From contig JAEUUU010000080.1 of assembly GCA_016787345.1 (NCBI GenBank), positions 1 through 35,482 of the forward strand: a stretch of 35,482 bases of DNA. The letters run 5' to 3'. Below, piece by piece: positions 1 through 35,482 of the stretch. Positions within the stretch are counted from its first letter, which is position 1. The number at the start of each line of letters is the position of its first letter. The notes under the pieces were generated by a model. That model had not been told where the DNA came from. It saw only the letters and a program-made list of their open reading frames with translations, and did no database searches. Source of the DNA: Saprospiraceae bacterium. Lineage in GTDB: Bacteria; Bacteroidota; Bacteroidia; Chitinophagales; Saprospiraceae. The translations under genes were made by a program, and so were the position numbers.

Positions 1-98
1 ACCCATAATACTATTGATCGTGGCATTGGCTAATAATCGCGGGTCACTGCTGCGCTCAACATCGCCGACCTGGAGGTCGGCGCTACAGCGGCGCTACA
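1..98. repeat. Right part of a 159-bp palindromic repeat (copy A, cut by window edge)
   Basis: This segment matches the right half of the repeat seen complete at 6974-7132 and 8383-8541: GGCATTGGCT, then TAATCGCGGG, a spacer, then GCCGACCTGGAGGTCGGC followed by GCTAC. It ends a few bases from the stop codon of the WG-repeat gene, the same 3'-end position that the other copies occupy. The left half lies outside the window. Confidence 0.75.
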
Positions 99-101
99 GG
101 G

Positions 102-1211
102 CTACAGTTCGCGCCAAACCACCCCGCCAAACCGATCGATATACTGCCATGTACCGCCACCCGCTACAACAAGCGCCAGGCCATCGCGAAACGGCGTTGC
201 GGCTTCATACGCTGCAGGAATGACAATGTGCCCTTCTGTATTGATGTATCCCCAGTGCCCATTGCTGCGTACCTGTGCCAGTCCTTCGGAAAAAACACCC
301 GCGTCTTCGAACTTGGGCATGATGGCCAGTTTGCCGGCCCGGTCGATGTAGCCGAATGCACCGTTGATCTCTACCAGCGCCAGTCCTTCGCCAAAATCGC
401 CGGCCAGATCGAACATGGGTTCTACTGCCAGGCGTCCGTTTTGATCCACAAAGCCATACTTGCCGTCGCGAAAAGCCAGCGCCATGCCATCGAAAAACTC
501 GCCGTGGGAATGGCCTTTCACGAATTCGAACTGCGGCTCCAGCAAGATGCGGCCATTGCGGTCGATGAGTCCCCAGCGGCCCTTTTCCGCCACTACAGCT
601 ACTTCGTTCTGAAAACTTTGTGCGATATCCCACTGGGCGGGCAACACAAATTTGCCCTGCCGGTCGATAAAGCCCCAGCGCCCGTCGCGGGCAGCCGGCG
701 CCAGCCCCTTGTTGAAATCGCCGGCAGCCTCCAGGGTGGGAGGGATGGAAAATTCACCGTTGACATGAAGAAACCCGGTGCGCTCATTGAAGCGTACGGC
801 CGCCAGTCCCTCGTGAAAATCGCGCGCATCCTCAAACCGGGGCACTATGGCTTCGCGCCCCCGGCGGTCGATAAATCCCCAGGCCTGCACGACCTGCACG
901 CGGGCCAGGTCTTCTTCAAAAGAGCCGATAAAACGATAGGCCCTCCGCAAATAAAGCCGGCCGAGGGCGTCGATCAGCACCCAGCGGTCGTTGAGCCGCA
1001 CACAGGCGAATCCGTTGTAAAAATCGCCCGCTTCGAGGTATTGCGGCTCGATCTCCACTTCGCCTTCGGCATTGATGAAGCCGTAGTAGCCTTTTTCACG
1101 GATTTTGAAAAGCGGTTTTTTCACGGAGCAAATATTGGAATGGGCAGCGAAGGTAAGCGCATGCTCGGGATTTTCATTTACCCCGAACGTCGGCAGCATC
1201 GCGCAAACCAT
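102..1211 (-). CDS. WG-repeat (KWG) protein
   Basis: The 369-residue product is built almost entirely of about ten WG repeats, each roughly 35 residues with the pattern [WY]G[FYL]ID..G...I.P.[FY]..A..F..GLA.V. Clear examples are GRWGFIDRQGKF, GKYGFVDQNGRL and GHWGYINTEGHI. WG-repeat proteins are widespread in Bacteroidota and are thought to form beta-rich binding surfaces; no catalytic residues are evident. The ATG at 1211 overlaps the upstream permease gene by 38 bp. A GTG at 1124 (protein beginning VKKPLFKIREKGYYGF) would remove the overlap and start directly before the first repeat, so the start is uncertain. There is no convincing signal peptide from either start, which suggests a cytoplasmic protein. 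It is the last gene of the leftward run that begins with meaB. Confidence 0.85.
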   Translation of the reverse strand: MVCAMLPTFGVNENPEHALTFAAHSNICSVKKPLFKIREKGYYGFINAEGEVEIEPQYLEAGDFYNGFACVRLNDRWVLIDALGRLYLRRAYRFIGSFEEDLARVQVVQAWGFIDRRGREAIVPRFEDARDFHEGLAAVRFNERTGFLHVNGEFSIPPTLEAAGDFNKGLAPAARDGRWGFIDRQGKFVLPAQWDIAQSFQNEVAVVAEKGRWGLIDRNGRILLEPQFEFVKGHSHGEFFDGMALAFRDGKYGFVDQNGRLAVEPMFDLAGDFGEGLALVEINGAFGYIDRAGKLAIMPKFEDAGVFSEGLAQVRSNGHWGYINTEGHIVIPAAYEAATPFRDGLALVVAGGGTWQYIDRFGGVVWREL

Positions 1212-2253
1212 TACCCACGAGGTTAAAAGCCAGCACCGTCAGGACGATTGCCAGGGCCGGCGCCAGGGACATCCAGGGTTTGCCGCCGATGGCATAGCCG
1301 TAGTTTTCATTGAGCAAAGTGCCCCACGACGGCGACGGCGGCTGCACGCCGAAACCCAGGTAACTCAGTCCTGACTCCAGCAAGATAGCCGTAGCGAAAT
1401 TGCCGGCAGCCAGTACCAGCACCGGGCCGATCAAATTGGGCAATACATGCCGCCGGAGAATACGACCGGCGCCCATACCCATGCTGTGCGCGGCCTCAAC
1501 AAACGGCATTTCGCGCAGCGACAACACCTGGCCGCGCACCAGTCGGGCCACATCCACCCACATCGTGAGGCCAACAGCCAGAAAAATTATACCCACGCCG
1601 CGCCCCAGCGCCAGCACGATGGCAAATACCAGGAGCAGGGTAGGGATCGACCAAATGGTGTTGATCAGAAGCATGACCAGATCGTCGGTGCGACCGCCGA
1701 AATAGCCGCCCACCGCGCCGAGAGCGATGCCGATGGTGAGGGAGATAAACACGGCGATCAGTCCCACCGTGAGCGATACGCGAAAGCCCAGCAAAAGGCG
1801 GCTCAGGATATCGCGTCCGTATTTGTCGGTGCCCAGCCAGAATGTGCGGGAGAAGACATAACTGCCGTCGGCACGAGGCGCCAGCTGACTCAGCGCGACC
1901 CGCTCTTCCGCAGCGCCCGCCCCCCTGCGTTCAAACGACAAAGAATCGCCCGACACTGTTGTTTTCCCGACCGGCGTCCAGCGGTCGGCAGGCGGCCCGC
2001 CGGCCCACAGGCGCTCGGGCAGACTGGCCGGCTCGGGCGTTCGCGGGAGCCGGAATGCCACGAAATCGCAGCGAAACCCCGGCGCCTGCAGGGCTATTTC
2101 CGCGATTTGCCGGTTGGCATCGGGGGTATCGTCGGGCGCAAGGGCATAGCCGAAAACAGCCAGCAGCACCTCGGCCGCGATCAGCCAAAGGGCGACGAGT
2201 GCCGTCCGGTTGCGACGGAAACGCTGCCAGGTTTTGCGGGTTTCGGGGTTCAC
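1174..2253 (-). CDS. ABC transporter permease, OppC/DppC type
   Basis: The 359-residue protein is an inner-membrane permease of the peptide/nickel type. An N-terminal membrane segment (about residues 17-37) is followed by a long extracytoplasmic stretch (about 38-135), then the BPD transport domain with about five more segments. The domain shows the cytoplasmic EAA loop (EAAHSMGMGAGRILRRHVLPN) that docks on the ATPase, and the family signature LLESGLSYLGFGVQPPSPSWG. The stretch before the second segment contains FWLGTDKYGRDILSRLL, typical of DppC/OppC. The start is a GTG that overlaps the stop of the upstream lipoprotein gene (GTGA). No partner permease, ATPase or solute-binding protein is next to it, so the substrate cannot be inferred from context. 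Confidence 0.92.
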   Translation of the reverse strand: MNPETRKTWQRFRRNRTALVALWLIAAEVLLAVFGYALAPDDTPDANRQIAEIALQAPGFRCDFVAFRLPRTPEPASLPERLWAGGPPADRWTPVGKTTVSGDSLSFERRGAGAAEERVALSQLAPRADGSYVFSRTFWLGTDKYGRDILSRLLLGFRVSLTVGLIAVFISLTIGIALGAVGGYFGGRTDDLVMLLINTIWSIPTLLLVFAIVLALGRGVGIIFLAVGLTMWVDVARLVRGQVLSLREMPFVEAAHSMGMGAGRILRRHVLPNLIGPVLVLAAGNFATAILLESGLSYLGFGVQPPSPSWGTLLNENYGYAIGGKPWMSLAPALAIVLTVLAFNLVGNGLRDAADVRGK

Positions 2254-2726
2254 AGTCCGAGGGCTTTTCCGGCCAGTTTGCCGAGGCCGCCGCCGATTTT
2301 GGCGCTCATTTTGGCCACGAAAGCGTACTGGTTGTATTTGCGTTTGAATTTGGGCCCGAGGTCCATCAGATCGTCGAGGTAGGGCTTTTGCGCGATCCGA
2401 ACGGCCAGGGAGGCCTTCCCGACCATATCGAGGTTGCTCTGCCAGCGCTCCGCTTCGCCGAGAATCTTGTTCATGGCCGCTTCGTTCTGGTCGTGGTATT
2501 TCTGAACGTACTTGATGCCCTTGCGCGGATCGACGAATTTGAGGTCTTCGCGAATAAACTGCAGATAGTCTTCAATCAGACCGTCCATTTTTTGTTCCGG
2601 CGACATGCTGCTGTTGGCGATCCGGGTCAGATTGGCCCGGTGCGCAGCCAGCCATTTGTTTTGCTGCCACGAGGCGCAGCTGTGGAGGAGGAGCGGGAGG
2701 GCGAGGAGGAGGAAAAATCTTTTCAT
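2250..2726 (-). CDS. Small lipoprotein of unknown function
   Basis: A 158-residue protein starting MKRFFLLLALPLLLHSCASW: a lipoprotein signal peptide with the lipidated Cys at position 17 (LHSC, an imperfect lipobox). The rest is charged and helical, with a Gly-rich C-terminus. I do not recognise a named family. Its ATG overlaps the stop of the four-helix-bundle gene (ATGA), and its stop overlaps the GTG of the permease gene, so translation of the three is probably coupled. The ATG directly abuts the 9-bp repeat array at 2725-2764, so the region just upstream of its start was reshaped by that array. Confidence 0.8.
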   Translation of the reverse strand: MKRFFLLLALPLLLHSCASWQQNKWLAAHRANLTRIANSSMSPEQKMDGLIEDYLQFIREDLKFVDPRKGIKYVQKYHDQNEAAMNKILGEAERWQSNLDMVGKASLAVRIAQKPYLDDLMDLGPKFKRKYNQYAFVAKMSAKIGGGLGKLAGKALGL

Positions 2727-3133
2727 TGATTCGATTGATTCGATTGATTCGATTGATTCGATTGTCGGGTTCTCAGCGTTTTCCTGACAGTTCCGATAGA
2801 TGCTACTGTTATAGCGATGAGTTCATTGGCTTCTTTATAAAGTGGTACAACATACGTTCGAAGGTCGGGCGCAAGGGCCACGATAAATTCAAGCCAGAAC
2901 ATGGATTCGTCCAATTCTTCTTCGACAATTTTCAATTTATTGAGAAAGTCTTTTCCGGACTTTCGTCGACAGGCTGCTCTGTAATTGGCCGCGGCTGAAG
3001 GTGCTGATCGCACAATTTGGTTTCGAACAGATTTGAACTCCGGGCTATCCGGCAATTGCCTGGTGAGCAAAACGACAGAAACCGCCCAATCTTTCATTCT
3101 TCGATTAAGTTCTTCTGCATTCATCGTTTTCAT
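2723..3133 (-). CDS. Four-helix-bundle protein of the S23 / 23S-rRNA intervening-sequence family
   Basis: 136 residues. The core (about 1-120) has family features: a basic N-terminus, SVVLLTRQLPDSPEFKSVRNQIVRSAPSAAANYRAAC (helices 1-2 with the conserved R-S-x-x-S/A-x-x-A-N-Y segment), KSGKDFLNKLKIVEEELDESMFWLEFI (helix 3), and a last helix LYKEANELIAITVASI. This family is found as ORFs in 23S rRNA intervening sequences and is related to Avd of diversity-generating retroelements; its molecular role outside those contexts is unknown. The last 13 residues are the repeat QSNQSNQSNQSNQ, translated from the flanking 9-bp array. It lies 14 bp downstream of meaB, and its stop overlaps the next gene's start (ATGA). 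The inverted arrays on both sides suggest it arrived as a unit. Confidence 0.85.
   Translation of the reverse strand: MKTMNAEELNRRMKDWAVSVVLLTRQLPDSPEFKSVRNQIVRSAPSAAANYRAACRRKSGKDFLNKLKIVEEELDESMFWLEFIVALAPDLRTYVVPLYKEANELIAITVASIGTVRKTLRTRQSNQSNQSNQSNQ
2725..2764. repeat. 9-bp tandem array, ATTCGATTG orientation
   Basis: Four perfect copies of ATTCGATTG at 2729-2764, preceded by a partial ATTG at 2725-2728. On the minus strand the unit reads CAATCGAAT and is in frame, coding Q-S-N at the end of the four-helix-bundle protein. It is the inverse of the array at 3156-3197, and the pair brackets the four-helix gene. Confidence 0.95.
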
Positions 3134-3147
3134 GTTGATTAAGTTTA

Positions 3148-4185
3148 CTACCGTTCAATCGAACCAATCGAACCAATCGAATCAATCGAATCAATCGTCC
3201 AATTTCTCAACGTTTCTTCCGCTGCCGCGAATGGCGACATACGGCCTTCGAGAACGGCCGGTTCGAGGGCGGCCAATCGCTGGCGCACGGCGGGGTGGTT
3301 ATAAAATGTGCGCAACAGGCCTTCGTGCAGGGCCTCGCGGAGCCAGTATTGGGCCTGGCGGCGGCGGTTTTCCGTCCAGCCGCCATTGTCGGTCAATAGT
3401 TTGCGGTACGCTTTTGCGGCGACCCACACTTCGTCGATGCCATTTTTTTCCTGGGCGCTGCAGGTGAGTACGCGGGGCGTCCAGCCGCTCGATTGAGCAG
3501 GAAACAGGTGGATAGCGTTGCGATACCAGGCCTGCGCCTGTTTGGCCAGTGCGATGCGGTCGTTATCGGCTTTATTCACGACCAGCAGGTCGGCCATTTC
3601 GACAATACCGCGTTTGATGCCCTGTAATTCGTCGCCGGCCCCGGGCAGGAGGAGCAACAGAAAAAGGTCGGTCATGCTGTGCGCGGCAACTTCCGATTGC
3701 CCTACGCCCACGGTTTCCAGCAACACGGTCGTGTAACCGGCCGCCTCGACGAGCAGGATGGTTTCACGGGTTTTACGCGCCACGCCACCCAGCGAATCGC
3801 CCGACGGAGAGGGCCGGATAAACGCCCGTTCGGAGACCGATAACTGCTCCATGCGGGTCTTGTCGCCCAGAATACTGCCACCGCTCACGGCACTGCTGGG
3901 ATCGATCGCCAACACGGCCACCCGCTCGCCCTGATCGACGAGATAGGTGCCCAGCGCCTCGATAAACGTGCTTTTACCCACTCCCGGCGACCCGGTGATG
4001 GCAATTCGGTACGAATCGGCGGGCTTGTCGGGCCGCTCCAGCAAACGGCCGATCACCTCCCGGGCGACCGCCTGGTGCTCCGGCTTGCTGCTTTCCACCA
4101 GCGTGATTGCCCGACCCAGGACAATTCGGTCGCCGGCAAGGATGCCGTTTACGTAAGCGTCGACGGAAAGAGGATTGCGAGGCAT
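3148..4185 (-). CDS. meaB: Methylmalonyl-CoA mutase-associated GTPase MeaB (ArgK family)
   Basis: A 345-residue G3E-type P-loop GTPase that loads and protects adenosylcobalamin in methylmalonyl-CoA mutase. Visible motifs are Walker A GSPGVGKS (65-72), AIDPSSAVSGGSILGDKTRM (93-112), switch/Walker B region LLETVGVGQSEV (155-166), and the guanine-specificity motif NKAD (204-207). The C-terminal helical dimerisation region follows. Length is close to the family norm, but the last 14 residues (DSIDSIGSIGSIER) come from the 9-bp repeat array, so the native terminus has been replaced or extended. No mutase gene is in the window. It heads a leftward run of closely spaced genes. A weak -7-like element (CATATTTG) lies on the minus strand at 4223-4216. 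Confidence 0.95.
   Translation of the reverse strand: MPRNPLSVDAYVNGILAGDRIVLGRAITLVESSKPEHQAVAREVIGRLLERPDKPADSYRIAITGSPGVGKSTFIEALGTYLVDQGERVAVLAIDPSSAVSGGSILGDKTRMEQLSVSERAFIRPSPSGDSLGGVARKTRETILLVEAAGYTTVLLETVGVGQSEVAAHSMTDLFLLLLLPGAGDELQGIKRGIVEMADLLVVNKADNDRIALAKQAQAWYRNAIHLFPAQSSGWTPRVLTCSAQEKNGIDEVWVAAKAYRKLLTDNGGWTENRRRQAQYWLREALHEGLLRTFYNHPAVRQRLAALEPAVLEGRMSPFAAAEETLRNWTIDSIDSIGSIGSIER
3156..3197. repeat. 9-bp tandem array, CAATCGAAC/T orientation
   Basis: Four and two-thirds copies: two of CAATCGAAC, two of CAATCGAAT and a final CAATCG. The array is inverted relative to 2725-2764. On the minus strand it codes the C-terminal tail DSIDSIGSIGSIER of MeaB. The graded C/T difference between units suggests local expansion of one unit type. 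Confidence 0.95.
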
Positions 4186-4586
4186 GGGTTTAATGTGCTA
4201 ATGTGCTAATGGGGCCAAATATGCGGACAAGTAGTGTGGATGCGGCGGTTAAAGTTTATTAAGAAAAGGGAGAGGTGGGCATTAACCAAAATTCAACTTT
4301 TTGAGAATCAAATGTTTATTTGTTAAACAAGTGCACTGATTTTGATACAAGGGTTAAAGTTCGTTAATGAACATCTGGAAGTGGAGCGACCTATTGCACC
4401 AAACCGTCTTGGGGTATCAATTTGCAGGCGTCGGTGGTGTCCGGCCCGATAGAAACCTCGCGAGCGTCCGGTGCGTGGTGGGTCGGCGCCGCCGATTTTT
4501 GTCGTACGACTGTCGAAAAACCTTCTGTGCAAAGGGTTGTTTTGCGTGAAATTATGGCGTTTTTTGCCCGCTATCTTTCGAACAAC
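4186..4586. other. Intergenic region between divergent meaB and GDSL esterase genes
   Basis: About 400 bp without a convincing gene. It holds a short tandem TGTGCTAA repeat at 4194-4210, an imperfect direct repeat GGTTAAAGTTTATTAA (4247-4262) / GGTTAAAGTTCGTTAA (4352-4367), and a small palindrome TTGTTAAACAA around 4320-4330. Readthrough from 4422 in the esterase frame is possible, but the lipoprotein signal sequence at 4587 argues against that longer start. Promoters in both directions must lie here; TATCTTTC at 4572-4579 is a weak -7 candidate for the esterase, but is very close to its start. Confidence 0.5.
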
Positions 4587-5258
4587 ATGAAAATTCCATT
4601 TTTCATCATTTCCCTTCCGCTGCTGCTCGCTGCCTGCCAGGCCGAACAAGCCAATAACCAATCCAGCGCCGTGGCACAGGACAAGCCCGTTACTGCGGCG
4701 CCTGCCGAGCGCAAAACCATTGTGTTTTTCGGCAATAGCCTGACGGCGGCCTACAACCTCTCCCCGGAACAAGGTTTCCCCGCCCTGATTCAGCGCAAGA
4801 TCGACTCCTTGCAACTCCCTTTCCGCTGCGTCAACGCAGGCCTGAGCGGCGAAACGACGGCCGACGGCGCCAACCGCATCAATTGGGTATTGCAGCAGCC
4901 GGTAGATATTTTTGCACTCGAACTCGGCGGCAACGACGCTTTGCGCGGACTGCCGCTCGACGCCTCGAAAAAAAACCTCCAGGACATCATCGGGAAAGTG
5001 CGGGCAAAATACCCCGCCTGCAAAATCGTTATTGCCGGCATGGAAGCGCCACCCAACCTCGGCGACCGCTACACCAAGGATTTCCGCGCCATGTACCCCA
5101 GCCTGGCAAAAGCCAATAACGCCGCCCTTATCCCCTTCCTCCTCCAGGGCGTTGGCGGCGAACCCCATCTCAACCTCTCCGACGGCATCCACCCCAATGT
5201 GGAAGGCCAGAAGATCGTCGCCGAAAATGTTTGGCGCGTACTGAAAACCGTTTTGTAG
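4587..5258 (+). CDS. GDSL-type esterase/lysophospholipase lipoprotein (TesA-like)
   Basis: From the ATG at 4587 the product has 223 residues. A lipoprotein signal peptide MKIPFFIISLPLLLAAC puts the lipidated Cys at 17. SGNH-hydrolase blocks follow: block I FFGNSLTAAY with catalytic Ser51 (GNSL in place of GDSL), block II GLSGETT (85-91), block III GGND (114-117), and block V DGIHPN with catalytic Asp199 and His202. Spacing resembles E. coli TesA-type arylesterase/thioesterase I, which hydrolyses acyl esters in the periplasm. An in-frame start at 4422 exists, but the upstream residues are low-complexity and would bury the signal peptide. The stop lies 74 bp before the preferred start of the next gene. 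Confidence 0.92.
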   Translation: MKIPFFIISLPLLLAACQAEQANNQSSAVAQDKPVTAAPAERKTIVFFGNSLTAAYNLSPEQGFPALIQRKIDSLQLPFRCVNAGLSGETTADGANRINWVLQQPVDIFALELGGNDALRGLPLDASKKNLQDIIGKVRAKYPACKIVIAGMEAPPNLGDRYTKDFRAMYPSLAKANNAALIPFLLQGVGGEPHLNLSDGIHPNVEGQKIVAENVWRVLKTVL

Positions 5259-5332
5259 TCAAATTTCGAGGGTATCTTGCTATCCTCAATATTCAAATCC
5301 CCGCATCCTCCCCGGATGCAATCCGCCTTCTT

Positions 5333-6949
5333 ATGGATTTTGCCGCGCAACTCAATGCCATCAAACAACTACTCAGCCAGGGCGAACTGGAAAAAGCCCT
5401 GGGTCTGTTGATCCCGTTACTCGAACAACAAGGACCCGCGGCAACAGAATTTGCCCAAATAGCCAGGGTCAATCAGGCTGATTTTTTTCGGTTAAAATCC
5501 GATCATCTGCGCGGCACGGTCCAGACAGACGACGCCCGACTCATCACCAACCAACTGACTGCCAGCGCCCTCAGCATCGTCAACGACCTGCTCGCAGGCC
5601 GCACACAGCCTGGCGGACCAAGTAATGAACCCAGCCGATCACAAGCCTGGCGCTATTACCTGGCCGGAGGAATCGTCACACTCGCCCTGGCATTGCTGGC
5701 CTGGCGTATTTGGGGCGGAAATGACGAGCAACCGGACAATGGCTGCCCGGGCTGGGGCAAAAATGCCGGCATGTGCGTTATGGTCCTTCCTTTCAAACAC
5801 ACCGGCGCCGACAAATCGGCCAAACCTGAATTCGAGATCAGCGACGGACTCAACGACCTCATTCAGGCCACCCCGGGGATGAAAGCCATTGCCGACGTAC
5901 ATGAGCGCTACGACATTGATAAAAACTACCCCAACCCCGTCGAAGCCGCCGAAATTGCCCGCAACTGCAGTGCGCAGATGATCGTTTGGGGCCGCATCAA
6001 CCAGTCGACCGGCAAATCCTACTCACTCGACGTGCGCTACAAATTGCTCGATGCCGGCGGAGTGCGCTATTCCGGCGACACCACCATCAGCCGCCTGTTG
6101 ACCGTTACCGACGAGGGCCGCTGGATGCAGGACGTGGAATCGGTCACCCGGCTCCTGTATTTCGTGCTGGCCAATCAACTCCGGACGCCTATCGCCGCCA
6201 ATTTTCAACTTCAAAATAAAGATGCTGAAAAATCAATACCCGATTCAGCCGGCCTGGTCAGTGCCAGCAAGACAGCCGTGGACACCAGCACTGGCCTGAC
6301 CATGGCTGATTATTACATCCGTACGCAACAAACCCGTGAGGCCCTGGCCGAACTGGACAAAATACTGGACGCTTATCCCAATCATCAGGACGCCCTGCTC
6401 AAACGCGGCGCTCTGCGGTACGCCATGGGCGATTATCCCGGCGCCGCCAACGACCTCGAAGGCGTGTCGGCTCAAACGCGCTCAACCATGCCGGCCTTGT
6501 ATGAAGTGCGCGCCGACGCCTACCTCAAAAGCGGCCAACCCGATAAGGCCGACCATGAATTGGATAAACTGAAAAAAGAGGGCACAAAAGACAACACCTG
6601 GCTCGACCAGAAAAAACGCGAAGTGCGCGATAGCAGTCTGGCGCTGAGTACCCGCCTGGAAAAAATTGAAAAACTGGCCAACCAACGCCCAACCGATAAA
6701 AAAGCCCGGCTCGATGCCGCCCGCGCCAGTCTGGGCATCGGCGATGCCGATCGCGCCCTGACCAATGCCAACAAAGTCATCCGGCAAGACCCCGCCAACG
6801 TGGCCGCCATTCAGCAGGCCGTAGAAGCGCAACTGATGAAAGGCGATACCGCGGCAGCCCAAAAAACCATACAACAAGCGGAGAAATCCGGGGTGAACGT
6901 CAAAAGCATAGACTGGAAGCCGGTTGTTCGGCCGTTGATCAAGGAGTAG
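5333..6949 (+). CDS. Membrane protein with N-terminal effector-associated domain (EAD11-like), TolB/FlgO-like domain and TPRs
   Basis: From the ATG at 5333, 538 residues. Residues 3-88 (QLNAIKQLLSQGELEKALGL...RLKSDHLRGTV...ITNQLTASALSIVNDLL) fit the pattern of effector-associated domain 11, a small helical adaptor in Bacteroidota conflict and signalling systems. A single membrane helix follows (about 107-127). The region 146-285 (VMVLPFKHTGAD...EISDGLNDLIQATPGMKAIADV...AQMIVWGRINQSTGKSYSLDVRYKLLDA) resembles the TolB N-terminal/FlgO-like domain found next to TPRs in signalling proteins. From about 310 to the end there are tetratricopeptide-like repeats. Predicted topology: EAD in the cytoplasm, the remainder outside. 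The earlier in-frame start at 5231 overlaps the esterase gene by 28 bp and is less likely. The EAD assignment is from pattern memory and should be confirmed by profile search. Confidence 0.8.
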   Translation: MDFAAQLNAIKQLLSQGELEKALGLLIPLLEQQGPAATEFAQIARVNQADFFRLKSDHLRGTVQTDDARLITNQLTASALSIVNDLLAGRTQPGGPSNEPSRSQAWRYYLAGGIVTLALALLAWRIWGGNDEQPDNGCPGWGKNAGMCVMVLPFKHTGADKSAKPEFEISDGLNDLIQATPGMKAIADVHERYDIDKNYPNPVEAAEIARNCSAQMIVWGRINQSTGKSYSLDVRYKLLDAGGVRYSGDTTISRLLTVTDEGRWMQDVESVTRLLYFVLANQLRTPIAANFQLQNKDAEKSIPDSAGLVSASKTAVDTSTGLTMADYYIRTQQTREALAELDKILDAYPNHQDALLKRGALRYAMGDYPGAANDLEGVSAQTRSTMPALYEVRADAYLKSGQPDKADHELDKLKKEGTKDNTWLDQKKREVRDSSLALSTRLEKIEKLANQRPTDKKARLDAARASLGIGDADRALTNANKVIRQDPANVAAIQQAVEAQLMKGDTAAAQKTIQQAEKSGVNVKSIDWKPVVRPLIKE

Positions 6950-6951
6950 CC

Positions 6952-6973
6952 GTAGCGCCACTGTAGCGCCACT
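6952..6973. repeat. 11-bp direct repeat GTAGCGCCACT x2
   Basis: Two exact copies of GTAGCGCCACT, followed by GTAGCGCC, the first bases of the large palindromic repeat. It begins 2 bp after the stop of the EAD11-like gene and looks like slippage or staggered duplication of the repeat's terminal sequence. Confidence 0.85.
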
Positions 6974-7132
6974 GTAGCGCCGACCTCCAGGTCGGCGATG
7001 CTACGGGCAGAAATGAACCGCGATTAACTGCCAGTGCCGGAAGCGCTCCTGCTTATCTAACGATCATGGCATTGGCTTTTAATCGCGGGGTGTTTCTTCT
7101 CTCAACTGCGCCGACCTGGAGGTCGGCGCTAC
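6974..7132. repeat. 159-bp nested-palindrome repeat, copy B
   Basis: It starts GTAGC(GCCGACCTCCAGGTCGGC) and ends (GCCGACCTGGAGGTCGGC)GCTAC. The termini are inverted repeats and each is itself an 8-bp-stem palindrome (6979-6996 and 7110-7127). Inside, AACCGCGATTAA near the left pairs with TAATCGCGGG near the right, and the GCCA(A/G)TGCC region with GGCATTGGC. The whole element could fold as one long hairpin or a cruciform. No ORF is present in it. Confidence 0.9.
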
Positions 7133-7276
7133 AGGCGGCGATGCTACGGGCAGAAGTGAACCGCGATTAACAGCCAACGCCAGGAACGTATCTGCTCTTC
7201 TTTCAATCGTAGCATTGGCTGGTAATCGCGGGGTATTTCTTCTCTCAGACTCGCCGACCTGGAGGTCGGCGCTACA
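7133..7276. repeat. 159-bp-type repeat, copy C, lacking its left terminus
   Basis: Directly joined to copy B. It begins within the left arm (GGCGATGCTACGGGCAG), carries the inner AACCGCGATTAA / TAATCGCGGGG arms, and ends with GCCGACCTGGAGGTCGGC (7253-7270) plus GCTAC. Only the left-terminal palindrome is missing, which fits recombination between two copies sharing one terminus. Confidence 0.85.
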
Positions 7277-7303
7277 GGGGCGCTAAAATGACACTATAAG
7301 CCA

Positions 7304-7765
7304 ATGCAACTTACACCCAAAGACATAATCATCGAACTGTTGGCAGCCATCGGACTGGCACTGACGCTTGGCGTTGCCGCCTGGTATTACGGACACCTTC
7401 CGGAGACTATCCCCACGCATTTCGGCCCCAATGGCCAACCCGACGGTTTTAGCCAAAAATCACGTATTTTTATGCTCCCGGCCCTGGGACTGGCTATTTA
7501 CATCGCCATGACCCTCATCAGCCGGGCTCCCCACAAGTTTAATTACCCTGTAACCATCACACCGGAAAACAAGGAAATGTATTACCGGCGCGCGGCTGGA
7601 CTCGTCCGTTTTCTCAAAGCCTTTATTATGTTGTTGTTTGCCTACATCGTCTGGAGCACTGTGCAAATTGCGCTGGGGCACGCAGAGGGACTGGGTTGGT
7701 GGCTGGCGGTGTTGGTACCGCTGATTACAATGGGTAGTATGTTCTATTTCACAACCCGGAAATAA
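7304..7765 (+). CDS. DUF1648-domain membrane protein
   Basis: 153 residues with about four membrane helices (13-30, 54-72, 104-122, 130-147). The first extracytoplasmic loop carries the DUF1648 signature LPETIPTHFGPNGQPDGFSQKS. DUF1648 is found in SdpI-like immunity proteins and many small bacterial membrane proteins; the biochemical role is generally unknown. The start ATG lies 28 bp after the last palindromic repeat. It converges with the 42-residue gene on the other strand, with 14 bp between stops. Confidence 0.88.
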   Translation: MQLTPKDIIIELLAAIGLALTLGVAAWYYGHLPETIPTHFGPNGQPDGFSQKSRIFMLPALGLAIYIAMTLISRAPHKFNYPVTITPENKEMYYRRAAGLVRFLKAFIMLLFAYIVWSTVQIALGHAEGLGWWLAVLVPLITMGSMFYFTTRK

Positions 7766-7779
7766 ACGCAGATGCGTTT

Positions 7780-7908
7780 TCAACCACCCTGAAAGAAAGA
7801 AGCGAACCATCTGCCTGCCCCGGCAAAAATCAACAACCAGATCAGGCCCTTGGCCAGAAAAAAGAGAAAGCCCAGTAAGCCGAACTTTTTCAACCACTTC
7901 ATTTTCAT
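7780..7908 (-). CDS. Small 42-residue membrane protein
   Basis: A short ORF with start ATG at 7908 and TGA at 7782-7780. The protein begins MKMKWLKKFGLLGFLFFLAK and ends GRWFASFFQGG: a basic, amphipathic N-terminus, one hydrophobic helix (about 9-31) and a Gly/aromatic tail. The ATG overlaps the stop of the IsdG-type gene as ATGA (7905-7908), a classic translational-coupling arrangement. Codon third positions are C/G-biased like neighbouring genes. It is too short for ordinary length cut-offs. Function is unknown; the pairing suggests it acts with, or is made in step with, the haem monooxygenase. Confidence 0.7.
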   Translation of the reverse strand: MKMKWLKKFGLLGFLFFLAKGLIWLLIFAGAGRWFASFFQGG

Positions 7909-8225
7909 CTCGATAAAAGGTGATAGGTCCTGAACGTGCTTTTCATGGGCGGCTCCTTGCCTTCTTCACGGGCTTTGGCAATATCGGCAAAGCCGCGCTT
8001 GTGGCCTTCCAAAAAGGCGTCAGACTGGGTCCATGCCTTGAAAGCATGCTCGTTTTCCCAATGACTGACGACCAGATACTCATCACCGGCATTGGAGGGC
8101 TTAAGTACGTGCATGTTCATGAAGCCAGGCATTTGGTCGATTGCGCCGGCGCGGGTTTTGAATAGTTCTTCAAAACGTTCCTGGTAGTCTTCCTTGCAGC
8201 GGATATAGTTGATGGCAACAAACAT
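7905..8225 (-). CDS. Haem-degrading monooxygenase, IsdG/ABM family
   Basis: From the ATG at 8225, 106 residues, the usual single ABM-domain length. The catalytic triad of IsdG/IsdI haem oxygenases is present at matching positions: Asn6 (FVAINY), Trp65 (AFKAWTQS) and His75 (FLEGHKRG). Other family features are the F-x-x-R segment (FEELFKTRAGAI), PGFMNMHVL, and DEYLVVSHWENEHAF. Known members open the porphyrin ring and release iron. An in-frame ATG at 8264 would add 13 residues, but it lies upstream of the -7 promoter element at 8251-8244. Upstream sits a 15-bp palindrome that could be an iron-responsive operator. The stop overlaps the start of the 42-residue gene. Confidence 0.85.
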   Translation of the reverse strand: MFVAINYIRCKEDYQERFEELFKTRAGAIDQMPGFMNMHVLKPSNAGDEYLVVSHWENEHAFKAWTQSDAFLEGHKRGFADIAKAREEGKEPPMKSTFRTYHLLSR

Positions 8226-8243
8226 AACGGTGTTGTTTTTTGG

Positions 8244-8251
8244 CAAAGGTA
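8244..8251 (-). promoter_or_regulatory. -7 promoter element for the IsdG-type gene
   Basis: On the minus strand this reads TACCTTTG, an exact match to the Bacteroidota -7 consensus TAnnTTTG, 18 bp before the ATG at 8225. It supports the shorter start. Confidence 0.6.
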
Positions 8252-8271
8252 AATAACTTTTCACATAATTA

Positions 8272-8286
8272 TATTTAGTCTAAATA
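8272..8286. promoter_or_regulatory. Perfect 15-bp palindromic operator candidate
   Basis: TATTTAG-T-CTAAATA, with 7-bp perfect arms around one base. It ends 20 bp upstream of the -7 element of the IsdG-type gene, so it covers the expected -33 position and a bound protein would block transcription. A-T-rich palindromes containing TTTAG/CTAAA resemble DtxR/Fur-type metal-regulator sites. The regulator assignment is inferred from the haem/iron gene it precedes. Confidence 0.5.
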
Positions 8287-8330
8287 AAGTATTTTTACAG
8301 GTTTTAATCCTAATGCTCTTAGGGTACAGG

Positions 8331-8371
8331 AAAAAAAGCGCGCCTGGACGGCCATTTCGTCCAGGCGCGCT
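8331..8371 (-). terminator. Rho-independent terminator for ppiC transcript
   Basis: A perfect 14-bp GC-rich stem (AGCGCGCCTGGACG at 8337-8350, CGTCCAGGCGCGCT at 8358-8371) with a 7-nt loop. Read on the minus strand it is followed by a run of seven T (8337-8331). Orientation fits the end of the PpiC-type gene's transcript, which would therefore include the palindromic repeat 8383-8541 in its 3' untranslated region. Confidence 0.85.
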
Positions 8372-8382
8372 GTAGCGCCGCT

Positions 8383-8541
8383 GTAGCGCCGACCTCCAGG
8401 TCGGCGATGCTACGGGCAGTAGCAAACCGCGATTAATAGCCAATGCCAGGAACGTATCTGCTCATCTAGCGATCGTAGCATTGGCTTGTAATCGCGGGGT
8501 ATTTCTTCTCTCAGACTCGCCGACCTGGAGGTCGGCGCTAC
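8383..8541. repeat. 159-bp nested-palindrome repeat, copy D
   Basis: Same length and architecture as copy B: the left terminal palindrome GCCGACCTCCAGGTCGGC at 8388-8405, inner arms AACCGCGATTAA and TAATCGCGGGG, and the right terminal palindrome at 8519-8536 followed by GCTAC. It lies 19 bp from the stop of the PpiC-type gene. An extra TGTAGCGCCGC unit precedes it at about 8371-8381. Confidence 0.9.
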
Positions 8542-8560
8542 AGGGGCGCTACAACGGCGA

Positions 8561-10543
8561 TCAAGGGCGACGGACCAGGCTTTTCAAAACCTCTTCATTC
8601 ACCTTGACCGGATATTCCTTGCGCAGTTCTTCGATCCATTGTTTTTCCAGGTAGTCCTGATAGTCGGCCACAGCATAGCCGCGGGCGTCGGAAAGCCCCT
8701 TGGCAGCAGGCGGTTCGATGCTTTCGACTTTGAAAAACGCGGTGGTTTTGGCGGTAGCGTCTGTTTTGGATTCGCTCATGGCGCCGGCTTTCCATTTGCC
8801 TTCGAGGTCTTTGTTTTTGCCTTTTTCAAATTTCTTTTCCGTCACCGACACGACTTCCGGCTGTCCTTTTTTGTTGAATTTTTTCAGCACGTCGGCCGAA
8901 GGCTTTTTAGCAGCCAGATCGCGAACCTTTTGGGCAAGTACGGGGTCGTCGGTTTTGATGGTATAAAAAGTGACGGTAGCGCGTTCATCCCACTTGTATT
9001 TTCCGGCGAGTTGCGCCTGGAAATACTGTTCGAGGCCCGTGGTATCGGTATTGGCGCGGTCCCAGACGTACTGTTTGGTCGCATCGAAAAGCAGGATACC
9101 TTCTTCGTATTCGCGCATAAGCGATTTGAAATCGGGGTATTTGTTTTCGAGCTGCGACTCTTCGAACTGCATGGTGGTTTCGTCCTTCCAGCTCTTGTAG
9201 AGTTTGTTGATCGTTTCTTCCACCGGGTAGCCTTTGCCGCGCATACGGTCGCGGCTGGCGCGCAGGCAGTAGTCTTCAAAGTCGGAAAGGGTGTATTTTT
9301 TATCGCCGAATTCCATCAGCACGATGTAAGCCTTGTTGGGGCTGGGTTTCCAGCGGAAGGTGTGGAAAAGCGTGTCGTGTTGTTGGGCCGTCCAGCGTTG
9401 CAGCACTTCGGGGTATTCCTTGAAATTGCTTTCGCGCTGAATACGGCTGATCATGCTTTGTTTGGCGATTTCGCTGCGACTGTCGCGTTTGACCCGTTCG
9501 GTGAGGCTTCGTTTGGATTGTTCGAAGGTACCCACGCCGCGATGGCTGACGCGTTTGATGATATGGTAGCCGATGGTGGTTTCGACGGGCTGGGTGTAGT
9601 CGCCGTCTTTGGCAAGGGCAAATGCGGCATCCTCGAAACCTTTTTGATAGCGGTTGATGCCGAAAAAGCCGATATAGCCTCCTTTAGCGGCGGTATTTTT
9701 ATCTTCTGAATAGCGGGCGCAGACTTCGTCCCATTTGGCGCCGGTTTGCAGCAAGGCATAAATACTGTCGGCTTTCATACGGGCCTGCGCCTGTTTTTCG
9801 GGGGTATCGCCTTTGCGGATCAGGATTTGAGCGACTTCCATTTCGCCACGCGCGGGCCGGAAACCATTGACACGGATGACGTGGTATCCGCCGTTGGAAC
9901 GTACCGGGCCTACGATATCGCCGGGTTTGGCGCTGTACACGGCTTTTTCCATGGCATAATACCCGTCGGGCAACATGGCATTGACGTAGCTGAGGTTGCC
10001 TCGGTTTTCTTTCACCGTTTTGTCCATGGAGCTGTCGATAGCCAGTTGCTCGAAGTTTTTGCCGCTGCGAGCCAGACGCAACAGGTTGTTGGCGCGGTTG
10101 TAGGCGGTAAGGGTATCTTTGGCGGAAGCGTTGCGGTCGCAGGCAATAAAGATGTGACTGATATCGACATCCTGCTGCATGCGGTCATAGGCCTCGCGCA
10201 CGAGTTTGTCGGTCACTTCCTTGTCAATCAGATACGAATTGGCCAGTTGCCGGCGATAGCCGTCAAGTTCGGTTTTGGTGGCCATCACCGTATCGAGCTT
10301 CATATCGCGCGCTTTCTGGACCTTGAGTTTGAATTTGATGTAGAGGTCGAGGTATTCGCGGAGCGAGGCTTCGGAAAAGTCGGCTTTGTCCTGGTTGGTT
10401 TTGGCGTAGATGTATTTGAATTCATCGACGCGAACAGGATTGCCTTTGACCGTAAATAGCACCGGATTGGTATCCTGGGCCTTGGCGGAGCCTGCCAGTA
10501 TCAGGAACAGGCCGCACAGGGCGAACAGTTGTTTGAACATCAT
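8561..10543 (-). CDS. Periplasmic PpiC-type peptidyl-prolyl isomerase (SurA/PrsA-like foldase)
   Basis: 660 residues. The signal peptide is MMFKQLFALCGLFLILAGSAKA. A SurA-like N-terminal helical region follows (about 25-125). There are two PpiC/parvulin rotamase domains: about 128-228 (DISHIFIACDRN...FEQLAIDSSMDKTVKENRGNLSYV...PGDIVGPVRSNGGYHVIRV) and about 234-335 (EVAQILIRKGDT...WDEVCARYSEDKNTAAKGGYIGFF...TTIGYHIIKR). A long C-terminal region (about 340-660) has no recognised enzymatic motif and is typical of large Bacteroidota members. The role is probably chaperone or isomerase for outer-membrane and secreted proteins. It has its own promoter (10596-10603) and terminator (8331-8371). Confidence 0.93.
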   Translation of the reverse strand: MMFKQLFALCGLFLILAGSAKAQDTNPVLFTVKGNPVRVDEFKYIYAKTNQDKADFSEASLREYLDLYIKFKLKVQKARDMKLDTVMATKTELDGYRRQLANSYLIDKEVTDKLVREAYDRMQQDVDISHIFIACDRNASAKDTLTAYNRANNLLRLARSGKNFEQLAIDSSMDKTVKENRGNLSYVNAMLPDGYYAMEKAVYSAKPGDIVGPVRSNGGYHVIRVNGFRPARGEMEVAQILIRKGDTPEKQAQARMKADSIYALLQTGAKWDEVCARYSEDKNTAAKGGYIGFFGINRYQKGFEDAAFALAKDGDYTQPVETTIGYHIIKRVSHRGVGTFEQSKRSLTERVKRDSRSEIAKQSMISRIQRESNFKEYPEVLQRWTAQQHDTLFHTFRWKPSPNKAYIVLMEFGDKKYTLSDFEDYCLRASRDRMRGKGYPVEETINKLYKSWKDETTMQFEESQLENKYPDFKSLMREYEEGILLFDATKQYVWDRANTDTTGLEQYFQAQLAGKYKWDERATVTFYTIKTDDPVLAQKVRDLAAKKPSADVLKKFNKKGQPEVVSVTEKKFEKGKNKDLEGKWKAGAMSESKTDATAKTTAFFKVESIEPPAAKGLSDARGYAVADYQDYLEKQWIEELRKEYPVKVNEEVLKSLVRRP

Positions 10544-10595
10544 GTTAGAAGGAAGTTGTGGCGTGATTTTTATAAAAATGGGTAAAAAAGGTGGG

Positions 10596-10603
10596 CAAAA
10601 TTA
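10596..10603 (-). promoter_or_regulatory. -7 promoter element for the PpiC-type gene
   Basis: The minus strand reads TAATTTTG, an exact TAnnTTTG match, 52 bp upstream of the ATG at 10543, in the 107-bp gap after recJ. The upstream -33 motif is not clear. Confidence 0.55.
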
Positions 10604-10650
10604 GAAAAGGGGGCGGGAAACGCGGGGCTGAACGGCGTTTTTGTAAAATG

Positions 10651-12351
10651 TTAACAGGGGCGAACGGCTTTTACATACAAGCTCAGTCGTTGCTCACCGC
10701 GCCAGGTGTCTTCGTGCAGGGTGTAGGCCACGTCGAAAGGCCGGTCTTGTACTGCCCGAAAGGCATCGCCCATTCCGAAACCGATACCTCGGGCCACCAA
10801 CTCATGCCCCTGCTGCCGGAGGCTCAGCCGAACGTGATTGTTGTCGAGGAAACGACTGCTGCCCGCGTCGACAACGTTGCGGGTCATAAAAACAGGGCTC
10901 ATATTATGCGGCCCGAAAGGCGCAAACTGGCGAAGCGTGCGCCAGAATTTCGGGGTGATGTCGGCAAAATTCAGTTCCGCGCTCAGGTCGAGGGCCGGAT
11001 GTTCGTCTTCCGGCCGCAGCCGGGTCTGGGCCAGCGATTCGAACCGTTCGGTAAATGCCGCGACATTTTCCACCGGCATTTGCATACCCGCGGCGTGTGC
11101 GTGGCCGCCGTACGAGTAAAACAGTTCTTCGCATTGCTGCAATGCTTCATACAGGTCGAATCCGGGCACCGAACGCGCCGACCCCACGGCACGGCCCTCG
11201 CTTTCGGTGAGAATGACCGAAGGGCGGTGAAAATGCTCCGTCATACGGCTGGCGGCGATTCCGATCACGCCTTTGTGCCACTGCGGGTTGAACAATACGA
11301 TGCTCTTGCGCAACTGCCAGTCGGGCCGGTCGAGAAATTCGCGCCGCGCCTCGTCGGCCATGGCATAGTCCACTTCGCGGCGCTGTCGGTTGCGCAGTAC
11401 GAGGGCATTGGCGTGGTCGAGCGCGCTGTTTTTATCCTTGCTCAGCAACAGCCGGACGGCCTCGCGGGCGTCGCCGAGGCGGCCGGCGGCATTGATCAGG
11501 GGGCCCAGGCCAAACACCAGATCGCTGATCTCGAGCGGATAACTTTTTCCGCTGCGGCTGACGAGCGCCCAAAGCCCCAGGCGCGGGTTGCGGTTGATTT
11601 TTTCGAGACCGAAATGCGCCAGCGTGCGGTTTTCGCCGGTCATCGGCACCACATCGCAGGCGATGCTCACCACGACGAGATCGAGCAGGTGTACGATCTC
11701 GTCGGTTGGCATATCTTGTTTCAGGCTGTACGCCTGGGCCAGTTTGAAGGCGATTCCGCAACCGCTGAGCTCCTTGTATGGGTAGGGGCAATCGGGGCGT
11801 TTGGGATCGAGATTGGCCACGGCGTCAGGCAGGGTTTCTTCGGGCAAATGGTGGTCGCAAACGATAAAATCGATCCCCATCGACCGGGCCCGGGCCACGG
11901 CATCGTGGGCTTTGATACCGCAGTCCATGGCGATAATCAGGCTGCACTCGTTTTCACGGGCATAACTGACGCCGGCCTGGCTGACGCCATAACCCTCCTT
12001 GTCGCGGTCGGGCAGGTAATAATCGAGTTTGTGGTAAAAGCCCGACAAAAAGGCATACATCAGGGCCACACTGGTGGTGCCGTCCACGTCATAATCGCCG
12101 TAGAGCAGGATTTTTTCCCCTTGAAGGATTGCGCGTTCGAGACGGGCAACGGCCCGATCCATATCGCGCATCAGAAAAGGGTCGTGCAAATGATCGAGCG
12201 CCGGACGAAAAAACTTGTGGGCCTCGTCATAGTTCCGGACGCCGCGTTGCACCAGCAGGCGGCAAAAAACCGGCGCCACCGGCAGCGCTTCCCGGAGTTG
12301 CTGAACGGCCGTTTCATCGGTCGGAATGGGTAACCAGCGGTGTTGTTTCAT
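10651..12351 (-). CDS. recJ: Single-stranded-DNA-specific 5'-3' exonuclease RecJ
   Basis: From the ATG at 12351, 566 residues, the normal RecJ length. DHH-phosphoesterase motifs: motif I GDYDVDG (85-91), motif II DCG (143-145), motif III DHH (166-168), and the SGCGIAFKL segment near 196-204. The C-terminal DHHA1 domain is marked by YGGHAHAAGM, followed by the OB-fold DNA-binding region. RecJ degrades single-stranded DNA 5' to 3' with Mn2+/Mg2+ in recombination and mismatch/base-excision repair. A start at 12369 is possible but only about 10 bp after the -7 element at 12387-12380. It is divergent from the GH57 gene. Confidence 0.96.
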   Translation of the reverse strand: MKQHRWLPIPTDETAVQQLREALPVAPVFCRLLVQRGVRNYDEAHKFFRPALDHLHDPFLMRDMDRAVARLERAILQGEKILLYGDYDVDGTTSVALMYAFLSGFYHKLDYYLPDRDKEGYGVSQAGVSYARENECSLIIAMDCGIKAHDAVARARSMGIDFIVCDHHLPEETLPDAVANLDPKRPDCPYPYKELSGCGIAFKLAQAYSLKQDMPTDEIVHLLDLVVVSIACDVVPMTGENRTLAHFGLEKINRNPRLGLWALVSRSGKSYPLEISDLVFGLGPLINAAGRLGDAREAVRLLLSKDKNSALDHANALVLRNRQRREVDYAMADEARREFLDRPDWQLRKSIVLFNPQWHKGVIGIAASRMTEHFHRPSVILTESEGRAVGSARSVPGFDLYEALQQCEELFYSYGGHAHAAGMQMPVENVAAFTERFESLAQTRLRPEDEHPALDLSAELNFADITPKFWRTLRQFAPFGPHNMSPVFMTRNVVDAGSSRFLDNNHVRLSLRQQGHELVARGIGFGMGDAFRAVQDRPFDVAYTLHEDTWRGEQRLSLYVKAVRPC

Positions 12352-12379
12352 AATGGGGGCTAAAGGCATGTAGTTGGAG

Positions 12380-12387
12380 CGAAGGTA
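12380..12387 (-). promoter_or_regulatory. Probable -7 element for recJ
   Basis: The minus strand reads TACCTTCG, one mismatch from TAnnTTTG, 28 bp upstream of the ATG at 12351. The remainder of the 122-bp gap to the GH57 start is A/T-rich and presumably holds the divergent promoter, which I could not pinpoint. Confidence 0.4.
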
Positions 12388-12473
12388 GTTGGCGAAGAAA
12401 AAAATTGTGCGAAAAGCGCCCTCCGGCCGCTAAATTTTTTTCAACATTGCCCGCCCTAATCTGTTGCTCCGAC

Positions 12474-14891
12474 ATGTCGCGTTCAAATAAATTTGTGTGT
12501 ATTCACGGCCATTTTTACCAGCCGCCGAGGGAAAATGCCTGGCTTGAGGTGGTCGAACAACAGGAAAGCGCCCGCCCGTATCACAACTGGAACGAGCGCA
12601 TTACTTTCGAATGTTACGAGCCCAATGCCGCCGCCCGCATCAAGGACGGCGCGGGCTGGATCTCCAAAATCCGCAACAATTACAACCGCATTTCCTGGAA
12701 TTACGGCCCCACCCTGCTCTCCTGGCTCGAACAGGCCAACCCCGACGTGTACCACTTGTTGCAACAGGCCGACCGCCGCAGCGCCGAAAAATTTGGCGGA
12801 CACGGCAGCGCCATGGCCCAGGCGCACAGCCACCTGATCCTGCCCCTGGCCAATTATCGCGACAAAATCACACAGGTGTGGTGGGGTATCCGCGATTTTG
12901 AATATCGCTTCGGCCGTTATCCCGAGGGCATGTGGCTGCCCGAACTGGCCGTCGACACCGAAACCCTCGAAGTGCTGGCTTCGCACGGCATCGTGTTCAC
13001 CGTGTTGTCGCCTAGGCAAGCAAAAGCCATCCGAAAAACGGGCGATACCGCCTGGCGCGAGGTCAATGAAAGCACCCTCGATACCCGGCGGCCCTACTGG
13101 TGCCTCCTGCCCAGCGGCCGGCGCATCGCCTTGTTTTTTTACCACGGCGGCATCGCCCACGACGTCGCCTTCGGCGGTCTGCTCGACAACGGCAGAGCCT
13201 ACGCCGAACGTTTGCTGCACACATTCGACGCCAACAGCGAGCCCCAACTGGTGCACGTCGCCACCGACGGCGAAAGCTACGGCCACCACCACCGCTACGG
13301 CGAAATGGCCCTGGCGGCATGCCTCAACCATATCGAAGACGGCCAGCACGCCAAACTGACCAACTACGGACAATTTCTCGAACTGTTTCCGCCGCAATAC
13401 GAGGTGCTGATACACGAGAACTCGTCGTGGAGCTGCGCCCACGGCGTCGAGCGCTGGCGCTCCGATTGCGGCTGCAACACCGGCGGCAACCCGGGCTGGC
13501 ACCAGCGCTGGCGCGCCCCGCTGCGCGATACGCTCAACTGGCTGCGCGACCGCCTCATCCCGCTGTACGAGCAGGAAGGCGCCCGGCTGTTCCGCGACCC
13601 CTGGGCCGCCCGCAACGACTACATCGACGTGATGCTGCGCCGCGACGAGGCCGCTGTGTCGGCTTTTTTGAAAAAACACGCCCGCCGAACCCTCAGCCCT
13701 CTGGAAGAAGTGACGGCCCTCCGGCTCATGCAAATTCAGCGCTACTCGGTGCTGATGTTTACGAGCTGCGGCTGGTTTTTTGATGAAATTTCGGGCATCG
13801 AAACCAACCAGATCCTGCAATACGCCCTGCGGGCCATGGACTATGCCCACGACCTGAGCGGCATAGAACTGCACAACGAATTCGTGCGCCGCCTCTCCGC
13901 CGCGCCCAGCAACCGCTACGCCAACGGAGCCGTAAGCTACCTCAAAAACGTGGTGCCCACCCGCGTCGATCTGGCGCGCGTGGCCATGCACTTCGCCGTC
14001 GCCTCGGTATTTGAAGAACAACCCGAAGACCTCGACCTTTTCAACTACACCGCCAAACCCGAGTTTCTCGACGTACTTGAAGCGGGAACCCAACGCCTGG
14101 CAGCAGGCCGACTTATCATTCGCTCCAATCTCACCCGTTTTGAACGAAGTTTTAGTTTCGCAGCGCTGTACCTGGGCCAGCAGCACCTCATCGGCAACAT
14201 CAGCGACACGATGAATGCCGCCACCTTTGAGGAAATGTACCAGAAAACGGCCGAAGCTTTCCATGCCGCCAACCTGGGCGAGGTGATGGGCATCTTGCAA
14301 CAATATTTCGGTCCCGAGAAATTCTCGCTGAGCAGCCTTTTTACCGATGAAAAAATCAAGATCATCCGGGAAATCACGCACCATAGCCTTGAATTGGCCG
14401 AACTGAATTTCCGCAACGTTTATAACGACAACTACCAGCTCATGTCGGGCCTGCCCGATGCCGGCATGGCGATTCCCGACGCCTGGCGCAACGTCGCCTC
14501 TTACGTCCTCAACGCCGATCTGCTGCGCTTCCTCGCCCGCGACAACGGCAACAATCACCTCTCCGAACTCCGCCGCATCGCCGCCGACCTCAAACGCTGG
14601 GGTGTAAAACTCTCCGATGAAGAAACCGTCCGCCACGCCGCCGGCGAACGCATCCACAGCGAATTGGTGACCTTCTGGCGCCAGGATGTACCCCTAGCCC
14701 GCGTTCAGCGCCTGGCCGACATCGTGGCGCTGCTGTCCGAGATGGGCCTCCAGCCTCGCCTCAGCCGAAGCCAGAACATTTTCTTCCTCGTCACCAAAGG
14801 CTACCGGAAAAACGAATGGGATTTTATCAACGAAGACTGGAAAAAAGCCTTTGAACGCCTCGCCGAACTGCTCAGTGTGCGGTTGCGATAA
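12474..14891 (+). CDS. Glycoside hydrolase family 57 protein with DUF3536 (glucan-active)
   Basis: From the ATG at 12474, 805 residues. The GH57 (beta/alpha)7 barrel is N-terminal: conserved region 1 HGHFYQPPRE (11-20), region 3 GMWLPELAVDTE with the probable nucleophile Glu157, and region 4 VATDGESYGHHH with the probable acid/base Asp265. These positions align with the Glu/Asp pair of thermophilic GH57 4-alpha-glucanotransferase (WLTER and DDGE). After the barrel comes the long helical DUF3536 region to the C-terminus. There is no signal peptide, so it is cytoplasmic. The expected role is alpha-glucan/glycogen remodelling, but the substrate is not determined. An in-frame ATG at 12405 adds 23 unlikely residues. 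The stop lies at the edge of the G-rich inverted repeat. Confidence 0.92.
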   Translation: MSRSNKFVCIHGHFYQPPRENAWLEVVEQQESARPYHNWNERITFECYEPNAAARIKDGAGWISKIRNNYNRISWNYGPTLLSWLEQANPDVYHLLQQADRRSAEKFGGHGSAMAQAHSHLILPLANYRDKITQVWWGIRDFEYRFGRYPEGMWLPELAVDTETLEVLASHGIVFTVLSPRQAKAIRKTGDTAWREVNESTLDTRRPYWCLLPSGRRIALFFYHGGIAHDVAFGGLLDNGRAYAERLLHTFDANSEPQLVHVATDGESYGHHHRYGEMALAACLNHIEDGQHAKLTNYGQFLELFPPQYEVLIHENSSWSCAHGVERWRSDCGCNTGGNPGWHQRWRAPLRDTLNWLRDRLIPLYEQEGARLFRDPWAARNDYIDVMLRRDEAAVSAFLKKHARRTLSPLEEVTALRLMQIQRYSVLMFTSCGWFFDEISGIETNQILQYALRAMDYAHDLSGIELHNEFVRRLSAAPSNRYANGAVSYLKNVVPTRVDLARVAMHFAVASVFEEQPEDLDLFNYTAKPEFLDVLEAGTQRLAAGRLIIRSNLTRFERSFSFAALYLGQQHLIGNISDTMNAATFEEMYQKTAEAFHAANLGEVMGILQQYFGPEKFSLSSLFTDEKIKIIREITHHSLELAELNFRNVYNDNYQLMSGLPDAGMAIPDAWRNVASYVLNADLLRFLARDNGNNHLSELRRIAADLKRWGVKLSDEETVRHAAGERIHSELVTFWRQDVPLARVQRLADIVALLSEMGLQPRLSRSQNIFFLVTKGYRKNEWDFINEDWKKAFERLAELLSVRLR

Positions 14892-15127
14892 GGGTGTTGG
14901 GTTTTGGGCGTTGGGTTTTGGCAAAAGGATTATTGCTGCTCTCTGTGAATGCTTTGGATTACAGGAAAAAATGAACCCAATGGGGCGAAATATTCCTTCA
15001 ATTCGCTGTGCTGAAATGTGAACAGAAATAACCCTTTTGCCAATACCCAACCCCTAAAACCCAAAACCCGATTCGAGAGCAGCAATAACCCTTTTGCCAA
15101 AACCTAAAACCCAACACCCAACACCCC
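14891..15127. repeat. G-rich imperfect inverted repeat between convergent genes
   Basis: The left arm (14891-14943) is a series of GGGTTTTGG-like words, then GGCAAAAGG and ATTATTGCTGCTCTC. The right arm (15075-15127) is its inverse; the inner 30 bp pair with one mismatch, while the outer G-rich parts diverge but keep the same words. A second, shorter copy of the right-arm sequence lies at about 15029-15070. The segment fills the whole gap between the GH57 and GbsR-like genes, and could act as a bidirectional terminator or be a small non-autonomous repeat. Confidence 0.85.
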
Positions 15128-15645
15128 TATCGTACCATCGTATTCAGCAGCATGCCCGTAAACCAGTTAGGGTCGGCTTTGAGCAGGGTGTCGAGGGTTT
15201 GGTTGGCTTTATGCGAGAACTTGCGGATGTCGCGTACGACGGCGCAGAAGCTCTCGGATTCGGGGCAGTTTTCCTCTACGCCGACGACCTCGTCGAGCAC
15301 CTTGAGCATGGGTTCCAGTTCGCGTTTTTTGCGGTTGATGATGATTTGCCGCACGACGGTCCACATGTCTTTTTCGGCGAAAAAATACTCCTTGCGCTCC
15401 CCGGCGCGCAGTTGTTTGTGCACCAGACCCCAGTCCATCAGTGCGCGGATGTTCATATTGGCATTGCCGCGCGAAATATTGAGTTCTTCCATCACCTGGT
15501 CGGCCGTAAGCGGCTCGTGGGCGACGAGCAGCAGGGCGTGTACCTGCGCCATTGTGCGGTTGATGCCCCAGTCGCTGGCCATTTTGCCCCAGGATTCGAT
15601 GAATTTTTGCTTGCCTTCGTGAACGTCCATGGTGTGGTTTGACAT
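15127..15645 (-). CDS. GbsR/MarR-family transcriptional regulator
   Basis: From the ATG at 15645, 172 residues. The winged helix-turn-helix spans about 32-95 (INRTMAQVHALLLVAHEPLTADQVMEELNISRGNANMNIRALMDWGLVHKQLRAGERKEYFFAE). The phrase SRGNANMNIR.L..WGLV is typical of the GbsR subgroup, which often responds to choline or other small molecules. The C-terminal part is a helical dimerisation region. A longer start (15699) lies at the -7 region and is unlikely; ATG 15630 is also possible. A 24-bp dyad at 15724-15747 is a candidate operator. The target genes are not evident. Confidence 0.88.
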   Translation of the reverse strand: MSNHTMDVHEGKQKFIESWGKMASDWGINRTMAQVHALLLVAHEPLTADQVMEELNISRGNANMNIRALMDWGLVHKQLRAGERKEYFFAEKDMWTVVRQIIINRKKRELEPMLKVLDEVVGVEENCPESESFCAVVRDIRKFSHKANQTLDTLLKADPNWFTGMLLNTMVR

Positions 15646-15723
15646 CGGTCTTGTTGTTGGAAAAGGAAGAGAAGTCCCCTTTGACAGTAGGGTTTGCAAA
15701 TTAAATACACTTTGCGGGTAAAT

Positions 15724-15747
15724 TGTTTTCAGGAGAAATTGAAAACA
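15724..15747. promoter_or_regulatory. 24-bp dyad (8-8-8), candidate autoregulatory operator
   Basis: TGTTTTCA at 15724-15731 and TGAAAACA at 15740-15747 are perfect inverted arms around an 8-bp spacer. It lies about 80 bp upstream of the GbsR-like start and just upstream of the weak -7 element at 15705-15698. Partial palindromes near their own promoters are usual for this regulator class. The link is positional only. Confidence 0.4.
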
Positions 15748-15980
15748 GTGAAATAAGCGGCGAATTTTTCAAAGGGGTCGGGGGGGGGTGAGATCGCCGT
15801 GCAAGATATCAGCATCGCCCTGCGCGTATACGCTGCCTCGGGTCGATGGCGCATCCTCCTGCGCGGGACCATCTTGTGTGGGACGGCTTAAGGTGGAGGG
15901 CAACTAGTGGCCGCGGCTGATATAAACCCTCATAAACGTTATCAACCTTCATCAACCCTCACCAACCATTCGGTATTCGT

Positions 15981-15988
15981 TACTTTTG
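15981..15988 (+). promoter_or_regulatory. -7 promoter element for moxR
   Basis: TACTTTTG, an exact TAnnTTTG match, 21 bp before the ATG at 16010. It makes the upstream in-frame start at 15986 unusable, because that start would overlap the promoter. The -33 TTG was not seen. Confidence 0.6.
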
Positions 15989-16009
15989 CGGTTCCTTTTC
16001 CTCTACGCT

Positions 16010-17005
16010 ATGCACGCACACCCGGATATCGAAGCGCTCAACCACCGTATTCACCTCGAAAGCGCCTTTGTCGATCAACTGCAACAAGAAACCTCCCGCG
16101 TCATCGTGGGCCAGCATGCCATGCTGGAACGCCTGCTCATCGGTCTGCTGACCAAAGGGCATATCCTGCTCGAGGGTATGCCCGGACTGGCTAAAACCCT
16201 GGCGATCAAAACCCTGGCGCAGGCCGTGGAGGCGCGGTTCAGCCGTATCCAGTTTACCCCCGACCTGCTGCCGGCCGACGTGATCGGCACGATGATCTAC
16301 AACCCGGCGGAATCGAAGTTTTTTGTGCGAAAAGGGCCTATTTTCGCCAATTTCGTACTCGCCGACGAGATCAACCGCGCGCCGGCCAAGGTGCAAAGCG
16401 CCTTGCTCGAAGCCATGCAGGAACGCCAGGTGACCATCGGCAGCGAAACGTTTTATCTGGAAGAACCTTTCCTGGTGCTCGCCACCCAGAACCCCATCGA
16501 ACAGGAAGGCACTTACCCTTTACCCGAAGCGCAGATGGACCGCTTTCTGCTCAAGGTAAAAATCGGATACCCGACCAAAGCCGAAGAACGCGACATCGTG
16601 CGCCGCAACCTCAGCGACGAACAGGTGACCGTGCGGCCGGTTGTGTCGCCGGCAACCCTCCTGCGCGCCCGCGACGTGCTTCAGCAGGTGTACATGGATG
16701 AAAAAATCGAGCAATACCTGCTCGATCTGGTTTTTGCCACCCGCACCCCGGCCGATTACGGCCTGCGCGAACTGGCCCCTCTGATCCGCTACGGTGCATC
16801 CCCGCGCGCCAGTATCGCCCTGGCACAGGCCGCCCGGGCCCTGGCGTTTTTGCGCCGCCGCGGCTACGTCATACCCGAAGACGTGCGCACGATCGCACCC
16901 GACGTGCTGCGCCACCGCATCGGACTGAGTTACGAGGCCGAGGCAGAAAACGTCGATACCGAAGAGATCATCTCGCGGGTACTCGCCAAAGTGGAAGTGC
17001 CTTGA
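16010..17005 (+). CDS. moxR: MoxR-family AAA+ ATPase
   Basis: 331 residues from the ATG at 16010. AAA_3 core: Walker A GMPGLAKT (56-63), Walker B FVLADEINRAP (Asp119, Glu120), sensor 1 LATQNPIEQEGTYPLPEAQMDRF with the Arg-containing sensor region after it, then the C-terminal lid domain with the sensor 2 stretch GASPRASIALAQAARALAFLRRRGYVIPEDV. MoxR proteins are chaperone-like ATPases that mature or activate VWA-domain partners, usually encoded beside DUF58 proteins, as here. The stop overlaps the next gene's ATG by one base (TGATG), indicating co-translation. Confidence 0.96.
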   Translation: MHAHPDIEALNHRIHLESAFVDQLQQETSRVIVGQHAMLERLLIGLLTKGHILLEGMPGLAKTLAIKTLAQAVEARFSRIQFTPDLLPADVIGTMIYNPAESKFFVRKGPIFANFVLADEINRAPAKVQSALLEAMQERQVTIGSETFYLEEPFLVLATQNPIEQEGTYPLPEAQMDRFLLKVKIGYPTKAEERDIVRRNLSDEQVTVRPVVSPATLLRARDVLQQVYMDEKIEQYLLDLVFATRTPADYGLRELAPLIRYGASPRASIALAQAARALAFLRRRGYVIPEDVRTIAPDVLRHRIGLSYEAEAENVDTEEIISRVLAKVEVP

Positions 17006-18528
17006 TGAACCGCCTGTCTGCTCGCCCCCAAACCCGCCCAAACTGCTCCCTGACTATGCACAAGCACTACTTGTTTCTCCCCGTCCTCGCTCTGATCGTC
17101 GCCGGCCTCTGCCTGCCCGGGCTCGCCTTGGCGCAGCAACCGGCGTCCAAACCGGCCACCAAACCCGCTACCGGTCAGCCACCCGCCGCCAAACCCGCTC
17201 CTGCCAAACCCGCCCCTGCTACCCCGGCCACACCAGCTCCCGGCGGCGCCTTGCCGCCCAACGTGAGCGATACGGCCATTGCCCGGCTGTTTGAAAAACC
17301 CTCCGATATCAAATGGGTGCGGTATTTCAGCGGCCGGCTCGACGATGTTAGCGGCGTCACGATTTCCCTGGGTTCCGACGGCGCCAAATGCCGGGGCTAC
17401 CTTTCCTATGCGCAAAGCCGGGCGCGCTTCCGGCTAGACGGCGCCATGAGCAACGATAAAATTCAACTCACCGAATACGATACCCGCAACCAGCGCACCG
17501 GTCTGATCACCGGCAAACTCAACGGCAAACGCATCGAAGCCGACTGGCTCAGCCGCGACAGCACCCTGGGCCTGAACCTGCAAGCCGAAGAAGTTGCCGT
17601 GGGCCAGGTGCTTGCCGCCGGCCATTGCGGCGACAACAAATGGGCCAACCGATACATCGGTCGTTACAACAACGCCCGGGCCGACTTCGTCCTGTCGAGA
17701 CTCCACAACGGCGCCCTGTATGGCTATCTCTGGATCGAGGCCGACGGCAAAACCTACCCGCTGCGCGGCAACATCGACGACGACGGCAATTACGAGATCA
17801 ATGCCCGCCAGCCGGGCGGCGAGATCCCGGCCGCCATTATCAAAGGCTCGCTGAAAGTGCCGCAGACGACCGACATGCAATGGGTGGGCAGCGGCGAACG
17901 GCGCAGCCTCAAATTCACCCTGCGCGACAACCTCCTGATCGGTTGCTACGAATCGGCCGACTACACCACCAGCTACGACGCCCTGTACCCCCGCACCCGC
18001 TGCGATGCCTGCAATGCCGCGCTCGATAAAAAAGTACAGGACTGGGTGACGCGTTGCAAAAGCGCATTTGCCGCCCAAAAACGCGACGCAACGCCGCCCA
18101 ACCGCAACGCACTGCGCGCCAGCGCCTGGGCCGACGTGGTGTTCTGGACCGACGACCTGTTCTGCGGTTACCTCATTTTTACCAATTCCTGGGACGAGCG
18201 CACCGAAGGCCTTTCGTTCAACTTCAACCTCAAAACCGGCAAGGAAATCCTGCTCGAAGACCTGTTTATCAAATCCTTCAATTTCAAAAAATGGATGGAT
18301 GACTACTCGCGCAAGGAGTCGCCCAAAATGGCCAAATTCGCCGCCGACCCGCAGTTTCGCGAATGGCTGGCCAAAGACGGCTTCCCGCTGTTTGCCATCC
18401 GGCGCGAAGGACTGGAAATGAGCACCTTGTTTCATCCGGTGTACGGCCAGCAGCGTTTGCTGGTGCCATATACCGTGTTGAAACCCTATATGCGCAAAGA
18501 CAATCCGCTGGCAGAATTCGTCCGCTAA
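17005..18528 (+). CDS. Secreted protein with Pro/Ala/Lys-rich linker and DUF3298-like C-terminus
   Basis: 507 residues from the ATG at 17005. A Met at 17056 (MHKHYLFLPVLALIVAGLCLPGLALA) gives a neater signal peptide and may be the true start. After cleavage comes a low-complexity linker of AKPA/ATPA repeats, then a beta-rich middle region (RYFSGRLDDVSGVTISLGSDG...) with three repeats of a 'G-x-L...G.I...G' type. The C-terminal part (about residues 345-507) resembles DUF3298/RsiV-like domains: SFNFNLKTGKEILLEDLFIKSFNF, then FPLFAIRREGLEM, and LLVPYTVLKPYM. It is located outside the inner membrane. Its position between moxR and the DUF58 gene suggests a role in the same envelope process. Two Cys pairs in the RTRCDACNAAL region could form disulfides. 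Confidence 0.82.
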   Translation: MNRLSARPQTRPNCSLTMHKHYLFLPVLALIVAGLCLPGLALAQQPASKPATKPATGQPPAAKPAPAKPAPATPATPAPGGALPPNVSDTAIARLFEKPSDIKWVRYFSGRLDDVSGVTISLGSDGAKCRGYLSYAQSRARFRLDGAMSNDKIQLTEYDTRNQRTGLITGKLNGKRIEADWLSRDSTLGLNLQAEEVAVGQVLAAGHCGDNKWANRYIGRYNNARADFVLSRLHNGALYGYLWIEADGKTYPLRGNIDDDGNYEINARQPGGEIPAAIIKGSLKVPQTTDMQWVGSGERRSLKFTLRDNLLIGCYESADYTTSYDALYPRTRCDACNAALDKKVQDWVTRCKSAFAAQKRDATPPNRNALRASAWADVVFWTDDLFCGYLIFTNSWDERTEGLSFNFNLKTGKEILLEDLFIKSFNFKKWMDDYSRKESPKMAKFAADPQFREWLAKDGFPLFAIRREGLEMSTLFHPVYGQQRLLVPYTVLKPYMRKDNPLAEFVR

Positions 18529-18537
18529 ACAAGCGCC

Positions 18538-19413
18538 ATGGATACCGTCGAACTGATCAAAAAAGTAAGGAAGGTCGAAATCAAGACCCGCGGCATGAGC
18601 CGGCACCTTTTTACCGGGGGCTACCACAGCGCCTTCAAGGGACGGGGCATGTCGTTCAGCGAAGTGCGGCAGTATCAGTACGGCGACGACGTGCGCAATA
18701 TCGACTGGAACGTAACGGCCCGAACGGGCGAGCCGCACGTCAAAATTTTTGAAGAAGAACGCGAACTGACGGTCATGCTGCTGGTGGATGTGAGCCGTTC
18801 GGCGTTTTTCGGCAGCGCGCGGCCTACCAAGCGCGAATTTTTGACCGAATTGTGCGCCATACTCGCCTTTTCCGCCCTGGAAAACAACGACAAGGTGGGC
18901 GTGCTGTTCTTTTCCGACCGGCCCGAACTGTTTTTGCCGCCGCAAAAAGGCCGGCAACACGCCCTGCGCATCATCCGGGAATTGCTGAATTACGAGCCTT
19001 CGGGGCGCCGGACCGACCTGGCAAAGGCGCTTCAGTTTACCCGCAACGTGCTGAAAAAGAGGAGCGTTTGTTTTCTCCTGTCTGATTTTCTCGCCGACAA
19101 CTATGCCAAAGCCCTACGTGTGCTGGCCCGTCGCCACGATTGTGTGGGGCTGCATTGCTGGGACGAACGCGAACGCAGCATGCCCAATCTTGGCCTCCTC
19201 CGCCTCAGTGATGCCGAAACGGGCCGCAGCGGATGGGTCGACACGACCGATCCCGACTGGCGGCGGCAGTACACGGCCGGTTTTTTGGAAAAACTCGCGG
19301 AAACGCGCGGCATTTTCCAGCAAGCCGGCGCCGATTTGCTGAGCCTGCCGACCCATCAACCCTATGTGCAAACGCTGCTGCATTTTTTCGAACAAAGGGC
19401 CGGTAGTCGGTAA
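18538..19413 (+). CDS. DUF58-domain protein with VWA-like fold
   Basis: 291 residues. The DUF58 signature is GRGMSFSEVRQYQYGDDVRNIDWNVTARTGEPHVKIFEEERE (about 36-75). It is followed by a von Willebrand A-like domain with MIDAS residues DVSRS (Asp84, Ser86, Ser88), a conserved TDLAKAL segment, and a hydrophobic strand VCFLLSDFLAD. There is no membrane helix, unlike the longer DUF58 proteins with an N-terminal anchor. DUF58 proteins are typical partners of MoxR ATPases, and some act in envelope or stress functions. It starts 9 bp after the stop of the DUF3298-like gene, so the three form an operon. Confidence 0.94.
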   Translation: MDTVELIKKVRKVEIKTRGMSRHLFTGGYHSAFKGRGMSFSEVRQYQYGDDVRNIDWNVTARTGEPHVKIFEEERELTVMLLVDVSRSAFFGSARPTKREFLTELCAILAFSALENNDKVGVLFFSDRPELFLPPQKGRQHALRIIRELLNYEPSGRRTDLAKALQFTRNVLKKRSVCFLLSDFLADNYAKALRVLARRHDCVGLHCWDERERSMPNLGLLRLSDAETGRSGWVDTTDPDWRRQYTAGFLEKLAETRGIFQQAGADLLSLPTHQPYVQTLLHFFEQRAGSR

Positions 19414-19440
19414 AAACAAGCATTCTAAGCGGCGGATTTC

Positions 19441-19448
19441 TACTTTTG
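19441..19448 (+). promoter_or_regulatory. -7 promoter element for the sodium:solute symporter
   Basis: TACTTTTG, an exact TAnnTTTG match, 22 bp before the ATG at 19471 and 27 bp after the DUF58 stop. It is identical to the moxR element. The symporter can therefore be transcribed on its own. Confidence 0.6.
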
Positions 19449-19470
19449 GCCCGCTAACGCCGAGGGTTCC

Positions 19471-20904
19471 ATGTTGCTTGTATTCATCGCGCTTTACCTG
19501 ATTGCCACCCTGCTGATCGGGTGGTGGGCGTCGAAACGCGTCCGCTCGGCGGCCGATTTTGCGGTCGCGGGCAAACGTTTGCCCACATTTATGGTGGCTT
19601 GCGCCTTGTTTGCCACCTGGTTCGGTTCGGAGACGGTCATGGGTGCTTCTTCCGAGTTTATCGGCGATAAAGGCGGAATCCTGGCCGTGATCGAAGACCC
19701 CTTTGGCGCCTCCCTGTGTCTTCTTTTGGCCGGGCTGCTGATCGCCCGGCCTTTGTACCGGCTGAATTTGCTCACGTTCAGCGATTATTTCCGGCTGCGC
19801 TTCAATCGCTCGGCCGAAGTCGTGTCGGCGCTGGTAATGGCGCCCTCGTATTTCAGTTGGATCACGGCGCAGCTGGTCGCGCTGGCCACGGTATTGCAAG
19901 CGGTCAGCGGCCTGGAGCGCGACTGGGGCGTGGTGATTTGTACGCTGCTGGTGCTGTTTTATACCTATATCGGCGGCATGTGGGCGGTGGCGATCACCGA
20001 TTTCGTACAGACGCTCATCATCATAGCAGGCATGGCTGCACTGGCGGTCGACCTGACGATGCAGGCGGGCGGTATCGGGCCGCTGGTCGACACTGCCCCC
20101 GAAGGTTTCTTCCGGTTTTTCCCGGAAGCCGATTCCGGCGCCGCGATGGGCTGGCTGGCGGCCTGGATGACAATCGGCCTGGGCGGGCTCCCGCAACAGG
20201 ATATTTTCCAGCGGATCATGGCCGGCAAATCGCTGCAGACGGCCGTTCGGGCCTGTTATATATCATCGGGGATGTATTTCAGCATCGCTCTGTTGCCCCT
20301 GCTGATCGCCTATTGCGGCAAATATTTGTATCCCGAGCTGGCGCAGGGCGATCTTCAGATGTTGTTGCCCTCGGTCGTGATGCAGCATACCAGCCTGGGG
20401 ATGCAAGTGTTGTTTTTCGGCGCCTTGTTGTCGGCCATTCTGAGCACCGCCAGCGGAGCCATGCTGGCCCCGGCCACGGTGATCGGCGAGAACCTGATCA
20501 AGCCGTTTTTCCGGAAAATCACGGACGCCCAGTTGTTGCGCCTGATGCGTTTTGCCGTGGTGCTGGTTGCGCTGGTAACGGGCGGGATGGCCCTTGCCCG
20601 CGACAACATCTATGAGTTGGTGGGCGAGTCGTCGGCATTCAGTCTGGTAGCGCTTTTTATCCCGCTGATGGGCGGTATTTATTGGAAAAAAACGTCTCCA
20701 TTCGGCGCCATGGCGGGTATGTTGGCGGGTTTGGCGGGTTGGCTGCTCGCGCAATGGACCGAGCCCTGGCGTGGCGGCATCTGGCTGGAAATACCGGCCG
20801 TTTTTTACGGTTTGGCGGCCAACATACTGGCGCTTGTTATGGGCAGCTTTTTGCGCCCCGAAAACCGCGTAGAGGACCTGGAAGGCGGTGAGCAGAGGGT
20901 TTAG
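19471..20904 (+). CDS. Sodium:solute symporter (SSS family)
   Basis: 477 residues with about 12-13 membrane helices across the full length. Family features: FAVAGKRLPTFMVACALFATWFGSETVMGASSEFIGDKGG (helix 1-2 region), YTYIGGMWAVAITDFVQTLIII (the GG-x-W-x-V-x-x-TD signature of SSS transporters), GLGGLPQQDIFQRIMAGKS, and LLSAILSTASGAMLAPATVIGENL. The proteins use the Na+ gradient to import solutes such as sugars, proline or pantothenate; the substrate cannot be deduced. The C-terminus is short and lacks a kinase extension. The stop codon lies within a hairpin that probably terminates transcription. Confidence 0.94.
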   Translation: MLLVFIALYLIATLLIGWWASKRVRSAADFAVAGKRLPTFMVACALFATWFGSETVMGASSEFIGDKGGILAVIEDPFGASLCLLLAGLLIARPLYRLNLLTFSDYFRLRFNRSAEVVSALVMAPSYFSWITAQLVALATVLQAVSGLERDWGVVICTLLVLFYTYIGGMWAVAITDFVQTLIIIAGMAALAVDLTMQAGGIGPLVDTAPEGFFRFFPEADSGAAMGWLAAWMTIGLGGLPQQDIFQRIMAGKSLQTAVRACYISSGMYFSIALLPLLIAYCGKYLYPELAQGDLQMLLPSVVMQHTSLGMQVLFFGALLSAILSTASGAMLAPATVIGENLIKPFFRKITDAQLLRLMRFAVVLVALVTGGMALARDNIYELVGESSAFSLVALFIPLMGGIYWKKTSPFGAMAGMLAGLAGWLLAQWTEPWRGGIWLEIPAVFYGLAANILALVMGSFLRPENRVEDLEGGEQRV

Positions 20905-20930
20905 TCAAGCGGACTAAACCTCGTTTAATA
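20898..20930 (+). terminator. Hairpin overlapping the symporter stop codon
   Basis: A perfect 9-bp stem GGTTTAGTC (20898-20906) / GACTAAACC (20912-20920) with loop AAGCG, followed by TCGTTTAATA. The stem includes the TAG stop. The T-tract is poor, so termination is probable but not certain. Confidence 0.55.
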
Positions 20931-20973
20931 TTTGTTGTTAAGGGCTTCATGTTAAATTCAAACCTATTTTCAC

Positions 20974-22683
20974 ATGAAAAACAGTCTATTCCTCTTCCTC
21001 GCCCTTAGTTTGACCCAACTCCCCTTATTCGGCCAAACGCTTTCCGCAGACTGGCTCCGAACCATTTCATCACCCGCTCAGCCCGACGAAGTGCCTGCCG
21101 AGGGTATCGATTTTGTGACCGATCCGCAGGGTAATTCCTATTTTCTCGGTTATTACTACGACAAACTTTTACTCGAACCAGGTGTATTCCTCGATAATTC
21201 GGGCACCGACGACTGGCTGTTTCTGGCCAAATACTCCCCCTTGGGCGATTTGCTCTGGGTCAGCCGGATCACCGGACCGCCCAACGGATTGCCGTTTCAG
21301 TTCGGCAGCAGTGGCCGACTGGCAGTCGACAATACGGGCAATGTGTACGTCAGCGGCAATTTCCTGAGCGACTCGGTTATGTTTGGCAACGACGTGCTCG
21401 TGCAACGCAGCTGCCAGTTTGGTTGTGAAGAACTGTTTATTGCGCAATACAATTCTGCGGGCATCGCGCAATGGGCCAAAACTATCCGCGCCGCCGACGC
21501 CATTTCTCACCAAATCGGCGGCCTGGGCTGCGACGCACAGGGAAATCTTTACCTAGCCGGCATTTACGGCGGCGACTTTCTGGGCTTTCCGGGCAACAAC
21601 GACTTTGAAGACCTGGCCGGCAACGGGGTGTTTGTGGCCCGGCTCAACAACCAGGCCGAACCCCTGTGGGTGCGCTTTCTGGAAGATAACAGCGCCTTTG
21701 CGGAGCTCAACTCGATGGCCGTATCGGCCAACGGCAACATCTTTATCGGCGGCTCCTATTACGACGGTCCGCTGGTATTCAACAACGGTACCACGCTGCC
21801 CTTGTTTTCGGATCAAGATTATTACGTGGCCGCCTACAAAGCGGATGGCGCTTTGCAATGGGTTAAAAACCTCCATTCCGACGATTATCTTGACGTGCTC
21901 GACCTCGATGCCGACAACCTGGGCAACGTGTACATAGCCTGCGATCTCAGCGGCGAATTGCGCTCCGGCGCCAACCAGCTGATTCCGGCCGGAACCAGTT
22001 TTTACACCGGCGTGCTGTTGCGCATGAATACAACGGAATTCGGTCTGCCTGTCGTCATCCCTTACAACGACGACGGCTACACCCTGCTGGCCACCGCCGT
22101 ATCGCCGGAAGGTCAGTTTTACACCGGCGGTTTTTTCACCGACAGCCCGCTGGAAGTAGGCGACTTCGAGGTGACGAACGTCGGCTGCGCCAATATTCTG
22201 ATCAGCACCGGTGTCGACGACCAAATTCAGGGCGCCTATTCACTTGGCGGCCCCAATTGCGAGGGCATTTCGAATTTTTACTACGGCAGTGCCATGGATC
22301 TCGACGCGTTGGGCAACCTGTACATATCGGGTGTATATTTCCAGGGCCTCGAAATCGACAATTTTGAAGCCTCGGGCGGCGGCATGTTTGTGGCCAAATT
22401 GCAAACCGGAACGCCCTCTTCGGCGCCCGAATTTCCTGGCGCCGGCCTGACCTTTCAACTGACGCCCAACCCGACAAGCGGCGCTTTTCAATTGAGTTTT
22501 GGCCGAGATGTCTCCGCCGGCTGGGTCACCCTGAGCGACCTGAACGGCCGTGAACTGCTGCGACAACCCATTCAGGGTACTTCAGTAACGCTGACGCCCG
22601 ACCTTGCCGAAGGTGTTTACCTGGTATATGTTCAAACGCCCGAAGGCCGTTCGGTGCAAAAGCTGACCGTCGGCGGCAAGTAA
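20974..22683 (+). CDS. T9SS-exported beta-propeller-like (SBBP) protein
   Basis: 569 residues. The signal peptide is MKNSLFLFLALSLTQLPLFGQ. The body (about 22-480) carries repeated blocks such as D.QGN.YFLGYY, DNTGNVYVSGNF, DAQGNLYLAGIY, SANGNIFIGGSY, DNLGNVYIACDL and DALGNLYISGVY, alternating with LLW/AQW/LQWVK segments. This is the pattern of SBBP-type propeller repeats. The C-terminus (about 490-569) is a type A T9SS sorting domain: LTPNPTSGAFQLSF, DLNGRELLRQP, LAEGVYLVYVQT, and a terminal KLTV motif. The protein is probably secreted or cell-surface bound; the ligand is unknown. A possible -33 TTTG (20931-20934) and a weak -7 (20953-20960) precede it. Confidence 0.9.
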   Translation: MKNSLFLFLALSLTQLPLFGQTLSADWLRTISSPAQPDEVPAEGIDFVTDPQGNSYFLGYYYDKLLLEPGVFLDNSGTDDWLFLAKYSPLGDLLWVSRITGPPNGLPFQFGSSGRLAVDNTGNVYVSGNFLSDSVMFGNDVLVQRSCQFGCEELFIAQYNSAGIAQWAKTIRAADAISHQIGGLGCDAQGNLYLAGIYGGDFLGFPGNNDFEDLAGNGVFVARLNNQAEPLWVRFLEDNSAFAELNSMAVSANGNIFIGGSYYDGPLVFNNGTTLPLFSDQDYYVAAYKADGALQWVKNLHSDDYLDVLDLDADNLGNVYIACDLSGELRSGANQLIPAGTSFYTGVLLRMNTTEFGLPVVIPYNDDGYTLLATAVSPEGQFYTGGFFTDSPLEVGDFEVTNVGCANILISTGVDDQIQGAYSLGGPNCEGISNFYYGSAMDLDALGNLYISGVYFQGLEIDNFEASGGGMFVAKLQTGTPSSAPEFPGAGLTFQLTPNPTSGAFQLSFGRDVSAGWVTLSDLNGRELLRQPIQGTSVTLTPDLAEGVYLVYVQTPEGRSVQKLTVGGK

Positions 22684-22688
22684 CGAGA

Positions 22689-22745
22689 TTTGGCGCATGT
22701 TTAAATTTCAATGGCGATGCGACTGAAATTTAAACATGCGCTAAA
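22689..22745. terminator. Long intergenic hairpin after the T9SS protein gene
   Basis: An 18-bp perfect inverted repeat (22693-22710 with 22724-22741), extended to 22 bp by one G-T pair and three A-T pairs, around a 13-nt loop. It starts 6 bp after the stop codon. Its A/T-rich stem and lack of a T-tract differ from a standard terminator; it may block transcription in both directions or stabilise the 3' end. Confidence 0.65.
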
Positions 22746-22837
22746 CAGCAGGAGGGAGCTTGCCGCTGGTTTGCCGTGCTGTACCTTGGCAGCCGCTTGC
22801 TCGCGCCGGCCGCAATGTTTGACTTCAAATATGTCCC

Positions 22838-23308
22838 GTGGATAAAAAAAACGCTCTTCTGCTTGCCCTTGAACTCCTGTGGTGGTTTATCACTGTAATG
22901 GTGGTTGTAGCCGTTCTGTACCCGATCCAGAAGGCTATGTACGTATGGCCGTTCAAAGTGTGGAATATTGTTTTTATCGCGGTGTTTCTCACGCTGGCCC
23001 GCTACACCTTTTTACTCAAACACACGTTCGTGGCGCGTCGCCAGGTGTTGAAAATTGCGCTCATGCTGTTGATGTTTCCGCTGGTGTTTGCCCTGATCGA
23101 CGGAATGCACTCTTTTATGAACTACGTTGAGGAACGCGGCTGGGATACCCTGACGGGGCATTTGCCCATGGGGCAAAAAGCGGCTATAGAGCGCTATATC
23201 TGGAATGAAATGCTTTTTTTCGGGGTAGGCAGCATCATTGCCGCACCGGTGTTTGCCGGCCGGCTGATGATGTCCATTTGGCGGACGCGCAACAGAGGAA
23301 CGGTATAG
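22838..23308 (+). CDS. Predicted polytopic membrane protein
   Basis: 156 residues from a GTG start (no in-frame ATG nearby). Four probable membrane helices lie at about 9-29, 41-58, 70-88 and 122-143. Residues between helices 3 and 4 (MHSFMNYVEERGWDTLTGHLPMGQKAAIERYIWNEM) form a polar loop. I do not recognise a family. AATGTTTG at about 22814-22821, one base off TAnnTTTG, may be its -7 element. It converges with the small membrane gene at 23314, with 5 bp between stops. Confidence 0.75.
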   Translation: MDKKNALLLALELLWWFITVMVVVAVLYPIQKAMYVWPFKVWNIVFIAVFLTLARYTFLLKHTFVARRQVLKIALMLLMFPLVFALIDGMHSFMNYVEERGWDTLTGHLPMGQKAAIERYIWNEMLFFGVGSIIAAPVFAGRLMMSIWRTRNRGTV

Positions 23309-23313
23309 GTGGC

Positions 23314-23577
23314 TCAAAGGCCGAGGAGATCGGCCAGACTTTTCACAATGCAAACCGCCCCCAGGGTTGTCATGACATACATGACAGTGGTAAACGACTG
23401 GTCGGAGTGAAACATCAGAAAGTTGATGCCGAAACTAAGGCCCATCAGGCCCACGCCTGCGCACAACCACACACGGCCGCGTTGGGCGGCACGCCGGTTT
23501 TTCTCCCGCATTTCAGCGTCGTTGGCGATGTTGACTTCGGCTACGTTGTTATGGGTGGTGTTGTGTATCGGCTCCAT
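23314..23577 (-). CDS. Small two-helix membrane protein of unknown function
   Basis: 87 residues. A polar, Asn-rich N-terminus (MEPIHNTTHNNVAEVNIANDAEMREKNRRA, about 30 residues) precedes two membrane helices, VWLCAGVGLMGLSFGINFLMF and FTTVMYVMTTLGAVCIVKSLADLL. There is no recognised domain. The 243-bp gap upstream (23578-23820) is A/T-rich and separates it from the divergent lipoprotein gene; I see no convincing gene there. Confidence 0.72.
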   Translation of the reverse strand: MEPIHNTTHNNVAEVNIANDAEMREKNRRAAQRGRVWLCAGVGLMGLSFGINFLMFHSDQSFTTVMYVMTTLGAVCIVKSLADLLGL

Positions 23578-23820
23578 GATTAAGGCGGCTTGATTTTGGT
23601 TTGGAAATCGAAATCGGAATTACTGTCGGGAATAACAGTACAAGAGTAATAATGTTTTGCGAAACCCAACAATCCCGCACGATAATAATTTTTTCAAAGA
23701 ATAAAAGCCGACAAATACGGGAGCGCCCGCCAAGTCGCCTTTTATAATCCGGCCTACCCAACCCTGCCCGGAAAGCATGCGTAATGGAAGAAACATTCAT
23801 TCATAAAAAAGCATGCACCA

Positions 23821-25530
23821 ATGAAAAATCTCCTTTATTTCCTGTTTCCCGCCTTGTTGATGGCTTTTGTCTGGCAATCGTGCTGGAAAGACGATGCGCC
23901 ACCCTTTTTCGAGCCTACGGCCGAAGTTTCCTTTTCCGGCCGGGTGACCGACGCGCAAGGGCAGCCGGTGACCGATGCCGCCGTGCGAGCCGGCGGCGCA
24001 TTTGCCAAGACCGACGAAAACGGCATATTTCGCCTTCAGGCCGTGCGTCTGCCTGCACGCGACGCCCGGCTGTCGGTCAACAAAATTGGTTATTTTGAAT
24101 TTTCGCGCAGCTATATCGTCGAAGAAGGCGCCACAAAACTGGTGGAGGTTCAACTTGTCACCCGCGAATTGGTGGGTACGCTGAATGCTTCCGCGGGCGG
24201 CGCCCTTACGGTGCCAGGCGGCGGCAAACTGGACTTTCCGGCCGGTTCGGTTGCCCGTCCCGACGGCAGCGTGTACAACGGAACCGTACGCGTCTTTGCC
24301 CACTATATCGACCCGACTTCCGACAACTGGTACCTGCAAATGCCCGGCGACCTGCGCGCCCTCAACCTCGTCGGCGAAGAAGTGGGGCTCGTGACCTTCG
24401 GCATGATGGCCGTCGAACTGGAAAGCAACGCCGGCGAACCCCTGCAGGTCGCCGCGGGCCAAACCGTGGAAATCCGGATGCCCGTGCAAACTGACCAAAA
24501 CTCGGCGGCGCCGGAAACCATCCCGCTGTGGTGGTACGACACGGATCGCTCCCGCTGGATCGAGGAAGGCAGCGCCCAGCGCCAGGGCAACGAATACGTC
24601 GGCCGGGTGAACCATTTTACGTGGTGGAACTGTGATTTTCCGGGAGAACGCATACAATTGAGCGGCCAGGTATTTTTGGGCGACCTCGACCACCCTTTGT
24701 CGGGCGTACACGTGTGGGTATGCCCGCAGGATGCCTCGATCGGCTGGGGTTGCGGACACGGAGAGACGGATATGGGAGGCAATTTTGCGGGCGGCGCGCC
24801 GCTGGGTATCCCGCTCGAAATAAGGATCGATATTTTTTCCGGGCCTTGTGCCGGCCAAACCCTCTACAGCCAGTCGATCGGGCCGTTCAGCGCCGATACC
24901 GATCTGGGGGCGATCATCATACCGGGCGATCAGTTGCAGCCATTTATCGTAAGCGGCCGCGTAGTGGATTGCAGCCAGCAGGCGGTGACCAGCGGATATG
25001 CGCGGATTTCCAGCAATGGCCTTACGGGATATGCCTTTACGGACAATGACGGCAATTTCACGCACACCTTCGTTTGCCTGCCTACGCCGGCCGACGTAAC
25101 GGTAACAGCTTACAACACGGCTTTGCTGCTTCAATCGGCGCCTGAGACTTTCACCAACGCGGTTTCGCCGCTGGCAACCGGCAATCTGGAAACGTGCAAC
25201 ACGCTGACTGAATTCATTCAATACCTGCTTGACGGCGTGAGTTTTGTGGATGCTGACCCCGCAATTGAGTATTGGGCGCCTTATACCAACATCTACGGGG
25301 GGCAGACACCCTTCTTCATCAGTTTTTCCAATAATGCGCAAACGGGCGACTTCCCGGTACTCGGTTTTTCCGTCGGGCAGGATTCGATCGGGACCCCTAA
25401 TATCACGACTACCGTGACCGAATTCGGCAATCCCGGCGAACACGTGATCGGCAGTTTCAACGGTACTTACCAGGACATTCAAGGCAACAACCATACGCTC
25501 TCCGGCAGTTACAAGGTGCTGCGGCAATGA
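23821..25530 (+). CDS. Lipoprotein with carboxypeptidase-regulatory-like domains and a CILP-like module
   Basis: 569 residues. The signal peptide ends at WQSC with Cys21 probably lipidated (unusual lipobox). Residues 36-112 form a carboxypeptidase-regulatory-like beta domain (SGRVTDAQGQPVTDAAVRAGGAFAKTDENGIFRL). Residues 118-270 contain GGGKLDFPAGSV...GTVRVFAHYIDPTSDNWYLQMPGDLRAL...GLVTFGMMAVELESNAGEPLQVAAG...IPLWWYDTDRSRWIEEGSAQ. This resembles the central region of animal CILP/FAM171-type extracellular proteins. Two more regulatory-like domains follow (about 278-360 and 376-450), and a C-terminal beta region. It is probably anchored on the cell surface or in the outer membrane. It stands alone with a hairpin after its stop. 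Confidence 0.85.
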   Translation: MKNLLYFLFPALLMAFVWQSCWKDDAPPFFEPTAEVSFSGRVTDAQGQPVTDAAVRAGGAFAKTDENGIFRLQAVRLPARDARLSVNKIGYFEFSRSYIVEEGATKLVEVQLVTRELVGTLNASAGGALTVPGGGKLDFPAGSVARPDGSVYNGTVRVFAHYIDPTSDNWYLQMPGDLRALNLVGEEVGLVTFGMMAVELESNAGEPLQVAAGQTVEIRMPVQTDQNSAAPETIPLWWYDTDRSRWIEEGSAQRQGNEYVGRVNHFTWWNCDFPGERIQLSGQVFLGDLDHPLSGVHVWVCPQDASIGWGCGHGETDMGGNFAGGAPLGIPLEIRIDIFSGPCAGQTLYSQSIGPFSADTDLGAIIIPGDQLQPFIVSGRVVDCSQQAVTSGYARISSNGLTGYAFTDNDGNFTHTFVCLPTPADVTVTAYNTALLLQSAPETFTNAVSPLATGNLETCNTLTEFIQYLLDGVSFVDADPAIEYWAPYTNIYGGQTPFFISFSNNAQTGDFPVLGFSVGQDSIGTPNITTTVTEFGNPGEHVIGSFNGTYQDIQGNNHTLSGSYKVLRQ

Positions 25531-25566
25531 GGGAGGAGAGGGAATATGTGTCCCTTGTGATATTAT

Positions 25567-25632
25567 TTCACGCAAAGTCGCAAAGCGCGCGAAGCTTATG
25601 CTCCTTTGGCGGCTTTTGCGACTTTGCGTGAA
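25567..25632. terminator. Bidirectional hairpin between convergent genes
   Basis: Perfect 18-bp arms (25567-25584 and 25615-25632) of sequence TTCACGCAAAGTCGCAAA and its inverse, with a 30-nt spacer. It lies between the stops at 25530 (plus) and 25657 (minus). CGCAAAG-word hairpins of this type are recurrent intergenic repeats in Bacteroidota genomes, so it may be both repeat and terminator. Confidence 0.65.
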
Positions 25633-25656
25633 TTTCAACAGCAGTTGAATATACCC

Positions 25657-26874
25657 TTACGTCTTCGGCTTATCCGGCGCCGGAGCGCTGGCGTGGTAGT
25701 CTTTTTGAATCTGGCCGGCGTAGTTATCGAGCAATTCGAGGATGCGTTCGCGTTTTTCCGACTGTACGATGAGGCCGATATGGTGTTCCATATTGCGCAA
25801 TCGCCAGACGATTTCCGGGTCTTCGAACTGATTGTCGTCGGGCCACTCCTGGCGGGTAAGCGAAACAATGATACCGGCGTACAGTGAATTGATTTTCGGC
25901 AAACTGTATTGCTCTCCTGTCGCGACGGCGACTTCCAGGCGTGCCCATTCGTACCAGATATTGATTCCCGACGAATATTCCACCATCTCGGCCAGGTGCG
26001 CCCCGCCCACACGGGAGGAGGTTTCGAGGAAATAAAACTTGCCGTCGTCGTGGCTCTTGATGAATTCGGTATGGCTGGCGCTGTATTGCATGCCGAAGGC
26101 GGTCATTACGTTGCTGGTCGCCTTGTGCAGTTGTTTTTCGTCTTTGGAGCCAAAAGGCACGACCGCGCTGCGGAAAATTCCGCCGCCGTGCGCCACGTCG
26201 AACGGCGGGGCCAGGTATTGCGATGCGCGGGCAAAAACGATTTTTCCACCTTCGGACAGGGCGTCGACGTGGTACACGTCGCCGGGTTTGAACTGCTCTA
26301 CCAGGAAATTGTGCCGTTCGCCGCCAAGCGAGTCGAGGTGCGCCCAGAGTTCTTCTTTGGAGTGAACTTTTTTCATACCCGTGGCAGAAGCCTGGAAACG
26401 CGGCTTGACGATCCAGGGCGTGGGCGTTTTGTCGGCAAACTGGTTGATCTGCTCGTCGTTGAACAGGGCGGAGAAAGGCGGCACCAGGATGCCTTCTTCC
26501 TGGGCTTTCATACGCATGGCCAGTTTGTCGCGGAAGTGTCGCGCCGTCGTCTGGCCCATACCCGGTATGCGGAAGTGTTCGCGTAGTTCGGCGCCTTTTT
26601 CCACATCGAAATCGTCGAGCGCCACGATGCGGTCAATTTTATGGTTGCGCATGAGCCAGGCCAGGCCGCTGATTACGTCGAGCATGTGCCACTCATTGTT
26701 TTCTCCCTGATTGACAAAAAATATCTCGTCGATGGCCTCGCGGGCCCAGGGCTTGTGCTCCAGTTTTTTGGAGGTCAGGAAATACACTTTTGCGCCTGCC
26801 GCTTTGGCGCCGCGCAGGAAGTCGTTGCCTTTAAAATAGCTGGAAATGCAGAGAAATGTCGGTTGCTTGCTCAT
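25657..26874 (-). CDS. ATP-grasp domain carboxylate-amine ligase-like protein
   Basis: 405 residues. An N-terminal pre-ATP-grasp domain (LCISSYFKGNDFLRGAKAAGAKVYFLTSKK) is followed by the ATP-grasp fold: WIVKPRFQASATGMKKVHS (nucleotide-binding Lys and the flexible loop), EELWAHLDSLGGERHNFLVEQFKPGDVYHVDALSEGGKIVF, and the metal-binding stretch FYFLETSSRVGGAHLAEMVEYSSGINIWYEWARLE (Glu and Arg/Gly pattern of the family). Members join a carboxylate to an amine via an acyl-phosphate; substrates are not deducible here. The C-terminus ends in a short PAPDKPKT tail. There is no signal peptide. A -7-like TTGCTTTG lies upstream on the minus strand. Confidence 0.88.
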   Translation of the reverse strand: MSKQPTFLCISSYFKGNDFLRGAKAAGAKVYFLTSKKLEHKPWAREAIDEIFFVNQGENNEWHMLDVISGLAWLMRNHKIDRIVALDDFDVEKGAELREHFRIPGMGQTTARHFRDKLAMRMKAQEEGILVPPFSALFNDEQINQFADKTPTPWIVKPRFQASATGMKKVHSKEELWAHLDSLGGERHNFLVEQFKPGDVYHVDALSEGGKIVFARASQYLAPPFDVAHGGGIFRSAVVPFGSKDEKQLHKATSNVMTAFGMQYSASHTEFIKSHDDGKFYFLETSSRVGGAHLAEMVEYSSGINIWYEWARLEVAVATGEQYSLPKINSLYAGIIVSLTRQEWPDDNQFEDPEIVWRLRNMEHHIGLIVQSEKRERILELLDNYAGQIQKDYHASAPAPDKPKT

Positions 26875-26904
26875 GGCGGTGTTCGTGTGAAACTACGGAT
26901 GAGG

Positions 26905-26912
26905 CAAAGCAA
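26905..26912 (-). promoter_or_regulatory. Probable -7 element for the ATP-grasp gene
   Basis: The minus strand reads TTGCTTTG, one mismatch from TAnnTTTG, 30 bp before the ATG at 26874. The flanking 26921-26960 stretch is a degenerate GAGGATTTGAGGATGTGAAGAT-like repeat. Confidence 0.35.
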
Positions 26913-26983
26913 CGAAAAATATTGAGGATTTGAGGATGTGAAGATGCAAGGATTTGACCGCGCATCGCTTATGGTCCGCAGCC

Positions 26984-28264
26984 TCAGGTTTTCTGGTGTT
27001 TTTTCTTGGCGGCCGGAAACAGAATGTTGTTCAGGATAAGCCGGTAACCAGGCGAGGTCGGGTGCAGGTTCAGGTCGGTGGGCGGGTCGCCGACGAAGTG
27101 GCGGTAGTCTTCGGGGTCGTGGCCGCCGTAATAAGTGAAAAAGCCCTTTCCATAGGCGCTGTGGATATAGCGGGCCTCGTTGGCGGGTTTGTTTTCCCCC
27201 ATGATGAGCACCTGGGGTTTGATAAATTTTTTGATAAAAGCCGTGCTTTGCCCCATAAAACCCTTCACTGTGCGGGTATGGCACTGGGTGAGCATGGTGG
27301 GTACGGGGTCCCATTTGGCTGAAAAATCGAACAGGGTGAAATAGTCCTGTTCCGGATCGACGTTGCGGCCGAGGTTGTGATCCACGGTGGAGTGTTCGTA
27401 GGTCAGCGGGTCGCGAATAAGTTGAAAATCGGTGAACGCCAGGGTTTGGGAGAAATCCAGTTTGGACTGGGCGTTCGGGTCGGCCGGGTCGCCGTCGTAA
27501 ATTTCCGCGCAAATATCGACGCCATTGGCGGCCAGGGCGATGTCGTAGGTGTCGGTGGCGGAGCACATGGCGAACATGAAGCCGCCGCCCATCACGTATT
27601 CACGGATTTTTTTGGCCACGGCGAGTTTGAGTTCGCTGGTTTTATCAAAACCGTTCTGGCGGGCGAGGCCTTCCATCATGCGCACGTGGTCGCGGTACCA
27701 GGGCTGGTTGTGGTACGACGCGTAAAATTTGCCGTACATGCCCGTAAAGTCCTCGTGGTGCAGGTGCAGCCAGTCGTATTCGAGCAATTTGCCTTGCAGC
27801 ACTTCGGTGTCGTACACCACGTCGTAGGGTATTTCGGCGTAGGTCAGCACCATGGTCACGGCATCGTCCCAGGGTTGTATTTCTTCGCCTTTTTCGTTTT
27901 TTTCGGGGGTATAAACGGCGATTTTGGGCGCTTTTTCGAGTTTGATGGCGTCCATGTTCACCTCCGGATTGGCGATTTCGTTGAGGATATTGGTGAATTG
28001 CGCGTTGGCAATCACTTCGTAGCTCACGCCGCGTGTTTTGCACTCTTTTTCAAAAGTCGGGGTGTATTCGAAGCAAAAACTACCGCCCCGGTAGTTGAGC
28101 AGCCACCAGGCTTCCACGCCCTGGGAAATGACCCAATACGTGATGCCGTAGGCTTTGAGGTGGTTGCGCTGGCTCACCTCGTCCATCGGCAACAAAATAT
28201 AGGAAGCGCGGGCTTGTTGGGCGGCCAGTGCCAGCAGAGCAAAAACAACGAGAAATTTACGCAT
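26984..28264 (-). CDS. Exported protein of the family often labelled 'asparagine synthetase B' in Bacteroidota; function unknown
   Basis: 426 residues from the ATG at 28264. The signal peptide is MRKFLVVFALLALAAQQARA. Recognisable family phrases are ILLPMDEVSQRNHLKAYGITYWVISQGVEAWWLLNYRGGSF and YGKGFFTYYGGHDPEDYRHFVGDPPTDLNLHPTSPGYRLILNNILFP. It has neither the N-terminal Cys of the AsnB glutaminase domain nor the SGGxDS ATP-binding motif, so the common label is not supported. The central part (KIAVYTP...WDDAVTMVLTYAEIPYDVVYDTEVL...DWLHLHHEDFTG...GGGFMFAMCSATDT) looks like a class-I glutamine-amidotransferase-like fold with Cys234 in a nucleophile-elbow-like position. That reading is inference. 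Upstream longer frames are not needed. Confidence 0.82.
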   Translation of the reverse strand: MRKFLVVFALLALAAQQARASYILLPMDEVSQRNHLKAYGITYWVISQGVEAWWLLNYRGGSFCFEYTPTFEKECKTRGVSYEVIANAQFTNILNEIANPEVNMDAIKLEKAPKIAVYTPEKNEKGEEIQPWDDAVTMVLTYAEIPYDVVYDTEVLQGKLLEYDWLHLHHEDFTGMYGKFYASYHNQPWYRDHVRMMEGLARQNGFDKTSELKLAVAKKIREYVMGGGFMFAMCSATDTYDIALAANGVDICAEIYDGDPADPNAQSKLDFSQTLAFTDFQLIRDPLTYEHSTVDHNLGRNVDPEQDYFTLFDFSAKWDPVPTMLTQCHTRTVKGFMGQSTAFIKKFIKPQVLIMGENKPANEARYIHSAYGKGFFTYYGGHDPEDYRHFVGDPPTDLNLHPTSPGYRLILNNILFPAAKKKHQKT

Positions 28265-28296
28265 GTCGTAACGTGTTGATAGGCGTGGGGAAAACG

Positions 28297-28330
28297 CCAT
28301 CGGGCGGAAAAAGATTTTCCAGCCCGATGG
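28297..28330 (-). promoter_or_regulatory. Hairpin in the 5' leader of the 'AsnB-like' gene
   Basis: CCATCGGGC (28297-28305) pairs with GCCCGATGG (28322-28330); inside, GGAAAA pairs with TTTTCC around AGA, giving about 15 bp with one bulge. It begins within a few bases of the predicted transcription start, 32 bp upstream of the ATG. It may stabilise the mRNA 5' end or attenuate expression. Confidence 0.5.
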
Positions 28331-28336
28331 ATCAGG

Positions 28337-28344
28337 CAAAAATA
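28337..28344 (-). promoter_or_regulatory. -7 promoter element for the 'AsnB-like' gene
   Basis: The minus strand reads TATTTTTG, an exact TAnnTTTG match, 72 bp upstream of the ATG at 28264. It places the leader hairpin at the very start of the transcript. Confidence 0.5.
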
Positions 28345-28420
28345 CAACCGAAAGAGGCGAAAGACGCGCCCTTCTGCGACCAAGGAGGCCCGTTCGCCGA
28401 AAAATGACCGGTTCATTACC

Positions 28421-30613
28421 GTGAGGAGCGCGTATTTTTCCGGGGTGGAACGCCGGTGCAGAAATATTTCCTTGCTGGAAACAGCCTCCTTCTCCCGTTC
28501 GGGAGCGGGTCTGCTCCTGTTCCTGCTTTTTCCCCTTGCGCTTTTTTCGCAGGTCGCCGACTCCCTCGCGCGCCTGCTCAAAACCGCGCCGCCCGACACC
28601 CACCGCGTCATTCTGCTCACCGATCTGGCCTGGGAAATCAACGAAACCGACACCGATGCCGCCGCCGCCCGCCTGGATGAAGCCATCCGACTGGCGCAAC
28701 AATTACGCTTCGTGCCAGGAGAAGCCACGGCATGGAATGGCCTGGGAGTAGTGGAGGAAATTCGGGGCAACTGGGCCAAAGCCATCGAACATTATCAAAA
28801 AGCCCTGCAATTGCGCGAACAAATCGGCGAGCCCCGCCTCGTCGCCGCCAGCCTCAACAACCTGGGCGTAGCTTACGAAAACCTGGGCGAGTACGACAAT
28901 GCACTGGCCTATCACCGACGCAACCTGGACATCGTCCGGCAACTCCGCGATACCGTGCGCATCGCCCGCGCCCACCTCAACATCGCCGGCGTGTACGAAC
29001 GCTTTGGTTTTTATCCGGAAGCCTTCGATGAAGCCAACAACGCGCGCTACCTCCAGGAAGCCCGACGCGAAAACGGCTACGAACTGGCCAAAACCTATAC
29101 CATGCTCGGCCATGTGCGCTACGAAACCGGTCTCTGGCTCGAAGCCGCCCGCTGGTACCGCGAGTCGCTCCGCCTGCGTCAGGCACTCGACGATCCCTAC
29201 GAGCTAGCCCTCGCCTACAACGATCTGGGCAATGCTCTCGACGAATTCGGCGACAAAAAAAACAACACCGACTCCTCCAAGGCTGCTATTTCCTACTACG
29301 AAAAAGCCCTGAATCTGTACCGCGATCTGGAAGACGAACCCGGTATCGCCGACGTGCTCAACAACCTCGGAACCGCCTACAAACACCTCGGCCAATACGA
29401 CAAAGCCCTGCGCCTGGCCCGCGACAGCGAAGTCATTCGCCTCCGCCTCGACGACCAGCAGGGCCTCATGGAAACCTACAACACCCTGGGCGATACCTAT
29501 TATCGGCTAAAAAAGTACGCGCCGGCCCTCGAATACACCCGCCGCTACCACGACATCGCCCAACGCATCGGCAATGAAAACTATCTGCAAAAAGCCTACA
29601 AGGATTTTGCCGAAATCTATGCCGGCATGGGCAATTACAAACAAGCCTACGAATACCACAAACGCTACGAAGAACTCCGCTACCGCCGCCTGGGGCAGGA
29701 TCAGATCCTGTTCTTCGAACAACGCGAAGGCCTCTTTACCGATATGCGCCGCAAGGATTCGCTCGACCTCGCCGCCCGCGAAGTAGAACGCCAACGCACC
29801 AATCTGGCACTCCAGGATGCCGAACTCGACCGCGCCCGTATCCGCACCTGGGCCGTCGTCGGCGGCGCCCTGGCACTGGCTGCTCTGGCCCTGCTCCTTT
29901 ACAACCGCAACCGCATGCGCGCCCGCGCCAACCGCGAACTCGCCGCCAAAAACGCCCTCATCGAACAGGAGCGCCAACGCGCCGACCAACTCCTTTACAA
30001 CATTCTCCCCGCCGAAACCGCCGAAGAACTCAAGGCCAACAATACCGTCCATCCCGTTCGGTACGAATCGGTTACGGTCATGTTTACCGATTTTGAGGGC
30101 TTTACCAAAATTGCCGAATACCTCTCGCCGGAAGAACTGATCGGCGAACTCAACGAGTGTTTCCTTTTGTTCGACGCCATCGTCGAACGATACGGCCTGG
30201 AAAAGATCAAAACCATCGGCGACGCCTACATGTGCGCCGGCGGATTGCCTACTCCCAACAATACCCATCCGCTCGACGTGGTTCGCGCCGCCCTCGATAT
30301 GCAGGCAGAACTGGCCGCCCGCATGTCGGAGCGAAAAACAGCCGGCCGGCCGGTATTTGCAATGCGCGTCGGCATACACACGGGACCGGTCGTGGCCGGG
30401 GTAGTCGGCAGCCACAAATTTGCCTACGATATCTGGGGCGACACTGTCAATACCGCCGCCCGGCTCGAAGAAGAGGGCGTGACCGGCAGGGTCAACATCT
30501 CCGATACAACGTACCAATTGGTCAAAAACCACTTTGCCTGCTCTTATCGCGGCGAACTGGAAGCCAAACACAAAGGGCGTATCAAAATGTGGTTTGTGGA
30601 AAGCCGGCTATGA
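28421..30613 (+). CDS. TPR-TM class III adenylate cyclase
   Basis: 730 residues from GTG 28421; a TTG about 20 codons in is an alternative start. A hydrophobic segment near 29-44 (GAGLLLFLLFPLALFSQ) looks like a signal peptide. Tetratricopeptide repeats fill about 60-430, followed by a coiled coil, a membrane helix (about 477-497), a second coiled coil, and the cyclase domain. The catalytic set is complete: metal Asp557 (FTDFEGF) and Asp601 (TIGDAY), adenine-specifying Lys597 and Asp670 (YDIWGD), and transition-state Asn677 and Arg681 (NTAAR). It is therefore expected to make cAMP, with periplasmic TPRs sensing an unknown protein signal. The stop overlaps the end of the opposite gene by 6 bp. 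Confidence 0.93.
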   Translation: MRSAYFSGVERRCRNISLLETASFSRSGAGLLLFLLFPLALFSQVADSLARLLKTAPPDTHRVILLTDLAWEINETDTDAAAARLDEAIRLAQQLRFVPGEATAWNGLGVVEEIRGNWAKAIEHYQKALQLREQIGEPRLVAASLNNLGVAYENLGEYDNALAYHRRNLDIVRQLRDTVRIARAHLNIAGVYERFGFYPEAFDEANNARYLQEARRENGYELAKTYTMLGHVRYETGLWLEAARWYRESLRLRQALDDPYELALAYNDLGNALDEFGDKKNNTDSSKAAISYYEKALNLYRDLEDEPGIADVLNNLGTAYKHLGQYDKALRLARDSEVIRLRLDDQQGLMETYNTLGDTYYRLKKYAPALEYTRRYHDIAQRIGNENYLQKAYKDFAEIYAGMGNYKQAYEYHKRYEELRYRRLGQDQILFFEQREGLFTDMRRKDSLDLAAREVERQRTNLALQDAELDRARIRTWAVVGGALALAALALLLYNRNRMRARANRELAAKNALIEQERQRADQLLYNILPAETAEELKANNTVHPVRYESVTVMFTDFEGFTKIAEYLSPEELIGELNECFLLFDAIVERYGLEKIKTIGDAYMCAGGLPTPNNTHPLDVVRAALDMQAELAARMSERKTAGRPVFAMRVGIHTGPVVAGVVGSHKFAYDIWGDTVNTAARLEEEGVTGRVNISDTTYQLVKNHFACSYRGELEAKHKGRIKMWFVESRL

Positions 30614-32002
30614 GCGGGCAAATTGTTCCAGCAGCCACTCCCGCTCCGTCAGCACCGCTTCGTTTTCAATTTTTTGCCGCATGGCCGACACTTCTGCCTT
30701 GTCGTTCCAGTTCAAGGCAATCAGTTTTTGCGTATACCTGGCCAGGTTGAGGTAATTGTTGCGGTGATAGCCCAGGCCCGGTTTCCGGCGGATGTAGATG
30801 ATGAATGCTTCGAGGTGAGCGTGCAGCACCTCGTACTCGTCGAGCGCATAATAGATTTTCAGTGCCATGGTTTTGGCGGCCATGTTGAGCAACGGGTCGT
30901 GGTAGTTGGCATTTTGTAAAAGGGCAAGCGCATCGTCGTATCGTTTTCGGGCAAATTCGAGCCGGGCCCGATTGAAACTATATGCGCTGTCGCGGTAACT
31001 GCGTTCGAGGGCGTTTCGGTAGCGCTGAATGAAGTGTTCCACCCACTCGTATTCGCGGGTATGCAGCCCTGCCGCCACGATGTTGTAGTAGGTAAAATGC
31101 GACAACACACCTTTGTCGAGCAAGTGTCCCTGCGTCAATCCTTCTTTATAAAAATCCATGATGTCGTGGAAAAAAGTGGTCTGCCCCTCATTGACGCGGC
31201 GAATACAATAGTTGACAGCGAAGAGATACAGGTCGCGCAGCTCGTCGGGGTCGAATGCCTGGCTTTGCGCCAGAAACTGTTGTTTGAACCGGGCAAAATA
31301 CCCGGCCGACTCCGGCGACTCCAGCATTTTGAGGCAATAATACCAGGTGGAAATCGCGGGTACTGCCATATAGTCGGCCTGTTGAAGCACCGCCTCCACC
31401 GTCTCCCGGAGGCCAAGGCTTCCGGAGGTCCGGAAGCGTGCGCTATAGGCTGTATGCAGGCATAGGTAGCGCAGTTTCTGCGAAAGCCAAAGCAGGTCCG
31501 CATTGTCGGAAAGCGCGATCAGATAACTTTCGTCTTCCGGATGGCGCAACGAGGCATAGCGCGCTTCTTCCCAAAGCAACATACCTTGCCGTATGTAGTA
31601 TTCGCTGTTGCGCAGGGGTTGCTGCGAAAGCCGGTGCTGGGCGAGTTGCAAGGCATCCTGAAAATGCCGTTCCAGCCCCTTTTGCCGCGAAGCCTGCACC
31701 AGTGCGCTTTCCTGTGCGCCGGGCGTGGCCATCCATTGTTCGAGCGCCAGAAACTGGTCGGCCAGTTTTTGCAAATAACTCAGCAGGAGGCGCAGCTTTT
31801 GCGGGTCGAAAGGCGCCCCCGGACAGGCCCGGGCGTACAAGCTTTCTTTGTCGTCCGACACGTTTTCCAACCCGATGGCCTGGTACAATTGCAGCACGTC
31901 CTGCCGCTGATTGAAGTACGGCGACTGCAAAAACTTTATAAAACGACTTTTTTCTACCTTGTTAAGGGCATTCAGGGTCTGGTTGATTTTAGTTCCCCCC
32001 AT
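30608..32002 (-). CDS. Alpha-helical-repeat protein of unknown function
   Basis: 464 residues, no signal peptide or membrane segment. The protein is almost wholly helical and resembles TPR-like arrays (YKEGLTQGHLLDKGVLSHFTYYNIVAAGLHTREYEWVEHFIQRYRNAL, then NRARLEFARKRYDDALALLQNANYHDPLLNMAAKTMALKIYYAL). Its N-terminus (LNALNKVEKSRFIKFLQSPYFNQRQDVLQLYQAI) is a recurrent motif in uncharacterised Saprospiria proteins, as I recall. No function can be assigned. The -7 element at 32077-32070 fits its start. The 3' end overlaps the cyclase gene by 6 bp. Confidence 0.8.
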   Translation of the reverse strand: MGGTKINQTLNALNKVEKSRFIKFLQSPYFNQRQDVLQLYQAIGLENVSDDKESLYARACPGAPFDPQKLRLLLSYLQKLADQFLALEQWMATPGAQESALVQASRQKGLERHFQDALQLAQHRLSQQPLRNSEYYIRQGMLLWEEARYASLRHPEDESYLIALSDNADLLWLSQKLRYLCLHTAYSARFRTSGSLGLRETVEAVLQQADYMAVPAISTWYYCLKMLESPESAGYFARFKQQFLAQSQAFDPDELRDLYLFAVNYCIRRVNEGQTTFFHDIMDFYKEGLTQGHLLDKGVLSHFTYYNIVAAGLHTREYEWVEHFIQRYRNALERSYRDSAYSFNRARLEFARKRYDDALALLQNANYHDPLLNMAAKTMALKIYYALDEYEVLHAHLEAFIIYIRRKPGLGYHRNNYLNLARYTQKLIALNWNDKAEVSAMRQKIENEAVLTEREWLLEQFARS

Positions 32003-32069
32003 TAGTGTGATAAATTCAAAAAATTGAAAAACAGTTATTTAAACAATAATTTGTTCAAATTTTACTCTA

Positions 32070-32077
32070 CAAAAATA
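32070..32077 (-). promoter_or_regulatory. -7 element for the helical-repeat gene
   Basis: The minus strand reads TATTTTTG (exact TAnnTTTG), 67 bp before the ATG at 32002. It lies back-to-back with the plus-strand promoter at 32088-32119. The A/T-rich context raises the chance of a random match. Confidence 0.4.
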
Positions 32078-32087
32078 AGAAAATGTA

Positions 32088-32119
32088 TTTGCCGGCCGCA
32101 ACTTGCCGACCCACCTTTG
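32088..32119 (+). promoter_or_regulatory. Promoter of the T9SS/DUF7619 gene
   Basis: -33 TTTG (32088-32091), 20-bp spacer, then CACCTTTG (32112-32119), one mismatch from TAnnTTTG. This is the best complete two-part promoter in the window, 29 bp upstream of the ATG at 32149. Confidence 0.55.
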
Positions 32120-32148
32120 TCGTACAAACAGACAAATTTTGAATCCAC

Positions 32149-34746
32149 ATGAAAAAGATCCTTATCCTGTTCGCCCTGCTGGCTGCTCTTCTGCCCTTCG
32201 CGAAAACCGACGCCCAGACCCTGGTCTGCAATGACTTCGTGACGGTTTCCGTCAACCCCGATTGCCAATTCACCGTCGAGCCCGAACACATACTGGAGGG
32301 CAATATTTTGCCCAACTGTGTGGTAGAACTCGATAAAACCCTGCCCTACGGCAACGGCCCCTGGGTACCGGCTATTGCCGGCCCCGACGATATCAACATG
32401 GCCTATATGGTGCGTGTGCGGCACGTTCCCAGCGGCAATATCTGCTGGGGCAACATCGAGTTTGTCGACAAAATCGATCCAACCATTCAATGCAGTGGCC
32501 TGAGCACCGTCGCGCTCGATGCAAGCGGCCAGGCTATCATCAGCCCCGACAATACGGCCACGGTAGCGATCGACGGTTGCACGCCCTCCAACGAACTGGA
32601 TTTCAGTTTCAGCGGCGGGCAAAGTTCCCTGAGTTTCGACTGCCTCGACCTGGGCATCAACATCGTAAACGTAACGGTCGGCGACGCTTCGGGCAACACG
32701 GCCACTTGTCAGACGACGGTACTCGTACACGACCCGCTGAATGCCTGCCAGCCCTGCCTGAGCGAATGCCCCGACCCCGTGGCCGTGAGCTTCGCCACCG
32801 GTACGGGAACATTGTTGCCCGCCTTCCAGATTGGCGATTACAGTGTGTTCGATCCGTACGGCGATGCCGCATACAACACGGCTACCTGCCCGGCGGCCAC
32901 CCTGACGTACAGCGTCGAATATTTCCCGGGCACCGCCGGCCAGTCGTGGTTCGAACGCCACTGGTGGTGGAAAGACGTCAACGATCAGCCGCTCGGCCAC
33001 TGCGAGCAGGTAATCACCTACGGCAGTACGCAGGTGGTAAATATGCAAGGCACGGTTTACCTCGACACCGACAACCTGAATTGCACCCTCGATGCCGGCG
33101 AACCGGGTGTGGATTATTTTTCGATCAGCCTGACCAAACTGCCCTCCGGCGACAGCTATACTTTCTATCCCGGCAACGACGGAACGTACAACCTCAACTT
33201 CGAATTGAACCTGGGCGACACCTCGGCCCTGGTGCAGATCAACCTGCCGTCGAACATCAATACGGTATGCCCCAATGCTGTTTCGATCCCGTATACCGGC
33301 GTGTCGCAAAGCCTCGATTTCGACTTTGGGTTGCGCACTTTGGGCGATTGCGCTGTGATGCAAACCAATATGGGCTCATACAGCAACCGCCGCTGCCAGT
33401 CCAATAACTACTACATCCAATACTGCAACGCGGGACTCGATACGGCTTACGCGGCCTACCTGGTACTCGATCTCGACCCGCTGATTTCCCTGCAATCAAG
33501 CGCGTTGCCCTATACGACCGATACGGCAGGCAACTACGTGTTCCAACTCGGCGATATCCATCCTTTTGAGTGCAACATTTTTACCCTGACCGGCTTCATC
33601 GACTGCGATGCCGAACTGGGTCAGACCCTCTGCAACACCGCGACCGTGTACCCGAACACCTCCTGCGATGGCGCCTGGACGGGGCCGCAGGTCGTCACGA
33701 CGGCACGCTGCGCCGGCAGCTCGGTTGAACTGGCTATCTGGAATCAGGGCAGCGCCGACATGCCGGAACCGCTCGATTTTATTGTCATCGAAGACTTTAT
33801 CATGTACAAAGACGGGCCGTTCCAACTCACGGCCGGCGACTCGATCACCATACTGGCCCCCGCCAACGGCGCTACCTGGCGCATCGAAGCCCAACAGGCC
33901 GACGGCCATCCCTGGCCGGGTATCGTATCGGCGGCAATCGAGGGCTGCGGCGGACTGAACACTCCCGGTTTGATCACCGCGTTCCCGCAAAATGACCGTG
34001 AAGGTTTTGTCGACGAGTACTGCGCCGTCGTCACCGGCTCCTACGATCCCAACGACAAAACCGCGGTGCCCACCGGCTACGGCCCCGAACACCGGATTCG
34101 CGCCAACGAACCGCTGGAGTACAAAATACGGTTCCAAAATACCGGTAACGATACGGCCTTCGCCGTCGTCATTGTCGACACGCTCTCCACCCTGCTCGAC
34201 TGGAACACCCTGGAAGCCGGCGTGGCCAGCCACCCTTACCGGCTCGAAATCTACCCGGGCGGCATCCTTCATTTCGTATTCGACCCCATCGCGCTGCCCG
34301 ACAGCACGACCAACCTCGCCGGCTCGCAAGGCTTTGTCAACTTCCGCATCAACCAGACGCCCAACCTCTACGCCGGCGCTGTGATCGAAAACACCGCGGC
34401 GATCTACTTCGACAACAACGACCCCATCATCACCAATACGGCCTTCCATACGATCGACAAACTCGACGAAGTGGCGCTGCAAAGCCAAACGCCCTTCCTG
34501 CCGGGCGTAACCGCCACCCTGTCGCCGAATCCGTTCTCCGAACAGGCCGTACTCGACATTCATGGCCCTGTGCTGCAACAAGGCATGCTGAACCTCTACG
34601 ACGCCCAGGGTCGTCTGCTGCGCACCCAGGTCATGCAAGGCAACCGTGGCCTGATCGAACGCCAGGGCCTTCCGGCTGGCATCTGTTTCTTCCAGGTGAC
34701 CGACAACGGAGCCGTTGTCGTAACCGGCAAACTGATCGTGGAGTAA
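32149..34746 (+). CDS. Large T9SS-exported surface protein with DUF7619 domain
   Basis: 865 residues. The signal peptide is MKKILILFALLAALLPFAKTDAQ. The N-terminal part has Cys-rich, HYR-like beta domains (e.g. DPTIQCSGLSTVALDASGQAIISPDN...VNVTVGDASGNTATCQTTVLVHD). A middle region (about 300-620) has SdrD-like and repeat-like beta domains. DUF7619 (about 630-770) begins SYDPNDKTAVPTGYGPEHRIRANEPLEYKIRFQNTGNDTA and ends IYFDNNDPIITN. The T9SS type A C-terminal domain (about 785-865) includes LSPNPFSEQAVLDI, YDAQGRLLRTQ, LPAGICFFQVT and GKLIVE. It is predicted to be cell-surface or secreted; an adhesive or matrix role is inferred from the architecture only. It is followed by a strong terminator. 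Confidence 0.93.
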   Translation: MKKILILFALLAALLPFAKTDAQTLVCNDFVTVSVNPDCQFTVEPEHILEGNILPNCVVELDKTLPYGNGPWVPAIAGPDDINMAYMVRVRHVPSGNICWGNIEFVDKIDPTIQCSGLSTVALDASGQAIISPDNTATVAIDGCTPSNELDFSFSGGQSSLSFDCLDLGINIVNVTVGDASGNTATCQTTVLVHDPLNACQPCLSECPDPVAVSFATGTGTLLPAFQIGDYSVFDPYGDAAYNTATCPAATLTYSVEYFPGTAGQSWFERHWWWKDVNDQPLGHCEQVITYGSTQVVNMQGTVYLDTDNLNCTLDAGEPGVDYFSISLTKLPSGDSYTFYPGNDGTYNLNFELNLGDTSALVQINLPSNINTVCPNAVSIPYTGVSQSLDFDFGLRTLGDCAVMQTNMGSYSNRRCQSNNYYIQYCNAGLDTAYAAYLVLDLDPLISLQSSALPYTTDTAGNYVFQLGDIHPFECNIFTLTGFIDCDAELGQTLCNTATVYPNTSCDGAWTGPQVVTTARCAGSSVELAIWNQGSADMPEPLDFIVIEDFIMYKDGPFQLTAGDSITILAPANGATWRIEAQQADGHPWPGIVSAAIEGCGGLNTPGLITAFPQNDREGFVDEYCAVVTGSYDPNDKTAVPTGYGPEHRIRANEPLEYKIRFQNTGNDTAFAVVIVDTLSTLLDWNTLEAGVASHPYRLEIYPGGILHFVFDPIALPDSTTNLAGSQGFVNFRINQTPNLYAGAVIENTAAIYFDNNDPIITNTAFHTIDKLDEVALQSQTPFLPGVTATLSPNPFSEQAVLDIHGPVLQQGMLNLYDAQGRLLRTQVMQGNRGLIERQGLPAGICFFQVTDNGAVVVTGKLIVE

Positions 34747-34780
34747 TCCGCTTTAACCCCGGATAACCAGACTGTAAACA

Positions 34781-34820
34781 AACGGGAGCCGCCTCGAAAG
34801 AGGGGGCTCCTGTTGTTTTT
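34781..34820 (+). terminator. Terminator after the T9SS/DUF7619 gene
   Basis: The stem GGAGCC-G-CCTC closes on a GAAA tetraloop with GAGG-G-GGCTCC. Flanking AAC/GTT bases extend it, and it is followed by GTTTTTGG. It starts 35 bp after the stop. A good intrinsic terminator. Confidence 0.8.
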
Positions 34821-34869
34821 GGGGCTGTTATGCCGGCGTGTGCCAGGCTTTTATCCGGTACTGGCTTCG

Positions 34870-35390
34870 TTCTAAAATTCATTCGCTAATCGCAAATCGA
34901 CCCAATCGAATATCGGAAATCAGCCTCCCGCCTCGCCGGAGGATTTGCGATTTCCGATTGGGCCGATATCCGATTTGCGATTGGATTGGTGATTTTTGAT
35001 TGCATCCCGATCCCAAATCCTCATTCTAAAATCCATTCGCTAATCGCAAATCGATCAAATCGAATATCGGAAATCAACCTCCCGCCTCGCCGGAGGATTT
35101 GCGATTTCCGATTGGGCTGATATCCGATTTCCGATTGGATTGATGATTTTTGATTGCACACCAATCCCAAATCCACATTCTAAAATCCATTCGCTAATCG
35201 CAAATCGACCAAATCGAATATCGGAAATCAGCCTCCCGCCTCGACGGAGGATTTGCGATTTCCGATTGGGCCGATATCTGATTTCCGATTGGATTGATGA
35301 TTTTTGATTGCATCCCGATCCCAAATCCACATTCTAAAATCCATTCGCTAATCGCAAATCGATCAAATCGAATATCGCAAATCAACGCCC
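34870..35390. repeat. 154-bp tandem repeat array with internal inverted repeats
   Basis: Three full units start at 34870, 35024 and 35178 (spacing exactly 154 bp), and a partial fourth runs from 35332 to about 35390. Units differ by only a few substitutions. Each begins TTCTAAAATCCATTCGCTAA and contains a CCTCC...GGAGG hairpin core, flanked by AATCG/CGATT-rich arms that pair imperfectly (e.g. ATATCGGAAATC with GATTTCCGAT and GATATC). Open frames across it are periodic artefacts of the repeat. It fills the gap between the terminator and the last gene. Confidence 0.92.
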
Positions 35391-35482
35391 GCCTCCCGCG
35401 TCATGCCACCGATGAAACACCCCTTTCACGTCGCGCTGCTCCCTGATCGCCTCCATTTGTTGTAAATGTTCGGCCGACAGAA
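35382..35482 (-). CDS. 3' end of a leftward gene cut by the window
   Basis: Only the last 32 codons are visible before TGA at 35384-35382: LSAEHLQQMEAIREQRDVKG then VFHRWHDAGGGR. The residues look like a normal soluble protein end (amphipathic helix, then a basic segment). The final GGGR codons and stop lie at the edge of the 154-bp repeat, so the repeat may have supplied the terminus. Family cannot be assigned from this fragment. Confidence 0.5.
   Translation of the reverse strand, partial: LSAEHLQQMEAIREQRDVKGVFHRWHDAGGGR

What the first reader, a model, noticed from the sequence alone, without database searches (positions are those of the whole stretch)
2725..3197. Four-helix-bundle (S23-type) gene bracketed by inverted 9-bp repeat arrays: a possible mobile unit
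Seen: the gene at 2723-3133 lies between ATTCGATTG x4 (2729-2764) and its inverse CAATCGAAC/T x4.7 (3156-3197), total about 473 bp, inside an otherwise tight operon. Known: S23-type four-helix proteins are encoded in 23S rRNA intervening sequences whose ends are inverted and base-pair. Inference: this is the same kind of element placed in a protein operon, with the arrays acting as termini that could pair in RNA or DNA and with the protein possibly binding the stem.
Basis: partly seen in the sequence, partly recalled or inferred. Interest (0 to 1): 0.78.

Follow-up and report, generated by a model that had tools for sequence, protein, structure and literature searches.

The report
Four-helix gene inside mobile-like repeat hairpins
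A small gene of unknown function sits between two mirror-image arrays of a 9-letter repeat, and the same arrangement, with the repeat changing in step with the protein, recurs around most relatives of this gene tested in its genus and a good part of those tested elsewhere, which points to an unrecognised class of tiny mobile elements.

Summary
Arrays and gene are real: (ATTCGATTG)4 at 2729-2764 and (CAATCGAA[CT])4.7 at 3156-3197 can pair as a ~40-bp stem with a TIGR02436/PF05635 four-helix (S23-type) gene in the loop. It is not a local curiosity. Six of the seven such genes in this genome are bracketed by inverted arrays of 7-9-bp units, the unit differing between genes; the seventh lies beside a reverse transcriptase and has none. 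Of 83 such genes examined in the genus 72 pass an inverted-arm test, against 8 of 795 control sites and 5 of 153 control genes; in 80 loci from many phyla 30 pass, against 0 of 271. The unit follows the protein clade between genomes (0 of 2000 permutations as strong). CGATTG arrays are abundant in 9 of 42 genomes; 8 of these carry the window's protein clade, 0 of the other 33 do. Best reading: mobile-type hairpin elements whose gene-bearing form encodes the four-helix protein, like 23S rRNA intervening sequences in anatomy and RAYT/REPIN in logic. Movement, binding and the enzyme are inferred; the window's own locus offers no empty site to test.

The parts
2725..3197 (.). Whole hairpin unit: arm, four-helix gene, inverted arm
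2729..2764 (+). Arm 1: (ATTCGATTG)x4 (partial unit from 2725); encodes the C-terminal (NQS)n tail of the four-helix protein on the - strand
3156..3197 (-). Arm 2: (CAATCGAA[C/T])x4.7 as read on +; on the coding (-) strand it is the G/T-rich arm 5' of the gene; overlaps the 3' end of MeaB
2723..3133 (-). Four-helix bundle (S23/IVP-type) gene, 136 aa, TIGR02436/PF05635; only PDB sequence match 2RLD
   Evidence: dN/dS 0.09 against the sister species
3148..4185 (-). MeaB GTPase, upstream neighbour; last residues encoded by arm 2
2250..2726 (-). Lipoprotein-like gene (my reading of its N-terminus; no Pfam or NCBIfam match), downstream neighbour; start codon overlaps the end of the four-helix ORF

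Best explanation
The 473-bp unit is the gene-bearing form of a family of small mobile-type hairpin elements: [G/T-rich tandem array of a 7-10-bp unit] - loop - [inverted array]. In the gene-bearing form the loop holds a TIGR02436 four-helix gene; in gene-less forms, which outnumber it in the part of this genome that was read, the arms enclose other short sequences or nothing. I propose that the four-helix protein, probably as an oligomer, recognises its own unit in the arms and helps hairpins with that unit to be copied to new sites with the help of host or other enzymes. SHOWN: anatomy, recurrence around most family members tested in the genus, fixed polarity, covariation of unit and protein, co-occurrence of dispersed arrays with the matching protein clade, two 90%-identical copies in one genome with homology ending at the arms, presence/absence between sister species, purifying selection. 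INFERRED: binding, action in trans, and the copying route.
For: Own genome: 6 of 7 family genes bracketed by inverted arrays with 5 different units. Genus: 72 of 83 examined pass IR>=36, against 8 of 795 sites and 5 of 153 control genes. Global: 30 of 80 against 0 of 271. Polarity: the 5' arm has G>C in 70 of 73. Protein-unit covariation in cross-genome pairs without shared flanks: mean 5-mer containment 0.38 at >=55% identity against 0.075 below 45%; 0 of 2000 permutations. Dispersed CGATTG arrays: 8 of 9 array-rich genomes carry the window clade at >=65% identity, 0 of 33 others (Fisher 7.6e-8); array-rich genomes lie in about six places of a MeaB tree; CGATTG hits lie beside the clade copy in G041 (C679:1507-1566) and the fragment in G020 (C86:34469-34573). 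Second unit (ATGATGA): 10 of 10 genomes with a >=58% homologue have >=14 hits, against 9 of 32. Paralogues L011/L012: 90.3% over 496 bp, ending at the arms. Presence/absence: L139 against L143, L143 against L246, L010 against L107. dN/dS 0.05-0.39 in the five pairs with a usable value.
Against: No transposition or excision was observed and none of the four proteins here matches a recombinase. The window locus has no empty site. The sites without the gene are not blank in G007/G009: they hold another or a shorter hairpin, so loss or replacement is possible. G015 has many arrays of both units but one four-helix gene, with no match to either query (77% complete). G010 has a 60% homologue and no CGATTG hit. 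G015, G016 and G053 have >=78 ATGATGA hits without a close L011 homologue. 11 of 83 genus genes fail the arm test, as do 10 of 13 from other families of the order and 50 of 80 in the global set. Covariation is also expected from co-inheritance of gene and arms. The thresholds (36; 65% and 58% identity; 14 hits) were set after seeing the data.
Confidence: 0.6

Rival explanations
1. Landing-pad model: inverted short-unit arrays are genomic hairpins of independent origin, and small mobile sequences, four-helix genes among them, insert at the hairpin loop; the protein has nothing to do with the arrays.
For: In G009 a 397-bp sequence lies at the dyad axis where G007 has a nearly loop-less hairpin, and a 675-bp one where G007 has a minimal hairpin; the two inserts share a repeat and neither showed a four-helix ORF by eye. 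Own-genome arrays enclose several different cores.
Against: Does not predict that the unit follows the protein clade or the 8 of 9 against 0 of 33 co-occurrence, nor that only 1 of 71 small control genes has such arms.
Confidence: 0.22
2. Ordinary simple repeats: slippage-grown short tandem repeats and hairpins that act as terminators or RNA stabilisers at gene borders; the association is compositional.
For: Arrays change by whole units (sister species differ by one 9-bp unit) and units turn over in place (CGATTGGTT against CGATTTG).
Against: Control sites and genes of the same loci rarely pass (8 of 795, 5 of 153); fixed polarity; 59 of 75 arms are strongly periodic; array-rich genomes are scattered on the MeaB tree and marked by one protein clade.
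Confidence: 0.08
3. Another mobile system moves the hairpins in trans (RAYT/Y1 transposase, an IS acting on MITEs, or a reverse transcriptase), with the four-helix protein as passenger or RNA chaperone.
For: One gene-less array element in G009 is a clean 647-bp insertion with terminal GTAAAATCTTAGG repeats and a short target duplication that I read as 8 bp, like a nearby 157-bp MITE. Y1_Tnp is found in 34 of 42 genomes, including all 9 CGATTG-rich ones.
Against: Of 19 genomes with >=14 ATGATGA hits, 2 have no Y1_Tnp match and 8 no RVT_1 match, while all 19 have a four-helix gene (tallied in 89); these are mostly drafts. Of 20 Y1_Tnp genes fetched, 10 have inverted repeats of their own, none with tandem periodicity.
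Confidence: 0.1

Closest known systems
23S rRNA intervening sequences with S23p (e.g. Coxiella IVS, PMC4990558; passages read)
   Same: Same protein family, ORF in the loop of a stem made by terminal inverted repeats (28 bp there), element of about 0.4-0.5 kb; mobility there only hypothesised
   Different: Here in a protein operon; arms are tandem arrays of a short unit; gene-less hairpins with the same unit elsewhere in the genome; RNase III excision not tested
REPINs with RAYT (PMC3116915; passages read)
   Same: Gene next to hairpin repeats, non-coding hairpins of the same type dispersed in the genome, several types per genome each beside its own gene, proposed co-evolution of gene and repeat
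   Different: No Y1 transposase; arms are 7-10-bp tandem arrays, not palindromic REPs; Y1 genes of the same genus have repeats of another kind
Heptamer arrays of Xanthomonas/Nostoc (GGGAATC type, PMC4692102) and TAACTGA arrays of Beggiatoaceae (PMC4679880); passages read
   Same: Short-unit intergenic arrays; in Xanthomonas 70 and 75 convergent inverted pairs in two genomes
   Different: Main texts have 0 occurrences of 'S23', 'four helix' and 'intervening'
DGR accessory protein Avd (PMC10053308; passages read)
   Same: Related four-helix family; the seventh family gene of this genome (L015) overlaps a reverse-transcriptase gene
   Different: L015 has no arrays; the six others of the genome do

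Membership tests
TIGR02436 / PF05635 four-helix (S23, IVP) proteins | Match above the curated cut-off | tested here: met
   68.5 bits against 24; 45.2 bits against 33.8; PDB 2RLD E 5.6e-9
23S rRNA IVS | Located in a 23S rRNA helix | tested here: not met
   Lies between meaB and a lipoprotein-like gene
23S rRNA IVS | Ends pair as a stem with the ORF in the loop | tested here: met
   Array-array stem of about 40 bp, MFE -156.4, z -7.06 (prediction)
23S rRNA IVS | Excision by RNase III | not testable with these tools
   Needs RNA end mapping
REPIN/RAYT | Y1 (HuH) transposase gene in the element | tested here: not met
   The single gene is TIGR02436
REPIN/RAYT | Dispersed non-coding hairpins of the type next to the gene | tested here: met
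   108 hits; 15 inverted pairs in the stretches read, 14 without the gene
Insertion sequence / MITE | Recombinase gene, defined terminal repeats, target-site duplication | tested here: inconclusive
   No recombinase match among the four proteins tested; duplication not testable at the window for want of an empty site; one gene-less array element in G009 has IS-type ends and a short duplication
DGR Avd | Adjacent reverse transcriptase with TR/VR | tested here: not met
   The three RVT_1 matches of the genome lie on contigs C118, C146 and C117, none on the window's C65; of the 7 family genes only L015 is on one of these contigs

The most novel reading that the evidence does not exclude
S23-type four-helix proteins are the coding half of a cross-phylum class of miniature mobile elements that use no known recombinase: each protein clade recognises its own 7-10-bp unit, repeated with a spacing set by the oligomer in both arms of a hairpin, and spreads such hairpins in trans. 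The 23S rRNA intervening sequences would be members that landed in rRNA helices, and DGR Avd a domesticated relative.
Probability: 0.4. Interest if true: 0.92.

Novelty: new variant of a known kind. Interest (0 to 1): 0.8.

Why it matters
The function of S23/IVP proteins and the suspected mobility of IVS elements are open questions (the passages of PMC4990558 that I read give mobility only as a hypothesis). If array unit and protein clade go together across genomes, the question becomes directly testable: purify a few proteins and ask whether each binds its own unit. It would also give a gene to short tandem arrays of Bacteroidota and other bacteria that so far have none, and add a second RAYT/REPIN-like partnership without a known transposase.

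Tried and rejected
Empty site at the window locus: MeaB was found in 42 of 42 genus genomes; of the 30 loci held, lipoprotein and oppC follow it only in G000 and G048, so no empty junction could be read. Reverse transcription and Y1 transposition as general movers: no match in several array-rich genomes, but most are drafts and absence is weak. Insertion of CGATTG arrays at blank sites: in 600 kb of G009 only 5 nonamer sites were found (3 in the 600 kb of G007). One did not map to a short G007 interval; four did, and all four G007 intervals already held CGATT-type units; two of the four are the arms of the shared L148/L146 element. Arm-copying test: of 20 long-armed elements, 9 had the order of unit variants mirrored between arms (permutation fraction <=0.05), 11 did not, so the arms are only partly copies of each other. 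dN/dS for two further pairs gave no usable value (dS undefined). Structure prediction was not run; family and PDB matches sufficed. L252-L257, fetched around clade copies in G052, G041, G043, G020 and G009, were not analysed further.

Selection of rows: the 96 genes are 7 own genes, 29 loci returned and 60 matches in 59 stretches fetched (a 60th stretch, L161, repeats L097 and was dropped). One search did not list all matches, and I left out some near contig ends. The covariation test used 73 of the 75 with IR>=36; the two left out, L119 and L146, have a stop in the reading frame and gave too short a protein. The threshold 36 was set after seeing the control distribution (99% at 37). The global set is the best 80 of 560 relatives and leans to Bacteroidota and to the query's clade. 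The 20 Y1_Tnp genes are my pick from the list.

Full report
WHAT IS THERE. On the - strand the order is meaB (3148-4185), a 136-aa four-helix gene (2723-3133), a lipoprotein-like gene (2250-2726), oppC. Two arrays of one 9-bp unit lie in inverted order around the four-helix domain: 2725-2764 and 3156-3197. Each also codes: one for the (NQS)n tail of the four-helix protein, the other for the last residues of MeaB. As RNA the arrays are predicted to form a stem of about 40 bp with the ORF in the loop, MFE -156.4 kcal/mol against -117.5 (sd 5.5) for 100 shuffles.

SISTER SPECIES. G048 (MeaB 96% identical) has the same four genes and arms. One arm is longer by exactly one 9-bp unit, and the protein is under purifying selection (dN/dS 0.09). 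In the other 28 MeaB loci examined neither the lipoprotein, oppC nor the four-helix gene was found beside MeaB.

THE RULE BEHIND IT. The genome has 7 TIGR02436 genes. Six are bracketed by inverted arrays of different units: GAGGATTT, GTTTATAAG, ATGATGA (two genes), GATTTAA, ATTCGATTG. The seventh (L015) has none and overlaps a reverse-transcriptase gene, with a repeated RGGGW...LGFRVAR stretch nearby that resembles DGR variable/template repeats (the DGR label rests on this and on recall). An inverted-arm score was computed for 96 family genes: 75 reach 36 or more (72 of 83 in the genus, own genome included; 3 of 13 from other families of the order), against 8 of 795 same-geometry sites in the same loci and 5 of 153 other genes (1 of 71 small ones). 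59 of the 75 arms are periodic, most often with period 7. In 80 named loci from many phyla (Bacteroidota, Acidobacteria, Planctomycetota, Chloroflexi, Clostridia, Proteobacteria, candidate phyla among those that pass) 30 pass, against 0 of 271 control sites, mostly with periods of 7, 14 and 21; 50 of 80 do not. The arm 5' of the gene is richer in G than C on the coding strand in 70 of 73 (genus and order set), and in 25 of 30 with 2 the other way (global set).

UNIT AND PROTEIN GO TOGETHER. Leaving out pairs within a genome and pairs with shared flanks, 2427 pairs of 73 genes were compared. Arms share few 5-mers when the proteins are below 50% identical (mean 0.06-0.11), more at 50-60% (0.19) and many at 60-80% (0.38-0.60); 0 of 2000 permutations match this. 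The window protein and L148 of G009 are 75% identical and have the same nonamer, in different places: MeaB of G009 is on another contig.

GENE-LESS HAIRPINS. In this genome CGATTGNTTCGATTG occurs 108 times (which did not list every place). In the 27 stretches read plus the window I count 15 close inverted pairs, each in the order ATTCGATTG - loop - CAATCGAAT. Only the window's holds the gene; 9 hold a nested GGCCTCCCCC inverted repeat. Several further arrays are single or cut by a contig end. Across 42 genus genomes the pattern is frequent (19-205 hits) in 9 and nearly absent (0-4) in 33. A window-clade protein at 65% identity or more is found in 8 of those 9 and none of the 33. Several copies look decayed: the matched stretches of G052, of both G041 copies and of one of two G007 copies contain stops, and that of G020 is a fragment beside an array. 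The exception is G015. On a MeaB tree of 38 genomes the array-rich ones sit in about six places (one protein, 16 of 35 inner branches well supported). A second unit gives the same trend less sharply: 10 of 10 against 9 of 32. The three genomes with no TIGR02436 match (G002, G013, G054) have no hit for either unit.

SIGNS OF MOVEMENT. L011 and L012 are two copies in one genome, 90.3% identical over 496 bp that start and end in or within some 15 bp of the arms. G007 and G009 (mean 95% identical where aligned) differ: the place of the L139 gene of G009 holds in G007 a 48-bp hairpin with part of the same inner palindrome, and the place of the L143 gene of G007 holds another hairpin in G009. G023 lacks the L010 element where its flanks (70-81% identical) match. 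In none of these is the direction, gain or loss, known. Among 37 clean indels of 80-1500 bp between G009 and G007, three are the clearest array elements: a 647-bp gene-less element with a target duplication that I read as 8 bp, and 675-bp and 397-bp sequences placed between arms that in G007 enclose a few bases or none; four more (143, 206, 221, 228 bp) include array stretches. Units also change in place between the sisters.

HOW IT PROBABLY WORKS. The protein is conserved and selected while the arrays are dynamic, yet their unit tracks the protein. The simplest account is that the protein recognises its unit, and hairpins with a recognised unit are kept or multiplied. This is the logic of RAYT and REPIN, without a transposase domain. 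The enzyme that cuts and joins is unknown; reverse transcriptase and Y1 transposase each have no match in some array-rich drafts. Of 20 Y1 genes fetched, 10 have inverted repeats of their own, without tandem periodicity, so the two systems appear separate.

LITERATURE. In the listings of eight searches of the held library (five of them, matched more papers than were listed) I saw no paper that links TIGR02436/S23 genes with short tandem arrays; passages of seven papers were read, none in full. Preprints and most subscription journals are not held, so priority is not established.

Noticed in passing
window 14892-15126: Another inverted short-unit array (GGGTGTTGGGTTTT... / ...CCAAAACCTAAAACCCAACACCC) with a nested GGCAAAAGG inverted repeat, without a four-helix gene; same G-first polarity.
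   Followed up: partly
window 26922-26957: TTGAGGAT array, a unit like that in the arms of the L009 four-helix gene of this genome.
   Followed up: no
window 34870-35395: 154-bp unit repeated 3.4 times, itself built of GATTTCCGATT-type heptads in inverted order.
   Followed up: no
window 40-125, 6952-7282, 8368-8400, 8530-8562: Palindromic repeat around CGCCGACCTGGAGGTCGGCGCTACA or parts of it at several places, partly in 143-bp tandem copies.
   Followed up: no
window 4191-4211 and L163 about 1354-1494: Octamer array (TAATGTGC and related units) before meaB: 2.6 copies here, a much longer array in the sister species.
   Followed up: no
L072 1859-3809: Probable DGR: avd-like ORF antisense to and overlapping a reverse-transcriptase gene, with repeated RGGGW...LGFRVAR stretches upstream.
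   Followed up: partly
G009:C3 and G007:C1 (L258-L277, L377-L416): Several small palindromic insertion families (ends GTAAAAACTTAGG or GCGAATCAAGGGTTG, some with short target duplications) differ between two sister species.
   Followed up: partly
L047, L054, L066 and others: Nested GGCCTCCCCCAGCCCCTCC inverted repeats inside gene-less ATTCGATTG hairpins of this genome.
   Followed up: partly
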